A stretch of DNA of 64,000 bases from an uncultured Cycloclasticus sp. (GTDB taxonomy: Bacteria; Pseudomonadota; Gammaproteobacteria; Methylococcales; Cycloclasticaceae), in contig CAJXOJ010000005.1 of assembly GCA_913057515.1 (NCBI GenBank), positions 1 to 64,000 on the forward strand. Reading direction: 5' to 3'. The notes beneath the pieces are model-generated. The model worked only from the letters and a program-made list of their open reading frames with translations, did not search any database and was not told the DNA's origin. Below are positions 1 to 64,000 of this stretch, one piece after another. Every line of letters begins with the position of its first letter. The stretch's first letter is position 1. The position numbers were made by a program, and so were the translations under genes.

Positions 1-324
1 GCGCTGCTTTCTTAGCTGCAGGTGTTGGCGCTGCCTTCTTAGCCGCCGACTTTGGCGCTGCTTTCTTAGCTGCAGGTGTTGGCGCTGCCTTCTTAGCCGC
101 CGACTTTGGCGCTGCTTTCTTAGCTGCAGGTGTTGGCGCTGCCTTCTTAGCCGCCGACTTTGGTGCTGCTTTCTTAGCTGCAGGTGTTGGCGCTGCCTTC
201 TTTGCCGCCGACTTTGGTGCTGCTTTCTTAGCTGCAGGTGCAGGTGCTGCCTTCTTAGCCGCTGGCTTTGGAGCTGCTTTCTTAGCCGCAGGCTTTGGAG
301 CTGCTTTCTTAGCCACAGGCTTTA
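1..324. repeat. 27-bp/54-bp tandem repeat array inside the phasin gene
   Basis: Twelve consecutive 27-bp units, each coding nine residues of the type AAKKAAPxP/S. The left eight to ten units alternate in two flavours (AAKKAAPTP and AAKKAAPKS), giving a near-identical 54-bp higher-order repeat at 1-54, 55-108, 109-162 and 163-216. Units diverge toward the start of the gene (271-324). The array reaches the window edge, so its full copy number is unknown. Confidence 0.95.
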
Positions 325-664
325 CGACCATTGAAGGCGCTTCTGCAAAACCTTCTTGAATTAGCTCGCTCATTGCTTGTTTAGTTTCCATTGCAACTTT
401 GACTGAGTTCTGAGCATTTTCCAATACTTTTTCTGACAGTTCTTTATACAGACTTGATTGTAAATTCATCAAGTCACTCATTGAGGTTGCTTTATTAACC
501 GTTTTAGCTTTTTTAATACCACCCTCTAAACAACTTGAAACCAACTCCATTTGTAATTTAGTTAATTCCTTTATCGATTGGGTGTTTAAGGTATTAATCT
601 TCTTTAATGATTCATTGGCTTTTTTACTTAATTGAGCCCATTGTTGAATTAGATCATTTTGCAT
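1..664 (-). CDS. phasin family protein with Lys/Ala/Pro-repeat tail (partial at C-terminus)
   Basis: This frame is open from an ATG at 664 to the window edge, so it has no stop here and is absent from the ORF track. A strong Shine-Dalgarno (AAGGAGTG) precedes the ATG. The first about 110 residues (MQNDLIQQWAQLSKKANESL...) form an amphipathic, Gln/Lys-rich helical region with the look of the phasin_2 family, which coats polyhydroxyalkanoate granules. The remainder is a low-complexity tail of AAKKAAPKP-type nonapeptides, basic and histone H1-like, which in PhaF-like phasins binds DNA and helps segregate granules. The neighbouring phaB supports a PHA role. Seen: reading frame, repeats, SD. Known: PhaF-type phasins have such tails. 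Inferred: granule and nucleoid binding. An alternative is a histone-like AlgP protein, but the N-terminus argues for a phasin. Confidence 0.8.
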   Translation of the reverse strand, partial: MQNDLIQQWAQLSKKANESLKKINTLNTQSIKELTKLQMELVSSCLEGGIKKAKTVNKATSMSDLMNLQSSLYKELSEKVLENAQNSVKVAMETKQAMSELIQEGFAEAPSMVVKPVAKKAAPKPAAKKAAPKPAAKKAAPAPAAKKAAPKSAAKKAAPTPAAKKAAPKSAAKKAAPTPAAKKAAPKSAAKKAAPTPAAKKAAPKSAAKKAAPTPAAKKAA

Positions 665-738
665 GTTCACCACTCCTTAAGTTATTTAAAAAATAATAAA
701 TATTGTTCACTAATATCGTTTACTAAACGACCTGTCAA

Positions 739-770
739 TAAAAAAGGCAACCAAATGGTCGCCTTTTTTA
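739..770 (-). terminator. intrinsic terminator of phaB
   Basis: A hairpin with arms AAAAAGGCaACCA / TGGTcGCCTTTTT, one mismatch and a 2-nt loop, is flanked by A and T runs. It lies just downstream of the phaB stop and upstream of the phasin start. On the minus strand it ends in a T run, as expected for a rho-independent terminator, so the phasin is probably transcribed from its own promoter. Confidence 0.75.
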
Positions 771-793
771 AATTAAGAAACTGTCATGGTTCC

Positions 794-1540
794 TTAGAAG
801 CTAGTAAACAAACCACCATTAACAGGAATATTTGCCCCTGTTATATAGCTCGCTTCGTTTGATGCTAAAAATTTAACCGTGTTTGCAATTTCAACCGGCT
901 CCGCCAAACGTTGCATTGGTATTTGAGAAATTAATTCGTTACGAATACTTTCATCAATCGCCATTACCATACTTGTCGCTACATAGCCTGGGCTTACAGA
1001 GTTAACGGTAATACCTTTGCGAGCAACCTCTTGCGCCAAAGCCATTGTAAAACCATGCATGCCCGCTTTCGCAGCAGAATAATTGGTTTGACCAAATTGA
1101 CCGCGTTGTCCATTCACTGAAGAAATATTAATAATACGGCCACTACCCCTTTGCAACATAAAGTCTAAGACGTTTTTAGTCATATTAAAAACACCATCTA
1201 AGTTGGTAGATAGCACGGCATCCCAATTTGACTCATCCATATTTTTCAAGAAGCCATCACGAGTAATACCAGCACAGTTAACTAATACCTCAATCGGGCC
1301 AACTGTTTCTTCAACGTGCTTAATCATGTTGCCACACGCTTCAAAACTAGTGACATCAGCTTCTTCGACTAAAAAATCAAAACCTTCTTCCTTTTGGCTG
1401 GCGATCCACTCGTCAGCCTTTTCAATCTCTTTATTAAATGTTGTCGCAACAACAATATAACCACTTTGTGATAGCTTTTTAGAAATTTCAGAACCGATAC
1501 CGCCAATACCGCCTGTTACTAAGGCTACTGATTTGCTCAT
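794..1540 (-). CDS. phaB: acetoacetyl-CoA reductase PhaB (SDR family)
   Basis: NADPH-dependent reduction of acetoacetyl-CoA to (R)-3-hydroxybutyryl-CoA, the second step of polyhydroxybutyrate synthesis, in the cytoplasm. The 248-aa protein has the short-chain dehydrogenase layout: a nucleotide-binding TGGIGGIG motif at residues 9-16, an NCAG motif near residue 88, and the catalytic YSAAK near residue 154 with the upstream Ser in ISSVNG. The length matches PhaB (about 246 aa). The PGYVATSMV segment after the active site is typical of PhaB and FabG. FabG is the main alternative. The adjacent phasin gene and the PhaB-like INISSVNGQRGQFGQTNYS stretch favour PhaB. A TTGGAG ribosome-binding site precedes the ATG. 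Confidence 0.88.
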   Translation of the reverse strand: MSKSVALVTGGIGGIGSEISKKLSQSGYIVVATTFNKEIEKADEWIASQKEEGFDFLVEEADVTSFEACGNMIKHVEETVGPIEVLVNCAGITRDGFLKNMDESNWDAVLSTNLDGVFNMTKNVLDFMLQRGSGRIINISSVNGQRGQFGQTNYSAAKAGMHGFTMALAQEVARKGITVNSVSPGYVATSMVMAIDESIRNELISQIPMQRLAEPVEIANTVKFLASNEASYITGANIPVNGGLFTSF

Positions 1541-1794
1541 ACTTGGAACTCCAATGATTTAATTTATAAGAATAAACTTAGTTTATTGCAGTGCACTATA
1601 ATGAGATTAACCACTTAAGTCAATATTTGAAACAATGTTAGAATTTCGTATATGGTCAAGTTTGCATCACTTCAGTGGTCAATATAATGACTCGATGATT
1701 AAAACCCTTTAGATTGAAGTTACTTTTTTCGCTTAACTGATCTATAGCAATTACCGTACAATACAAAAACATATCACTTCAATGAGTTAAGACT

Positions 1795-2571
1795 ATGTTA
1801 TTGGTTATTTCTCCTGCAAAAACATTAGATTTCGACACGCCGCCCACTACATCGATATATTCACAGCCTGAATTTTTAGATGACTCCGTAGAGTTGATCG
1901 ATCAGCTTAAGACCCTTTCGCCATCTGATGTATCCAGTTTAATGAGTATTAGCGACAAATTAGGTGTACTCAACAGCAATCGGTTTATTGATTGGCAGCT
2001 CCCATTCACCGTTGATAATAGCAAACAAGCCTTGTTAGCATTTAAAGGTGATGTATACGAAGGCATTAATGCTGCCTCTTTCTCACAGGAAGATTTAACC
2101 TGGGCTAACGATCACCTACGCATTCTTTCGGGCTTGTATGGTTTACTTAAACCACTAGACTTGATGCAGGCTTACCGCTTAGAAATGGGCACCAAGTTTA
2201 GTAATAATCGTGGCAAAAATTTATATGAATTTTGGGGGGACAAAATTACCGATAAAATCAATCAAGAAATAGCTGAGCAAAAAACTCCCGTATTGATTAA
2301 CCTTGCCTCAAATGAATACTTTAAGTCTGTTAAAACAAAGCAATTGAATGCCGCCGTCATCACACCTGTTTTTAAAGATTGGAAAAATGGCAAATATAAG
2401 ATTATTAGCTTTTACGCAAAAAAAGCACGCGGCATGATGAGCGCTTATATTATTAAAAATCGCTTAGAAAGCCCCAGCGATATTAAGAAATTTGATACCG
2501 CGGGTTATGCTTTTTCTGCTGAACAATCGACTGAGAGTGAATGGGTGTTTTTGAGAAAGGATGCTATCTAG
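1795..2571 (+). CDS. yaaA: peroxide stress protein YaaA (UPF0246/DUF328)
   Basis: A 258-aa protein matching the YaaA family over its whole length: N-terminal [11 protein letters not shown], central [20 protein letters not shown] near residue 122, and the C-terminal [14 protein letters not shown]. In E. coli YaaA is induced by peroxide through OxyR and lowers free intracellular iron, limiting Fenton damage; the family fold binds DNA. The gene stands alone on the plus strand between the divergent phaB and the convergent rapA. No terminator is evident behind it. Function is assigned by family; nothing in the promoter region lets me confirm OxyR control. Confidence 0.92.
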
Positions 2572-2921
2572 TTTTCCAATCACTCAGTCCGTTAGACCAA
2601 TCACCGGAGAGACACTTTTATCCATTCCCTTAACAGCGGCTGTTAAACAACAGGTTAAACTGTATAAGCTTCTCCATTAACTGAAGGTGTTAGCAGAGTC
2701 ATTCACCGAAAGGTTCAATAGCGCTGATTAATAATTATTTTGTCCAGAATCAGGCCAATCTAGCTCCCATGCTGCTAAGGTAGATCTTCTAGCAATCACC
2801 ATGCTATTTCTTTAGCATCATGTAAACAAACCTGATCTTCTAACGCTCCAATATCAACTTTAGCGTCAGCCTAAAAGCCGTTTACGTGCTCACTCCACTT
2901 ACCTTGGCGTTACTTCTTAAG
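2572..2921. other. 350-bp intergenic region between convergent yaaA and rapA
   Basis: No ORF with a convincing start, no RNA gene and no poly-T hairpin is visible. The one regular element is a perfect palindrome TAACAGC-G-GCTGTTA at 2631-2645. Both flanking genes end here, so it probably serves as a 3' region; the palindrome lacks a T-run and does not look like a classical terminator. Confidence 0.5.
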
Positions 2922-5771
2922 TTATGCGTCTGTCACCAAAATAACCCTAATGGCATCTAACTTAAACGAGGCCCTTTCAATATAGGTCGTCAAATCCTTT
3001 ATTTTAGCTTTTTGCTGAGTCAACTCATTATCACGGATACTTGCATTTACCTTAGCTAATGCAACGAGCCGCTCTAAATTTGCCGACTCTTGCTCCTGCA
3101 TATGCTCAATGCTCTGTACCACCAACTCCTCTTGCTGTTTTACAACCAACTGCTCAGCCTTCTCAATTAGTTTTTTGATCGTTTCTTGACCATGCTCAAT
3201 AATATTCAACGCAACGGGTTTTTTAACAAACGTTATTCTTGAAGCTATATGTTCTGGTTTTAAGATATCAGTCATATCTAAACCATTTGAGCCCACCACG
3301 ATTCGCTTCATCGTTTTAGGTAGGTAGCGGTGCAAATGTAAACGTTTTGGTGCGGGACAATGTGTTGTGAAAATAGCCTCTAGAATAACCGTACCGGCAG
3401 GAATAGGAGGCAGAGCCATCGTACAAAATGTTGAATTACCAAACTCACTGTTGATAATTTGTTCCATCGCCGCTGTCACCATGGGGTGCTCCCATGTTAA
3501 GAATTGAAAATCTTCACGAGATAGCGCAATTTTACGATTAAAGGTAGCCGTTAGGCCATCTTCATTTAAACCAGGAAAAGTATCACTTTGCATATGACCA
3601 CTCGGTTTTATAACAATACTATCTTCGCTATGGTATTGCTGCTCTACACCAAAGTTTTCAAACACCTCTTCCATATAATGAGACAACTCTAGATGACTTG
3701 AAGATAAGCTAATTTCATCAATTATCGCCTGCGCTTCATCTTTTCTACACGAGTTTAGCTCAAGCATTAAATCCCGGCCAGCGTGCATATCGTCAATGCT
3801 TTGTTGCATAAGAAGCGCTGTTTTTTCAATAATCGCATTAAATTCATTATCATCGACATCACACAATAGGGCTTCTTTAAGGTCCGCTTTAACCGCCGCA
3901 TACACATGATGGCCTGTAGAACACACCCGATCAAACGCACGTAGCCCTTGATCATACCACTGCATCAAACGCTGCTGCCCGGACCCTTTTACACATGGCA
4001 CATGGATATGCACCGTATCTGTTTGGCCAATCCGATCTAGACGCCCGATACGCTGCTCTAATAAATCAGGGTTAAGTGGCAAATCAAATAAAACCAAATG
4101 ATGTGCAAACTGGAAATTACGCCCTTCACTACCAATTTCAGAGCAAATTAGAATCTGCGCACCCTCTTCAGCATCTGAAAAATAAGCCGCTGCTCGGTCT
4201 CTTTCTATCAGGCTCATGCCCTCATGAAAAACAGCCGATACAAATACAGTCCGCATTTTTAAATAATCATTAAGCTCCTCGGCTGTGCTTTGCTGCGCGC
4301 AAATCAACAATACTTTTTCCTGCTTGTGCGCATCCAGCCAGTCCATTAACCACTGCACACGTGGGTCCTCATCAAGCCAGTCTTCTCCCAACAGCATTTC
4401 CGGCAACAAGGTATTCATCATGGCCAGATCATCATCTAACTCAAACTCAGACTCTACTGATAAAGCGGGTAGCTCATAGGAATATAACTGCCTAGATGAA
4501 AAAGCATCTATGTTTTCACGCGTATTTCTAAATAAAACACGACCCGTTCCATGCCGATCTAATAAGGCATCGATAACTGATTGTATTGATACCGTGTCAG
4601 CGGCTAGGGCCTCTTCGCCCAATAACTCTACTAAGGTATTTTTTAGCGTTTCGTCCATCAATTCGTCTTCAATGGATGTTGCACCCATCAATCGCTTGAT
4701 TAGGTCATTGATATCCCTATAACCTGCCTGCTCCTCTCGGAAAGCGGCTAAATCGTAATAACGATCCGGATCTAAGAGCCGTAAACGTGCAAAATGACTG
4801 GTAACACCCAGTTGTTCAGGGGTCGCGGTTAGTAACAACAAACCAGGAATATTATTAGCCAAGGTTTCAATGCAACGATATTCATTACTGACGTTATTTT
4901 CATTCCAGAATAAATGATGCGCCTCATCAACTATCATCAAATCCCAGTCTGCAGCTACTGCCAAGGCATGGTAATTAGCGTGCTCAGACAAGAACGATAA
5001 CTGACACAGCACCAATTGAGCTGTTTCAAACGGGTTGATATCACCCTCATCTCTTATCGCTTCGCAGCGATCACGGTCCAAAATGGTAAATGACAAATTG
5101 AAGCGTCGTAACAATTCAACCAACCATTGATGAATCAGCGCATCAGGCACAACAATCAACACACGTTCAATCGAACCGGTTAATAATTGCTGATGCAAAA
5201 TCAAGCCCGCCTCAATTGTTTTACCCAAACCGACTTCGTCGGCTAGCAAAACCCGTGCTGCGTTTCGCTCGCTGACTTTTTTCGCAATATAAAATTGATG
5301 CGGCAATAACTGCACCCGAGGGCCGGCTAAGCCGAAGCCAGTGAATTGGTCGAGTTTTCGTTGAAATTCAAGTGTCTTAATTCGCAAATTAAACAACTTG
5401 TTTTTATCTATCTGCCCAGTAAACAAACGGCTTTGCGGCTTGCTAAACGCTCCGACGCTATTCAGATCCATTTCATGCAGCACCACTTGCTCACCTTGCT
5501 GGTCGACACAAAGGTAAATCATGCAGTTATTGTGTTCTTGAGTTTGCTCAACGGTTAGCCCAGCACCATCAATTGGATGAACCGTATCACCCACGGCATA
5601 AATCACACGGCTTAACGGCGCATTATTTAGAGCATAAACACGAGTTTCTTCCACCGCCGGGTATAAAAGGGTAACGTGACGACCCTCAATAAATTCAACC
5701 ATACCCAGCCCAAGCTCGGTTTCTGAATGACTAACCCAACGTTGCCCTGGGTGAAAAACATGCTGACTCAT
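2922..5771 (-). CDS. rapA: RNA polymerase-associated ATPase RapA
   Basis: A 949-aa Swi2/Snf2-type ATPase that recycles RNA polymerase from post-termination complexes. The N-terminal Tudor-like region (about residues 1-110) starts with FHPGQRWVSHSETELGLG, typical of RapA. The helicase core has Walker A ADEVGLGKTIEAG near residue 177, the DEAH box in IVDEAHHLF near 281, motif III LLLTATPEQ, and motifs V-VI SEGRNFQFAHHLVLFDLPLN ... QRIGRLDRIGQ near 560-585. The C-terminus is an acidic/coiled RapA-specific domain. The length is close to E. coli RapA (968 aa). The gene appears to be monocistronic, with its stop facing yaaA. Confidence 0.95.
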   Translation of the reverse strand: MSQHVFHPGQRWVSHSETELGLGMVEFIEGRHVTLLYPAVEETRVYALNNAPLSRVIYAVGDTVHPIDGAGLTVEQTQEHNNCMIYLCVDQQGEQVVLHEMDLNSVGAFSKPQSRLFTGQIDKNKLFNLRIKTLEFQRKLDQFTGFGLAGPRVQLLPHQFYIAKKVSERNAARVLLADEVGLGKTIEAGLILHQQLLTGSIERVLIVVPDALIHQWLVELLRRFNLSFTILDRDRCEAIRDEGDINPFETAQLVLCQLSFLSEHANYHALAVAADWDLMIVDEAHHLFWNENNVSNEYRCIETLANNIPGLLLLTATPEQLGVTSHFARLRLLDPDRYYDLAAFREEQAGYRDINDLIKRLMGATSIEDELMDETLKNTLVELLGEEALAADTVSIQSVIDALLDRHGTGRVLFRNTRENIDAFSSRQLYSYELPALSVESEFELDDDLAMMNTLLPEMLLGEDWLDEDPRVQWLMDWLDAHKQEKVLLICAQQSTAEELNDYLKMRTVFVSAVFHEGMSLIERDRAAAYFSDAEEGAQILICSEIGSEGRNFQFAHHLVLFDLPLNPDLLEQRIGRLDRIGQTDTVHIHVPCVKGSGQQRLMQWYDQGLRAFDRVCSTGHHVYAAVKADLKEALLCDVDDNEFNAIIEKTALLMQQSIDDMHAGRDLMLELNSCRKDEAQAIIDEISLSSSHLELSHYMEEVFENFGVEQQYHSEDSIVIKPSGHMQSDTFPGLNEDGLTATFNRKIALSREDFQFLTWEHPMVTAAMEQIINSEFGNSTFCTMALPPIPAGTVILEAIFTTHCPAPKRLHLHRYLPKTMKRIVVGSNGLDMTDILKPEHIASRITFVKKPVALNIIEHGQETIKKLIEKAEQLVVKQQEELVVQSIEHMQEQESANLERLVALAKVNASIRDNELTQQKAKIKDLTTYIERASFKLDAIRVILVTDA

Positions 5772-5898
5772 TGACTATTTAACCTACGCTTCGGTTTAAA
5801 AGGCGAGGATGATAGAAGCTATCAACATCACCCGCAATGATTAATTGTACCCAAAATATAGTTGCCTTTGCCAAACAATAAATTTGCCGACATAGGTT

Positions 5899-6720
5899 TT
5901 AAAATTGTTTCGCATCCAGCTCGCGTGTTTGTCGAATTTGTGCCGCTATTTCCTCAATAGAAATAGAGGTCACATTCAAATATGGCACATTCTCTAATTG
6001 AAATAACTCCTCAACTTGAGACACTTCCCTTTGGCAAGTACGTAAAGAGGCATAAGGGCTACCTGGCCGACGCTCTTCACGTATCCGGCTGAGCTGTTCG
6101 GCACCAATAGTTAAGCCAAATAGTTTCTTTTTATAGGGCTTGATCGCACGCGGAAGACTGCAGTTGTCTAAATCACTGTCGGTAATGGGGAAGTTTGCGG
6201 TAAAAATACCATATTGAAGTGCTAAATAAAGTGAGGTCGGCGTCTTACCTGTCCGCGACACGCCCACCAAAATAACATCGGCCTGTTGATAATGATCTAA
6301 ACGCGCACCATCATCATTAACCAGCGCATAATTCACCGCGCGGATACGTGACTCATAAGAACTTTTATCGATTAAGCCATGGCTTTTACCTACTTCATGT
6401 GATGATTCTTGGCGCAGATCATTTTCCATTCTCATAATATAATCATTAAATAAATCATAGAAAATACAATCACTTTCAGCCACTATCTCTCGCAAGTCAT
6501 CATTGGTAAAGGTGCTAAAAACAATCGGGCGTCCTTCATTCACGGTATATGCATTATTAATTCTTTCCTTCACCGCATGCGCGCGTGCTTCAGTATCAAT
6601 GAACGGGATAACATGCCGATCACGTTCTACTCCCGCAAATTGAGTCATTAAACTATTACCCAATGTTTCCGCGGTAATCGCCGTTCTATCTGATATAAAA
6701 AAGATTGTTCTATTTTTCAT
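5899..6720 (-). CDS. ppsR: PEP synthetase regulatory protein (bifunctional kinase/pyrophosphorylase)
   Basis: A DUF299-family protein of 273 aa. It carries the P-loop GVSRTGKTPTSLYLA near residue 155 and the N-terminal FFISDRTAITAETLG. PpsR inactivates PEP synthase by ADP-dependent threonine phosphorylation and reactivates it by Pi-dependent dephosphorylation. Its divergent placement about 120 bp from ppsA, its target enzyme, fits this role, and the shared intergenic region presumably holds both promoters. PDRP1, the homologue acting on pyruvate phosphate dikinase, is the other family member, but the neighbouring gene here is ppsA. Confidence 0.95.
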   Translation of the reverse strand: MKNRTIFFISDRTAITAETLGNSLMTQFAGVERDRHVIPFIDTEARAHAVKERINNAYTVNEGRPIVFSTFTNDDLREIVAESDCIFYDLFNDYIMRMENDLRQESSHEVGKSHGLIDKSSYESRIRAVNYALVNDDGARLDHYQQADVILVGVSRTGKTPTSLYLALQYGIFTANFPITDSDLDNCSLPRAIKPYKKKLFGLTIGAEQLSRIREERRPGSPYASLRTCQREVSQVEELFQLENVPYLNVTSISIEEIAAQIRQTRELDAKQF

Positions 6721-6839
6721 TGAATATAGCGTGTGTTTTTTTGTTAAAATGCTTGATTATTAAATTTTAAACTAAAGATAACTTCATCATGAAGAAAGAA
6801 TACTCATGAAGCAAGGTATCAACAACAGAGGGTAGCAAG

Positions 6840-9215
6840 TTGGAAGAATATATTGTATGGCTCGACTCAACAGGCATGGATGATGTGGAACATGTTGGTG
6901 GTAAAAATGCTTCTTTAGGTGAAATGATCAGCAACTTAGCGTCTGTTGGCGTTGATGTTCCCGGTGGCTTTGCAACAACAGCAAAAGCGTTTCGCGACTT
7001 TCTTTCACAAAGCGGAATTGATGACCGTATTAATGCCAAGTTGGAAGCGTTGGATGTTGATGACGTCAATGCACTGGTGGCGGCAGGTAAAGAAATTAGA
7101 AGCTGGGTCATCGATACCCCCTTCCAAGCTGAGCTATCAGGCGCTATTGAAAAAGCCTACGCTAAAATGCAAGCCGATGCGACCAGCGAGTTTTCCGTAG
7201 CCGTTCGTTCTTCTGCAACCGCAGAAGACTTACCGGACGCCTCTTTCGCCGGTCAACAAGAAACCTTCCTTAATGTGGATGGTATTGAGAACGTCATGCA
7301 CGCCATTAAAGAAGTATTTGCATCACTTTTTAATGACCGCGCTATCTCCTACAGAGTTCACCAAGGTTTCGAACACAGTGGCGTTGCCCTTTCTGCTGGC
7401 ATTCAACGCATGGTTCGAAGCGATATCAGCTCATCTGGCGTTATGTTTACGCTTGACACTGAAACCGGTTTCCGCGACGCCGTTTTCATTACCTCAAGCT
7501 ACGGCTTAGGTGAAATGGTTGTACAAGGTGCTGTAAACCCTGATGAGTTTTACGTGCATAAACCAACGCTTGAAGCAGGTCGCCCTGCTGTTCTGCGTCG
7601 CAACCTGGGCAGCAAGTTAATCAAAATGGTTTACAACGATGAAACCGGTGCAAAAGAGCCAGTTAAAGTGATCGATACCGAGCCTGCGACACGCGTTGTT
7701 TACTCACTCACCGATGCAGAAGTTGAAAAATTATCTAGCATCGCGATAACCATTGAAAAACACTATCAACGACCCATGGATATCGAATGGGCTAAAGATG
7801 GCTTAGATGGTCAACTTTACATTGTTCAGGCACGCCCAGAAACGGTTCAAAGCCGTGCAGGTAAAGAAATTGAGCGCTATACACTGAACGAAACCTCAAC
7901 TGTTTTAGTTGAAGGCCGCAGTATTGGACATAAAATTGGCTCTGGACCAGCTCGTGTAATCTCAAGCATTTCACAAATGGACCAAGTGCAAGCTGGCGAC
8001 GTTTTAGTCACCGATATGACGGACCCTGATTGGGAGCCTATCATGAAACGCGCCTCTGCGATTGTTACCAACCGTGGTGGTAGAACTTGTCACGCAGCGA
8101 TTATTGCTCGCGAACTTGGCATACCGGCAGTCGTTGGCTGTGGTGATGCTACCGACCATATCAGCCAAGATACCGACATCACCGTCTCTTGTGCTGAAGG
8201 CGATACCGGTTTTATTTATAAAGGTTTACTCGATTTCCAAATTGATAAAATCAACCTCGACTCAATGCCAGAGATTCCCGTTAAAGTGATGATGAATGTG
8301 GGTAACCCTGATCGCGCTTTCGACTTTGCTGCACTTCCGCATGAAGGTGTGGGCTTGGCACGTTTAGAATTTATCATCAACCGGATGATCGGCATTCACC
8401 CGAAAGCGCTGTTAGAATTTGATCAACTTCCTAGCAACTTAAAGGACACCATCAATAAGCGTATTTCTTGCTACGACAGCCCTAAAGACTATTACGTAAA
8501 GCGTTTGGTAGAAGGCATATCAACCATCGCAGCTGCTTTTTCACCGAAATCAGTTATCGTTCGCATGTCCGACTTTAAATCAAATGAATACGCCAATTTA
8601 ATTGGTGGTGATCGTTATGAGCCGGAAGAAGAAAACCCAATGCTCGGCTTTAGAGGTGCCTCACGTTATATTTCTGACTCATTTCGTGAATGTTTTAACA
8701 TGGAATGTGAGGCATTGAAGTTTGTCCGTGACTCAATGGGCTTAACCAACGTCTGGGTGATGATCCCCTTTGTTCGTACCGTTGATGAAGCACGCCAAGT
8801 AACCGAGTTACTTAGAGAGAATGGCATCGAAAGCGGTAAAAATGGCCTTAAACTAATTATGATGTGTGAATTGCCTTCAAACGCCCTTATGGCTGATGAA
8901 TTCCTCGAGTACTTCGACGGTTTTTCTATTGGGTCAAACGATTTAACACAGCTTACACTTGGCCTAGACCGAGACTCAGCCTTGATTGCCAACCTCTTCG
9001 ATGAACGTGACCCGGCTATCAGGAAGCTACTCTCAATGGCTATTCAAGCGTGCCGTAAACAAAACAAATATATCGGTATCTGCGGTCAAGGCCCTTCTGA
9101 TCACCCTGACCTAGCAAAATGGTTAATGGAAGAAGGTATTGAAAGCGTTTCGCTAAACCCAGACACAGTTATTGAAACGTGGATGTTTATGGCTGGCCAA
9201 AAAATTGAAGGGTAA
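6840..9215 (+). CDS. ppsA: phosphoenolpyruvate synthase
   Basis: Converts pyruvate, ATP and water to PEP, AMP and phosphate for gluconeogenesis. At 791 aa it matches E. coli PpsA (792 aa). Domains in order: the N-terminal ATP-grasp nucleotide-binding domain ([12 protein letters not shown] onward, [20 protein letters not shown]), the swivelling phosphohistidine domain with [14 protein letters not shown] near residue 413-425 (catalytic His about 418), and the C-terminal PEP/pyruvate barrel ending with the conserved [11 protein letters not shown]. The start is TTG at 6840 with a GAGGG ribosome-binding site 7 nt upstream; there is no in-frame ATG nearby. It is probably co-transcribed with the aminotransferase 5 nt downstream and with psd. 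Confidence 0.96.
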
Positions 9216-9220
9216 AACAC

Positions 9221-10402
9221 ATGCCACTAACGACGTTTAACCCGCCTGTTCGAACATTGATGGGCCCCGGCCCATCTGATGTACACCCTCGCGTGCTATC
9301 TGCCTTGGCACGGCCAACCATTGGTCACCTAGACCCAAGCTTTGGGCACATGATGGAGGAAGTAAAAAGCTTACTTCAGTATGCATTTCAAACCGATAAC
9401 CAACTCACCTTGCCTGTTTCTGCGCCCGGCTCTGCGGGTATGGAAGCCTGCTTTGCTAATCTATTAGAAGCAGGCGACACGGTTATTGTTTGTCAGAACG
9501 GTGTGTTCGGCGGACGCATGAAAGAAAACGTTGAACGTTGTGGCGCAACGGCCATCTTGGTTGAAGATGACTGGGGTCAAGCCGTTGACCCACAAAAAGT
9601 GGAAGATGCGCTAAAAGCACACCCAGAAGCCAGTATTTTGGCCTTCGTACACGCCGAAACATCTACCGGCGCTCTTTCCGATGCTAAAATCTTGTGCGCC
9701 TTGGCGCACCAATATGACTGCTTATCCATTGTTGACGCCGTAACCTCGCTTGCAGGTTCAGAACTTCGCGTTGATGATTGGGGTATTGACGCCATTTATT
9801 CGGGCACACAGAAGTGCTTATCTTGTGTACCGGGATTATCGCCTGTAAGTTTTAGTGAGCGCGCGCAAGAGCGCATTAAACAACGTAAAGAGCGAGTACA
9901 AAGCTGGTTCTTAGATCTAAACTTAGTAATGGGCTACTGGGGCAGCGATGGTGCTCGCTCGTATCATCACACCGCACCAGTTAACAGCTTGTATGCACTT
10001 CACGAATCATTACTCATGTTAAAAGAGGAAGGCTTAGAAAATGCGTGGGCACGACACCAACAGCTACATGGCGCCTTAAAAGCAGGGTTAGAAGCGATGG
10101 GTATCGGCTTTATCGTACCTGAAGGCTCCCGCTTACCACAGCTCAACGCTGTTATTATTCCCACGGGTATTGACGAAGCCGTTGTTCGTAAGCGTTTACT
10201 TCATGAGTACGATTTAGAAATTGGCGCGGGCCTTGGTACGTTAGTCGGTAAGGTGTGGCGTATTGGCCTAATGGGGCACTCTGCAAACGCCAGTAACATC
10301 ATTTTTTGCCTAGCCTCACTCGAATCTATTTTAAGTGATATGGGTGCAAATATAAAAACGGGAGTGGCACTCCCTGCCGCTCAAAAAGTAACGTTCAGTT
10401 AA
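9221..10402 (+). CDS. class V aminotransferase, alanine/serine-glyoxylate aminotransferase type
   Basis: A PLP enzyme of 393 aa with the signature N-terminus LMGPGPSDVHPRVLSAL, the cofactor aspartate in SIVDAVTSLAG and the Schiff-base lysine in YSGTQKCLSCVPGLSPVSF near residue 195. The family transfers an amino group from alanine or serine to glyoxylate, giving glycine plus pyruvate or hydroxypyruvate. It begins 5 nt after the ppsA stop, so the two are almost certainly co-transcribed. Alanine-glyoxylate transamination would yield pyruvate, the PpsA substrate, so coupling is plausible but inferred. The donor (Ala or Ser) cannot be read from the sequence, and serine-pyruvate aminotransferase is equally possible. 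Confidence 0.85.
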   Translation: MPLTTFNPPVRTLMGPGPSDVHPRVLSALARPTIGHLDPSFGHMMEEVKSLLQYAFQTDNQLTLPVSAPGSAGMEACFANLLEAGDTVIVCQNGVFGGRMKENVERCGATAILVEDDWGQAVDPQKVEDALKAHPEASILAFVHAETSTGALSDAKILCALAHQYDCLSIVDAVTSLAGSELRVDDWGIDAIYSGTQKCLSCVPGLSPVSFSERAQERIKQRKERVQSWFLDLNLVMGYWGSDGARSYHHTAPVNSLYALHESLLMLKEEGLENAWARHQQLHGALKAGLEAMGIGFIVPEGSRLPQLNAVIIPTGIDEAVVRKRLLHEYDLEIGAGLGTLVGKVWRIGLMGHSANASNIIFCLASLESILSDMGANIKTGVALPAAQKVTFS

Positions 10403-10419
10403 ACTAATAGGCTTTCATT

Positions 10420-11271
10420 ATGCTCGCTAAACTCTTTATTATTCTGCAATACATCCTACCGCAACATGGCCTTTCTGCATTAATGCATAAGCTAGCCCGC
10501 TGTAAAACACCTTGGGTAAAAAACCCGTTTATCAAGGTGATCATTAATCGGTTTGGCGTTGACATGTCTGAAGCGGCTGAGCCTAACCCTGAAGCTTACG
10601 AATCATTCAATGCATTTTTCACTCGTGAGTTACGAGAAGACGCAAGACCGCTAGAACATGAGCCAACAACCATTTCCTGCCCAGTGGATGGTGAAATCAG
10701 TCAAATTGGCAGCATAGAAAAAGGCGAAGTGTTCCAAGCAAAAGGTAAATCATTTAACTTATCTGCTTTATTGGGTAATGATGAGTTAGCAAATGAGTTT
10801 GAAGGCGGTCAATTTACAACCATTTACTTATCACCTAAAGACTATCATCGCATCCACTTTCCTGTGGACGGCACACTAACAAAAATGCTGCACGTCCCTG
10901 GTGAGTTATTCAGTGTTAATCACACAACGGTAGCTGCCATTGATGAGTTATTTGCTCGCAATGAACGTGTTATCGCCTTCTTTGATACGCCTGCCGGCCC
11001 GATGGCCATGGTGATGGTCGGTGCAATCTTTGTGTCTAGCATCGAAACGGTTTGGTACGGCGAAGTAACGCCTCCACGCCACAATCAAATTCGGAGCTGG
11101 AACTATAGTGACGATAGCTTAGCGTATAAAAAGAATGATGAAATGGCTCGATTTAATATGGGCTCAACCGTTGTCTTGTTATATGGTAAAGACAAGGTCG
11201 CTTGGCTCGAAGAATTAACTGCTGGTCAGGCCGTTCAATATGGGCAAGTAATCGGAAACATTAACACCTAA
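10420..11271 (+). CDS. psd: phosphatidylserine decarboxylase proenzyme
   Basis: Makes phosphatidylethanolamine from phosphatidylserine at the inner membrane using a pyruvoyl cofactor. The 283-aa sequence has CPVDGEISQIG, the catalytic-region YLSPKDYHRIHFPVDG near residue 150, and the self-cleavage site as MGST near residue 248 (LGST in E. coli), where the Ser becomes the pyruvoyl group. The length is as expected for type I Psd. It follows the aminotransferase by 17 nt and precedes the YjdF-like gene by 6 nt. Confidence 0.96.
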   Translation: MLAKLFIILQYILPQHGLSALMHKLARCKTPWVKNPFIKVIINRFGVDMSEAAEPNPEAYESFNAFFTRELREDARPLEHEPTTISCPVDGEISQIGSIEKGEVFQAKGKSFNLSALLGNDELANEFEGGQFTTIYLSPKDYHRIHFPVDGTLTKMLHVPGELFSVNHTTVAAIDELFARNERVIAFFDTPAGPMAMVMVGAIFVSSIETVWYGEVTPPRHNQIRSWNYSDDSLAYKKNDEMARFNMGSTVVLLYGKDKVAWLEELTAGQAVQYGQVIGNINT

Positions 11272-11277
11272 AGGTTA

Positions 11278-11886
11278 ATGAAAACCGGAACTCTGGCAAG
11301 CTGCCTTTGGCTTCTTATTTTTTTTAGTGTGCTTGCCTGGTCTGGAGTGTTCCCTAAAGATAATATCACTTGGTTTCTGGAAGTATTACCCGCTGTTATT
11401 GCGCTGTGCGTGATGGTTTTAACACGACCGGCGTTTCCTCTTACCCCGCTTAGTTATTTATTAATTCTAATTCACTCAATTATTTTGATGGTCGGCGGGC
11501 ATTACACCTATGCCGAAGTCCCTTTATTTAATGACTTGGCAGAGCTAATGGGCTCTAGCAGAAACAACTACGATAAACTCGGTCACTTCGCCCAAGGCTT
11601 TGTACCGGCCATTATTGCAAGGGAAATCATCATTCGTCAGGCTGTTATTGAGTCTAGGCGCTGGATGAATTTCTTCATTATCTGCTTCTGCTTAGGCTTT
11701 AGTGCATTTTATGAATTGATTGAATGGTGGGTCGCACTTGTCTCTGGGGAAGGGGCACATGCCTTTTTGGGCACTCAAGGATACATTTGGGATATGCTGT
11801 TAGCGCTGGTTGGCTCGATCGCAGCCCTGATTAGCTTATCGCGTATGCATGATCATCAATTAAGCTCTATCGATAGGAAACGTTAG
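11278..11886 (+). CDS. DUF2238 inner-membrane protein, YjdF-like
   Basis: A 202-aa protein with about six hydrophobic segments and the family motifs YDKLGHFAQGFVPAIIAREI near residue 100, FYELIEWWVALVSGEGAHAF near 142, and FLGTQGYIWDML. This matches DUF2238 (E. coli YjdF, about 209 aa), whose biochemical role is unknown. It lies 6 nt after psd, so it is probably in the same transcript. Its last 27 nt overlap the 3' end of epmA on the other strand. I give no gene symbol because YjdF-named proteins of unrelated families also exist. Confidence 0.82.
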   Translation: MKTGTLASCLWLLIFFSVLAWSGVFPKDNITWFLEVLPAVIALCVMVLTRPAFPLTPLSYLLILIHSIILMVGGHYTYAEVPLFNDLAELMGSSRNNYDKLGHFAQGFVPAIIAREIIIRQAVIESRRWMNFFIICFCLGFSAFYELIEWWVALVSGEGAHAFLGTQGYIWDMLLALVGSIAALISLSRMHDHQLSSIDRKR

Positions 11887-12834
11887 CACCTCATCAATAG
11901 ATGTTGCGCCAGTCATCAACATCAATAAACGGTCTAAGCCCATTGCTACACCAGAGCAGTCAGGCAAACCATGAGATAAGGCAGCCAATAAATGCTTATC
12001 CATTGGCACATCGTCCAAACCCGCTTCTCGGCGCTCTAACAGTTCCTGCTGAAAACGTTGTTTTTGCTCAACTGCATCCGTTAGCTCCTCATAGCCATTT
12101 GCTAGCTCTAAATTATTAAAATACACCTCAAAACGTTGTGCCGTTACTGGAGTGCCTTTATCTAATTTTGCAAGCATCGCCATGCAGGCAGGGTAATTGG
12201 TTACAAAATACACCATGTCTTTTTTTAACTTAGGCTGAACATATTGGCTAAACACATAGTCTAAACCGTTTGCTAAATGGTTACCGCAAATGTCGCTGGC
12301 TTCAGGATTACCTTGCTCGGTCGCATAACTCATTAATTCACCTAACGTCACCTGATGAGGGTTCATACCCGTCAATTGTTGAAAAATTTGCTGATAGGTG
12401 ACCGTTGTAAAGCCAATATTTCGCCCAAAACAAAGCATCAATAACTCAATCATTTCGTTAATCAAGTCGTCCAAGGTAAAGTCAAGCCGATACCATTCTA
12501 ACAACGTAAACTCAGGGTTATGAAATCGCCCTTGTTCTGCTTGGCGAAAGGACTTTGCAATTTGGAATATTGAGCCTGAGCCTGATGCGAGTAGCCGCTT
12601 CATCGCAAACTCTGGTGAAGTTTGCAAATACAACTGCTTTGTTTTAGTTAAATCCGTGCTGAAGCTGTCTAAATTCAAGTCACAGCTAGCCGCTGCTGAT
12701 AACACCGGCGTATCAACTTCTAGTACGTTTTTTTGCATAAAAAACGACCTGATCGACTGATAAAGCTCAGCCCGTTGATGCAATAAAGCCGCCGAACAAG
12801 TCGGCGGCCATTGTGTACTGTTAGAGTCTATCAA
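11860..12834 (-). CDS. epmA: EF-P (R)-beta-lysine ligase EpmA (GenX/PoxA)
   Basis: Activates (R)-beta-lysine with ATP and ligates it to the conserved lysine of EF-P. The 324-aa protein resembles the catalytic core of class II lysyl-tRNA synthetase without the anticodon-binding domain: motif 2 FQIAKSFRQAEQGRFHNPEF near residue 91, ELANGYEEL near 245, and motif 3 in GVAMGLDRLLMLMTG near 297. It starts 7 nt after efp and is likely co-transcribed with it. It converges on, and overlaps by 27 nt, the YjdF-like gene. Confidence 0.95.
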   Translation of the reverse strand: MIDSNSTQWPPTCSAALLHQRAELYQSIRSFFMQKNVLEVDTPVLSAAASCDLNLDSFSTDLTKTKQLYLQTSPEFAMKRLLASGSGSIFQIAKSFRQAEQGRFHNPEFTLLEWYRLDFTLDDLINEMIELLMLCFGRNIGFTTVTYQQIFQQLTGMNPHQVTLGELMSYATEQGNPEASDICGNHLANGLDYVFSQYVQPKLKKDMVYFVTNYPACMAMLAKLDKGTPVTAQRFEVYFNNLELANGYEELTDAVEQKQRFQQELLERREAGLDDVPMDKHLLAALSHGLPDCSGVAMGLDRLLMLMTGATSIDEVLTFPIDRA

Positions 12835-12841
12835 TTAACTA

Positions 12842-13411
12842 CTAATTTTTTACTCGTGCAGAGTACTCACCGGTACGGGTATCCACTTTGATCACTTCAC
12901 CAATTTGAACAAATAAAGGAATACGTACCACCGCCCCAGTTTCAAGTGTAGCCGGTTTACCACCCCCACCCGAGGTATCGCCTTTTAAACCCGGGTCGGT
13001 ATCGGTCACCTCAAGTTCCACAAAGTTAGGTGCAGTCACCAACAAAGGTGCGCCATTCCACAGTGTAACCGTGCATTTATCTTGATCTTTAATCCACTTA
13101 GCCGCATCACCAACCGCAGTCGCATCACCTGACACTTGCTCATAGGTTTCATCATCCATGAAATACCAAAAGTCACCATCGTTATATAAGTAAGACATTT
13201 CTGTCTCCATAACATCTGCTGCTTCAACCGATTCACCTGATTTAAAAGTACGCTCAATAACTCGGCCTGTTTTTAAGTTACGAATTTTAACGCGACTAAA
13301 CGCGGGGCCTTTACCGGGTCTTACAAATTCATTTTCCATAATTGAACAAGGGGCGTCATCCAACATGATTTTCAAACCGCCTTTGAATTCGCTAGTGCTA
13401 TACGTTGCCAT
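12842..13411 (-). CDS. efp: elongation factor P
   Basis: Relieves ribosome stalling at polyproline stretches. The 189-aa protein has the three-beta-barrel EF-P layout, with the modification loop [12 protein letters not shown] placing the modified lysine at K34. A lysine in a PGKG context is the substrate of EpmA, and both epmA and epmB flank the gene, so beta-lysylation (not rhamnosylation or 5-aminopentanolylation) is expected. The C-terminal signature [11 protein letters not shown] is typical of EF-P rather than YeiP. Confidence 0.97.
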
Positions 13412-13449
13412 ATAAATTCTCGTTAATAGTTAATCTTCAATTAATCACT

Positions 13450-13457
13450 ATTATAAT
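13450..13457. promoter_or_regulatory. overlapping -10 elements between efp and epmB
   Basis: The 8-bp palindrome ATTATAAT supplies a perfect TATAAT on each strand in the 44-bp gap between the divergent efp and epmB genes. On the minus strand it sits about 40 nt upstream of efp. On the plus strand it overlaps the ATG at 13456, so using it would give a transcript starting near the second ATG at 13465. The -35 boxes are weak on both strands. Confidence 0.4.
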
Positions 13458-14478
13458 GGCTAACATGACAAACATTGAAAAAACTTCTTTAATTCCCAAT
13501 TGGCAACAAGAACTGAAATCCGCCTTTACTAACATTAATGAGTTATTAAGTTTTTTAAACTTAAACGTTGAGGATTTGAGCCTCTACAGTAATGCAGCAA
13601 AAAAATTTCCTTTACTCGTCACTCGTAGTTACGCAGAACGCATTGTTAAATCAGACTGGAATGACCCGCTGCTTCGCCAAGTGCTCCCACACCCTGACGA
13701 ATTAGCAGCCCATCCCAATTACTTAAGCGACCCCGTTGGAGATTCATCAGCAAGTATTTCACCCGGCTTAATACATAAGTACTACGGACGTATTTTAATC
13801 ATTAGCACTGGCGCCTGCGCCATACATTGCCGCTATTGTTTTCGTCGAGAGTTCCCCTACTCTGACAACAGTGCGCATCGCTCACAACTCGACTCCATCA
13901 GCCAATACCTATCCAACCACACTGAGGTCACTGAGGTTATTCTTAGTGGTGGCGATCCTTTAACCCTCAGTGACTCGAAACTTCAGCATTTACTCGAGCA
14001 ACTGGTGAAGCAACCGCAAGTCGAGCGTATTCGAATTCACACCCGCATACCCATTGTATTACCCAGCCGTATAACACAAGCGTTAATAAAAACCCTATCG
14101 TCCACGCCAAAAAAAGTAATCATAGTGATTCATAGCAATCACCCAAATGAACTGAATCATGAGGTTTCTGCTGCCTTACTCTCACTAAAATCCATCGGTG
14201 TTATTCTATTAAATCAAACGGTGTTGTTACGCGGCGTCAATGATAACGCAGATACATTGGTTAAATTGAGCCACCGCTTATTCGATTGCTCTACGATACC
14301 TTATTACTTACACTTACTTGATAAAGTAACAGGAGCGACGCACTTTGACTCCACTCAAGCGCATAGCGATAACATATACCAACAAATACAAGAAAGGCTC
14401 CCCGGCTATCTCGTACCGAAACTGGTTAGAGAAGAGGCAGGTAAAAAGCATAAAACCATCATGGCTAAACGCTTATAG
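13456..14478 (+). CDS. epmB: EF-P beta-lysylation protein EpmB (lysine 2,3-aminomutase family)
   Basis: A radical-SAM, PLP-dependent enzyme converting (S)-alpha-lysine to (R)-beta-lysine for EF-P modification. The 4Fe-4S cluster motif CAIHCRYCFRREFPY lies near residue 112, followed by EVILSGGDPLTL. The ORF track begins at 13405, inside efp, but homology begins around MTNIEKTSLIPNWQQEL. I choose ATG 13456, giving 340 aa against 342 in E. coli; ATG 13465 is a close alternative. No strong ribosome-binding site is visible. With efp and epmA next door the modification set is complete except for EpmC, which is dispensable for lysylation itself. Confidence 0.93.
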   Translation: MANMTNIEKTSLIPNWQQELKSAFTNINELLSFLNLNVEDLSLYSNAAKKFPLLVTRSYAERIVKSDWNDPLLRQVLPHPDELAAHPNYLSDPVGDSSASISPGLIHKYYGRILIISTGACAIHCRYCFRREFPYSDNSAHRSQLDSISQYLSNHTEVTEVILSGGDPLTLSDSKLQHLLEQLVKQPQVERIRIHTRIPIVLPSRITQALIKTLSSTPKKVIIVIHSNHPNELNHEVSAALLSLKSIGVILLNQTVLLRGVNDNADTLVKLSHRLFDCSTIPYYLHLLDKVTGATHFDSTQAHSDNIYQQIQERLPGYLVPKLVREEAGKKHKTIMAKRL

Positions 14479-14565
14479 AAGTATTAACTTTTATCCAAAT
14501 AAGGCGCATAATTTGAAAGTCATTTCACATTAGAAGTGGCCCATTAACATTAACTTGAGAACAAC

Positions 14566-16299
14566 ATGGATACGCACAAACAGTTCAGGGATAGAATTAA
14601 ATCGACTCTCATTAAATCCCACGTAGATTTACCTTTCGAGCCCACTTTAAGCGCTTGCCAAGAATGGGCTGATTCCTTACCCATTTTAAACACTGCATTA
14701 ACAGCTGATTTGATGTCCGTCGCTTCACAAGCACTATTATCAATAGACATCAACCCATTAGATAAATTTAAAATCTCTGAGGCCATTAAGCCGTACAGCA
14801 TAAAACTACTTTCAACTTGTTCGGAAGAATTAGAAAGAACGAGTCTTCCTTTAAGCAAAAAAACATCTAATACTGCTAAGCAAACGCTCAACGTCTTAAC
14901 AAACTTTCATTTAATTTATATTGATATCGCTTGCTCAAAGGGCTTTATGGGCACATCTAGCGGTAACAAACGGTCAAGCATTGTCCCTCAGCAACAAAGA
15001 GAGCTTATTCTTCATCGCGCCATGGAGTTACTAGGTATTACTCAGTTATTTCAATCGCTTATTTATATGCAACCTGACCTTATTTTTTGGTCTAGAGCTA
15101 ATGCTTTATTTGAATTTGCAGAAAGCCTTTCTATTCAAAAACATAGCTACCTTACAATTGATGAAAGTAAATCGACCACGATTGAAAATATATTTAAGGA
15201 AATTCATTACTTCCATCTAGCTGCCTCAAACCGCTTTAGACAGAACGATATAAAAACTATTCATCAAATTCTAGCGTTACAATCTGATAATATTTTAATG
15301 ACCTCTACTCACGATGATGCTTCGACTTTTTGTGTTGATTTATCATCATCGTCACCAGCAACGCCTGTCCCCGACTTACCAGCCGATGACAAGCAATACC
15401 GGTTTTTAAACAATGAACACCTCATTCAATTCATGCAAAGTAGTGAGGTTATTGCACCAGAAAGGCAGGGTGTTATTTCTTTAGCATCTAAAAAACCCAT
15501 TCTATCAAAAGGCACTATTCACCAATTATTACCCAGCTGGCGCGGCATATTGAGTCGTAAAGAAACGAGGCACGAGCAAACTGAAGAAGTAACCGTCTAT
15601 CCAGGGTTTGACAGTATCATCAGAGCACTACTGATAAAGCAAAACCCTCATTACTTTAAGCAAAAAGGAAACCTTCCTGGTCAAAACCTAGAGAGCTTAC
15701 ACTTAGTCCCTATAGGCGAGCCTCAAAGAAGCAGATATCTGTTGAGCGATATAGACACCAATAGGGCACTCAAAGCATCTGTTAAAAAGCCTCTTTCTTT
15801 CAATAGCATTTGGACGAAAAAAAGCGCCATAAAACCGGGGGAGAAAGGTGAATCAATAGATGCTGAAACAAACGATGCGAGCCTACAAGGACTAATGTTT
15901 ACAGTTTCAGCTGATAACCAACCTCTTTTAAAAGCTAATGATCTCATTGGAATTCAAACCAAAAATGAAAGCATTCAATTAGCTATTATCAGGCGCATCA
16001 ACACATTGCCAGAGAAAGATATTTCTGTAGGAGCAGAAATGATGTCGCCTAGTATCAAGATTGCCAACATTAAGTTCCATGATAAAGAGGCTCCGCCCAA
16101 ACCGGTCCTTTTTCTCCAAGGTATTCCAGCTGTTAATCAACCCGATGCCATTATCAGCCCATTTTTAATTGATAATGCGCATGCAGATATCATATTCAAA
16201 AAAACGGGTGCTACAAGCACTTATCTCATCGATAAAACCCTCGAAACAAATCAAGTTTTTACGCATTACACGGTTTTAAAAGAAGCCAATGTAGATTAA
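14566..16299 (+). CDS. uncharacterised protein with PilZ-like C-terminal region, upstream of FimX-like gene
   Basis: A 577-aa protein that I do not recognise by name. The first about 280 residues are helical, without signal peptide or membrane segment. The middle (about 280-430) is polar and probably flexible. The last about 140 residues contain NDASLQGLMFTV near residue 436, where DASLQG fits the PilZ (D/N)xSxxG motif, followed by LIGIQ...LAIIRRINTLPEKDISVGAEMM, the beta-rich pattern of PilZ-type c-di-GMP receptors. I could not find a clear RxxxR partner motif. It ends 30 nt before the FimX-like gene and is probably co-transcribed. In Pseudomonas, as I recall, a similar uncharacterised gene also precedes fimX close to psd. 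A role as c-di-GMP receptor or partner is inference. Confidence 0.55.
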   Translation: MDTHKQFRDRIKSTLIKSHVDLPFEPTLSACQEWADSLPILNTALTADLMSVASQALLSIDINPLDKFKISEAIKPYSIKLLSTCSEELERTSLPLSKKTSNTAKQTLNVLTNFHLIYIDIACSKGFMGTSSGNKRSSIVPQQQRELILHRAMELLGITQLFQSLIYMQPDLIFWSRANALFEFAESLSIQKHSYLTIDESKSTTIENIFKEIHYFHLAASNRFRQNDIKTIHQILALQSDNILMTSTHDDASTFCVDLSSSSPATPVPDLPADDKQYRFLNNEHLIQFMQSSEVIAPERQGVISLASKKPILSKGTIHQLLPSWRGILSRKETRHEQTEEVTVYPGFDSIIRALLIKQNPHYFKQKGNLPGQNLESLHLVPIGEPQRSRYLLSDIDTNRALKASVKKPLSFNSIWTKKSAIKPGEKGESIDAETNDASLQGLMFTVSADNQPLLKANDLIGIQTKNESIQLAIIRRINTLPEKDISVGAEMMSPSIKIANIKFHDKEAPPKPVLFLQGIPAVNQPDAIISPFLIDNAHADIIFKKTGATSTYLIDKTLETNQVFTHYTVLKEANVD

Positions 16300-16329
16300 G
16301 GTAGTCGTATCATAATACTTGGCTGATGG

Positions 16330-18411
16330 ATGACTAAACGCACTGTACTCACTCTTAATTTTTCGACAGAAGAAATTGAGACTTTAGACCTTACATTAAA
16401 TGACACTCGTATAGATGCGACCTTAACGCCAATCTCTATAGACCTTTTAGACTCAGTCAAAGAACGCCTTACCGATATAAACATAGTCATTGTAAAGCTT
16501 CATACCAGTGATCTTAAAAATACAGTACTGTTAGAAACAGTACAACAAAACCTTTTTTCGTTGCCAATAATTTTGGTGCCTAATAACGAATTACAAACCC
16601 AAGGCAGTCATCGCTACAATGCTGACAATATCATTGACATACGTTCCTTTAAGCCGTGTTTTCTACTTGCAAAATCTATTGGGCGTGAAATAAAGTCCCA
16701 GCATAATGAATATCAACTACATCAGGTTAGATCACAATTTAAAAATGAAACCTATCGATTTGATGCCTTTTTAAAACACACTGAGGATGGTGTAGCACTG
16801 ATTCATGAAGGGCAATATTGGTCAAGCAACGCTGCCTACAAAAGAATTTTTAATATCCCTGCCGAAGAGAACATCATACATTCACCCGTGCGAGAGTTTA
16901 GCAGCCCAACTTCTTGCCCCACCCGTGGTAACTTATCTAAACAAAACTTAAATACGTCCTTAGAGTCCCTTCCGGATGAAACCATCTTATCTGTTCTCAT
17001 TCAAACCCGCGACGGGGATTCATTCATCACTACGATCTATAAAACACATTGTTTTATAGATGATAAACTCTGTACTCAAATCTTAATCCATAACCCCGAT
17101 GCTTGGAGCAATGTAGAAAAAGGGTTTACCGATTTACGTTCTTTTGATCATGAAACCGGCTTATACAATCAACGGTTCTCGACCGAATATATCAATAAAG
17201 AAATAGACAGTGAAAAACCACATGGCTCACTGGCCTTCATCCTTATTGATGACTTCCGCAATATTCGAGAGCAGCATGGTATTAATTATATTAACGACAT
17301 TGTTCGCTCAGTCGGTCATGTCATCAACCAATCGTGTGCTAATAGTGATATTTTAGCTCGTTATGGCGATGCTGTATTTACCTTATTTTCTTCCGAGTTA
17401 AGTCGCTCAGACTTTTTATTAAACTGCCAACAAGTATTAACGGATGTCAATAACTCATTGTTCGGTGACGATAGCCAGTACGTTAAACTAACACTGAGTA
17501 TTGGGGTCAGCTTTATTGACCCTCGAGTGACAGCATCCAATCAACTGATTTCTCAAGCCGATAAAGCCTGTGACAAGGCCGGTACAGCAGGTGGTAATCA
17601 GATCCATGTATTTGACTCTGTAACAACACCACTCACCATCCTCTTTGACGAGGAAAATAATGCGCGTTTAATTAGGGACTCTATAGAACAAAATAGGCTT
17701 CACCCTATGTACCAACCTATTGTCGACCTTTCTCAAAAATCTACAGAAAACTATGCTGTCCTCCTGCGTATTCTCGATGAAAATAAAGCACATATAGGCC
17801 CTGATCACTTTATTCTTACTGCTGAAAAAACCGGCTATATTAGCCAACTAGACGAGTGGGTACTTAAAAACACAATACAACAAATTAAAAGTGCTTCACA
17901 ACAAGGGTTAAAAAGAAAATTTTTTATTTCCATATCTAGTACCACTTACCGCCATAATTCATTTGTGGAAACACTAATGAGTGAACTTAGGCTCAACAAT
18001 ATTGATTCAAGCTTATTGGTCTTCCAAATTAACTTTTCTAATGTAAAAACTGAGCCCAATATTTTAAAAAAATTCACCAGCGTGATTAAAAAGGAAACTA
18101 ACTGTCAAATTGCTTTTGACCAAATTGGCTTTAGCCAAATCACAGATAAAATACTGAAGAACTATCACGTTGATTACTTAAAAATTGACGGCACTTTTAG
18201 CCAAAATTTAGTCAACAATAAAGAATCTCAAGACATCATAAAAAACATCATCGAAATAACGCGTAGAAACGATGTTAAAACAATTGCTAAATCTGTTGAA
18301 AACGCAAATACTCTTGCCCTTTTATGGAATATTGGTATTGATGCTGTTCAGGGCTACTTCTTACAAGAACCATCCGATACGATGCGTTTTGATTTTGACC
18401 TAAACCACTAA
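16330..18411 (+). CDS. FimX-like degenerate GGDEF/EAL c-di-GMP regulator
   Basis: A 693-aa protein with a receiver-like N-terminus (about 1-125), a PAS-like segment (about 150-250), a GGDEF domain (about 270-430) and an EAL domain (about 455-690). The GGDEF signature is replaced by YGDAV in LARYGDAVFTLF. The EAL motif is AVLLR in ENYAVLLRI, lacking the catalytic glutamate, and the DDFG loop reads FDQIGF. Both catalytic sites are therefore probably dead, as in Pseudomonas FimX, which binds c-di-GMP through its EAL domain and promotes type IV pilus assembly at the pole. MYQPIVDL and LKIDGTF are retained, consistent with ligand binding. Partner gene: the PilZ-like ORF immediately upstream. Its 3' end overlaps the 5'-nucleotidase by 4 nt on the opposite strand. 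Confidence 0.8.
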   Translation: MTKRTVLTLNFSTEEIETLDLTLNDTRIDATLTPISIDLLDSVKERLTDINIVIVKLHTSDLKNTVLLETVQQNLFSLPIILVPNNELQTQGSHRYNADNIIDIRSFKPCFLLAKSIGREIKSQHNEYQLHQVRSQFKNETYRFDAFLKHTEDGVALIHEGQYWSSNAAYKRIFNIPAEENIIHSPVREFSSPTSCPTRGNLSKQNLNTSLESLPDETILSVLIQTRDGDSFITTIYKTHCFIDDKLCTQILIHNPDAWSNVEKGFTDLRSFDHETGLYNQRFSTEYINKEIDSEKPHGSLAFILIDDFRNIREQHGINYINDIVRSVGHVINQSCANSDILARYGDAVFTLFSSELSRSDFLLNCQQVLTDVNNSLFGDDSQYVKLTLSIGVSFIDPRVTASNQLISQADKACDKAGTAGGNQIHVFDSVTTPLTILFDEENNARLIRDSIEQNRLHPMYQPIVDLSQKSTENYAVLLRILDENKAHIGPDHFILTAEKTGYISQLDEWVLKNTIQQIKSASQQGLKRKFFISISSTTYRHNSFVETLMSELRLNNIDSSLLVFQINFSNVKTEPNILKKFTSVIKKETNCQIAFDQIGFSQITDKILKNYHVDYLKIDGTFSQNLVNNKESQDIIKNIIEITRRNDVKTIAKSVENANTLALLWNIGIDAVQGYFLQEPSDTMRFDFDLNH

Positions 18412-19307
18412 CTTTCATTGGCGATGCCATGTGGCACATGGCCTGTAGCTACATGCTCTTGAGCTGATTCGCAATGTGCAGCTTGGTCGTCAAAGAAAAT
18501 ATCAGCCCCAAAGGATTTAAGAAATGCCCCTTTGGGCAAGCCACCTAAGAATAGCGCTTCATCAATGCGAATGCCCCAAGAACGAAGTGTACGGACAACT
18601 CGCTCATGTGCTGGTGCCGAACGAGCTGTCACTAAAGCTGTTCGAACTGGAGAGACCTCTTCAGCAAATTGGCTTTGCAGGCTATGAAGCGCGGAAAGAA
18701 ATGATTTAAAAGGCCCACCTGTCATCGGTTCTTTCGCAGAGAATTGTTCATTTGCTGTAAACGCATCTAAGCCTTTTTCCTTGAATATTCGCTCAGACTC
18801 ATCAGAAAAAATAACCGCATCACCATCAAAAGCAATTCGTAACTGAGCATTATCAGCTGTACTGCCTTTACCTGACAAAATTGTCGCCGCAGCGTGCCCC
18901 GCATCTAAGGCTTTACGTACGTCCTCAGGGGCTGTTGAGAGGAACAAATCCACCTCAAAAGCAGAGATATAGCCGAAAGGCGTTTCGCCGCTAGTAAACG
19001 CCGCTCGCTTAATATCTAAGTCATGCTCACTGATTGAATTAAATACTCTCAACCCCGTGTCAGCGCTATTTCTAGATAACAAGACCACTTCTACTAACGA
19101 CTCAGGTAATCGCTCATTTAATCCTAAAAGCTTCTTCACCAATGGGTAGGCAACACCCGGATTAAGAGGTTCATCTTCTCTAGCGATTTGATAAGCGCAA
19201 TATGCTTCTTTACCTTCCGTTTCAAACACCCTATTTGACTCAACAAGGTCAAATAAGGCCATTGAGGATATACCTAGTGTTAATTTTTTAGCGGCTAACG
19301 TTTGCAT
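18408..19307 (-). CDS. cytosolic 5'-nucleotidase, NT5C1 family
   Basis: A 299-aa protein of the PF06189-type 5'-nucleotidases, which dephosphorylate nucleoside 5'-monophosphates. Visible landmarks are LTLGISSMALFDL at the N-terminus with an incomplete DxD-like motif, FDGDAVIFSDESERIF near residue 158 (haloacid dehalogenase-like Asp cluster), TARSAPAHERVVRTLR near 227, and FLGGLPKGAFLKSFGADIFFDDQ near 253. No signal peptide is seen, so it is probably cytoplasmic. It lies 71 nt downstream of the MFS transporter on the same strand. A nucleotide or nucleoside salvage link with that transporter is possible but unproven. Confidence 0.8.
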   Translation of the reverse strand: MQTLAAKKLTLGISSMALFDLVESNRVFETEGKEAYCAYQIAREDEPLNPGVAYPLVKKLLGLNERLPESLVEVVLLSRNSADTGLRVFNSISEHDLDIKRAAFTSGETPFGYISAFEVDLFLSTAPEDVRKALDAGHAAATILSGKGSTADNAQLRIAFDGDAVIFSDESERIFKEKGLDAFTANEQFSAKEPMTGGPFKSFLSALHSLQSQFAEEVSPVRTALVTARSAPAHERVVRTLRSWGIRIDEALFLGGLPKGAFLKSFGADIFFDDQAAHCESAQEHVATGHVPHGIANES

Positions 19308-19378
19308 GAATTACTCTCCTCAAATTTCACTTAGTTATCTTAAGTTAAAAAAACCTTTGTATTGGAATATTTTCTGCT

Positions 19379-20572
19379 TCAAATAGAACTGACACTCTCA
19401 CCCGTTGCCTGCAAGTCTTCTGGGTTATTTTTCTCAACCCATCTCCAGGCGACAAAAAGTGCTAGCAAACTTAACAAAGAGGCGATTGTAAACACCCACT
19501 CAGAGCCAAACCCATCCCATAAAAACCCCGCAATTAAGCCACCAAACATCCCGCCTGCACCATAGCCGACACTGCTATACAGTGCTTGCCCCTTATCTTG
19601 AGTCGCGCCTTTAAAGTAATGGTGCGTTAACTGGATGCAAACGACATGAAATGCACCAAATGATGCAGCATGCAACAATTGGGCGAATATCAACGCGCTA
19701 ATACTTTCACTAAGCCACGCGATGATTAACCACCGAATAACTGTTAAAAAAATACTCATTAGCAGCACCCATCTTAAGGAAACATGGTGAAGCAGCTTTT
19801 TAATAACAATAAACAGGGCAATTTCAGCGATCACACCTAAAGACCACAATTGGCCTATCTCACCTTCGCTATAGTTCAGATTACTTAATAATATTGAAAA
19901 GAAGGCGTAGTAAGCACCATGCGAAGCTTGTATTAAAAAGACCACCATAAAAAAGGCGGTAACTTTTCGTTGTTTCAAAATTGAATAAATCGCTGGGCCA
20001 GCCCTTTTAGGCTTTCGCCGTCCTTTTTCGCTTAACAGTAAGCTGGATAGAAAGATCATTATTAGGCATAAAGCAACCAATAGAGGCCAATCACTTAAAC
20101 TGGTCAAGTTCAAAATATATCCTGTTCCTGCAACGGTCACAACAAACCCGACCGAACCCCATAAACGTATTGCACTATAGAGGTTTGTATCTCGCCCAAG
20201 TTTGGTAAAAGTAATGGACTCAAACTGTGGCAGCATTGCATTCAAAAAGAAACTGTACACAAAAGTCACGAGCATGATACCTGTAAAGCTCTGTTCGAAT
20301 AACAAACAACTGTACGCGATAGCTGCTATGAGTGACGCGAGTTGAACGAGTCGCATTCGATCACCAAACCCCGCCGACAGCCAGGCCAAAATGCTGGGAG
20401 AAATAAGCTTTGTGCCCTGTATCACAGCAAAAACCAAACCAACTTGCGCAGCCATATAGCCAAGAGAGGTGAGGTAAAGGCCCAAATACGGCATAAATGC
20501 ACCCAGCGATGCAAAATAAAAAAAATAAAACCCAGACAAGCGCCAATATGGCAGTTTTTGTTCTACTTGCAA
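19379..20572 (-). CDS. MFS transporter, HcaT/LacY-like
   Basis: A 397-aa membrane protein with about 12 hydrophobic segments. The N-terminus YWRLSGFYFFYFASLGAFMP and the following YLGLYLTSLGYMAAQVG match the MFS_1_like (PF12832) proteins such as 3-phenylpropionate permease HcaT and nucleoside permeases. The substrate cannot be deduced. It lies 30 nt downstream of aroC and is probably co-transcribed with prmB and aroC, an arrangement that looks like housekeeping rather than a catabolic locus. Confidence 0.8.
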   Translation of the reverse strand: MQVEQKLPYWRLSGFYFFYFASLGAFMPYLGLYLTSLGYMAAQVGLVFAVIQGTKLISPSILAWLSAGFGDRMRLVQLASLIAAIAYSCLLFEQSFTGIMLVTFVYSFFLNAMLPQFESITFTKLGRDTNLYSAIRLWGSVGFVVTVAGTGYILNLTSLSDWPLLVALCLIMIFLSSLLLSEKGRRKPKRAGPAIYSILKQRKVTAFFMVVFLIQASHGAYYAFFSILLSNLNYSEGEIGQLWSLGVIAEIALFIVIKKLLHHVSLRWVLLMSIFLTVIRWLIIAWLSESISALIFAQLLHAASFGAFHVVCIQLTHHYFKGATQDKGQALYSSVGYGAGGMFGGLIAGFLWDGFGSEWVFTIASLLSLLALFVAWRWVEKNNPEDLQATGESVSSI

Positions 20573-20602
20573 TTTAGACCTGTCGAGCCATCGTAATAGT
20601 GC

Positions 20603-21709
20603 TTATAACGGTTCCTCACCAGATGGGATGTGGGGCATCGTTGATCTAACATCAATATTTTGCCCTCTATGTCTAATGACATGGTCCATCAAGGTAATCG
20701 CCATCATCGCCTCTGCTATAGGCGTTGCTCTTATACCTACACAAGGGTCGTGTCTCCCTTTTGTCACCACTTCAATAGGATTGCCTTTGCTATCAACCGA
20801 GCGGCCAGGGAGACGTAAACTTGAGGTAGGCTTTAAGGCAATACTCGCTGAAATTGTTTGCCCGGTTGAGATCCCTCCAAGAATTCCACCTGCATGATTA
20901 CTAAGAAAACCATCCGGTGTCATTTCATCACGAAATTCAGTTCCTAATGCCTCAACACACTCAAAGCCACCACCAATTTCCACACCTTTAACTGCATTAA
21001 TGCTCATTAAGGCATGTGCCAACTCTGCGTCAAGGCGGTCAAAAATGGGTTCACCTAAGCCTACTGGTACTCCCGTTGCTTGGACATTAACTCGTGCCCC
21101 CACTGAATCACCCGATTTCCTCAAGGCATCCATGTATAACTCTAACTCATTGATTTTATTGGGATCAGGGCTAAAGAAAGGATTCCCATAAACTTGCGCC
21201 ATATCAACCACATCAATTTTGATAGGCCCTAATTGAGCTAAATATCCTTTAATCTCTATCCCTAATTTTTCCTTTAAATACTTTTTTGCAATACCACCAG
21301 CCGCTACTCGCATGGCGGTCTCACGTGCAGATGAACGGCCGCCTCCGCGATAATCACGAAGACCATATTTTTGTTGGTAGCTATAGTCTGCATGACCAGG
21401 TCGAAAAGTATCTTTGATATTTGAATAATCCTTCGAGCGTTGATCCGTATTTTCTATTATCAGGCCAATGGATGTGCCAGTGGTTTTACCTTCAAACACA
21501 CCTGATAAAATTTTAACTTCATCTGCTTCTTTTCGTTGAGTCGTGTGTCTAGATGTGCCTGGTTTTCTTAAATCTAAGTCGCCTTGCAAGTCAGCTTCAC
21601 AAAGCTCTAACCCAGGAGGGCAACCGTCTACAACACAACCGATAGCAGGGCCGTGGCTTTCTCCAAAGCTGGTCACCGTAAATATTTTTCCTAATGAATT
21701 TCCTGACAT
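20603..21709 (-). CDS. aroC: chorismate synthase
   Basis: Last step of the shikimate pathway: 5-enolpyruvylshikimate-3-phosphate to chorismate, using reduced FMN. The 368-aa sequence has all three family signatures: [20 protein letters not shown] at the N-terminus, the FMN-contacting [18 protein letters not shown] near residue 120, and a C-terminal [17 protein letters not shown] with [10 protein letters not shown]. It sits 25 nt downstream of prmB, an order also found in enterobacteria and pseudomonads. Confidence 0.97.
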
Positions 21710-21734
21710 ATCCTGTCTACTTGTCGTTAATTAA

Positions 21735-22655
21735 TTACGTTAGTTTAGCTTGAAATTGGCTTCTATATTCCAATAACTGTTCTTTTGTTAGCATGAAAAC
21801 CCCATGCCCTCCATGGTCAAATTCTTGCCATAAAAAAGGTACTGTCGGGTAACACTCTTGAAGCGCCTCATCCGTATTACCAACCTCTACATAAAGATTA
21901 CCGCCATCATTTAAGTGCTCTGGAGCATTGGCCAAAATTTTATGTACCAAGTCGAGCCCCGACACACCTCCATCTAAGCCAAGCCTCGGTTCTTTATAAA
22001 ACTCCTCTGGTAATGCCGATAGCTCGTCATGCCCAACATAAGGCGGGTTACTAACGATTAAGTCATATGTCTTCCCCGCAAGGCCGTCAAATAAATTTGA
22101 TTCAATCGCATCAACTCTTTTATCGAGCCCATGTCGTTGAATATTCTTTTTAGCGACATTAAGTGCAGGTTTTGAAATATCGGCTAAATCAACAGTTATA
22201 TTAGGAAAATACACAGCACAAGCAATACCAATGCAGCCACTGCCAGTACATAAGTCTAAAATATCGCCGACTCTGTCAATATCAACCCAAGGTGTAAACG
22301 CCTCATCGATGAGTTCAGCAAAAGGTGAACGCGGGATCAAAACATCCACATTCACAAAAAAGGCTAGCCCTGCAAACCACGCTTCACCCAGTAAATAAGC
22401 TGCCGGCGTTTTTTCATTAACCCTTCGTTCAAATGTAGCCAGTATTTTTTCCTTAACGTCAGCGTTAACAATTTCCTCAAGCACTCGCTCATCCGTTAAT
22501 GGTAAATTATTCGTCATACTGAGAACAATATAAGCCGCTTCATCTATAGCGTTATCCGTTCCATGGCCAAAATACAGTCCAGCCGTCTCAAATAAATGTT
22601 CACCCTCACTCATTAATTGCTTAATTGTATTTATTTCTTGTAATTTGATTGTCAT
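21735..22655 (-). CDS. prmB: ribosomal protein uL3 N5-glutamine methyltransferase PrmB
   Basis: Methylates a glutamine of ribosomal protein L3. It has the SAM-binding LDLCTGSGCIGIA near residue 130 and the catalytic NPPY in DLIVSNPPYVGHDEL near 190; LYFGHGTDNAIDEAAYIVL near residue 30 is typical of PrmB rather than PrmC. The ORF track starts at a GTG at 22691, giving 318 aa. I prefer ATG 22655 (306 aa; E. coli has 310) because homology starts nearby and a TATAAT hexamer lies between the two candidates. Neither start has a convincing ribosome-binding site. First gene of the prmB-aroC-MFS run. Confidence 0.9.
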   Translation of the reverse strand: MTIKLQEINTIKQLMSEGEHLFETAGLYFGHGTDNAIDEAAYIVLSMTNNLPLTDERVLEEIVNADVKEKILATFERRVNEKTPAAYLLGEAWFAGLAFFVNVDVLIPRSPFAELIDEAFTPWVDIDRVGDILDLCTGSGCIGIACAVYFPNITVDLADISKPALNVAKKNIQRHGLDKRVDAIESNLFDGLAGKTYDLIVSNPPYVGHDELSALPEEFYKEPRLGLDGGVSGLDLVHKILANAPEHLNDGGNLYVEVGNTDEALQECYPTVPFLWQEFDHGGHGVFMLTKEQLLEYRSQFQAKLT

Positions 22656-22739
22656 GGAGGCATAGAAAGGATTATATTTAACGCAATTCACTACCTAATT
22701 ATTTTAACTCAATTAAGAACTTATAAAACACTTTAAAAG

Positions 22740-23984
22740 ATGTCTATTAGAAATTTAACAGTCGAAGAAGTTAACTCTTTATTCCCTATTAGGAACTTCT
22801 CTGACAGTAGTAAACAACAAATGCTAAAAGTGGCACAAACGGAAACTTTCGATGCCAATAGTGTTCTCTTTTCTGCCGGCAGCAGTAATGGTCACCAAGT
22901 ATACCTTTTAGAAGGTAAAGTTCTACTCACTCTCCCCAACAATAAGGAACGGGTTATAGAAGGTGGGCACATAGAGGCTCGCTTCCCTATTGATAACAAC
23001 ACCCCACACCAAGCAACGGCTCTTGCAATCAGTCCAGTAACTATACTATCCATTAAACACTCAACCATAGACAGTTTAATGAATGGCGTTTCCCTTGGTG
23101 ACAATGGTCAGCTTGGCATCCTTGAAGAAAACGAAGATTCCCTACTTTATAACCAGCTTTATTTTGAAGTTACTCAGGAAATGCAAGCTGATAAGTTAGC
23201 ATTACCTTCCATTCCAGAAACTGCCATAAAAGTGCGAACAGCCGTTTCAGACCCTCATGCAACATCAGCTAAAATAGCAACATTAATTCAACAAGACCCT
23301 GCCATTACTGCCCAGCTTATTAAAGTCGCTAACAGTCCCCTTTTTAGAGGGCGTGAACGAATTGAAGCGCTACCACCCGCTATCACGCGATTGGGAATGA
23401 AAGGCATTAGCAACCTTATCACCTCATTTACCATGAGAATGGTTTTTAATGCTAAAACAAAAGATGTTAAAGAATTAATTTCAACACTTTGGCTACATAG
23501 CCGTGATGTGTCTGGAATATGTGCAGTTATGGCTAAAAAACTTAAAGGTTTTGATGCAGACAAAGCCATGCTAGCCGGTTTAATACACGATATTGGCACG
23601 ATACCTATTCTTACTCATGCTGATAAGCACCCCAACTTAATAAGCAATAAACGTGATGTACAAAACACCCTTAAAAAACTAACACCAGTCATAGGAAAAA
23701 TGGTGCTAGAAAAATGGAACTTCACTGAAGATTTTATTGAGTTAGCCCTTAATGCTGAAGATTGGGAGCGCAAAACAACTCAACCCGCTAATTACACCGA
23801 CCTAGTCATTGTGGCCCAGTTACTCAGTTATAGGAATACGCCTTTACAAGAAGGCCACCCTGACCCTGCAAGCATTCCAGCCTATGAACGTCTTACCAAA
23901 TTACTCAAAGACCCCAGTGATTCAATCGATGTGGTAGAAAATTCACAGGAAGAACTGGCCGACATAAAACAGCTGTTCAACTAA
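22740..23984 (+). CDS. cyclic-nucleotide-binding domain + HDOD domain protein
   Basis: A 414-aa two-domain regulator. Residues about 15-125 form a cNMP-binding-like beta barrel (FDANSVLFSAGSSNGHQVYLLEGKVLLTL), although the phosphate-binding cassette is not obvious, so nucleotide binding is uncertain. Residues about 155-350 form an HDOD domain: LPSIPETAIKVRTAV, IQQDPAITAQLIKVANSPLF, and the HD-like AGLIHDIGTIPIL. HDOD proteins lack phosphohydrolase activity and act in signalling, often near motility genes. It precedes the FliK-like gene by 17 nt, so co-transcription is likely. It diverges from prmB. Confidence 0.82.
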   Translation: MSIRNLTVEEVNSLFPIRNFSDSSKQQMLKVAQTETFDANSVLFSAGSSNGHQVYLLEGKVLLTLPNNKERVIEGGHIEARFPIDNNTPHQATALAISPVTILSIKHSTIDSLMNGVSLGDNGQLGILEENEDSLLYNQLYFEVTQEMQADKLALPSIPETAIKVRTAVSDPHATSAKIATLIQQDPAITAQLIKVANSPLFRGRERIEALPPAITRLGMKGISNLITSFTMRMVFNAKTKDVKELISTLWLHSRDVSGICAVMAKKLKGFDADKAMLAGLIHDIGTIPILTHADKHPNLISNKRDVQNTLKKLTPVIGKMVLEKWNFTEDFIELALNAEDWERKTTQPANYTDLVIVAQLLSYRNTPLQEGHPDPASIPAYERLTKLLKDPSDSIDVVENSQEELADIKQLFN

Positions 23985-24001
23985 GTTACCTCTTAAATTC
24001 T

Positions 24002-25300
24002 TTGGAAATACCCCGCAACTTTACCAGCCCTCTACTAGATACCGGAAAGCCAACATTATCGATTGATAAACTACAAACAGGTCAATCTACCTACGCTAAA
24101 ATTATTGATCAGTTACCAAATAAAACTGACATTATTCTTCGCATAGGCAAGCAAACTCTTCAAGCTAGAACTGAGGTCCCAGTTACTGTTGGAGAAACAG
24201 TTAAAGTAACGGTAGAAAAGACAGCATCAGAGCTAATCCTCAAGATAAAACCACCCGCCCAGCAAACGAGTGTTATTGACTCCAGTTTACGCCAGTTAAT
24301 TCCAAAACAAACAGCCGTTAGCGAATTTCAACAAACTCTTAAGCAAGTTTTCACGAGCATTAACCAGCTGACGTTTACTTCCCAACAACCACAGCCTCAA
24401 GACCTAACATCGCAATCAGCGAAGCTTAAACGCTTAGCTATTAACATTCTCCTTACACTACCCGATCGACAAAAGCTAACATCCAGCGAAGGCTTTAAAA
24501 GTGCCTTACAAAATTCAGGCGTATTTTTAGAACCCAAACTACGACAAGCTTTACTTGCTAATATCTCAACATTGGAGGGGCATAATCACGGTATCAAAAA
24601 ACCTCCCTTGGGCAGTCAAAATCACCTCCTAACAAACAGTCAATCTCCTATTGCCTTTACCCAAGTCGACCTTAAAAGTAACCTCATTAAGCTTATTCAG
24701 CTATTAAAGTCGTGGCCCAAAATACCCGCTACCCTCCCCCAACAGGTCAGTGAAAACTCTCTTCTCATTCCAAACAAATCACCAGTTACTGTTGCACAAG
24801 CCACTAACCCCGCCTTGATATTAGAAAACCAAATAAAGGAGTTAATGAGCAAAACAGAGGGTGCTGTGGCAAAAATCACCTTAAATCAACTCGCTAGTTC
24901 GAATACTGAACAAACTGGCAACCGTCAAACTTGGCAAATTGAAATTCCTTTTTTAAGCAACCAAAGCTCTGAATCTGTTTTTTTACAGATTGAGCGTGAG
25001 GATGCACCTAATGCACAGCACCAAGAGGAGGAACAGAAATGGACAATATCGCTAGAGATGAACCCACCAAAACTTGGCTTAATTAAAAACAAATTAAGTT
25101 TAAACAAACAACACGTTAATGCAGATTTTTGGGCTGAAAACCCAGAAACTAGGGACTTAATTCAACAGCATTTAGATGTGTTCAAAAAACAACTCATTCG
25201 CGCCAACTTACAACCTGAGCATATTCAAGCAAGTAACGGAACGGGGCCTATTATTCAAAAATTACAACCTAGCACCTCTATCTTGAGCGAGAAAGCATAA
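24002..25300 (+). CDS. FliK-like flagellar hook-length control domain protein (second copy)
   Basis: A 432-aa protein. The N-terminal about 85 residues (LQTGQSTYAKIIDQLPNK...LILKIKPP) match the beta-rich start common to secondary FliK-like proteins. The middle is Gln/Ser/Pro-rich. The C-terminal about 140 residues (WQIEIPFLSNQ...WTISLEMNPPKLGLIKNKL...FKKQLIRANLQPEHIQ) resemble the FliK C-terminal domain. It differs from the canonical fliK at 38722-39960, so the window holds two. The start is TTG at 24002 with no clear SD; no in-frame ATG exists nearby. Its stop overlaps the next start by 1 nt (TAATG), so it is translationally coupled to the FlhB-CTD gene. Hook-length or secretion-switch function is inferred from family and partner. 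Confidence 0.7.
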   Translation: MEIPRNFTSPLLDTGKPTLSIDKLQTGQSTYAKIIDQLPNKTDIILRIGKQTLQARTEVPVTVGETVKVTVEKTASELILKIKPPAQQTSVIDSSLRQLIPKQTAVSEFQQTLKQVFTSINQLTFTSQQPQPQDLTSQSAKLKRLAINILLTLPDRQKLTSSEGFKSALQNSGVFLEPKLRQALLANISTLEGHNHGIKKPPLGSQNHLLTNSQSPIAFTQVDLKSNLIKLIQLLKSWPKIPATLPQQVSENSLLIPNKSPVTVAQATNPALILENQIKELMSKTEGAVAKITLNQLASSNTEQTGNRQTWQIEIPFLSNQSSESVFLQIEREDAPNAQHQEEEQKWTISLEMNPPKLGLIKNKLSLNKQHVNADFWAENPETRDLIQQHLDVFKKQLIRANLQPEHIQASNGTGPIIQKLQPSTSILSEKA

Positions 25301-25587
25301 TGACCGATATAGTTAACCCATCTGATATTGCCGTAGCCTTAAAATACGATGGCCAACACGCACCCACCATCACCGCTAAAGGCAGTGGAAACCTTGCACA
25401 AGAAATCATTGATCTTGCCATCGCTAATGATATTCCTTTGGACAACAACCCTGAGCTGGTCAAAATTCTCAGCAGCATTCCCTTGGGGGAAGAAATTCCT
25501 GAAGCCTTATATATTGCTGTTGCAGAAGTGATTGCTTTTGCTTATATACTCTCCGATAAAGTGCCAGAAAACTTTACCAACAAGTGA
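25300..25587 (+). CDS. orphan FlhB C-terminal-domain protein
   Basis: A 95-aa protein matching the cytoplasmic C-terminal domain of FlhB/YscU without any membrane segment: DIAVALKYDGQHAPTITAKG at the start and PLDNNPELVKILSSIPLGEEIPEALYIAVAEVIAFAYIL at the end. Compared with full-length FlhB in this window (VTNPTHFAVALKYEEGGNGAP), the NPTH cleavage motif is replaced by NPSDIAV, so autocleavage is not expected. Such stand-alone FlhB2 proteins, for example YlqH of Bacillus, occur next to FliK-like genes. It converges on the DUF2802 gene with only 2 nt between stops. Confidence 0.85.
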   Translation: MTDIVNPSDIAVALKYDGQHAPTITAKGSGNLAQEIIDLAIANDIPLDNNPELVKILSSIPLGEEIPEALYIAVAEVIAFAYILSDKVPENFTNK

Positions 25588-25589
25588 CA

Positions 25590-25982
25590 CTAAGCTGTAT
25601 GTAAACGAATAAGAAGCCCCGCTTCATCCACGGTTAAATGAAATTTTTCAACAATTTCATCAACACTAGCACCTTTTTTCGCCAGCTCAACCGCACCTTG
25701 AAATTCCTGTAGGTGTTCAAAAGAGTCACTGCCTTCTAACTCTTCTAATCGTTCAATTAGACTACGAATTCGGCGCTCAAGCCCAGCCACTCGTTCATCA
25801 ACGCCTAAGCCACTCACACAAAGCGATGACACGTCATGTTCAATCGTTGCTACCTTTTGCCTCACCTTTGCCACTTCATCCTGTAAAGATTTATTCAGGC
25901 GTTGCAGTTTAAATCGCGCAATAAATAACAGAATAATCGCTGCACATAAAACAGCGATTAATACCAGACTATAGTCGTTCAT
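25590..25982 (-). CDS. DUF2802 membrane-anchored coiled-coil protein
   Basis: A 130-aa protein with one N-terminal membrane segment (LVLIAVLCAAIILLFIARF), then a coiled coil (about 30-85) and a conserved C-terminal FQGAVELAKKGASVDEIVEKFHLTVDEAGLLIRLH resembling a helix-turn-helix. DUF2802 genes close the fliA-che-mot operon in Pseudomonas and Shewanella. Its start overlaps the stop of the 53-aa ORF (TGATG), so it belongs to the motC-motD transcript. Function unknown; a role at the flagellar pole is a guess from context. Confidence 0.8.
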   Translation of the reverse strand: MNDYSLVLIAVLCAAIILLFIARFKLQRLNKSLQDEVAKVRQKVATIEHDVSSLCVSGLGVDERVAGLERRIRSLIERLEELEGSDSFEHLQEFQGAVELAKKGASVDEIVEKFHLTVDEAGLLIRLHTA

Positions 25983-26143
25983 CAGACTCTTTCATCTATG
26001 TGCTTAACAGCTTCACCCGAGTCGTCAACGTTATCTTGTAACTCAGGTTTAACTACCCGTTTATTGGTATTTTGAGGGTCTTTATTGATTGGCTTAACAG
26101 GCTTAATCACGGTACTTGGGGGCACTTTATTTATACTGTCCAT
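25982..26143 (-). CDS. 53-aa hypothetical protein in motor operon
   Basis: A short ORF below the track cutoff, reading MDSINKVPPSTVIKPVKPIN and ending in VDDSGEAVKHIDERV. It begins 18 nt after motD, has a TAGG-type ribosome-binding site, and its TGA overlaps the DUF2802 ATG (TGATG). It has no membrane segment, is Lys/Pro-rich in the first half and acidic in the second, and is probably unstructured. Tight coupling on both sides makes translation likely. I recognise no family. Confidence 0.6.
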   Translation of the reverse strand: MDSINKVPPSTVIKPVKPINKDPQNTNKRVVKPELQDNVDDSGEAVKHIDERV

Positions 26144-26161
26144 AAATGTTACCTAGTTAAA

Positions 26162-27178
26162 TTATTGGTTTAAAAACTGATTAAATCGGCTACTTTTTGC
26201 TTTTTCAAGCTTTTCAATTTTATCTATCATGGGCTCACTTGGAGTATCCGTATTAGCACTTGAAGGCTCAATAGCTTCTTGTAACTCAACGGCTTCCTCC
26301 TCGATAATTAACGATGCCTTATCCGCGTTATCTGCTGTTTTCCTTTTTTCTGTAAATCGTGAAATGGCATTAGATTGAATAACAATAATAACGCGTCTAT
26401 TTCTCTCTCGCCCTTCAGGGGTTTCGTTATCCTCAATAGGGTGATGCTCACCATAGCCAACCGCAGCTAAACGATCGGGGTTAATACCATATTTAGTAAA
26501 CAAGTGGACAACACTAGCCGCACGGGCCGCAGACAACTCCCAGTTTGAAGGATACTCATATGAGTTAATAGGAATATTATCGGTAAACCCCTCCACTTGT
26601 ACCGCATTATTTAATTTACGAATGGGTTTTGCTACTTTCCATAACACACGCAAGGCTTCATTTCCTAAAGTAGCATTTCCACTTCCAAACAACATACTAC
26701 TATTCAACTCTACTTCAACCCAAAGATCATTTTTTTCAACGGATACAAGATCTCTATCAATCAGTGGAGATAGCGCCATTTCCAGCTGGTCACCCAACTG
26801 CTCAAGTACTTTTGCCTCACTTAATTTTTGATCACCCTCTATGTCACTATCAACAATCTCAGCCGTCATCTGTGGCTTAGAGTCAGAAAACAGTTCAGGA
26901 ATAATTTGATCCCCACCGTTCTCTAGTTTCATCAATCTTTCAATAAGCTCTTTATTTTGAAGGATATCTCCAATTTCAAGGGGGATCATAGTTTTGGACT
27001 GTCCTTTAAAGGCCCCGTCTAAGGTATTTGACAGCACGCGGTATTTACCCTCATTAACAGATGAAACTGAATACATCACCACAAAAAAAGCAAACAAAAG
27101 CGTAATAAAATCAGCATAGGAAACAAGCCATCGTTCGTGGCTTTCGTGTTCCTCTAACTTTTTTTTCCGCCGAGCCAT
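26162..27178 (-). CDS. motD: flagellar motor protein MotD (MotB family)
   Basis: Peptidoglycan-anchored stator subunit. The 338-aa protein starts with a basic patch (MARRKKKLEE), then a single membrane helix with the proton-conducting aspartate in VSYADFITLLFAFFVVMYSV near residue 23. The OmpA-like peptidoglycan-binding domain lies at about 175-270 (VQVEGFTDNIPINSYEYPSNWELSAARAASV cut here into VEGFTDNIP and WELSAARAASV; RERNRRVIIVI at its end). A long acidic C-terminal tail follows, longer than in E. coli MotB. It is 3 nt downstream of motC. The pairing with MotC, and the MotD rather than MotB label, follow the pseudomonad operon order after fliA. Confidence 0.9.
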   Translation of the reverse strand: MARRKKKLEEHESHERWLVSYADFITLLFAFFVVMYSVSSVNEGKYRVLSNTLDGAFKGQSKTMIPLEIGDILQNKELIERLMKLENGGDQIIPELFSDSKPQMTAEIVDSDIEGDQKLSEAKVLEQLGDQLEMALSPLIDRDLVSVEKNDLWVEVELNSSMLFGSGNATLGNEALRVLWKVAKPIRKLNNAVQVEGFTDNIPINSYEYPSNWELSAARAASVVHLFTKYGINPDRLAAVGYGEHHPIEDNETPEGRERNRRVIIVIQSNAISRFTEKRKTADNADKASLIIEEEAVELQEAIEPSSANTDTPSEPMIDKIEKLEKAKSSRFNQFLNQ

Positions 27179-27181
27179 GAC

Positions 27182-27919
27182 TTACAAATAACCTTGTAGT
27201 TTTATTTCAACGTTACGTGGATTTTCACCTTCGGCAATCGCAGCAATTCCTTCAATCATCATTTCTCTTGCTTGAGAGTATGCTTGAATCTGTGATTTCA
27301 GTTTAGCAGCCACCGGTATAAACAATAAGTTAGCCAGCCCTACACCATAAATCGTAGCAACAAAGGCCGTGGCAATACCAGACCCTAATTTGCTGGGGTC
27401 TGATAAGTTTTGCATAACATGAATAAGCCCCATAACAGCACCGATAATACCTATGGTAGGTGCATACCCCCCCATCGCGTCATAAACTTTTGCGCTTTGA
27501 AGTTGCTGAGCCTCTAGTGCCTCAAGCTCAAGCATTAGTATATCTCGTATCACTTCTGGTTCAGCGCCATCAACTAATAACTCAAGCCCTTTTTTTGCAA
27601 ATGGTTCTTGTTCTTCCTCAACAAGTGCCTCAAGACCCAACAAGCCTTCGCGTCGAGAAATCTCGCTCCACTCAATAATTTTATCTAGCGATTTCTGTAA
27701 TTTTAAATTTGGCGGAAATAATACCCATCGTAATAATTTAATCGAACCAATATAGACCTTAGCGGGTGATTGTAATAAGGCAGCGCCAATGGTTCCACCA
27801 AACACAATTAAGGCTGCAGGGCCATTAACAAGCGCCTCAAGATGCCCTCCTTCCATGAAGTTGCCACCTAAAATAGCACCAAAGCCAATTATCACGCCTA
27901 ATACGGTCAAAATATCCAA
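27182..27919 (-). CDS. motC: flagellar motor protein MotC (MotA family)
   Basis: Stator subunit with four membrane segments (residues about 3-20, 30-50, 150-170, 180-200). Motifs: GPAALIVFGGTIGAALLQSP near 33, MGGYAPTIGIIGAVMGLIHV near 148 and AFVATIYGVGLANLLFIPVA near 184. It starts at TTG 27919 with a strong AAGGAG 8 nt upstream; no in-frame ATG is close. A 188-nt gap separates it from fliA, where Pseudomonas has the che genes; a promoter candidate lies in that gap. Confidence 0.93.
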   Translation of the reverse strand: MDILTVLGVIIGFGAILGGNFMEGGHLEALVNGPAALIVFGGTIGAALLQSPAKVYIGSIKLLRWVLFPPNLKLQKSLDKIIEWSEISRREGLLGLEALVEEEQEPFAKKGLELLVDGAEPEVIRDILMLELEALEAQQLQSAKVYDAMGGYAPTIGIIGAVMGLIHVMQNLSDPSKLGSGIATAFVATIYGVGLANLLFIPVAAKLKSQIQAYSQAREMMIEGIAAIAEGENPRNVEIKLQGYL

Positions 27920-28028
27920 CTTAAAAACTCCTTAATTAATAGCACCGTCCAGTGAATATAAAAGAAGAACCTATGCTCCTTGATTCATCATTCACCCTTA
28001 TAACCGAATACAACTTCCACATAAACTA

Positions 28029-28057
28029 AATATTGCTTATCTACTTGAACTTGTCAA
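28029..28057 (-). promoter_or_regulatory. candidate sigma-70-type promoter for motCD
   Basis: On the minus strand TTGACA (28057-28052) is followed after 17 bp by AATATT (28034-28029). The -35 is perfect and the -10 matches at four of six positions. It would start a transcript with about a 100-nt leader before the motC TTG. I could not find a convincing FliA-type promoter in this gap. Confidence 0.4.
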
Positions 28058-28107
28058 ACAAGAAGCAGATTTAAAGTACACACCTTGTTTTACCAAGCAA
28101 ATAGCTA

Positions 28108-28821
28108 CTAGGCCGGTGCATAAGCAAAAAGACGCGATTTTAAACGTAGCATCGCTTGGTTATTAATTTGACAAACACGTGATTCACTAACCCCTAAAAC
28201 ACAACCGATCTCTTTTAAATTAAGTTCATTATCGTAATACATGGACACGACCATTTGTTCTTTTTCAGGTAGCCCGTCAATAGCATCAGTCAATGCTACT
28301 CTAAAATCTTCTTCATTAAGATTTTCCAAAATATTTTCTGATGAAGAAGTTTGCTGACTATCACCTTCTATCTCATCAGTACTAAACAATCGACACGATG
28401 TACTGTCTAGCAATATTTTATGGTATTCCTCAAGCGTTATGTCTAACAGGGCTGCTATTTCAGTATCCCGTGCATCGCGCCCAGTTTCATGCTCAATCTG
28501 TCGCATCACCTTAGTAATTTCACGAGCTTTCCTGTGCACAGACCTAGGTGTCCAATCTGTTCGCCTAACATCGTCTAACATCGCGCCACGAATCCGAATA
28601 CCAGCATAGGTTGAAAAACTAGCGCCATGCTTATCACTAAAGTTACTGGATGCTTCTAATAGACCAACCATACCCGCTTGGATGAGGTCTTCAATCAATA
28701 TGGTATCCGGCAGTGTTGCAGATAAGTGATAAGCAATTCGCTTAACCAATGGTGCATGCGTCGCAACCAGTTCCCCAGCAGTTTTTGCTTGAAGATTGGT
28801 ATACATCGCAATGCCGTTCAC
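28108..28821 (-). CDS. fliA: flagellar sigma factor FliA (sigma-28)
   Basis: Directs late flagellar gene transcription. Regions 2-4 are clear: LPDTILIEDLIQAGMVGLLE (region 2), RIRGAMLDDVRRTDWTPR, and GVSESRVCQINNQAMLRLKS (region 4 helix-turn-helix). The ORF track start at 28908 lies inside fleN. I choose GTG 28821, which overlaps the fleN stop (GTGA) and has GGAG 8 nt upstream, giving 237 aa (E. coli 239). MYTNLQAKTAGELV near the N-terminus aligns with Pseudomonas FliA. Confidence 0.93.
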   Translation of the reverse strand: MNGIAMYTNLQAKTAGELVATHAPLVKRIAYHLSATLPDTILIEDLIQAGMVGLLEASSNFSDKHGASFSTYAGIRIRGAMLDDVRRTDWTPRSVHRKAREITKVMRQIEHETGRDARDTEIAALLDITLEEYHKILLDSTSCRLFSTDEIEGDSQQTSSSENILENLNEEDFRVALTDAIDGLPEKEQMVVSMYYDNELNLKEIGCVLGVSESRVCQINNQAMLRLKSRLFAYAPA

Positions 28822-29702
28822 TTTACAGGCTCCTCTAGTTGGCTTGATTGAATAAGCCGCTCTACAAAGAACTCTAAATAACCTGCCGCACCACGTTGAA
28901 CAGGCCAATGATCAATTTTTTTCGCCAGGTTTTTAATGGAGGCTGCCACCTCACTATTAGGCGCTGCTTCAACAACGGCTTGCTGTTTCTGAACAGCTTT
29001 TCGCAAACTTTTATCAAACGGCACCGCACCGGTAAAATATAAGGCAACATCCAAATATTGGTCTGTCACTTTACAAAGCTTCTGATACAACAATTTTCCG
29101 TGTTGAAGTGACTCAACCATGTTGGTAATAATATGGAATCGACTTAAACCATGATCACGATTTAATAATTTAATCAGCGCGTAAGCATCGGTTAATGAGG
29201 TTGGCTCATCACATACAACAATAAGTACTTCTTGGCACGCTCTAGCAAAATTCACCACACCACCATGAATCCCCGCAGCTGTATCGACCAATAATACGTC
29301 GATATCTTGCTGAAATTCGTTAAACGCATTAATAATGCCGGCTTGCTCCATGGTCCCCATTTCAGCCATGTGTTGCACACCCGATGAGGCTGGAATTACT
29401 TTAAGTCCCTGCGGTCCTTCAACGACAATGTCATCCAGTGTTTTTTCGCCACTGAGTACATGCGTTAAATTATATTCTGGGTGCAAACCCAACAAAATAT
29501 CAACATTAGCCAAGCCCATATCTGCGTCAAGAAGAGCAACCTTGCGACCTAATTTACATAATGAAATACCTAGGTTTACCGATAGATTGGTTTTACCCAC
29601 CCCACCTTTACCACTGGCTATCGCAATCACCCGTACGGGCTTTTTATCTGTCATCGTTCTTATTCCTGCTGCCTGATCCAGGCCTTCTTTAAACATTCGC
29701 AT
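28818..29702 (-). CDS. fleN: flagellar number regulator FleN/FlhG (MinD-like ATPase)
   Basis: Limits polar flagellum number by opposing FlhF and, in pseudomonads, inhibiting the sigma-54 activator FleQ. The 294-aa protein has the deviant Walker A ASGKGGVGKTNLSVNLG near residue 30 and LLDADMGLANVDILLG near 57. The N-terminal DQAAGIR is the conserved motif of FlhG that activates the FlhF GTPase, which supports a start at 29702 or 29696, both overlapping flhF. A C-terminal amphipathic stretch (YLEFFVERLIQ) may mediate membrane association. Confidence 0.93.
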   Translation of the reverse strand: MRMFKEGLDQAAGIRTMTDKKPVRVIAIASGKGGVGKTNLSVNLGISLCKLGRKVALLDADMGLANVDILLGLHPEYNLTHVLSGEKTLDDIVVEGPQGLKVIPASSGVQHMAEMGTMEQAGIINAFNEFQQDIDVLLVDTAAGIHGGVVNFARACQEVLIVVCDEPTSLTDAYALIKLLNRDHGLSRFHIITNMVESLQHGKLLYQKLCKVTDQYLDVALYFTGAVPFDKSLRKAVQKQQAVVEAAPNSEVAASIKNLAKKIDHWPVQRGAAGYLEFFVERLIQSSQLEEPVK

Positions 29703-30993
29703 GTCGCGACGCCCCGTCTAATAAAACAGACAGTGCAATATCATCGTCATCCACTAGCAACTCGCTGGGTTCAATAAACGTCGCCATCAGTTCACTAGCT
29801 GATGGGAAATGCAGGTCCTCTGGTACTCGTTGGCCGTCAGTCACAAAGCTTAAGGGTATTTGCTGCTCGATAATGGCTGATAACGCACTACCAGGGCAAT
29901 CAGTTTCATCCAGTTTACTTAAAATGCAACCAACCAACTCTGCATCGGCAAAGGTGTTCATCGCTTCACGCATTGCCCGCGACTCTGTTGTTGCTGAAAT
30001 AACCAAGTAATTATCTATATCAAACTTCTCATCTCGCAATAATTTAAACTGCTCGGTCATACGAATATCGCGTTGGCTCATCCCCGCTGTATCTATTAGC
30101 ACTAAACGCTTGTCAACAAAATCTGTTAGCGCGTCACGGAAATCATCCTGAGTGGATGCAACTCGCATTGGAACCCCTAAAATTCTAGCAAAATTACTTA
30201 ATTGTTCATGTGCACCAATACGAAAGTTGTCCGTTGTTATTAAAGCCAATGAGTCTGCCCCATGACGCATTCTGAAGCGCGCAGCAATTTTTGCAATGGT
30301 GGTTGTTTTCCCCACCCCTGTTGGACCAACGAGGGCCACCAAACCACCTTCATCTAAGATTTTATTATCCATAATAGGCAATGCATCAGAGGCTAACTTT
30401 AGACAATTTATCCATGCTGCTTCAAGTTCAGTATCAACTACCACTGCCTCGGCGAGCTTAACACTCAATTTCTTTGAAAAACCCGTGTCTAATAAGCGCC
30501 TAATAACATCTATTCTGACTGGGTTTTGTTGCGTTTTATCAGCCCAAGAAAGCTCATTTAAGGTTGTTCTAAATTCTTGACGCATCATATCAAGTTCATG
30601 TTTGACTGCTTTAATAGCAGGATCTTCTACCCATTCGTTTTTACGTATGGCTGGCTCTTTTTTAACTTTTTGAGGTCGAGCCTGCGCTTGCTCTCGTACA
30701 GGTTTCTTTTTTGACGGTGTATAGTCTTCTCGATACGCCTGTTTCGGCGCTTTATTCCAGTCTATCGAGACTCGATCTTTTTTTAATTCTTCATCAAGCC
30801 TCGAGTCAAATAAAGCCTCTTTTTTATCTGCGGCGGCCTGAATAGCTTGTTCATCGTAGTCCTTAGCAGCAACAATTTCTACACCGTTATCCACTCGATT
30901 ATTAGACAAAATGACGGCATCCGCTCCCAATTGCTCTTTCACTAATCTCAGCGCTTCACGCATATCTGGGGCAAAAAATCGTTTAATTTTCAT
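29689..30993 (-). CDS. flhF: polar flagellar biogenesis GTPase FlhF
   Basis: SRP-type GTPase that places the flagellum at the pole. The 434-aa protein opens with MKIKRFFAPDMREALRLVKE, typical of FlhF. A variable basic B-domain (about 75-140) follows, then the NG domain with GPTGVGKTTTIAKIAARF near residue 222 (G1), DTAGMSQRD (G3) and SKLDETDCPG (G4/G5 region). It is followed without a gap by fleN (14-nt overlap) and preceded by flhA at 23 nt. Confidence 0.96.
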   Translation of the reverse strand: MKIKRFFAPDMREALRLVKEQLGADAVILSNNRVDNGVEIVAAKDYDEQAIQAAADKKEALFDSRLDEELKKDRVSIDWNKAPKQAYREDYTPSKKKPVREQAQARPQKVKKEPAIRKNEWVEDPAIKAVKHELDMMRQEFRTTLNELSWADKTQQNPVRIDVIRRLLDTGFSKKLSVKLAEAVVVDTELEAAWINCLKLASDALPIMDNKILDEGGLVALVGPTGVGKTTTIAKIAARFRMRHGADSLALITTDNFRIGAHEQLSNFARILGVPMRVASTQDDFRDALTDFVDKRLVLIDTAGMSQRDIRMTEQFKLLRDEKFDIDNYLVISATTESRAMREAMNTFADAELVGCILSKLDETDCPGSALSAIIEQQIPLSFVTDGQRVPEDLHFPSASELMATFIEPSELLVDDDDIALSVLLDGASRHANV

Positions 30994-31016
30994 CGTATAT
31001 AGTCTCTTATAATCTA

Positions 31017-33107
31017 TTAACCATTTTGCCCAACACTGCCAACAACACGCACTTGCCTGTCATCAGGTATTTCGTTGTAAGACAAAACATTTAACGTTGA
31101 AATGGAGTGGCGAACAAAGTGAGCCAACCAAGGACGCAAAAAACCAGAGACTAGAAGGACAGCACTTTTGCCTTCCATTTCTAATTTCTGAGTACTTTCT
31201 TGTAATGCTTTTATCATTCTTTCTGCTAACCCTGGCTCAAGTCCCGCGCTACCATCTTCTGACGCTTGCAAACTTTGCTGCAATAAGCGTTCCAAATCTG
31301 GATCTAAGGTTATCACTGACAATTCACTGTCTAAACCACTGATTTTCTGGACAATTGAGCGGCCTAAAGCAATTCTAACCGCCGCGGTGAGCGCGCCAGC
31401 ATCTTGACTTATTCGACCGTGTTCAATCAATGCTTCGGCGACAGTTCGCATATCTCGAACCGGTATATTCTCCTGTAACAAATTTTGCAGCACTTTTACT
31501 ACAGCACCTAATGAAATAGTATCAGGCACTAAATCTTCGACCAATTTCGGTGCAGATTTTTTCAATGTATCGAGCATTTGCTGCACTTCTTCATGACCTA
31601 GTAATTCATGTGCATGAGTCTGAATAATTTGGCTTAAATGTGTTGCCACCACTGTGCTAGGGTCCACCACGGTATAGCCCATTGTTTGCGCTTGGTCTTT
31701 TTGCGCTGAATCAATCCAAATAGCATCCAAACCAAAGGCAGGATCTTTGGTTGCGATACCTTGAATGTCGCCAAACACCTGACCTGGATTAATAGCCAGC
31801 TCTCTATCAGGGTGAATTTCTACCTCCCCAATATTGACACCCATCAAGGTCAAACGGTATACATTGGGTGCTAAGTCTAAGTTGTCACGAATATGTACAG
31901 ATGGAATTAAGAAGCCCAGCTCTTGAGATAGCTTTTTACGTACACCTTTAATCCGTGACATCAACTCACCGCCCTGTGCTTTATCAACTAAGGGGATTAA
32001 TCGATACCCGACTTCCAAACCTATCATATCCACTGGCGCCACATCATCCCAAGATAGCTCTTTGGGTTCATCAGGCATGGCTTGAACCAACGGTTCAAGG
32101 TCTTCAGGTTCTGACTCTGCCTGCAATTGTTTTTTGTATACCAAATAAGCGGCATAACCCAAACCAGATGATAAGGCAATAAAGACTAAGTTCGGCATCC
32201 CTGGGATTAACCCTAGTGCACCTATAATTGCAGCAGAAATCGCTAGCGCCTTGGGGTTGCTTAACACCTGCAAAGAAACTTGCTCGCCCATGTCTTGATT
32301 GCTGTTAACGCGAGTAACGATAATAGCGGTTGCCGTAGACAATAATAAACCGGGGATCTGTGCCACCAGACCATCACCAATCGTTAGTAGCGTGTAATAC
32401 TCCATCGCTTGTGAAAACGCCAAATCATGCTGAATAACTCCAACACCTAAACCACCTACAATATTGATTAATAAAATTAGAATACCAGCGACCGCATCGC
32501 CACGAACAAACTTACTGGCACCATCCATCGATCCATAAAAATCAGCTTCTTGACTGATTTCTGCACGTCGATCACGTGCTTGATCTTGCGTCAGCAAGCC
32601 TGAATTTAAATCGGCATCAATCGCCATCTGCTTGCCCGGCATCGCATCGAGGGTAAATCGAGCACTCACCTCCGAAACTCGGCCCGCACCCTTGGTTACT
32701 ACAACAAAGTTAATAATAATGAGGATACTAAAAACCACTAAACCGACCGCGTAATTACCGCCAATAACAAAGGCCCCAAACGCTTCAATCACCTTACCAG
32801 CCGCATCACCTCCATTATGTCCTTCAAGCAACACCACCCGTGTTGATGCTACGTTCAAACTCAACCGTAATAGGGTCGCAATTAATAAAAAGCTGGGGAA
32901 AACGGCAAAATCTAATGGACGCAATGCATACACCACCACCAATAAAACAATCAATGACAACGCTATATTAAAAGTAAAAAATATGTCTAATAAGAAGGGC
33001 GGTAATGGTAAGACAAGCATCGCCAATATCACCATAATAAGAATCGGGGCACCTAAGCCGTTACGAGCAAAATCCAATAAAAGCTTTGAAATATCGTTAA
33101 AGTTCAT
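31017..33107 (-). CDS. flhA: flagellar export protein FlhA
   Basis: Core of the flagellar type III export gate. The 696-aa protein has eight membrane segments in the first about 320 residues, the FHIPEP-type signature RVSEVSARFTLDAMPGKQMA near residue 145, and a cytoplasmic domain (about 350-690) that binds chaperone-substrate complexes. The length equals that of other FlhA proteins. It lies 25 nt downstream of flhB. Confidence 0.97.
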   Translation of the reverse strand: MNFNDISKLLLDFARNGLGAPILIMVILAMLVLPLPPFLLDIFFTFNIALSLIVLLVVVYALRPLDFAVFPSFLLIATLLRLSLNVASTRVVLLEGHNGGDAAGKVIEAFGAFVIGGNYAVGLVVFSILIIINFVVVTKGAGRVSEVSARFTLDAMPGKQMAIDADLNSGLLTQDQARDRRAEISQEADFYGSMDGASKFVRGDAVAGILILLINIVGGLGVGVIQHDLAFSQAMEYYTLLTIGDGLVAQIPGLLLSTATAIIVTRVNSNQDMGEQVSLQVLSNPKALAISAAIIGALGLIPGMPNLVFIALSSGLGYAAYLVYKKQLQAESEPEDLEPLVQAMPDEPKELSWDDVAPVDMIGLEVGYRLIPLVDKAQGGELMSRIKGVRKKLSQELGFLIPSVHIRDNLDLAPNVYRLTLMGVNIGEVEIHPDRELAINPGQVFGDIQGIATKDPAFGLDAIWIDSAQKDQAQTMGYTVVDPSTVVATHLSQIIQTHAHELLGHEEVQQMLDTLKKSAPKLVEDLVPDTISLGAVVKVLQNLLQENIPVRDMRTVAEALIEHGRISQDAGALTAAVRIALGRSIVQKISGLDSELSVITLDPDLERLLQQSLQASEDGSAGLEPGLAERMIKALQESTQKLEMEGKSAVLLVSGFLRPWLAHFVRHSISTLNVLSYNEIPDDRQVRVVGSVGQNG

Positions 33108-33132
33108 TGTTAATCATCTTCATCTTTAAAGG

Positions 33133-34278
33133 TTAATGTGTCTTGTTCGCATATTTTTTATATTCATCTGGGATAGCGATATCGCTAGGTGCCTTTGGCG
33201 CCTTCCAGCGTTTTTCTGTCGCAATCCTCAACTGATAAACATAGGCCAGCACTTGGGCCACCGCTAAATACAAACCTTTGGGCACTTCCTGGTCAATCTC
33301 GGTCGTAAAGAATAATGCCCGCGCTAATGGGGGAGCAGACACCAACGTAACGCCATTACCAACAGCAATGTTACGAATTTGAGCGGCCATTAAGTCCCCT
33401 CCTTTTGCAACAACAATAGGTGCACCATTGCCACCTTCTTCATATTTTAACGCTACCGCAAAATGAGTCGGATTGGTAACAATAACATCTGCCTGTGGTA
33501 CTGCTTCAAGCATCCTGCCTTGCGACATCTCTTGTTGTAATTGGCGTATTTTACCTTTTACTTCTGGTCGCCCTTCTGTTTGCTTCATTTCATCTTTAAC
33601 TTCTTGAAGCGTCATTTTTAATTTCTTTTTGTATTCCCATATACTAAATGGCACATCAATCGCAACAACCACTAATAAAGAGGCACACAACAGCACAAAG
33701 GCGAGAGTCATCACTTCACTCGCTCGCAACAAAGCCTCTTCTATGGATAACTGGCTAAGGTTAACAAACTCATAAAGGTACAGATTAACCAATATTGCCA
33801 TGACACCGAGCACCAAGCCAAATTTTAGCAGTGATTTGACAAGCTCTATCAGGCTACGAACGGCAAACATACGTTTGAAACCAGCAATAGGGCTCATTTT
33901 GCTGGCCTTTGGTGCAAACGCTTCGGCACTAAAAGACCACCCCCCCATTGCAATCGGGCCAGCCAAGGAGGCAATGACCATCGCTGCTAAAAAAGGAGCC
34001 ACGAACAACAAAGCATCTTGCATAGCCAACTGCAAACTGTTTATCGTTTCTAAGGGATCAAACATACTGCTTCTATCAATCTTAAATGCACTTTCCATTA
34101 CTCCCCACATGCCTTTAATGATTCGATCCCCAGTCATCCAAACCATCACTGAACCCATCATCAACACAACGACTGTATTAAGTTCTCTCGAGCGCGCAAT
34201 ATCCCCCTTTTTTCGGGCATCCTCCTCTCGTTTGGCGGTGGGTTCTTCGGTTTTTTCTTGATCGCTATCATTGGCCAT
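33133..34278 (-). CDS. flhB: flagellar export switch protein FlhB
   Basis: The 381-aa protein has a charged N-terminus (EKTEEPTAKREEDARKKGD), four membrane segments and the autocleavage motif NPTH in VTNPTHFAVALKYEE near residue 268, so substrate-specificity switching should be intact. It is 1 nt downstream of fliR. The unlinked FlhB C-terminal-domain protein at 25300-25587 resembles its last about 100 residues. Confidence 0.97.
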   Translation of the reverse strand: MANDSDQEKTEEPTAKREEDARKKGDIARSRELNTVVVLMMGSVMVWMTGDRIIKGMWGVMESAFKIDRSSMFDPLETINSLQLAMQDALLFVAPFLAAMVIASLAGPIAMGGWSFSAEAFAPKASKMSPIAGFKRMFAVRSLIELVKSLLKFGLVLGVMAILVNLYLYEFVNLSQLSIEEALLRASEVMTLAFVLLCASLLVVVAIDVPFSIWEYKKKLKMTLQEVKDEMKQTEGRPEVKGKIRQLQQEMSQGRMLEAVPQADVIVTNPTHFAVALKYEEGGNGAPIVVAKGGDLMAAQIRNIAVGNGVTLVSAPPLARALFFTTEIDQEVPKGLYLAVAQVLAYVYQLRIATEKRWKAPKAPSDIAIPDEYKKYANKTH

Positions 34279-34279
34279 A

Positions 34280-35059
34280 TCAATGCCTTATCCGTAGAAA
34301 GTCGCCGATCACGCCATAGCTCTCGACCAGTAAATTCGTGAAATTATCTAAAACCCCAGGAATCGTCACCCACATTAAAAGCAAACCTAAGATCAATGTA
34401 ATCGGAAAGCCAACCGAAAAAATATTAAGCTGCGGCGCAGCTTTAGTGACAACACCAAACGCAATATTGACCATTAGCAACGATGCAATGGCAGGCATGG
34501 CCATCAACAGTCCTGCAGAAAAAATTCTGCTTGACCACGCAATAATTGACCATATATCTGAACGCTCCATACCAATAGCCCCTATCGGTAAGGTATTGAA
34601 ACTATCAATCAACATCTCAATGAGCACCAAATGCCCACCCAATGTTAAAAATATAAGTGTCGCCAAGACTAAATAAAATTGACTCAGCACCGGCACACTC
34701 ACCCCAGTTGTAGGGTCAACCATAGAGGCGAAACCTAAGCCCATGCTATAGGCGATACCTTGCCCAGCAAAAATAATCGCACTAAAGACCAACTGTAAAA
34801 CAAAGCCAGCCGATATACCGATAAAGATTTGCTGCAACCCTGTGATAAGGCCTTCGTGACTAAGGACTTCAATCGTCTGCTGCTCGGGTAATAATGGCAA
34901 GGTGAAAAAAGTAATCATCAACGTTACGCCAGCCAGAATTTTACCGTCAACAAACCGGCCACTAAACACTGGAATAGCGATAAACATAGCGCCAATTCGC
35001 AATAGCGGCCAAAAGAAATTAGAAGCCCACATCATGATTTGTTGCTCGCTATAAACCAT
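34280..35059 (-). CDS. fliR: flagellar export protein FliR
   Basis: A 259-aa export-gate membrane protein with about six hydrophobic segments. Typical motifs are RIGAMFIAIPVFSGR near residue 17, and GLGFASMVDPTTGVSVPVLSQFY near 105-127. It sits between fliQ and flhB as usual. Confidence 0.95.
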   Translation of the reverse strand: MVYSEQQIMMWASNFFWPLLRIGAMFIAIPVFSGRFVDGKILAGVTLMITFFTLPLLPEQQTIEVLSHEGLITGLQQIFIGISAGFVLQLVFSAIIFAGQGIAYSMGLGFASMVDPTTGVSVPVLSQFYLVLATLIFLTLGGHLVLIEMLIDSFNTLPIGAIGMERSDIWSIIAWSSRIFSAGLLMAMPAIASLLMVNIAFGVVTKAAPQLNIFSVGFPITLILGLLLMWVTIPGVLDNFTNLLVESYGVIGDFLRIRH

Positions 35060-35074
35060 GCTTTCGACGCCCGC

Positions 35075-35344
35075 CTAGCCGATTAACTCTGGAATGCTGA
35101 TAAATGTTTGCCGAGTAAAATTTATTATTAAACGCAACATCCATGGCCCAGCGATAGATAAAACAACAACTGTTATTAACAATTTAGGTACAAAGCTTAA
35201 TGTTTGCTCATTAATTTGTGTCGCTGCTTGAAACATCGCAACCACCAACCCAACCGCTAGAGCCGACAATAAAATAGGCGCCGCCAACAGCACTGTTACC
35301 TGTAAGGCTTGCTCGCCTAGATGCATAACGCTATCAGGTGTCAT
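35075..35344 (-). CDS. fliQ: flagellar export protein FliQ
   Basis: An 89-aa protein with two membrane segments (LLAAPILLSALAVGLVVAMF and LITVVVLSIAGPWMLRLII) and the conserved QAATQINEQTLSFVPK between them. It is part of the FliPQR export gate, 12 nt after fliP. Confidence 0.96.
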   Translation of the reverse strand: MTPDSVMHLGEQALQVTVLLAAPILLSALAVGLVVAMFQAATQINEQTLSFVPKLLITVVVLSIAGPWMLRLIINFTRQTFISIPELIG

Positions 35345-35356
35345 TGATCACCCCCC

Positions 35357-36088
35357 TTAAGTGAAAAAGCTTGCCGCTAATGTTTCCATCACCAACGCCC
35401 AACCATCTACTAACACAAAGAGCATTAACTTAAACGGTAATGAAATAATGAGCGGAGATAACATCATCATCCCCATGGACATCAACACACTCGCCACCAC
35501 CATGTCGATAATTAAAAAGGGTATAAAAATCATAAAGCCGATTTGAAAAGCTGTTTTCAATTCGCTGGTAACAAACGCTGGAAGTAATAATGACATCGGC
35601 ACTTCAGACGCTTCAGTCATCGGCTCTGCGCCTGAAATGCGCGCAAACATTTCCAAGTCATCATTTCTGGTCTGCCTTAACATAAAGGCACGAAAAGGCT
35701 CTATTGCTTTTGTAATGGCAACGTCTGCCGCTATCTGATCATTTAAATAAGGCTGAAGCGCTTCATTATTTGCTTTTTCAAACACCGGAGACATAATGAA
35801 AAATGTAAGAAACAAGGCAAGGCCTAATAAAATTTGATTACTGGGGGTTTGTGGTGTTCCTATTGCTTGGCGAAGAATAGACAAAACAATAATAACCCTT
35901 GTAAACGATGTCATCATGATCAACAAGCTCGGCAAAACAGTTAATACCGTCATCACCGCTAGAATTTGTAGCGTTACTGAATAACTTTTACCATCACCCG
36001 CTATCGTAATAGCTTCAATTCCGTTGGCTGCTATGGCACTTAACGGTGTTAAACCGAGGAAAATAAGCAAAAACAGTAACCGTTTCAT
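35357..36088 (-). CDS. fliP: flagellar export protein FliP
   Basis: A 243-aa export-gate protein with a cleavable signal peptide ([20 protein letters not shown]), the [21 protein letters not shown] motif near residue 60, and [20 protein letters not shown] near 168. It overlaps fliO by 4 nt (ATGA). Confidence 0.97.
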
Positions 36089-36522
36089 TGAGCCGGCCCT
36101 TTCTTCATGATGTTTTGCAGGTTTTCTTTAAAGCTCTGCCCTGTCAGCACGTCATTATTAGTTTTTTCTGAAATTTCACCCTTCTCAAATGTATGCAGTT
36201 TCACCACTCGACCTGGCGCAACACCCAGCAAAATATGTTGCTGACCCGCTTTAATCAATATTGCTTTTTCCCTAGTCCCAAGCGAAATGCCAGACACTAT
36301 TTTAAGATCACCCTTGTTATTGGATGTAAAGCCTGTAAGCCTTTTTGCTAGCCATGCAACCACGAGAATCATCAACAAAACAAATACTAAACCAATCGTC
36401 CATTGAGTCAGGTTAGCGGTTGATAAAGGCTCAGCACTATTAGAACCGACAACAGATGATGTAGCTGCTAAGGCGGTATGAGAGATTAATGTCAACAATA
36501 GACAATATAAACGTTTCATCAC
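36085..36522 (-). CDS. fliO: flagellar protein FliO
   Basis: A 145-aa protein with an N-terminal signal-like segment, a membrane helix ([22 protein letters not shown], residues about 41-62) and a small cytoplasmic domain ([25 protein letters not shown]). It assists assembly of the FliP ring. Poorly conserved in general, but its position between fliN and fliP is diagnostic. It overlaps both neighbours by 4 nt. Confidence 0.92.
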
Positions 36523-36935
36523 TTAAGCTTTTTAACTCGCTCTGCTGGGGTAATAATATCTGTTAAACGCAAACCAAACTTATCGTTAACAACCACCACC
36601 TCACCACGCGCAATCAAGGTATTATTCACTAATACATCCATTGGCTCTCCCGCCAAACGGTCCAACTCAATTACTGACCCTTGGTTTAACTGAAGTAGAT
36701 TACGAATACTAATCTCGGTGTTACCCACCTCCATCGAAATAGTCACTGGTACATCTAACAGTACATCTAAGTTAACTTCACTGTCAGTGTTCAGTGCACC
36801 ACCCATATCAGATATAGGTGCAAAAGCGGCTGCTTGAGCGGCTTCTGGATCAGCAAACGCCTCTACCCCATTGCCAGCAGTATTATCTATTTGATCGTTC
36901 AACTCTAATCCCTCGTTGTTACCTTCGTCATTCAT
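36519..36935 (-). CDS. fliN: flagellar motor switch protein FliN
   Basis: A 138-aa C-ring protein. An acidic N-terminal extension (about 1-50) precedes the SpoA domain LLDVPVTISMEVGNTEISIRNLL ... VDVLVNNTLIARGEVVVVNDKFGLRLTDI. The core matches FliN, which forms the C-ring base and helps dock the export ATPase complex. It overlaps fliM by 4 nt. Confidence 0.95.
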   Translation of the reverse strand: MNDEGNNEGLELNDQIDNTAGNGVEAFADPEAAQAAAFAPISDMGGALNTDSEVNLDVLLDVPVTISMEVGNTEISIRNLLQLNQGSVIELDRLAGEPMDVLVNNTLIARGEVVVVNDKFGLRLTDIITPAERVKKLK

Positions 36936-37945
36936 TGTTTCAGCGCCTCACCGAGCAAACTAGCCACTTCTTCACGCTCCATTTTATCTTCTAGCTGTAT
37001 GGCAAAATGACCATTACTCTCGCCAAGCTTCCCTTTAAATAGAGGCATTTCTCCAGACTCAATAATGACTTGCTCAGGTAAGGTAATCGGTAAGACATCT
37101 CCTTCTTTAAAACCCAGCACGTCCTTCAGCGAGGTCTCTTGCTTTAACAAAACACAGTTAACATCAACGTCTGCTGTTTTAATGTCTCCCCTTAAGGTAG
37201 ATTTCCAACGTGTATCGGTATCGCCTCTATCACTTTGAATACCAGCGTCTAATAATTCACGAATAGGCTCTAGCATGCTATATGGCAAACTGAATTGAAT
37301 ATCACCACCACCACTTTCTAATTCTAAGTGAATAGTTGAAACCACCATCACTTCTGTCGGGCTAACGATATTTGCAAATTGTGGGTTAACTTCAGAATTC
37401 ACATATTCAAAATCCAGCTTCAAGACAGGCTCCCACGCCTTCGCTAAGTCTTTAAAAATAATATCTAGCACAATACGCACAACACGCATTTCTGTCGCTG
37501 TAAACTCGCGCCCTTCCACTTTGCTATGAAACTGACCGCTGCCACCAAAGTAGCTATCAACAATCATAAAAACCAAGGTAGGGTCCAAGATAAAAAGCGC
37601 AGATCCTCTTAATGATTTTATTTTTATAATATTTAAATTAGTTGGAACAAACAAAGTATGCACATACTCAGAGAATTTCAACATTTGAATACCTGACACC
37701 GAAACATCCGTTGAGCGTCTTAAAAAGTTAAAAATACTGATTCGGAAATATCGCGCAAAGCGCTCATTAACCATCTCGAGAGTCGGCATCCGACCACGAA
37801 TAATTCTATCTTGGCTATTGAAATCATAACCAGCCGGCTCACCATCGGGCGTATCAACACCTGTTTCCGTTTCTACCTCACCTTCATCGACCCCATGCAA
37901 CAAGGCATTTATTTCATCCTGCGTCAATAAATCTGAATCAGACAT
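36932..37945 (-). CDS. fliM: flagellar motor switch protein FliM
   Basis: A 337-aa C-ring protein with the N-terminal CheY-P-binding peptide LLTQDEINALLHGV, a central CheC-like domain (about 50-235) and a C-terminal SpoA domain. The intact CheY-binding motif implies that a CheY exists somewhere in the genome even though no che gene is present here. It adjoins fliL directly. Confidence 0.97.
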   Translation of the reverse strand: MSDSDLLTQDEINALLHGVDEGEVETETGVDTPDGEPAGYDFNSQDRIIRGRMPTLEMVNERFARYFRISIFNFLRRSTDVSVSGIQMLKFSEYVHTLFVPTNLNIIKIKSLRGSALFILDPTLVFMIVDSYFGGSGQFHSKVEGREFTATEMRVVRIVLDIIFKDLAKAWEPVLKLDFEYVNSEVNPQFANIVSPTEVMVVSTIHLELESGGGDIQFSLPYSMLEPIRELLDAGIQSDRGDTDTRWKSTLRGDIKTADVDVNCVLLKQETSLKDVLGFKEGDVLPITLPEQVIIESGEMPLFKGKLGESNGHFAIQLEDKMEREEVASLLGEALKQ

Positions 37946-38488
37946 TTACTGCATCACCAAGTCTGTGAAAAAAATCTCCTTCACTTTAGGCGACACTTTT
38001 CGCTCTGTTAATACCTTATTAACGGCCTCTTTTATCTCCGCTTGTAGTTGATTTTTTCCCTCTGTTGTTTTGAGCGATTCGGGGTCTTGAGCAGATAGCA
38101 ACATCAGAATATTATTTCGAATAACAGGGTTATGTTTTTTCACCGCATCAATGGCCTGCTCATCCTCCGCCATTAAGCTGATGGCTAATTTCATTACCTT
38201 AATATCACCATTAGAAAAATTCACCATAAAAGGTGGCGTTAACGCTTCGTAAATATTTACTTTTGCTTCTCCAGCATCGTCATCAGCGCTCGCTTCTGCT
38301 GAATCATCACTAGCGGAGCTCTGTGACTCAACGTCCACTGTTTTTTTATCGTCTTCAAAAAAACCAGAGAAATACAAACCTGCACCTGCAATAATTGCCA
38401 ATAGCACAACACCGCCAGCAATCATTACTAATTTTTTTTTAGACTTCCCTGTTTCTTCAACCGGTGCGTCTTGTTCTTCTTCTGCCAT
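37946..38488 (-). CDS. fliL: flagellar basal-body associated protein FliL
   Basis: A 180-aa protein with one membrane helix (LVMIAGGVVLLAIIAGAGLYFSG, about 20-42), an acidic linker, and a periplasmic domain (about 85-180) with YEALTPPFMVNFSNGDIKVMKLAISLM and KVKEIFFTDLVMQ, typical of FliL. It interacts with the stators. AAGGAG precedes the start, and a sigma-54 promoter lies 35-50 nt upstream, making it the first gene of the fliL-flhB-flhA operon. Confidence 0.95.
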   Translation of the reverse strand: MAEEEQDAPVEETGKSKKKLVMIAGGVVLLAIIAGAGLYFSGFFEDDKKTVDVESQSSASDDSAEASADDDAGEAKVNIYEALTPPFMVNFSNGDIKVMKLAISLMAEDEQAIDAVKKHNPVIRNNILMLLSAQDPESLKTTEGKNQLQAEIKEAVNKVLTERKVSPKVKEIFFTDLVMQ

Positions 38489-38522
38489 AATAATCTCCTT
38501 AAACGTTTATTAAACTTGTGAA

Positions 38523-38538
38523 AGCAATTGCTGTGCCA
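38523..38538 (-). promoter_or_regulatory. sigma-54 promoter of the fliLMNOPQR operon
   Basis: On the minus strand: TGGCAC-AGCAA-TTGCT, with GG and GC spaced exactly 12 bp as in the -24/-12 consensus (TGGCAC-N5-TTGC). The predicted start lies near 38511, about 25 nt before the fliL ATG. RpoN plus a FleQ/FlrC-type activator would be needed; neither gene is in the window. Confidence 0.85.
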
Positions 38539-38655
38539 TTAAATAAAACCAAATATTACAATTACTTAGAGTTAAATTCTAATAAAATGTCAAACTCCAG
38601 TCATTAACCTAGGGCATTAATAATGGTGTTCGTCAACATTATGACATCTCTAAAC

Positions 38656-38692
38656 GCAAAAATGCCCAGAGTGCTTTAAGCACTCTGGGCAT
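38656..38692 (-). terminator. intrinsic terminator of fliK
   Basis: A perfect inverted repeat ATGCCCAGAGTGCT / AGCACTCTGGGCAT (14-bp stem, 3-nt loop) is followed on the minus strand by ATTTTTGCG. It lies 30 nt downstream of the fliK stop and upstream of the fliL promoter, so fliK forms its own transcription unit. Confidence 0.88.
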
Positions 38693-38721
38693 AGAATTGT
38701 CGCTCAATATTTATTTAATCG

Positions 38722-39960
38722 TCAGGCAAACTCACTAAACAAACCATTATATTCTCTTACTGGCTGATCAGACATAAGCCCGTCCTCTTCACCAACAAGC
38801 TCAGCAAAGTGCTCCTGCTCGCCATCTTGATGCTTTGAAGCCTGCTCACGTTGTTCTGCAAACGAACGCTCAGAAACATCAATATTCCCCAGATTCACAT
38901 TTTGCTCACTGAACATGTCACGTAAACGAGGCAGCGCCGCATCGATCGCTTCTCGCGTCGCACCGTGTTGCGCTGTAAACGAAACTGTCGCCTGCTCATT
39001 TTGCATTTGAATTCTTACTTCAATCGGTCCCATATTCTGCGGGTTTAATCGGATCTGAGCACCATTCATTGATTGGTTCACCATCCACTGGACTCGCTGG
39101 CTAAAACCCTCACTCCATTTTGGGTGACCCATTGGTGTATCCAACTGAATAGAGGTTTTTTCTGTTAACGGTTGTGATACTGCTCCCTGCGTAAGAGCTC
39201 CAATATTGACAGGAGCTGCCTCTTGAGCTGCTGCAGCCTTGCTAGAAGGTACTTTTTTAGCCATCTCCATAACGGTATTAATATTCTCTACGGGAATATT
39301 CCCGCGCTCTAGAAAAAACGTCGGCACCCCAACTGGGCGGCTACTATCACCTAACGGAGCTATCGCATTACTTTTTCCACCAGCTCTAACTTTATCGCTA
39401 GGCAGCTGTCCTGTTGCCAACGCCACAACCTGAGCTGATGATTCATTAGCCTGACTCAATGGATCAAAAATAATGTCTTTTTCAGCCTTTCCTATCGTCC
39501 TAACAAATTCATCATGAACTAAAGTCCCAAGCTCTGCCGCTTGTGGCAATTCATTGCCGCTAGTATTCGTATAGGTAATATCTAATTCAGTTGATAAGCT
39601 AACCGTTTGCTCAAGTAGCTGTGTTCCATCTTTAATATTTTCTAAACCGATGGCTAACTCTTCAGAACTACCATTGTTTTGCTCTAATACCACAGTTTCG
39701 TCTCCGTCTACTTTAAACGATTCTGCTTCTTTTTTAACACCCTTACTCTCATATACATCACTTATAGAATCGGGCTTTTCGAGGTCTTTTTCGACTTGAG
39801 AGGGTGATTCACCACGCTTATTTTTAAGGCTATTGATCTTTTCTTCATAATGCCCCGAAAAACTCGCATCAGCTGATTTACTTGCTTCATCAGCAGTTGC
39901 TCCGTTCCTCAAGCTTACTAAATTGTCTACAGAGCTCTTTAACGTAGCAGATACTTCCAT
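38722..39960 (-). CDS. fliK: flagellar hook-length control protein FliK
   Basis: A 412-aa secreted ruler protein. The N-terminal about 290 residues are polar and low in conservation. The C-terminal domain has WMVNQSMNGAQIRLNPQNMG, GPIEVRIQMQNEQATVSFTA and LPRLRDMFSEQNVNLGNIDV, the FliK Flg_hook signature. The track start at 40038 lies upstream of the predicted transcription start. I choose ATG 39960, preceded by GGAG at the right distance and downstream of a sigma-54 promoter. Confidence 0.93.
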   Translation of the reverse strand: MEVSATLKSSVDNLVSLRNGATADEASKSADASFSGHYEEKINSLKNKRGESPSQVEKDLEKPDSISDVYESKGVKKEAESFKVDGDETVVLEQNNGSSEELAIGLENIKDGTQLLEQTVSLSTELDITYTNTSGNELPQAAELGTLVHDEFVRTIGKAEKDIIFDPLSQANESSAQVVALATGQLPSDKVRAGGKSNAIAPLGDSSRPVGVPTFFLERGNIPVENINTVMEMAKKVPSSKAAAAQEAAPVNIGALTQGAVSQPLTEKTSIQLDTPMGHPKWSEGFSQRVQWMVNQSMNGAQIRLNPQNMGPIEVRIQMQNEQATVSFTAQHGATREAIDAALPRLRDMFSEQNVNLGNIDVSERSFAEQREQASKHQDGEQEHFAELVGEEDGLMSDQPVREYNGLFSEFA

Positions 39961-40000
39961 CGCTATTCTCCATCCATTGTTAAGTCTATCTAAAATATCA

Positions 40001-40017
40001 AAGCAATAGATATGCCA
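40001..40017 (-). promoter_or_regulatory. sigma-54 promoter of fliK
   Basis: On the minus strand: TGGCAT-ATCTA-TTGCTT, with correct 12-bp GG-GC spacing. The predicted start is near 39991, about 30 nt upstream of the fliK ATG chosen here. A hairpin GAAAACC-ATT-GGTTTTTT directly upstream (about 40019-40036) may serve as a weak terminator for icmF transcription. Confidence 0.8.
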
Positions 40018-40036
40018 TAAAAAACCAATGGTTTTC

Positions 40037-40064
40037 AAGTTGATTAACTTAAGTTAATCAACTT
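40037..40064. repeat. 28-bp perfect palindrome upstream of the fliK promoter
   Basis: AAGTTGATTAACTT followed directly by its reverse complement AAGTTAATCAACTT, with no mismatch. It lies 20-47 bp upstream of the -24 element of the fliK promoter and about 160 bp downstream of icmF. It could be an operator for the flagellar activator or part of a terminator; it has no good T-run on either side. Confidence 0.6.
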
Positions 40065-40110
40065 TATTAACTCAACTGTCAATAAGCAATGTAAAAACAC
40101 CCTATAAAGA

Positions 40111-40182
40111 GGGAAATTAAGCTTAGCGTTTAAGCAAGCCTTGGGGTAGGGAGCAAATTAAGCGTAGTACTTAAACAAGTCG
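40111..40182. repeat. pair of imperfect about 30-bp direct repeats downstream of icmF
   Basis: The copies are GGGAAATTAAGCTTAGCG... (40111-40140) and GGGAGCAAATTAAGCGTAG... (about 40149-40182). Both continue as TTAAGCAAGCC / TTAAACAAGTC. Similarity is roughly four in five positions with small gaps. No ORF of note covers them. Confidence 0.5.
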
Positions 40183-40220
40183 TCGAAATCACAAAGCATT
40201 TGCTTTAGCTACTTTTAGCA

Positions 40221-43200
40221 TCACATATTCCGGCGGTACTGCCCGCCAACCTCAAAAAATGCATCAGTGATTTGACCTAACGAACAATAGCGGCCTGCCT
40301 CCATTAATACATCAAAGACATTCTGTTTATTTTGCACCGCTATTTGTAACGCCTTCAACGATTCGACAGCCTTCTCGCCATTTTTTTCATGCACCGCCTT
40401 TAAGCGACTGAGTTGGCTTTGCTTTTCTTCTTCGGTTGAACGTGCCAGCTCAATGCTCGTTTCCACTTCGTCCGCCATTGGGTTTTTAAACGTATTAACT
40501 CCGATAATTGGCAACTCACCGGTGTGTTTTAGCATTTCATAATTCATCGATTCATCCTGAATCTTCCCACGTTGATAGCCGGTTTCCATTGCACCTAACA
40601 CACCACCTCGCTCCGAAATCCGTTCGAACTCACGCAAAACAGCTTCTTCTACTAAGTCGGTTAGTTCATCAACAATAAATGCTCCCTGTAAAGAATTTTC
40701 ATTCTTAGCCAAGCCATATTCCTTGTTAATAATCAGTTGAATCGCCATTGCACGACGCACTGATTCCTCGGTTGGCGTGGTAACTGCCTCATCATACGCG
40801 TTCGTGTGCAGGCTATTACAGTTGTCATTAATCGCAATCAATGCCTGTAAGGTCGTACGAATATCATTAAAGTCCATCTCTTGAGCATGTAATGAGCGCC
40901 CCGATGTTTGAATATGATATTTCAATTTTTGTGAACGATCATTTGCACCGTATTTAAACCGCATGGCTACCGCCCAAATTCTGCGAGCCACACGCCCCAT
41001 CACGGTATACTCAGGATCCATACCATTCGAAAAGAAAAATGATAGATTAGCGGCAAAATCATCAATGTGCATTCCGCGTGATAAATAGCTTTCCACATAG
41101 GTAAAGCCATTAGACAAGGTGAACGCTAATTGAGATATTGGGTTCGCTCCTGCTTCAGCAATATGATAACCAGATATTGATACCGAGTAGAAGTTACGCA
41201 CTTGCTTATCAATAAAGTATTGCTGAATATCACCCATCATTTTCAGACTGAATTCAGTTGAAAAAATACAGGTGTTTTGCCCTTGATCTTCTTTAAGAAT
41301 GTCTGCTTGCACTGTACCCCGCACATTCGCTAAAGCCCAGCCTTTAATTTCTTCACGCTCGGCTTCGTTTGGATAACGCCCTTTTTCTGCTTCAAATTTA
41401 TCGCACTGCTGGTCAATCGCGGTGTTTAAGAAAAATGCTAATAACGTGGGCGCGGGGCCATTAATGGTCAGCGATACAGAGGTTGTTGGCGCACATAAGT
41501 CAAACCCATCAAACAAGACCTTCATATCATCCAAGGTGGCAATCGACACACCAGAATTACCGACTTTGCCGTAAATATCTGGGCGCACACCCGGGTCATT
41601 ACCATATAGCGTGACCGAATCAAAGGCGGTTGATAGGCGTGTTGCATCTGAACTTTCAGATAGTAGCTTAAAGCGCCGGTTGGTTCTAAACGGATCACCC
41701 TCGCCTGCAAACATACGGGCAGGATCTTCACCTTCTCGTTTAAAACTAAACACACCAGCGGTATAAGGAAAACTACCTGGTACGTTCTCTTTTAGTAAAA
41801 AGCGTAACTGCTCACCATCATCTTCAAATACAGGTGTTGATACTTTTGGAATACGTGTACCTGATAATGAATAGCTTGCGATATTGGTCGTAAAGTCTTT
41901 TCCACGAATCGTATTCACGTAGCGGTCTTGTTTATAAGCTATTTTTAGCTCTTGCCAGACATCAAGTAGTTTTTTACAACGTGGGTCGAGTGCATCTTCT
42001 CGTTTAGCTATTTGCTTACTAAACGCTTCACTAGTGCTCCCAGCATCACCCAACATGCGCTGCGCTTCTTTTAATTGTTGGCGCTCTCGAGCAACCGTTA
42101 CCTGCTCTTTAATTGTTTTATGATAATCGCGGACAGTCTCCGCAATTTCTGCCAAATAGCGCTGGCGCTCAGCGGCGATAATAGCACTACTTGTTGTCGA
42201 ACTTTTTACCTCAACAGGCGCAAAAAAACTGCCATCCCACGTATTAAGGCCCTTACTTTTGAAGGTTCTTAATAAACCTTGATACAACGCCGTAACACCA
42301 TCATCATTAAATTTTGATGCCATGGTTCCGTATATGGGCAACTCTTCGATTGGCGTTGTAAATAACTCGTAATTACGCTGGTATTGTTTTCTAACATCTC
42401 GAAAGGCATCTTCGCTGCCTTTACGGTCAAATTTATTAATTGCCACCAAATCCGCAAAGTCCAACATGTCAATTTTTTCTAACTGACTGGCCGCACCAAA
42501 CTCTGGTGTCATTACGTACATTGAGACATTAACGTATGGCACAATCCCTGCATCACCTTGCCCGATACCAGGTGTTTCCACAATAATTAAATCAAACTGA
42601 GCCACTTTACAGGCATTGATAATATCAGGTAGTGCCTGCGGCACTTCGCCTAGTGTGTCTCGTGTTGCGATAGAGCGAAAATAGATATTAGGGTGATTAA
42701 TGGCGTTCATTCGAATACGATCGCCCAACAATGCACCTCCTGTTTTACGCTTAGTTGGGTCTATTGCAATAATAGCTATTTTTAATTGCTCCAACTCCAA
42801 ACTAAAACGCCGAATTAACTCATCGGTCAATGATGATTTACCTGCGCCACCTGTGCCGGTTATACCTAGAACAGGTGTTTTAGCCCATTTTTTCGCTTCA
42901 GTCGTCAGTGCACCCGTATAGCTTTTCGGGAGTGTATTTTCATCAAGACCAGTAATAAGACGTGATAACTTCATGTACTCATTGCCAGTTAGGTCATCTG
43001 TGTTTTCTGGCAGACCCTCATCTGCTAAGTCATAGTCCGATGTCTCCATCATGTCGTTAATAATGCCTTGCAACTGCATCGACTGACCATCTGCTGGACT
43101 AAAGATATGTGACACGCCATAGGCATGAAGCTCTGCGATTTCTTCTGGCACAATAACGCCACCCCCGCCACCAAAGATTTTAATATGAGAGGCTCCCTTC

Positions 43201-43496
43201 TCCCTCAATAAATCAATCATGTATTTAAAATACTCTACATGGCCGCCCTGATACGAACTAATAGCAATACCATGTGCATCTTCTTGAATAGCCGCAGTCA
43301 CCACTTCGTGAACTGAGCGGTTATGCCCAAGGTGTATAACCTCTGCACCGGTAGACTGAAGAATCCGCCGCATAATGTTAATCGCTGCATCATGCCCGTC
43401 GAACAAGCTCGCCGCGGTCACAAAACGCACATGGTTCTTAGCTTTATATTTAGAAATATTACTGGGGTCTATAGCCGCGTTTTGTTTTGCTGACAT
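40221..43496 (-). CDS. icmF: fused isobutyryl-CoA mutase IcmF
   Basis: A B12-dependent mutase interconverting isobutyryl-CoA and n-butyryl-CoA (some variants also act on isovaleryl- or pivalyl-CoA), fused to its own G-protein chaperone. The 1091-aa order is diagnostic: the B12-binding domain with [11 protein letters not shown] (ligand His35) and [11 protein letters not shown]; the G domain (about 205-430) with Walker [21 protein letters not shown] and NKFD in [11 protein letters not shown]; and the mutase barrel (about 560-1091) with [20 protein letters not shown] and [12 protein letters not shown]. Methylmalonyl-CoA mutase lacks this fusion. It lies 9 nt downstream of an acyl-CoA synthetase, which could supply its substrate. 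Confidence 0.94.
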
Positions 43497-43505
43497 CGTG
43501 AACTC

Positions 43506-45125
43506 CTAATTGTTTTCCCTTAATTCAATACGCCTGATTTTTCCCGAAATTGTTTTCGGTAGTGATTCAACATATTCAATCTCACGTGGGTACTTATATG
43601 GGGCTGTGAGTGTTTTCATAAACGTTTGGATTTCCTTCGTTAACTCATCACTTGGCTGGTACCCTTCCGCTAAGATGATAAAGGCCTTAACAATTTCACC
43701 GCGTGCTTGATCCGGCTTACCAATAGCCGCCGACTCGAGAACCGCTGGGTGCTCTAATAATGCACTTTCAACTTCAAATGGGCTAATCCTGTATCCTGAG
43801 GAGCTAATAATGTCATCTGAACGGCCAACAAACCAATAATAACCATCTTCATCAACTGTGCCATTATCACCGGTATGATACCAACCGTTTTTAAAACATT
43901 TAGCGGTAGCTTGATCATCTTTCCAGTACCCGGCAAACATACCCGGTTGAAGTGGCTCTGTAATTTCAATAGCAATACTGCCCACTATATTAACAGCGCA
44001 AATATCTCCATTTTCATCTACAATTTGCACATTAACACCGGGCACAGGTTTACCCATAGAACCCGGCTTAACTGGCATACATGGGTAATTTGCTACAATA
44101 TTAATCGTTTCTGTTTGACCATAACCATCATAAATATTGCACCCTGTTGCTTTTTTCCATATTTTTATAACCTCTGGGTTTAGTGGCTCTCCGGCTCCTA
44201 GTGCATGGCGCACAGAGCTTAAGTTATAGCTGGATAAATCCATTTGAGCAAACACTCGATAGACCGTTGGTGGCGCACAAAAGGTAGTCACACCTAGTTT
44301 TTCAATCAAGTTAAGGTGTAACTCAGCATCAAACCCTGAGCCATCAAACAACACCATAGCCGAGCCCATTTGCCAAGGTGAAAACAACATCCCCCACGCT
44401 GCTTTAGCCCAACCTGTGTCAGACAGTGTCCAATGAATATCACTTTCTTGTTGGTCCATCCAATATCGGCCCGTAATCGTATGCGCGTAAGCATACCCGT
44501 TATCACGTGGTACCATTTTTGGCATGCCTGTTGTGCCGGATGTAAAATAAATCATCATCAAATCCGAGGCTTTACTTCGTTCTAACTTAGATTTATCTAG
44601 TTTTACACTGAATGTTTTCGTCAAACTTTCAAAGGTGTTCCAACCTTTCGTTTGTTCTCCAATAACAATCAATGTTTTAAGGCTTGGGCAGTTAGCTTTT
44701 ATTTCATCAACTTTACTCGCATTATTTGCTGTCACAATGGCTATGTTCGCTTTTGAGCGGTTAATACGGTATTCGATATCTTTTGATGTTAGCAAGTTAG
44801 TCCCGGGCATGGTCACGACGCCTAATTTACAACACCCCACCATCACCGAGTACCACTCACCAATACGAGGAATCATAACAAAGGCTAGGTCGCCTTTTTT
44901 TACCCCTAAACTGAGTAGGCCATTAGCAAACTGGTTGGAACTATTAGCTAGATCACTAAATTGATAATGCCTTACATTCTCACCACTTTTATCAACTTCG
45001 ATAAATGCAAGCTTGTCGGCTTCTTCAGCTCTTCTATCAATAACATCGAAGCCAAAATTATAATTCTCTGGTATTTCTAATTTGTACGATGATTTAATTT
45101 CATCATATTGAGTCATATTCAGCAC
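43506..45125 (-). CDS. AMP-forming acyl-CoA synthetase, medium/short-chain (ACSM-like)
   Basis: Activates a carboxylic acid to its CoA thioester through an acyl-AMP. Motifs: P-loop YFTSGTTGMPKMVPRDNGYA, GYGQTETINIVANYPCMPVK, YHTGDNGTVDEDGYYWFVGR, and the A10 lysine in LPKTISGKIRRIEL. The ORF track start at 45206 adds 27 residues without homology. I prefer GTG 45125, preceded by AAGGAGG at 5 nt (539 aa); ATG 45116 is possible. The substrate is unknown; medium-chain, branched or butyrate-type acids are suggested by the adjacent icmF. It is probably the first gene of a two-gene operon. Confidence 0.85.
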   Translation of the reverse strand: MLNMTQYDEIKSSYKLEIPENYNFGFDVIDRRAEEADKLAFIEVDKSGENVRHYQFSDLANSSNQFANGLLSLGVKKGDLAFVMIPRIGEWYSVMVGCCKLGVVTMPGTNLLTSKDIEYRINRSKANIAIVTANNASKVDEIKANCPSLKTLIVIGEQTKGWNTFESLTKTFSVKLDKSKLERSKASDLMMIYFTSGTTGMPKMVPRDNGYAYAHTITGRYWMDQQESDIHWTLSDTGWAKAAWGMLFSPWQMGSAMVLFDGSGFDAELHLNLIEKLGVTTFCAPPTVYRVFAQMDLSSYNLSSVRHALGAGEPLNPEVIKIWKKATGCNIYDGYGQTETINIVANYPCMPVKPGSMGKPVPGVNVQIVDENGDICAVNIVGSIAIEITEPLQPGMFAGYWKDDQATAKCFKNGWYHTGDNGTVDEDGYYWFVGRSDDIISSSGYRISPFEVESALLEHPAVLESAAIGKPDQARGEIVKAFIILAEGYQPSDELTKEIQTFMKTLTAPYKYPREIEYVESLPKTISGKIRRIELRENN

Positions 45126-45261
45126 AGCCCCCTCCTTTTTATCTTTATTTTTTAGTCTGATTGCCTGTTTTAGCTTATCATTTTCTAATTGATAGTCAAA
45201 AAACACATTTCAACATTCTCAGCATTATAAATACTCTTTAATCATTCAATGACAAGTATAA

Positions 45262-45297
45262 AAAAAGCCTCCATAAACGAATCTATGGAAGCTTTTT
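45262..45297 (-). terminator. intrinsic terminator of purA
   Basis: The hairpin AAAAAGCcTCCATA / TATGGAaGCTTTTT has a 14-nt arm with one mismatch and an 8-nt loop, with a T run on the minus-strand exit side. It lies 25 nt downstream of the purA stop and separates purA from the acyl-CoA synthetase gene. Confidence 0.82.
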
Positions 45298-45322
45298 ATC
45301 TATCTAGTGAGTCTTTTAAAAA

Positions 45323-46618
<1,296 letters not shown>

Positions 46619-46664
46619 CTATCTCTATTTAATATTTTATGATTTAAAGTTTATAGCCAATCTG

Positions 46665-47840
46665 CTATTCGCTGACTTGCCATTGACCCTGTGCGTTTAT
46701 AAGGGTCAACGTATGCTCGGGTTGTTGCTGATCGCCGGCCAGTTCTTGAACGACAATTTTACCGTTAGCCCTGAGTTTGCGAATAACATCGTGTAAGTCG
46801 GGATCATTAACATCGGGGGCTAATATAACCTCTTCAGTTTGCTCCTCATCCAACGAACTCAGTGCAGATAAAACTTTAACATCAGCACTAAAGCCGGTAG
46901 CCGGCAATGTACTGTCTAATTGCCCTGTTAAGTTGTCATATCTGCCACCACGAGCCACCTCAGATCCAAAGCCAGGCACAAAAGCAGCAAACACAATACC
47001 GGTTTGGTATTGGTAACAACGCAATTCTCCAAGGTCGAAGTATAACGGTAATGCTGGGTATATACTTTGTAATAACTCAGCGACCTGCTGGAGTTCTTCA
47101 ATGGCATTAATAACCTCTGTTCCACCTACTGCTAAACTAGTTTTAGCCTCTTCAAGTACTGATACATCGCCATTCAAGCTCAATAATTGATAAAAGGCAT
47201 GATGCCAAGCAGTATCTAGCTGATAAGTCGTTAACAATTCGTCAAGTTCATCAGCTGCTTTACGTTGTAGCACTTCAAATAAATCCGCTTCTTGCTCAAC
47301 TCCTAGGCCTGCATTTTTTGCGAGGTCTCTAAAAATAGCAACATGCCCCAAGTCCAAATGGACCTCTTGTAGACCTGCTATCGCTAATGTTTCAAGCATT
47401 AAGCGAATAATTTCAACATCACTTTTGATATGCTGACTGCCATACAATTCAACACCAACCTGTATAGGGCTGCGTGATTTTTCAATTTTCGCGCCTCGGG
47501 CCTGCAGCACTGAACCTAAATAACACAGTCTCGTTGGCGATGAATCCGTATGAATATGATGTGAGGCTATACGTGCTACTTGTGGCGTCATATCAGCCCT
47601 AATCCCCAATGCTTTACCACTAATCTGATCGGTTAGATTAAATGTTTGAAGAGCTAATTCACTGCCTGTACCGGTTAGCAAGGTATCTCTAAATTCAACC
47701 ATCGGCGGAATAACATACTGATAGCCCCATGAATGAAACAAATCTAATAATTCACGGCGCATTCTTTCTAAACGCTTGGCATCACTTGGCAGTAAGGCAT
47801 CAATACCTTCTGGCAACATCCAACTATTTTTCTTAACCAT
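46665..47840 (-). CDS. hisZ: ATP phosphoribosyltransferase regulatory subunit HisZ
   Basis: A histidyl-tRNA synthetase paralogue that activates short-form HisG in histidine synthesis. The 391-aa sequence begins WMLPEGIDALLPSDAKRLERMRRELLDLF and has class II motif remnants (RADMTPQVARIASHH, FVPGFGSEVARGGRYDNL). The absence of an anticodon-binding domain and its place between the DUF2065 gene and purA are typical of HisZ. It implies that the genome encodes a short HisG. Confidence 0.94.
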   Translation of the reverse strand: MVKKNSWMLPEGIDALLPSDAKRLERMRRELLDLFHSWGYQYVIPPMVEFRDTLLTGTGSELALQTFNLTDQISGKALGIRADMTPQVARIASHHIHTDSSPTRLCYLGSVLQARGAKIEKSRSPIQVGVELYGSQHIKSDVEIIRLMLETLAIAGLQEVHLDLGHVAIFRDLAKNAGLGVEQEADLFEVLQRKAADELDELLTTYQLDTAWHHAFYQLLSLNGDVSVLEEAKTSLAVGGTEVINAIEELQQVAELLQSIYPALPLYFDLGELRCYQYQTGIVFAAFVPGFGSEVARGGRYDNLTGQLDSTLPATGFSADVKVLSALSSLDEEQTEEVILAPDVNDPDLHDVIRKLRANGKIVVQELAGDQQQPEHTLTLINAQGQWQVSE

Positions 47841-47855
47841 TTATTTGCTTAAACC

Positions 47856-48044
47856 TTAACGCACCAGCGTTAATAATATGACGCCCGCAATCATGCTGAC
47901 GAGCCCTGATAGGCGGATAGCTTTATCATCCATTTCCATTAAGCGTTGGTAGGTTTTACGTAATGAGTTAGGGCTTATAAATGGGATTATCCCTTCTAAC
48001 ACTAGCACCAACGCTATGGCTGCAAAAAGTTCTTCCCATGCCAT
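47856..48044 (-). CDS. DUF2065 small membrane protein (YjeT-like)
   Basis: A 62-aa protein with two hydrophobic segments (LFAAIALVLVLEGIIPFI and LSGLVSMIAGVILLTLV) and the conserved SPNSLRKTYQRLMEMDDKAIR between them. It sits between hflC and hisZ/purA in many gammaproteobacteria. Function unknown. Confidence 0.9.
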   Translation of the reverse strand: MAWEELFAAIALVLVLEGIIPFISPNSLRKTYQRLMEMDDKAIRLSGLVSMIAGVILLTLVR

Positions 48045-48084
48045 TATACGTAAACCTCTTCCTTAACACGCCTTTAACGTAAGC

Positions 48085-48942
48085 TTACTGCTTCTTAAAA
48101 TATTCAAAGAAATCCGAAGTTGGTTCAAGAACGATAAGGTCATTTCCTGACCCCATACTCTTACGGTAAGCATCTAAGCTACGATAGAAAGCAAAAAACT
48201 CTTTATTCTTATTGTATGCATTGGCATAAGTTTGAGCGGCTTGCGCATCGCCTTTACCACGTAGTTCTTGTGATTCTTTATAAGCTGTCGCTAAAATAAT
48301 TTCACCTTGCTTATCGGCATCAGCTTTAATTCTTTCGGCCGCTTCTTTACCTCTTGACCGGAAGTCACGTGCCACTCGTTCACGTTCTGATTCCATTCTT
48401 TTGTAAACTGATGCGCTCACCTCATCTGGCAAATCAATACGCTTAATACGAACGTCAGTAATATCAATGCCTAGACCTTTGCCTAACAAGTTCATGTCTT
48501 CAACAAGACCTAAACGGATTTTATCTCTACCGACCGAAATGAGCTCTTTAATTGTTTGCTTACTAAACGCCGCTCTCATCCCTTCTTTTACAAACTGATT
48601 CAAACGAGTATCAACTTGACGAGGATCACCACCAACAGCACGGTAAAAATTATCAACATTAGAAATTTTCCACTTAACAAATGTATCTACAATCACATTT
48701 TTCTTTTCTGACGTTAAAAAACGCTCAGGTCTAGAATCGAGTGTTTGTAGGCGCCCATCAAACTTCTTTACATTGTTAATAAATGGGAATTTAAAGTGTA
48801 ACCCAGGCTCAAGGTCAGTTCGAACAATTTCACCTAGGCGAAATACGATCACTTTTTCACGCTGGTCTACCGTAAAGAAGCTGCCCGAGGCTATGAAAAG
48901 GGCAATCACTATAATAATCAATATCATTGGGTTCATTTTCAT
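48085..48942 (-). CDS. hflC: HflC, FtsH protease modulator
   Basis: An SPFH-family protein of 285 aa: one N-terminal membrane segment (MILIIIVIALFIASGSFFTV), a band-7 domain (VDQREKVIVFRLGEIVRTDL onward) and a C-terminal helical region (EAAERIKADADKQGEIILATA). It forms the HflKC cage around FtsH. It overlaps hflK by one nucleotide. It is shorter than the E. coli protein (334 aa) but similar to pseudomonad HflC. Confidence 0.95.
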   Translation of the reverse strand: MKMNPMILIIIVIALFIASGSFFTVDQREKVIVFRLGEIVRTDLEPGLHFKFPFINNVKKFDGRLQTLDSRPERFLTSEKKNVIVDTFVKWKISNVDNFYRAVGGDPRQVDTRLNQFVKEGMRAAFSKQTIKELISVGRDKIRLGLVEDMNLLGKGLGIDITDVRIKRIDLPDEVSASVYKRMESERERVARDFRSRGKEAAERIKADADKQGEIILATAYKESQELRGKGDAQAAQTYANAYNKNKEFFAFYRSLDAYRKSMGSGNDLIVLEPTSDFFEYFKKQ

Positions 48943-50147
48943 TATCTTCCCCTCCCGCTATCTCTGTAACTGGTATCTCGGCCCGAATTAGTAGGCGTGC
49001 TTTTTTCTGGTGGTGTTATAAAACGGTTTGGAGCTGCCGCAGGCTGAGTGGCTGAAGACTCTATCAGTTTATCAACTGGTAGATACATGACGTTATTACC
49101 CCCTTTAACATCCATAATGACTTTCTTAGAATTACCTAACACATCTTCCATTGTTTCTAAGTACAGTCGTTTACGCGTCACCTCTGGTGCCACTTCGTAT
49201 TGCACTAATAATTGGTCAAAACGAGACGCATCACCGGCAGCTTCTGCCTTCACGCGCTCTTCATACGCCTGTGCCTCTTGCACAATTCTTGACGCTGCAC
49301 CACGTGCTTTAGGTATTATTTCATTGGAATAGGCCTGCGACTCGTTAATAAAACGCTGCTCATCTTCACGTGCTCTAATAGCATCAGAAAAGGCACCTTG
49401 CACTTCTTCTGGTGGTTGCGCCTCAACCAAATTGACCGACGAAACAATCAGACCAGTTTTATAATCATCTAACATAGCTTGAAGTTTCGCTTCAACTTTC
49501 GCCACCACTTCGCTTCTACCCTCTGTTAACACAAAATCCATTTTATTTTTGCCAATGACCGAGCGTAAAGCACTCTCAGCTGATTGCTTTAGTGTTACTT
49601 CAGGTGCTCTTACATTAAAAATGTAATCTTGTGCACTTTTAACTTTATATTGAACAGCTAAACGGACATCAATAATATTTTCATCTTCGGTCAACATCAA
49701 TGCTTCTTTGCGAACACCGCTTGATGCTTGTTGATTGGCGCCAGAACGGTAGCCAATTTCTATAAATCGTTGTTGGTCAACATTGATAATCATTGCGCTA
49801 TCAATTGGACGAGGGAAACGCCAATGTGGCCCTGGCAACGTTGTTTCATGGTACTTACCAAAACGCAGTATTACCCCTCTGTTTCCTTCATCAACAATGT
49901 AGATACCAGAGGCCATCCAGATTAGAGCAGCTAATCCGATTAATATACCAATATTGGCGCCAGACGGACCACTCGGTGACTTTTTGCTGGCTGTTCCTTT
50001 AGAACCACCGCCGCCAAATAGCCCCCCAAACTTATCTTGCAACGAACGCACTAACTCATCAAGATCAGGAGGTGTTTGCTGTTCTTTTTTGCGCCCACTC
50101 CACGGGTCTTTCTTATTTTTATCGTTATCTGAATCATCCCAAGACAT
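48942..50147 (-). CDS. hflK: HflK, FtsH protease modulator
   Basis: An SPFH-family protein of 401 aa. The Gly-rich cytoplasmic N-terminus (LRSLQDK-type SLQDKFGGLFGGGGSKG) precedes a membrane segment (IGILIGLAALIWMASGIYIV, about 66-85) and the band-7 domain (YIVDEGNRGVILRFGKYHET). The C-terminal helical part carries ARGAASRIVQEAQAYEERV. Partner of HflC, its immediate downstream gene. Confidence 0.95.
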   Translation of the reverse strand: MSWDDSDNDKNKKDPWSGRKKEQQTPPDLDELVRSLQDKFGGLFGGGGSKGTASKKSPSGPSGANIGILIGLAALIWMASGIYIVDEGNRGVILRFGKYHETTLPGPHWRFPRPIDSAMIINVDQQRFIEIGYRSGANQQASSGVRKEALMLTEDENIIDVRLAVQYKVKSAQDYIFNVRAPEVTLKQSAESALRSVIGKNKMDFVLTEGRSEVVAKVEAKLQAMLDDYKTGLIVSSVNLVEAQPPEEVQGAFSDAIRAREDEQRFINESQAYSNEIIPKARGAASRIVQEAQAYEERVKAEAAGDASRFDQLLVQYEVAPEVTRKRLYLETMEDVLGNSKKVIMDVKGGNNVMYLPVDKLIESSATQPAAAPNRFITPPEKSTPTNSGRDTSYRDSGRGR

Positions 50148-50243
50148 AGTTAAAACCTCAACTTAATAATTATTTTATTCCAACGGCTAATTTTAGGGTG
50201 CTACGCCATGCTAAGCAAGAATTAAACAACTAATTCCGCCTAG

Positions 50244-51509
50244 CTAGGCTAAATAACACTCAATTAAATGCTTATACTTATTCGATATATTTACTTCTAT
50301 AACCCAGCAACCATCATCTCGATTTTCTTCACTAATAATTTGTGCGACTTGAAATAACTGCGCACGTAACTTTGCTTCTTCGGGCTTCAAAACGATCGTT
50401 GTTCGCGTGTTTTCGTCGTGACAATGCGTAGACAGTGTTTCTAGTAAAAGATTCACCCCATCATTTAAGATAGCAGATAGCCATACAGCCTTCACATACC
50501 CCTCATCGTCTTTATCTATGTGTGCATCTACTGCAGAAAGGCGGTCAATTTTGTTATAAACCATTATTTGCGGAATTTTATCCGCGCCTATCTGCTTTAA
50601 AACAGAGTTAACTTCCTGTATTTGCTCATGACGATTTGGGCTGCTTGCATCTACCACGTGTAATAGTAAGTCAGCTTCAATCGTCTCTTGTAGTGTAGAA
50701 CGAAAGGCTGCCACCAATTCATGCGGCAAATCTTGAATAAAGCCCACTGTATCGGCAAGCACCAACTCACCATAGTCAGGAAGCTTTACTTGCCTTAACG
50801 TTGGATCTAACGTTGCAAATAGCTGATCAGCAGCATAAATTGATGACTCTGTCACCACGTTAAATAAAGTGGACTTCCCAGCATTGGTATAACCAACTAA
50901 AGACACCGTGGGCACATCCGCACGCTGCCTGCTGCGTCGCCCTTGATCGCGCTGCTTATTTACCTTGGCCAAACGCGTTTTAATTTGACGAATACGCTGA
51001 CCAATTAGTCGACGGTCGGTTTCTAATTGCGTTTCACCCGGCCCACGTAAACCAATACCACCTTTTTGTCTTTCAAGGTGAGTCCAACCTCTAATCAAAC
51101 GCGTTGATAAATGTTGTAACTGCGCTAATTCTACTTGCAGCTTACCCTCAAACGATTTTGCACGTTGAGCAAAAATATCAAGAATCAAGTTCGTACGATC
51201 TAACACACGAACTTCTAATTCTTTTTCTAAATTTCGCTGCTGACTTGGGCTAAGGCTATGGTTGAATAAAACAATATCTGCACAGGTTTCATGCAACACT
51301 CGTTTCACTTCTTCTAGCTTGCCTTTTCCAACAAAATACCTAGCATCGGGTGTTCGCCGAGAACCCGTAATGGTCGCCAAAGGTTCTACATTAGCCGATA
51401 TCACTAGCTGTACAAACTCGCTCAGATCATCTTCTGAGAAGCTCTCATTAATGGATAAATGAACGATGAGCGCCTTTTCACCCGTATCCGGACGATCAAA
51501 CAGCTCCAC
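50244..51509 (-). CDS. hflX: ribosome-splitting GTPase HflX
   Basis: A 421-aa heat-shock-type GTPase. Its HflX N-terminal domain contains TRRTPDARYFVGKGK-like sequence (GSRRTPDARYFVGKGKLEEV), then a glycine-rich linker (GGIGLRGPGETQLETDRRLI) and a G domain with SLVGYTNAGKSTLFNVV (G1), LADTVGFIQDLPHELV (G3) and NKID. It starts at GTG 51509, preceded by AAGGAG 8 nt upstream. The TAG stop lies inside a 12-bp palindrome GCCTAGCTAGGC. Confidence 0.95.
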   Translation of the reverse strand: MELFDRPDTGEKALIVHLSINESFSEDDLSEFVQLVISANVEPLATITGSRRTPDARYFVGKGKLEEVKRVLHETCADIVLFNHSLSPSQQRNLEKELEVRVLDRTNLILDIFAQRAKSFEGKLQVELAQLQHLSTRLIRGWTHLERQKGGIGLRGPGETQLETDRRLIGQRIRQIKTRLAKVNKQRDQGRRSRQRADVPTVSLVGYTNAGKSTLFNVVTESSIYAADQLFATLDPTLRQVKLPDYGELVLADTVGFIQDLPHELVAAFRSTLQETIEADLLLHVVDASSPNRHEQIQEVNSVLKQIGADKIPQIMVYNKIDRLSAVDAHIDKDDEGYVKAVWLSAILNDGVNLLLETLSTHCHDENTRTTIVLKPEEAKLRAQLFQVAQIISEENRDDGCWVIEVNISNKYKHLIECYLA

Positions 51510-51553
51510 TAAATAAGCTCCTTGAGAATGACTAGCACACGCAAAATAACAAC

Positions 51554-51787
51554 CTAAGCTTCTTCGTCACCACGAGGCATTGTTACCGCTCTTGCAGGCA
51601 CAACGGTTGAAATAGCATGCTTGTAAACCATTTGATTAATCGCATTTTTCAAAATCACAACATATTGATCAAAAGATTCAATCTGCCCCTGTAGTTTAAT
51701 ACCATTCACTAAAAAAATAGCGACCGAAATATGTTCCTTTCTTAATGTATTTAGGAATGTATCCTGTAAATTATGTCCCTTAGACAT
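51554..51787 (-). CDS. hfq: RNA chaperone Hfq
   Basis: A 77-aa Sm-like hexameric RNA chaperone. The core [20 protein letters not shown] and [20 protein letters not shown] and [14 protein letters not shown] match Hfq, including the proximal-site YKHA. The C-terminal tail is very short (about 11 residues, PRGDEEA end) compared with about 35 in E. coli. It lies between miaA and hflX as usual. Confidence 0.97.
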
Positions 51788-51946
51788 ATCATTTCTCCTT
51801 ATTATTATTCAACTTCACCCAATCGCCCAAAATCATCAAACTCACTTTATTTTGCAGCGCAACAAATTGTACCGCAAAATGAATAAACGGGTCGCATAAT
51901 ACTTACTAATTACTATTAATGATGGCGTTACCTTGTTATTTCAAGT

Positions 51947-52885
51947 CTACACCGTTACTTTTCTGTTAAAGCCCTTCAGTACAAGATTTAAAGCTGTTGG
52001 GTCCCCCGTCTGTAACCATGCCATGTCGGTCTGTTGACGTAACCAGGTGAACTGCCTTTTTGCCAACTGTCGTGTGGCAATAATCGCTTTTTCACGAAAG
52101 CTTTCTTCATCGAGCTCGCCTAGCAAATAACGCCAAGCTTGCCGATAACCAACGGCCCTAATCGCTGGCATCGAAGCCTCTAAGTCTTCCCTCTCAAATA
52201 GCAACCGAACTTCATTAATAAAGCCCTGATCCAGCATCATATCCATTCTTAAGGCAATTTTCTCATGCAATTGCGCGCGATCAACCGGCGCTATAGCAAA
52301 TTTAACCATATCGAAGGGCAAGGGTTGTTCTGCTTGCTCCGCTAACCAGTCCGTTTGACTCTTACCGGATATCAAATAAATTTCAAGTGCTCGCTGAATT
52401 CGTTGCGTATCGTTTTGGTGAATTCGTTTTGCTGCAACGGGGTCTATTTGTTTTAAGCGATCATGTACAGCATGCCAACCTGAAGCATTTGCCAACTCAT
52501 TTATCTCCTGCCGAATTTTTTCATTTGCATCCGGCAATTTAGCGATGCCATTTATGAGCACATGGAAATACAACATCGTCCCACCAACAAGAACCGGTAC
52601 CTTTCCTCGTGCAGAGATATCATGAATCAGCCCTAACGCTTTATCTCGAAATTCTCCTGCAGAAAAGCTTTCAGAAGGGTCCAATATGTCAATCAGGTGG
52701 TGTTTAATACCGTCACGCTCTTTTAGGTCAGGCTTTGCGGTTCCAATATCCATACCTCGGTAAACCAGAGCAGAATCAACGCTAATGATTTCACCATCAA
52801 GCTTTTTAGCGATATCAATTCCTAGCGCCGTTTTACCTGAGGCTGTTGGCCCCATCAGTAAAATAATGCGCGGCAACGTTAGCAC
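51947..52885 (-). CDS. miaA: tRNA dimethylallyltransferase MiaA
   Basis: Adds the isopentenyl group to A37 of tRNAs reading UNN codons. The 312-aa protein has the P-loop LLMGPTASGKTALGIDIAKK, DSALVYRGMDIGTAKPD and IATRQLAKRQFTWLRQQ near the C-terminus. It starts 3 nt after the mutL stop. Confidence 0.97.
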   Translation of the reverse strand: MLTLPRIILLMGPTASGKTALGIDIAKKLDGEIISVDSALVYRGMDIGTAKPDLKERDGIKHHLIDILDPSESFSAGEFRDKALGLIHDISARGKVPVLVGGTMLYFHVLINGIAKLPDANEKIRQEINELANASGWHAVHDRLKQIDPVAAKRIHQNDTQRIQRALEIYLISGKSQTDWLAEQAEQPLPFDMVKFAIAPVDRAQLHEKIALRMDMMLDQGFINEVRLLFEREDLEASMPAIRAVGYRQAWRYLLGELDEESFREKAIIATRQLAKRQFTWLRQQTDMAWLQTGDPTALNLVLKGFNRKVTV

Positions 52886-52888
52886 AGT

Positions 52889-54706
52889 TTATTGCCCTCT
52901 TAGAAACAGCGAATCTAATTGCTTTGCATTAAGCAACACCCACGTGGGCCGCCCATGATTACACTGCCCGCTATTATCTGTTTGCTCCATATCTCGCAAG
53001 AGTGCATTCATTTCTATCTCTGTTAAACGTCGATTCGCTCTAATTGAACCATGACACGCCATGTTGCCTAATACCTCATAACAGGCCTCTTTAATGCTAT
53101 TTGATTCACCCGTTTGGGCAAGGTCTGTCAATATATTGCGAACCAATGCTTCGGCGCCCTCTACGGCTAACAAAACAGGAATAGCTCGAATAAGTATCGT
53201 ATTCGGCCCCGAGACACTCAAATTAAGCCCAAAACCATCCAGCATAGACTGATGTTGCTCAAAAACGAGCATTTCTTCGTCAGATAACTGAATTTTTTCC
53301 GGAATAAGTAAAGGCTGAGACGGCATATCGCCCGCATCATATTGTTTCTTCATTTTTTCATACACGATACGCTCATGCGCCGCATGCGTATCTACCAACA
53401 CTAACCCGCTTTCTGATTCTGCAAGAATATAGGTATTGTGTAAATGAGCAATAGCAAACCCCATCGGCGGTGCTTCGCCACTATCTTGAGTGACGGGCAT
53501 CTTGAAGGCCGAAGCACTGCTGCTCATATTAGGCGATGAAAAAGGCTCAGCCCGATTATAATTTGATGAAGGTTCTGAAATGGGCATCGGTATCGGTCGC
53601 TGCTGCATATCCGCATAAGTTGAGGGCATCTCAGTCAACGTTGGCTCAAGCGTTTTAACAGTATAGTGATCGCTTGGACGGACATCTGTTAACAGCTGTT
53701 TTATACGTCGATAAACAAAATCATGCACCGCCTTACTTTCTCGAAAACGCACCTCTAACTTTGCTGGGTGGGCATTAACATCGACTAGTGTTGGATCAAT
53801 ACTCAAATACAACACATACACGGGATGACGACCATGAAACAAGACATCTTGATAAGCCAAACGAACCGCGTGGTTTATGAGCTTATCTCGAATTAAGCGG
53901 CCGTTAACATAAAAAAACTGCATATCCGCTTGAGATCTTGAATAAGTAGGCAAACCGACCCAGCCTTGCAATGCTAAGTCGCCATTAATGACATCAACAT
54001 CTATCGATTCATGTACGAAACCATCACCACACAACAAGCCAACTCGGTGGTCTTTTTGTTCATTAGTCAACGCAGGCTTCAAGTCCATCACCTGTCGTTG
54101 ATTATGCTTAAGACTAAAGCCGACATCAAAGCGACTCAGCGCCATGCGTTTGACAACGGTCTCAATATGACCAAATTCTGTTTTATCTGTTTTAAGAAAT
54201 TTACGACGAGCAGGCGTATTATAAAAAAGTTCGCGTAATTCAACACTGGTGCCCACTGGGTGCGCCACCGGAACCGGATCAAGCTCAGCTTCTGTGCCAT
54301 CCGCTTTAACACACCACGCTGCATTTTCATTGGCCTGTCGTGACGTTAATGTCAAGCGTGAAACTGAGCTCATACTAGGCAAAGCCTCACCTCTAAAACC
54401 AAAGCTCAATACCGATTCTAAATCATGTAAGGAGCCTATTTTACTGGTCGCATGTCTGGATAAAGCCAAATCTAAATCAGACTTATTTATGCCACTGCCA
54501 TTATCACTAACCCGAATTAAGCGGGACCCACCTTCTTCTATTTCCACCACTACTTGAGTCGCGCCAGCATCTAATGAATTCTCAACTAACTCTTTAACAG
54601 CGGATGCAGGGCGCTCGATGACTTCGCCCGCAGCAATTTGATTGATTAGTTGTGGAGGTAATTGTTGAATAGACATGAGCTTCAATACGGTTGACATTTT
54701 ATACAA
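52889..54706 (-). CDS. mutL: DNA mismatch repair protein MutL
   Basis: The 605-aa protein carries the GHKL ATPase: INQIAAGEVIERPASAVKEL, ENSLDAGATQV, RVSDNGSGI and FGFRGEALPSMSSVSRLTL. The C-terminal dimerisation domain contains DTHAAHERIVYE, which fits the MutL endonuclease motif DxHAx2Ex4E (usually DQHA), so this MutL may nick DNA itself as in bacteria lacking MutH. Homology begins at MSIQQLPPQLINQIAAG; the track start 54706 adds ten residues and a later ATG is likely the true start. Confidence 0.95.
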   Translation of the reverse strand: MYKMSTVLKLMSIQQLPPQLINQIAAGEVIERPASAVKELVENSLDAGATQVVVEIEEGGSRLIRVSDNGSGINKSDLDLALSRHATSKIGSLHDLESVLSFGFRGEALPSMSSVSRLTLTSRQANENAAWCVKADGTEAELDPVPVAHPVGTSVELRELFYNTPARRKFLKTDKTEFGHIETVVKRMALSRFDVGFSLKHNQRQVMDLKPALTNEQKDHRVGLLCGDGFVHESIDVDVINGDLALQGWVGLPTYSRSQADMQFFYVNGRLIRDKLINHAVRLAYQDVLFHGRHPVYVLYLSIDPTLVDVNAHPAKLEVRFRESKAVHDFVYRRIKQLLTDVRPSDHYTVKTLEPTLTEMPSTYADMQQRPIPMPISEPSSNYNRAEPFSSPNMSSSASAFKMPVTQDSGEAPPMGFAIAHLHNTYILAESESGLVLVDTHAAHERIVYEKMKKQYDAGDMPSQPLLIPEKIQLSDEEMLVFEQHQSMLDGFGLNLSVSGPNTILIRAIPVLLAVEGAEALVRNILTDLAQTGESNSIKEACYEVLGNMACHGSIRANRRLTEIEMNALLRDMEQTDNSGQCNHGRPTWVLLNAKQLDSLFLRGQ

Positions 54707-54744
54707 ACAGATGTCATCTATTGTATCGAAAAATAACCCACAGA

Positions 54745-56094
54745 CTAACTGGGTATTTGGATTACTTGACCCACTTTAATAGTACTACTACGCATCGCAT
54801 TTGCTTTTTTTAACGATGATAATGAAACCCGGTGGCGCTGAGCGATCTCCGATAGGGTATCACCTCTTCTTATTTTATATGTGGCCTTTGCTATCCTCAA
54901 CGTGGGTGTGGATGGTAAACGCTGGTTTGCAAAATACCTTTTAACGCCTTTTAAAATAGCATTCGCCACCTTTGACTGATGCTTCGGACTTCGTAATTTA
55001 GCTTCTTCATTCTTATTTGATATAAATGCCGTTTCTATCAAAATAGAGGGGATATCAGGTGATTTCAATACCATAAACCCCGCTCGTTGAACTTGCTTTT
55101 TATGAACATGCCCAACGCCTTTTAAATTCTTTAACACCTCGCCAGCTACTGTTGCACTGGCATCTTCAGTATGGTTTTGTGACAAATCCAAAAGCACGGA
55201 CGCTAACACGCCACCTTTATCATCTAAACTCACGCCACCGACTAAATCTGCCGAGTTTTCGCTATTGGCCAACCATCTTGCCGCTTCACTACTGGCACCT
55301 CGGTTAGACAAGACGTATACCGACGAGCCTCTCGCCCGTTGATCCTTAAACGCATCAGCATGAATCGAAACAAACAAATCAGCTTTAGCCCGACGAGCTT
55401 TTTCCATTCGCTGACGCAACCCAATGTAGTAATCGCCGGTTCGCACTAAATATGCCTCCATATTAGGCTGCTTGTTAACCAATGCCGCCAACTTTTTAGC
55501 AATCGCCAACACCACTACCTTTTCACGGGTACCTCTATGACCTCTAGCACCCGGGTCTTCACCACCATGCCCAGCATCAATAGCAACAATCCATTTATGA
55601 CTCTTGACCGCACTGGCTGATTTTTTTACTGCTAATGATTGCTTGCCTGTGCTTTTTTGTTTTGGGTATAAATCAACTACTAAACGATGGCCATAATTAG
55701 CATTAGGTACTAATAAAAAGCTTTTCGCGCTCACGGTTGTTTTTAAATCAATCACCACACGCAAGTCTTTATCATGACGAGGAGCCTGCCGTATTAAACT
55801 AATAACCTTATGACTCGATGAAAACTCAGGCAGCGTTGCATCAAATTTAACGCCCGTTAGATCTAAGACTAAACGAGGTGGATTATCCAGCGTAAACACC
55901 TTATGGACGACGGGCGATGAAAGCCCAAGCACTATGCGCGTGTGATCAGGCGCTGTCCAAAATCGCAGTGATTCAACGCTTTTATTCGAGGCAGCCAGTG
56001 CCGCCTCGCTGATTGACAGCAAAAAAACAAGCAGTATCGACATTAAAAAATGCGTAGCTAGCTTAAAGTTATTCGAGAATAGTTTCATAAGCAA
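54745..56094 (-). CDS. amiB: N-acetylmuramoyl-L-alanine amidase AmiB/AmiC type
   Basis: A periplasmic zinc amidase that splits septal peptidoglycan. The 449-aa sequence has a signal peptide (about 1-35), an AMIN domain (about 36-140, SLRFWTAPDHTRIVLGLSSP), an Amidase_3 domain (about 168-385) with IVAIDAGHGGEDPGARGHRG (Zn His) and FVSIHADAF, and a C-terminal LysM repeat (YKIRRGDTLSEIAQRHRVSL). AMIN plus LysM in the tsaE-mutL context matches AmiB. It is 6 nt downstream of tsaE. Confidence 0.93.
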   Translation of the reverse strand: MLMKLFSNNFKLATHFLMSILLVFLLSISEAALAASNKSVESLRFWTAPDHTRIVLGLSSPVVHKVFTLDNPPRLVLDLTGVKFDATLPEFSSSHKVISLIRQAPRHDKDLRVVIDLKTTVSAKSFLLVPNANYGHRLVVDLYPKQKSTGKQSLAVKKSASAVKSHKWIVAIDAGHGGEDPGARGHRGTREKVVVLAIAKKLAALVNKQPNMEAYLVRTGDYYIGLRQRMEKARRAKADLFVSIHADAFKDQRARGSSVYVLSNRGASSEAARWLANSENSADLVGGVSLDDKGGVLASVLLDLSQNHTEDASATVAGEVLKNLKGVGHVHKKQVQRAGFMVLKSPDIPSILIETAFISNKNEEAKLRSPKHQSKVANAILKGVKRYFANQRLPSTPTLRIAKATYKIRRGDTLSEIAQRHRVSLSSLKKANAMRSSTIKVGQVIQIPS

Positions 56095-56100
56095 CTGTTT

Positions 56101-56517
56101 TTATGAGTCTTTATACTTAGATATTAACAGTTCTCGCTCACTTTCGTAAATATTTATTTTGATGATCAAATCTGGTTCAGGCAATAAGCCTTCGGCTTTT
56201 TCCGGCCACTCAACAAAACAAACCGATTCCTCGTTTAAGTAATCACGCATCCCCATATATTCCAATTCTTCGCCTCCCATCAAACGATACAAATCAAAGT
56301 GAAAAACCGGGAGCTTGTTGATCGTATAAGGTTCAACTAAGTTATACGTTGGGCTTTTAACAGAACCTTTATGCCCCAGACCTTTTAGAATGCCACGAAC
56401 TAAAGTTGTTTTCCCCGCACCTAAGTCACCCACTAAAAACACCAACATGCCGGGTGTTAACTGTGACGCGAGTCGCTCACCAGCATCCAACATGGCCTGC
56501 TCATTTTTAATAATCAT
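56101..56517 (-). CDS. tsaE: tRNA t6A biosynthesis ATPase TsaE
   Basis: A 138-aa P-loop protein (LVGDLGAGKTTLVRGILKGL; SPTYNLVEPY; HFDLYRLMGGEELEYMGMRDY; FVEWPEKAEGLLPEPDL) required for threonylcarbamoyl transfer to A37 of ANN-decoding tRNAs together with TsaBCD. Its start overlaps the nnrD 3' end by 11 nt, indicating translational coupling. Confidence 0.96.
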   Translation of the reverse strand: MIIKNEQAMLDAGERLASQLTPGMLVFLVGDLGAGKTTLVRGILKGLGHKGSVKSPTYNLVEPYTINKLPVFHFDLYRLMGGEELEYMGMRDYLNEESVCFVEWPEKAEGLLPEPDLIIKINIYESERELLISKYKDS

Positions 56518-57349
56518 TCATTAACCCACGTATCGGTTGCATTAAATCACTTGCCAACAAACCAACCATTCCTTGCAATGCGGCACGGTCACCAGCAGTG
56601 GCGTGTAGAACAACACCTAACTTTGCCGCCTCTAGGCAGGTTAAACCTTGCGCAACTAGACCCGAAATCACCCCTGTTAACACATCACCCATTCCACCTG
56701 ATGCCATCCCGGGATTACCTGCATCGCACCTATAAACAACACCTTCGCCATCAAAAATCAAACTACCCGAGCCTTTTAAAACAATCACACCACCGTATTG
56801 ATGCTGGAGCGTCTTGACCGCTGCCAGCCGGTCTTTTTGAATATCATCTGTTGAACACTTCAATAACCTCGCTGCTTCGCCAACATGTGGCGTTAATATC
56901 CACTGATTATTTTTTCGCGGCGAGTTCGATAATAGGTTCAGCGCATCTGCATCCACTACCATTGGTAAATTAATATCCAGTGCCTGTTCAAACAATTGAG
57001 TTGACCAACGTGTTTGCCCTAAGCCCGGCCCTAAGCCAATCACGTTACATTTTTTGCTGAGCGATAGCAGACTTTTTGCATCTACAATTCCATGGCACAT
57101 CAATTCTGGCCTAGCCATTGTAATACCAGCTGCGTGTTCTACCTTTGTAGCAACACTCACTAAACCACTGCCCACCCTTAATGCTGCTTCTGAGGCTAAA
57201 CGTATAGCACCACTAAACCCCGTATTACCGCCAACCAATAAACTATGCCCAAAATAACCCTTATGCGAGTCTTCGGCTCTAGAAGGCATCTTTTTTATCA
57301 GCCCATCAAATGACAACACAGTTACGTTAGTTTGTACAATTTCAGACAT
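56507..57349 (-). CDS. nnrD: ADP-dependent (S)-NAD(P)H-hydrate dehydratase, stand-alone
   Basis: Repairs hydrated NAD(P)H. The 280-aa carbohydrate-kinase fold shows GYFGHSLLVGGNTGFSGAIR near residue 31, VIGLGPGLGQTRWS, DADALNLL, ILTPHVGEAARLL, and the catalytic GNPGMASGGMGDVLTG near 216. Most gammaproteobacterial proteins at this locus are about 500-aa fusions with an N-terminal epimerase (NnrE). Here only the dehydratase domain exists and the region upstream is the divergent queG, so the epimerase must be encoded elsewhere or be missing. Confidence 0.92.
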   Translation of the reverse strand: MSEIVQTNVTVLSFDGLIKKMPSRAEDSHKGYFGHSLLVGGNTGFSGAIRLASEAALRVGSGLVSVATKVEHAAGITMARPELMCHGIVDAKSLLSLSKKCNVIGLGPGLGQTRWSTQLFEQALDINLPMVVDADALNLLSNSPRKNNQWILTPHVGEAARLLKCSTDDIQKDRLAAVKTLQHQYGGVIVLKGSGSLIFDGEGVVYRCDAGNPGMASGGMGDVLTGVISGLVAQGLTCLEAAKLGVVLHATAGDRAALQGMVGLLASDLMQPIRGLMNDY

Positions 57350-57422
57350 AAAGGACTACTCGGTATAAGCGTTAGTTAGAGATAGCTAAATTCAATTAAC
57401 ATTTTAATGTATCCTACCGCAG

Positions 57423-58520
57423 ATGGATGCAAACAACATCGACTTCAAACAACTTGCCCACGAAATAAAGTTACTAGGCCACTCGCTTGGTTTTCAACAA
57501 GTCGGCATTACCGACATTGATTTATCATCGGCTGAAGAGCAATTGAATAACTGGCTACAGGCTGGTTTTCACGGCGAGTTAGATTACATGCATAAGCATG
57601 GCACTAAGCGAACTCGCGCTGATGAATTACACGCAGGTACGATTCGTATCATTTCTTGCAGGATGGATTATTTACCAGAACCGATGAAGCAAACAGACGC
57701 GTTAATGGAAGACCCTATTCGCGCCTATATTTCACGTTATTCTTTAGGTCGTGACTACCACAAAGTTCTGCGCAAAAAACTACAAAAACTGGCCACGCTT
57801 ATTGAACAAAAAATAGGCCCCTTTGGCTATCGCGCATTTGTTGATAGCGCCCCTGTTATGGAAAAAGCCATCGCAGAAAAGGCCGGTTTAGGCTGGATAG
57901 GTAAACACAGTAATGTGCTCAACAAGGAAGCTGGCTCTTGGTTTTTCTTAGGCGAATTATATGTTGATTTACCCTTACCTTGCGACCCAGCCGCTGAAGA
58001 ACATTGTGGCCGATGCACCGATTGCATTGATGTTTGCCCAACCAAGGCCATTGTTGCCCCCTATATTGTTGACGCACGGCGCTGTATCTCATATTTGACC
58101 ATCGAGCTTAAAGGCTCTATTCCGGTAGAGTTTCGTCATGCAATAGGCAACCGTATTTATGGCTGTGATGACTGCCAACAAACCTGCCCGTGGAATAGGT
58201 TTGCCAATATCACCGAGGAGTCCGACTTTTTTGCTCGTCATCATTTAGATACCGTGAGCTTAGTTGATATTTTCCTATGGGATGAAGCAACCTTCTTGTC
58301 CACCACTGAAGGCTCAGCCATTCGCAGAATCGGCTATGAAAGTTGGATTAGGAACATTGCTATAGCCTTAGGCAATGCCCCCCATAATAGCCACATCGTC
58401 GACACACTAAAGAAAAAACAGCACGACAAAAGCCCTATTATTCGTGAACACGTTCAATGGGCTATTGAACAGCAAGAAAGCCATTTAATACCTCTTGAAG
58501 TAGAGTCCGCGTCATTATAA
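57423..58520 (+). CDS. queG: epoxyqueuosine reductase QueG
   Basis: The cobalamin- and 4Fe-4S-dependent last step of queuosine tRNA modification. The 365-aa protein has CGRCTDCIDVCPTKAIV near residue 196 and GCDDCQQTCPWNRFA near 250, the two cluster motifs, plus the N-terminal DUF1730 region (AEKAGLGWIGKHSNVLN). The track start ATG at 57423 is accepted. It is divergent from nnrD with 73 nt between them. Confidence 0.96.
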   Translation: MDANNIDFKQLAHEIKLLGHSLGFQQVGITDIDLSSAEEQLNNWLQAGFHGELDYMHKHGTKRTRADELHAGTIRIISCRMDYLPEPMKQTDALMEDPIRAYISRYSLGRDYHKVLRKKLQKLATLIEQKIGPFGYRAFVDSAPVMEKAIAEKAGLGWIGKHSNVLNKEAGSWFFLGELYVDLPLPCDPAAEEHCGRCTDCIDVCPTKAIVAPYIVDARRCISYLTIELKGSIPVEFRHAIGNRIYGCDDCQQTCPWNRFANITEESDFFARHHLDTVSLVDIFLWDEATFLSTTEGSAIRRIGYESWIRNIAIALGNAPHNSHIVDTLKKKQHDKSPIIREHVQWAIEQQESHLIPLEVESASL

Positions 58521-58569
58521 ATGGTGCGCCTTCCAAACCATCAGCTTCTGGTCATCAACTCGTGTTAGG

Positions 58570-59118
58570 TTAATCCACTTTAATAAAGTGTTGCCTATAA
58601 TATTTAAGCTCTTCGATTGATTCAATAACATCATCTAAGGCTTGATGTGTTGCCTGCTTTTTAAAGCCTTTCATTATCTCAGGCGCCCAACGACTCGCTA
58701 GTTCTTTTAACGTGCTAACATCCAAGTTTCTATAATGAAAAAACGCTTCTAATGTTGACATGTAGTTCGCCATAAAGCGACGATCTTGACAGATACTGTT
58801 ACCGCACATTGGCGAAGCACCTTTTGGAACCCATTTTTCTAAAAACTCTATCGTTTCCAGCTCCGCATCGTTTTCTGTTAGTGAGCTATTCAACACCCGT
58901 TCAATTAACCCTGATTGACCATGGTGTTTCTGATTCCAATCATCCATCGCATCCATGGTTTCTTTACTTTGATGTACTGCCAGTACTGGGCCTTGTGCCA
59001 ATATATTCAATGCCTTATCGGTCACAACCGTCGCTATTTCAATGATAGAATCTGTAGCAGGTTCTAAACCGGTCATTTCAAGGTCGATCCATATTAAATT
59101 TTGTTTGTCTTGAGACAT
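58570..59118 (-). CDS. orn: oligoribonuclease
   Basis: A 3'-5' exoribonuclease of the DEDDh family that degrades 2-5-nt RNAs, including pGpG from c-di-GMP breakdown. The 182-aa protein shows [20 protein letters not shown] (DxE), [19 protein letters not shown] (D) and [20 protein letters not shown] (HxxxxxD). Divergent from the M48 peptidase gene as in other gammaproteobacteria. Confidence 0.97.
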
Positions 59119-59173
59119 CGTTTTACCTATTATCTAAATTAAAACCTTACTAACGCGATCTGTTAATAAAATC

Positions 59174-60427
59174 ATGAATGAGTTTAGCCATCTATTTCTA
59201 TTTCTTTTATCTGTCTCAACGGTATTAAGCCTTTGGCTCAATAGGCGTCAAATGTCGTATATCATGCACCATCGTGGCAAAGTACCCAATGATTTTAGCG
59301 AAAAAATTGATTTAACCGCCCACCAAAAAGCTGCTGATTACACTATTGCTAAAACTAAATTAGCTAATTTAAGCGCCGTCATCGGTAGCACTATATTAGC
59401 CCTATTAACCTTAGGCGGTATTCTAAATATCATTGCCGATGCATCCAACAGTTATATTGATAGCACCCTATGGGCTGGCGTCGCGTTAATGATGTTTGTT
59501 TTTATAGCCTCACATCTAATAGAGCTGCCGATCGATATTTATCAAACATTCAAAATAGAACAGCAGTTTGGCTTTAACCGCTCGAGTGTTAGCCAATTTG
59601 TTAAAGATCAATTTTTACAGCTCAGCTTAATGCTCGTCATTGGCATCCCTATTTTGTACGCCTTACTTTGGGTCATGGGTGAGATGGGCGATTACTGGTG
59701 GCTGTATGCTTGGTTGCTAACCGTTAGCTTTACTTTTTTAATGACCTGGTTAGTACCGACGTTTATTGCACCCTTATTTAACAAATTCACCCCGCTTGAA
59801 GATGAACAACTAGCATCACGCATCACTCAATTATTTGAACGTTGCGGCTTTAACAGCAAAGGGATTTATGTCATGGATGGCTCACGTCGTTCTGGACATG
59901 GCAACGCGTACTTCACCGGCATCGGTAATAATAAACGCATCGTTTTTTATGACACACTAATTGAGTCGCTTAACACAGATGAAATTGAAGCCGTGCTTGC
60001 CCATGAATTAGGTCATTTTAAATGCAAACACATTACAAAACAGATGATTGTTTCAACCGTCACCACGCTGATGGGCTTTGCCCTTTTAGGTTGGCTTAAA
60101 CAGCAGCCTTGGTTTTTTGATGGGCTCGGTGTCAACCAAGTAAATAATGCGGTCGCCCTACTACTATTTATTTTGGTGTTACCTATTTTCACCACCTTCC
60201 TACAACCCATTAGTAGTTACTTCCAACGCAAGTTTGAGTTTGAAGCCGATACCTTCGCCAGCACGATGGCTAAACCAGAATATTTAATTCAAGCACTGGT
60301 CAAACTGTACCGTGAAAATGCAAGCACACTCACACCCGATCCACTCTACTCAAGCTTTCACCATAGCCACCCACCAGCAGGCATTAGAATTAATCACTTG
60401 AAAAAGTTAGCTGCTGCAACACCTTAA
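59174..60427 (+). CDS. M48 family membrane metallopeptidase (Ste24/CAAX protease 1-like)
   Basis: A 417-aa membrane zinc protease. It has several N-terminal hydrophobic segments (about 1-25, 65-90, 100-125, 150-200), the region QFGFNRSSVSQFVKD, the catalytic HELGHFKCKH (HExxH) near residue 277, and the third ligand region FEFEADTFASTMAKP. This is the M48A layout of CAAX prenyl protease 1; in bacteria it serves membrane-protein quality control. It lies between orn and rsgA. Confidence 0.9.
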   Translation: MNEFSHLFLFLLSVSTVLSLWLNRRQMSYIMHHRGKVPNDFSEKIDLTAHQKAADYTIAKTKLANLSAVIGSTILALLTLGGILNIIADASNSYIDSTLWAGVALMMFVFIASHLIELPIDIYQTFKIEQQFGFNRSSVSQFVKDQFLQLSLMLVIGIPILYALLWVMGEMGDYWWLYAWLLTVSFTFLMTWLVPTFIAPLFNKFTPLEDEQLASRITQLFERCGFNSKGIYVMDGSRRSGHGNAYFTGIGNNKRIVFYDTLIESLNTDEIEAVLAHELGHFKCKHITKQMIVSTVTTLMGFALLGWLKQQPWFFDGLGVNQVNNAVALLLFILVLPIFTTFLQPISSYFQRKFEFEADTFASTMAKPEYLIQALVKLYRENASTLTPDPLYSSFHHSHPPAGIRINHLKKLAAATP

Positions 60428-60441
60428 TTTTGAAGCATCGT

Positions 60442-60540
60442 ATGAAAAAACTCTTAAGTTTGGCTTTATTGACCTTAATTAAAGCCAAGCTTGAGCACTC
60501 CCCAGAGGTTTCAATTAGTCATATGGCCTGCTTATCATAA
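60442..60540 (+). CDS. 32-codon ORF with signal-like start, upstream of rsgA (doubtful)
   Basis: MKKLLSLALLTLIKAKLEHS... ending MACLS. The start resembles a signal peptide, but a partial inverted repeat (AAGTTTGGCTTTA ... TAAAGCCAAGCTT) lies within it and the ORF stops at 60540, inside the upstream part of the rsgA frame. It could be a leader, a remnant of a lost gene, or chance. Low confidence. Confidence 0.25.
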   Translation: MKKLLSLALLTLIKAKLEHSPEVSISHMACLS

Positions 60541-60617
60541 ACAAACAGTCACACTCGGCTAAGCAGCAAAACCAAGCAGTTATTAAAGGTCGTATCGTTG
60601 CACACTTAGGCAAAGCC

Positions 60618-61460
60618 TTGATCGTTGAAGCTGAGGACGGAATCACCGCGCGCTGCAAAAAGCGCACTCAACTACAACAACCTGCTGTTGGTGATAACGT
60701 CGAGTGGATAAAAACTGAAGAAGGCGCTGGCCGCGTAGAAAAGGTATTAGAACGAAGGTCTTTACTTTCCAGGCCCGCTAAAAATGGCCAAACCAGACCG
60801 GTTGCCGCAAATTTAGATCAAATTGTAGCTATTCTAGCGGTCAAACCGACAATCGACCCTTTATTACTTGACCAATACCTCATTGTTAGTGAATTCCAAG
60901 ATATTAAGCCCCTTATCGTCTTAAACAAAGTAGACCTTTTAGATGAACAATCGCGACTACAGGTGGACGAACTCATCATGCTCTATAGACGTTTGAGCTA
61001 CGAAGTGATCGAAGTCAGCGCCGCAAAAAAAACCGGGTTGGATATGTTAAGGGAACGATTAAAAGATAAAACCAGCATTCTTGTCGGTCAATCTGGTGTT
61101 GGCAAATCAACCATTACCAATGCCCTACTGCCCGATTTAGACATTCAAACAAAAGCACTCTCAACTGCCTCTGGCTTAGGTAAACATACCACCACTTCAT
61201 CTACCTTATATAAACTACCCGAGGGCGGCGACATTATTGATAGCCCAGGGGTTAATATATTTGGCCTAGCGCATATCACTGAACAGAATTTAGCCTATGG
61301 TTACCGTGAAATAAAACAACTCGCTGACCAATGCAAATATTCTAACTGCTTGCATTTAAAAGAACCTAAGTGCGCCGTTAAAGATGGCGTGGATAATGGC
61401 AGCATTTCAAAACAACGTTATTTAAGGTATTTAAAACTACGAGACAAGCTGGCTTACTAA
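60618..61460 (+). CDS. rsgA: ribosome small-subunit maturation GTPase RsgA (start uncertain)
   Basis: A circularly permuted GTPase for late 30S assembly. From TTG 60618 it is 280 aa, shorter than the usual 290-350. Motifs: NKVD (G4) in VLNKVDLL near residue 107, SILVGQSGVGKSTITNALLP (G1) near 150, DSPG (G3) in IIDSPGVNIFGL, and a zinc knuckle C...CLHLKEPKC near the C-terminus. The frame stays open upstream to 60519 and reads NQAVIKGRIVAHLGKALIVEA, clearly the first strands of the RsgA OB-fold, so the true start is upstream of 60618 although no ATG, GTG or TTG exists there. ATA 60537 and ATT 60582 are candidates. Confidence 0.9.
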   Translation: MIVEAEDGITARCKKRTQLQQPAVGDNVEWIKTEEGAGRVEKVLERRSLLSRPAKNGQTRPVAANLDQIVAILAVKPTIDPLLLDQYLIVSEFQDIKPLIVLNKVDLLDEQSRLQVDELIMLYRRLSYEVIEVSAAKKTGLDMLRERLKDKTSILVGQSGVGKSTITNALLPDLDIQTKALSTASGLGKHTTTSSTLYKLPEGGDIIDSPGVNIFGLAHITEQNLAYGYREIKQLADQCKYSNCLHLKEPKCAVKDGVDNGSISKQRYLRYLKLRDKLAY

Positions 61461-61801
61461 CCCGGCGGCCATTGCATCGTTCGACCACCTAATACATGTA
61501 GGTGGATATGGTAAACCTCCTGTCCTGCATCTTGCTTACAATTAAACACTGTTCGATAACCCGATTCAGCTATGCCTTCTATTTCAGCTACTTTTTTAGC
61601 TGCTTGCATTATCTCGCCCATTAGCAAGGTATCATCATCGGTCATATCAGCCAGTGTTGGTATATGCTTTTTGGGAATCACCAAGATATGTGTCGGCGCT
61701 CGCGGGTTAATATCCCTAAAAGCTAAAACAGAATCCGTCTCATAAACAATATCGGGGGTTATTTCACCCGCCACCATTTTGCAAAACAAACAGTCACTCA
61801 T
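61457..61801 (-). CDS. HIT family (HINT-type) nucleotide-binding protein
   Basis: A 114-aa histidine-triad protein: CLFCKMVAGEITPDIVYE at the N-terminus with a zinc CxxC, FRDINPRAPTHILVIPKKHI, and the triad HIHLHVLGG near residue 97. The length and sequence match HinT (YcfF), a purine-nucleoside phosphoramidase. Its stop overlaps the rsgA stop on the other strand by 4 nt. Confidence 0.93.
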   Translation of the reverse strand: MSDCLFCKMVAGEITPDIVYETDSVLAFRDINPRAPTHILVIPKKHIPTLADMTDDDTLLMGEIMQAAKKVAEIEGIAESGYRTVFNCKQDAGQEVYHIHLHVLGGRTMQWPPG

Positions 61802-61812
61802 CCTTAACTCCT

Positions 61813-62409
61813 TTACACTTCGCTGCGGCCACTAAACGCATGAGATAGCGTTCCACTATCAATATATTCCAGCTCACCGCCAAACGGTACGCCATGCGCT
61901 ATCCGTGTTGCTTTAACATTATTTTTCTTAGCCATCTCACTGATATAGTGTGCGGTTGCTTCACCTTCAACAGTGGGGTTTGTTGCTAAAATAATTTCCT
62001 TAATCTTACCTAATTTTAACCTGTCGGTTAGTTTATCCAGGCCAATTTCAGACGGCCCTAAGCCATCTAATGGCGACAAACGGCCATTCAATACGAAGTA
62101 CAAGCCTTTAAATGAGGTCGCACCCTCTATCGCCATCACATCAGCAGGTGTTTCCACTATACATAAGATGTGCTGCTCTCGGCGTTCATCAGAACACAAA
62201 CCACAGATATCAGACGAGGTGAGCGTTTGACAAGTGGCACAATGTCCAATTTTATCGACCGCATCAGCAAGGCTTTGCGCTAATTGAAATGCCCCTTGAC
62301 GGTCACGTTCTAATAAATGGAACGCCATACGTTGCGCTGACTTTTGACCAACACCCGGCAAACAGCGCAACGCTTGCATAAGATCATTAAGTACTGGTTC
62401 TGCTGACAT
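61813..62409 (-). CDS. recR: recombination protein RecR
   Basis: The 198-aa RecFOR-pathway protein: [20 protein letters not shown] (helix-hairpin-helix), a zinc finger [16 protein letters not shown], and a Toprim domain ([20 protein letters not shown]). Lies directly after ybaB, as is nearly universal. Confidence 0.97.
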
Positions 62410-62411
62410 GG

Positions 62412-62738
62412 TTAAAAAGGTAATTTAAAACCGGGTGGCAATGACATACCCGCCGTCATTCCCGACATACTTTCTTTATTTTCATTTTCTACCTTACGAA
62501 CAGCATCATTAATAGCAGACACAATCAAGTCTTCAAGCATTTCTTGGTCATTATCGGCTATTAAGCTGGGATCAATCGATAAGCGCTTAGCTTCATGTTT
62601 ACCGGTTAAGACGACCTTTACTAGCCCGGCGCCCGACTCACCTGTTACTTCAAGCTCTGCCAATTTTTGCTGCGCTTCTTGCATTTTTTCCTGCATTTTT
62701 TGCGCTTGCTGCATCAAATCACCTAATTGATTTTTCAT
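62412..62738 (-). CDS. YbaB/EbfC nucleoid-associated protein
   Basis: A 108-aa DNA-binding dimer: [20 protein letters not shown] helix, then [27 protein letters not shown] and [15 protein letters not shown] at the C-terminus. It sits between dnaX and recR, 2 nt from recR. Confidence 0.95.
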
Positions 62739-62761
62739 TATCTCTCCGTACTGTACTGTCG

Positions 62762-64000
62762 TTAATCTATTGGTTTAATTGAACCTTCAATGATCTTAGC
62801 ATCAAACAGCTCTATTATTTGTTTGACTGCTGGGCTCTCTCTTACTTCTTGCTCTGCTTTACGTTGTCTATCGGCTACTTTTTCATTGGCGATACTGTTT
62901 GGCGTTTCAATATTCTTCGCACCTTGGGTTAATTTAAGCTGTAACTTTCGACCATAGTGCGCTGTTAATGCCTGCTCCAAATTCAACTCTGATTTTTTAT
63001 TCAGTGAAATATGCCCATCCATTAGCAATAATTCACATTCATGCTCATCTACTCTAAGTAAGGTCGCATTATTGGCTAGCTGAAGCGTCATCGGGTCAAG
63101 CCCCAAGGTTGGCACCAGCTCATGCCAAGGAAGGTCTTGTTTAGGACTCGAAGCAACTTGAGTTTGCTCAATCGGCTTACTATCAATAGGCTTATCAACG
63201 GCTTGTTGCGTTGTAATTGGTGCCGTTTCTATGTTTTTAAGTGTTTTTTTTTCTGGGATAACCAGTTTGGGTGCTTTTTTAACCGGCTCTACCCCCTCAC
63301 TTTCAGAGGTTTTCGCTGGTACCGCCAAAGCCTCAGGAGCAGCCACATTTGTCTTTGGCCCTGAAGTAACATCTTGGGCTTTCAGCGGCTGTTGAATACT
63401 GCGCTCATCACTAGCAGCACCTAATTGCACTGGTGCAAATGCTAACATTCGTAACATTAACATCTCAAACCCAACCTTTGGGGTAGGCGCTAATGGCAAA
63501 TCTTTTTGCCCTAGCAATGCAATTTGATAATACAACTGAACGTCTTCTTTCGTTAGCTCTTGTGCCAGTTGCTTTAATGAATTGTCATCCGTTTCATTAC
63601 CCACTATTTGGCACACCGCAATTTGGTGCAAATAGTTCAATAACGACTGCAAAACCTCCGCGTAATCAGGCGCAAACTCATCTAACTGTTGAATGCTGGC
63701 TAATACCGCCGAGCCTTGCCTTGTGAACAATGCATTTAACAACTCAAACACTGGCTCACGAGCAACACTGCCGAGCATATCAATCACATCGCTCTCAAGC
63801 AGGCCGCCATTACCATGCACAATCGCTTGATCTAACAAACTTAAGCCATCACGCATGCTGCCATCGGCTGCACGTGCTAATAGCTCGGTCGCTTGTGGCT
63901 GATACTCAATGCCATCACTGTCTAAGATGAGTTTAAACTGCCCTTCAATTTGAGCGGGCAATAAACGTTTAAGGTTAAACTGCAAGCAACGCGACAAAAC
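62762..64000 (-). CDS. dnaX: DNA polymerase III tau/gamma subunit (partial, N-terminus off window)
   Basis: The clamp-loader ATPase subunit. The frame is open to the window edge ([13 protein letters not shown] at the edge), so the track start at 63997, a TTG, is internal: the ATP-binding domain lies beyond 64000. Seen here are the end of the AAA+ module with [19 protein letters not shown] (sensor 2), the clamp-loader collar domain (about to 63400), a Lys/Pro/Thr-rich linker, and the tau-specific C-terminal domain that binds the polymerase alpha subunit. An A9 run in the linker suggests a second product (gamma). Confidence 0.95.
63237..63253 (-). promoter_or_regulatory. dnaX slippery site and -1 frame stop (gamma subunit)
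   Basis: On the minus strand the zero-frame codons are GAA AAA AAA ACA CTT. The heptamer A-AAA-AAA fits X-XXY-YYZ, and after a -1 shift the next codons are AAC ACT TAA. The stop falls 8 nt after the A-run, roughly 250 codons from the window edge and near residue 420 of the full protein, close to codon 430 where E. coli dnaX frameshifts. An SD-like stimulator and a downstream hairpin are not obvious. Confidence 0.65.

Follow-up and report, generated by a model that had tools for sequence, protein, structure and literature searches.

The closest described system is the fimWfimX operon of Pseudomonas aeruginosa (PMC7314104). P. aeruginosa FimW is described as a c-di-GMP-binding regulator of pilus extension encoded with FimX (PMC11656802) and as being of the PilZ type (PMC12564702); it dimerises, relocates to the cell pole when a surface is touched and promotes the assembly of pili (PMC10212136). 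One later study reports twitching of a fimW mutant close to that of the wild type (PMC12288467), while a review states that FimW is needed for optimal twitching; according to PMC11656802, no FimW-FimX or FimW-PilB interaction is published. In Xanthomonas citri, a FimX-PilZ-PilB complex is established, the canonical PilZ does not bind c-di-GMP, and P. aeruginosa FimX does not conserve the residues by which X. citri FimX contacts PilZ, namely W445, M487, M488 and A493 (PMC11656802).

The DNA analysed here (the window) is a stretch of 64,000 nucleotides from an uncultured Cycloclasticus sp. whose genome (G000) comprises 2.48 Mb. The original prediction described a two-gene c-di-GMP module close to psd, and both open reading frames were recovered in the window with the following neighbours:

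10420..11271, + strand: psd, the context common to the Pseudomonas fimW-fimX locus (in loci L104 and L105 psd directly precedes fimW and is 51-54% identical).
13405..14478, + strand: epmB, the conserved upstream neighbour (tblastn identity of 44-81% beside P1-family genes class-wide).
14566..16299, + strand: fimW homologue (P1), 577 aa (family profile A1 and conserved place between epmB and fimX).
16330..18411, + strand: fimX homologue, 693 aa (GGDEF and EAL by Pfam; top PDB matches to P. aeruginosa FimX).

The fimW-fimX gap is 30 bp with both genes on the + strand, and epmB ends 87 bp before fimW. The gene order ppsA–aminotransferase–psd–epmA–efp–epmB–P1–fimX–nucleotidase was common to the window and the named relatives of the locus, which comprised Cycloclasticus or Piscirickettsiaceae genomes and one MAG labelled Methylococcaceae. 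Since P1 and fimX persist across the genus, they are not chance open reading frames. The order of the two genes and their proximity to psd are the same as in P. aeruginosa; unlike in Pseudomonas, epmA-efp-epmB lies between psd and fimW in the window, and fimX is followed by a nucleotidase-like gene instead of serB. A promoter scan did no better than shuffled sequence. An HDOD gene is located at 22740-23984, about 4 kb downstream of fimX.

The downstream protein had been described as a degenerate FimX with YGDAV and AVL in place of the catalytic motifs, and this description held in Pfam, PDB and alignment comparisons. Pfam detected GGDEF (E 3.6e-21) and EAL (E 1.5e-51), and the top PDB matches were P. 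aeruginosa FimX chains (E 3.9e-55), with the first non-FimX protein at 5.2e-32. REC and PAS domains were not found by Pfam in the window FimX, though its N-terminus does align with that of Pseudomonas FimX. Full-length copies are 53-78% identical across the genus. The two degenerate domains are placed as follows:

17143..17601, + strand: degenerate GGDEF domain, motif GDAVF at 17365-17379 (Pfam E 3.6e-21; aligned to Pseudomonas GDSIF).
17671..18372, + strand: degenerate EAL domain, motif AVL, with Ala476 (17755-17757) in place of the Mg/catalytic Glu (Pfam E 1.5e-51).

In the alignment, RFGDSIF of Pseudomonas corresponds to RYGDAVF in the window and EVL to AVL, so that even the Mg2+-binding Glu475 is lost (replaced by Ala) in the window protein. 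FimX binds c-di-GMP by Leu477, Arg479, Asp507, Glu654 and Tyr673 (PMC3527489), and the equivalents of all five are kept in the window FimX, while the guanine-stacking Phe652 is replaced by Ser. Because the catalytic Glu and the GGDEF motif are lost and these contacts are kept, the protein should be a c-di-GMP sensor which neither makes nor hydrolyses c-di-GMP, as had been predicted.

The identity of the upstream protein was established through Pseudomonas. P1 itself gave no significant match in Pfam, NCBIfam or PDB sequences, the P1-family profile gave two PDB matches at chance level, and weak Pfam matches (DUF3110, CHDNT, HNH_3 and others) were set aside, as they were dispersed and did not reach the cut-off. 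With a PDB sequence of P. aeruginosa FimX, the nearest Pseudomonas genome among those searched was located, a member of the P. aeruginosa group (G473, FimX 97% identical). At its locus (L104) the gene order is rhdA–psd–607-aa protein–fimX–serB, in which rhdA and serB were assigned by sequence and by the PAO1 map. The 607-aa protein upstream of fimX (L104_4277_6103) matches the P1-family HMM A1 over its full length with an E-value of 1.8e-67. In the family alignment the window protein is about 15% identical to Pseudomonas FimW, and its orthology therefore rests on profile and synteny; on these two grounds P1 is the Cycloclasticus FimW. A literature search for the locus tag PA4958 found nothing on function. 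FimW diverges faster than its neighbours, as the mean identity to the window across seven loci was 46% for FimW, 65% for FimX and 67% for EpmB. The proposal of an under-described new system was thus not borne out, since the partner is FimW, a c-di-GMP effector encoded with fimX in P. aeruginosa.

Structure models of FimW were built on 10 close sequences only, with mean pLDDT of 74 and 67, and were combined with the family alignment to delimit the following parts:

14566..15435, + strand: N-terminal helical domain of no known family, about residues 1-290 (AF2 model).
15556..15570, + strand: RxxxR motif (R331 and R335; residues 331-335), first half of the PilZ c-di-GMP signature (family alignment).
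15661..15849, + strand: disordered linker inside the PilZ-type domain, residues 366-428 (AF2 pLDDT below 50).
15856..16080, + strand: PilZ-type beta-barrel core, with DASLQG at 15874-15891 (residues 437-442) (Foldseek; Pfam in relatives).
16081..16281, + strand: C-terminal beta extension, residues 506-572 (strands in the model).

The N-terminus had been described as helical and unrecognised, and in the AF2 model it is indeed all-helical over some 240 residues (helices from 3 to 242, pLDDT mostly 80-95), with Y167 and W175 invariant across 29 family members. DASLQG is present as described. In the family alignment of 32 sequences, which includes Pseudomonas FimW, the [D/N] of [D/N]xSxxG (D437 in the window) is kept in 31, the Ser (S439) in 26 and the Gly (G442) in all. 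The RxxxR motif, missed by the original prediction, completes the PilZ signature, with R331 kept in 32/32 and R335 in 31/32. The two halves are separated by 86-120 aa in 32 relatives, while a few tens are usual for PilZ; one FimW paralogue has a near-canonical spacing of only 39 aa.

The claim of a PilZ-like C-terminus was supported but not proven, and a prediction lacking any PilZ fold there, which would have refuted it, did not arise. For the FimW core, Foldseek returned PilZ structures at probability 0.95-1.00 (BcsA 4p00, PA0012 8u0i, YcgR 5y6g, PP4397 2gjg and 3kyf, and PlzA 7mie), with rmsd 2.3-4.4 over 69-79 columns and E-values of 0.1-1.3; every E-value in this search was above 0.001, and other beta-barrels were also matched. 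Pfam PilZ (PF07238) gave no match in the window FimW or in Pseudomonas FimW, and in some FimW relatives it matched at E 2.4e-4 to 0.11, the best, a paralogue, with 21.8 bits, just below the curated cut-off of 22.5. FimW shares RxxxR, [D/N]xSxxG and a putative barrel fold with the PF07238 proteins (PA0012, YcgR and the PilZ domain of BcsA), but differs from them by the insertion of about 100 residues between its motifs and by falling under the Pfam cut-off. Conserved motifs, weak Pfam matches in relatives and fold matches with non-significant E-values support, but do not prove, that the FimW C-terminus is a PilZ domain with this long insertion. Elsewhere in the genome, a PilZ-family protein (L004:1237-1797) carries an N-terminal RRxxR and an NLSGSG about 90 residues apart and represents another split PilZ.

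The P. aeruginosa and Cycloclasticus pairs have in common a FimX with degenerate GGDEF and EAL domains and a FimW with a C-terminal split RxxxR...[D/N]xSxxG domain. The likeness to the PilB-PilZ-FimX system of X. citri consists in a FimX homologue and a PilZ-superfamily protein. In one alternative, P1 would take the place of the small pilus PilZ or act alongside it, linking FimX to PilB in the manner of the Xanthomonas PilZ. P1 does carry PilZ signatures and is encoded beside fimX, and the X. citri complex is well founded; yet the genome encodes a separate canonical pilus PilZ (G000:C2, L002:1462-1818, 118 aa, E 1.9e-43 to 3cnr), flanked by holB-like and tatD-like genes, and P1 was therefore rejected as the xanthomonad-type PilZ partner. 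P1 is almost five times larger than that type of partner and keeps RxxxR and DxSxxG, whereas the canonical PilZ lacks c-di-GMP binding (PMC11656802). The X. citri PilZ-contact residues are not kept in the window FimX either, as the Met-Met pair of xanthomonad FimX (4foj), which holds PilZ in X. citri, aligns with His-Ile. In addition, P. aeruginosa has both PilZ and FimW (PMC12564702), which also speaks against this alternative. We consider this bridging role very unlikely; the predicted large PilZ-type partner beside fimX was supported, but not the xanthomonad pattern.

The original prediction also depended on the two genes being conserved together. In 14 of the 17 other members of the genus at least part of both fimW and fimX was found, and fimW lies directly upstream of fimX in the window and in those members of the genus that carry the two on a single contig. 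Neither gene was found in G001, G015 and G016, the latter two being 98-99% complete. The 14 include G006, in which a 101-aa N-terminal P1 remnant is followed by a broken C-terminal fimX remnant; at this locus (L022) both genes have degenerated and form one joined remnant interrupted by several stop codons. Contigs were searched with a genus-level alignment as query. Among the gammaproteobacterial genomes with a FimX-like match in the matches listed, at least 49 of 71 had a P1-family match on the same strand no more than 2.4 kb upstream, and of the 30 best loci across the class, 20 had epmB just upstream of the P1-family gene. Being present or lost together in the genus and adjacent class-wide, the genes are co-conserved, and a lack of co-conservation is refuted.

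The window's genome encodes PilB along with a second PilB-like ATPase and ATPases of PilT/PilU size; at L115 (G000:C53) a PilC/GspF-like gene follows that of the second, PilB/MshE-like ATPase, and a gene for a PilZ-domain protein (L005) lies some 6 kb away. PilB was undetected in G016 and G006, which have no intact pair, but G015 and G001 keep PilB without either gene, so pili may exist without the pair. These two members speak for another alternative, in which c-di-GMP sensing by the pair feeds into a different machine, for example the second PilB/MshE-like ATPase system, or into a non-pilus process. Two further observations point the same way: the genome's second PilB/GspE-like ATPase is accompanied by an inner-membrane protein gene of its own, and in other genomes FimW paralogues adjoin unrelated genes. 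Against it, both proteins of the pair act in pilus control in P. aeruginosa (PMC11656802 and PMC10212136), and the genus members with PilB undetected carry no pair or only remnants. We regard such a different output as very unlikely.

The FimW family was found in 131 of the 281 gammaproteobacterial genomes sampled, with up to 7 copies per genome. Many paralogues per genome were seen at L120-L129 (G088, G302, G156, G071, G132 and G248), with 7 in G088 and a tandem pair in L126, and nearly all carry the split RxxxR...[D/N]xSxxG signature. In three genomes, FimW-family genes unlinked to fimX are convergent, in the same order, with a GIDE / EF-hand protein gene (L107:3673-7435, L109:5305-7999 and L110:5605-8380), and at L108:2046-7914 a FimW-family gene is divergent from three consecutive HDOD-protein genes. 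We give an even chance to the view that no member but FimW has been studied in a large, paralogous family of the Gammaproteobacteria, which combines an uncharacterised helical domain with a PilZ domain interrupted by a long disordered stretch, so that PilZ searches overlook many c-di-GMP receptors.

Taken together, the pair is most probably the Cycloclasticus fimW-fimX operon, encoding two non-catalytic c-di-GMP receptors that control type IV pilus assembly, a reading to which we assign a probability of about 85%. It is drawn from sequence, namely the FimX relationship, the FimW family and locus, the loss of FimX catalytic residues with contacts kept, the split PilZ signature, and the co-conservation and co-loss of the genes. 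By analogy with P. aeruginosa, surface contact would raise c-di-GMP, and c-di-GMP-bound FimX would engage PilB, the extension ATPase, without PilZ as an intermediary, which is the Pseudomonas mode. FimW would bind c-di-GMP, dimerise, gather at the pole and promote pilus assembly, with its helical N-terminus as the putative dimerisation or targeting part. The shared retention and loss of fimW and fimX argues for a putative joint action of the two proteins, for which no interaction is published.

In conclusion, the pair is real and well conserved, and it extends a previously named system to a new group of hosts rather than being a new system. What is new is the breadth of the FimW family, its paralogues and the description of the split PilZ domain. 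The standard PilZ model does not detect the FimW family, so c-di-GMP receptors in these bacteria have probably been undercounted. These results place the surface-sensing pair known from P. aeruginosa in hydrocarbon-degrading marine bacteria.
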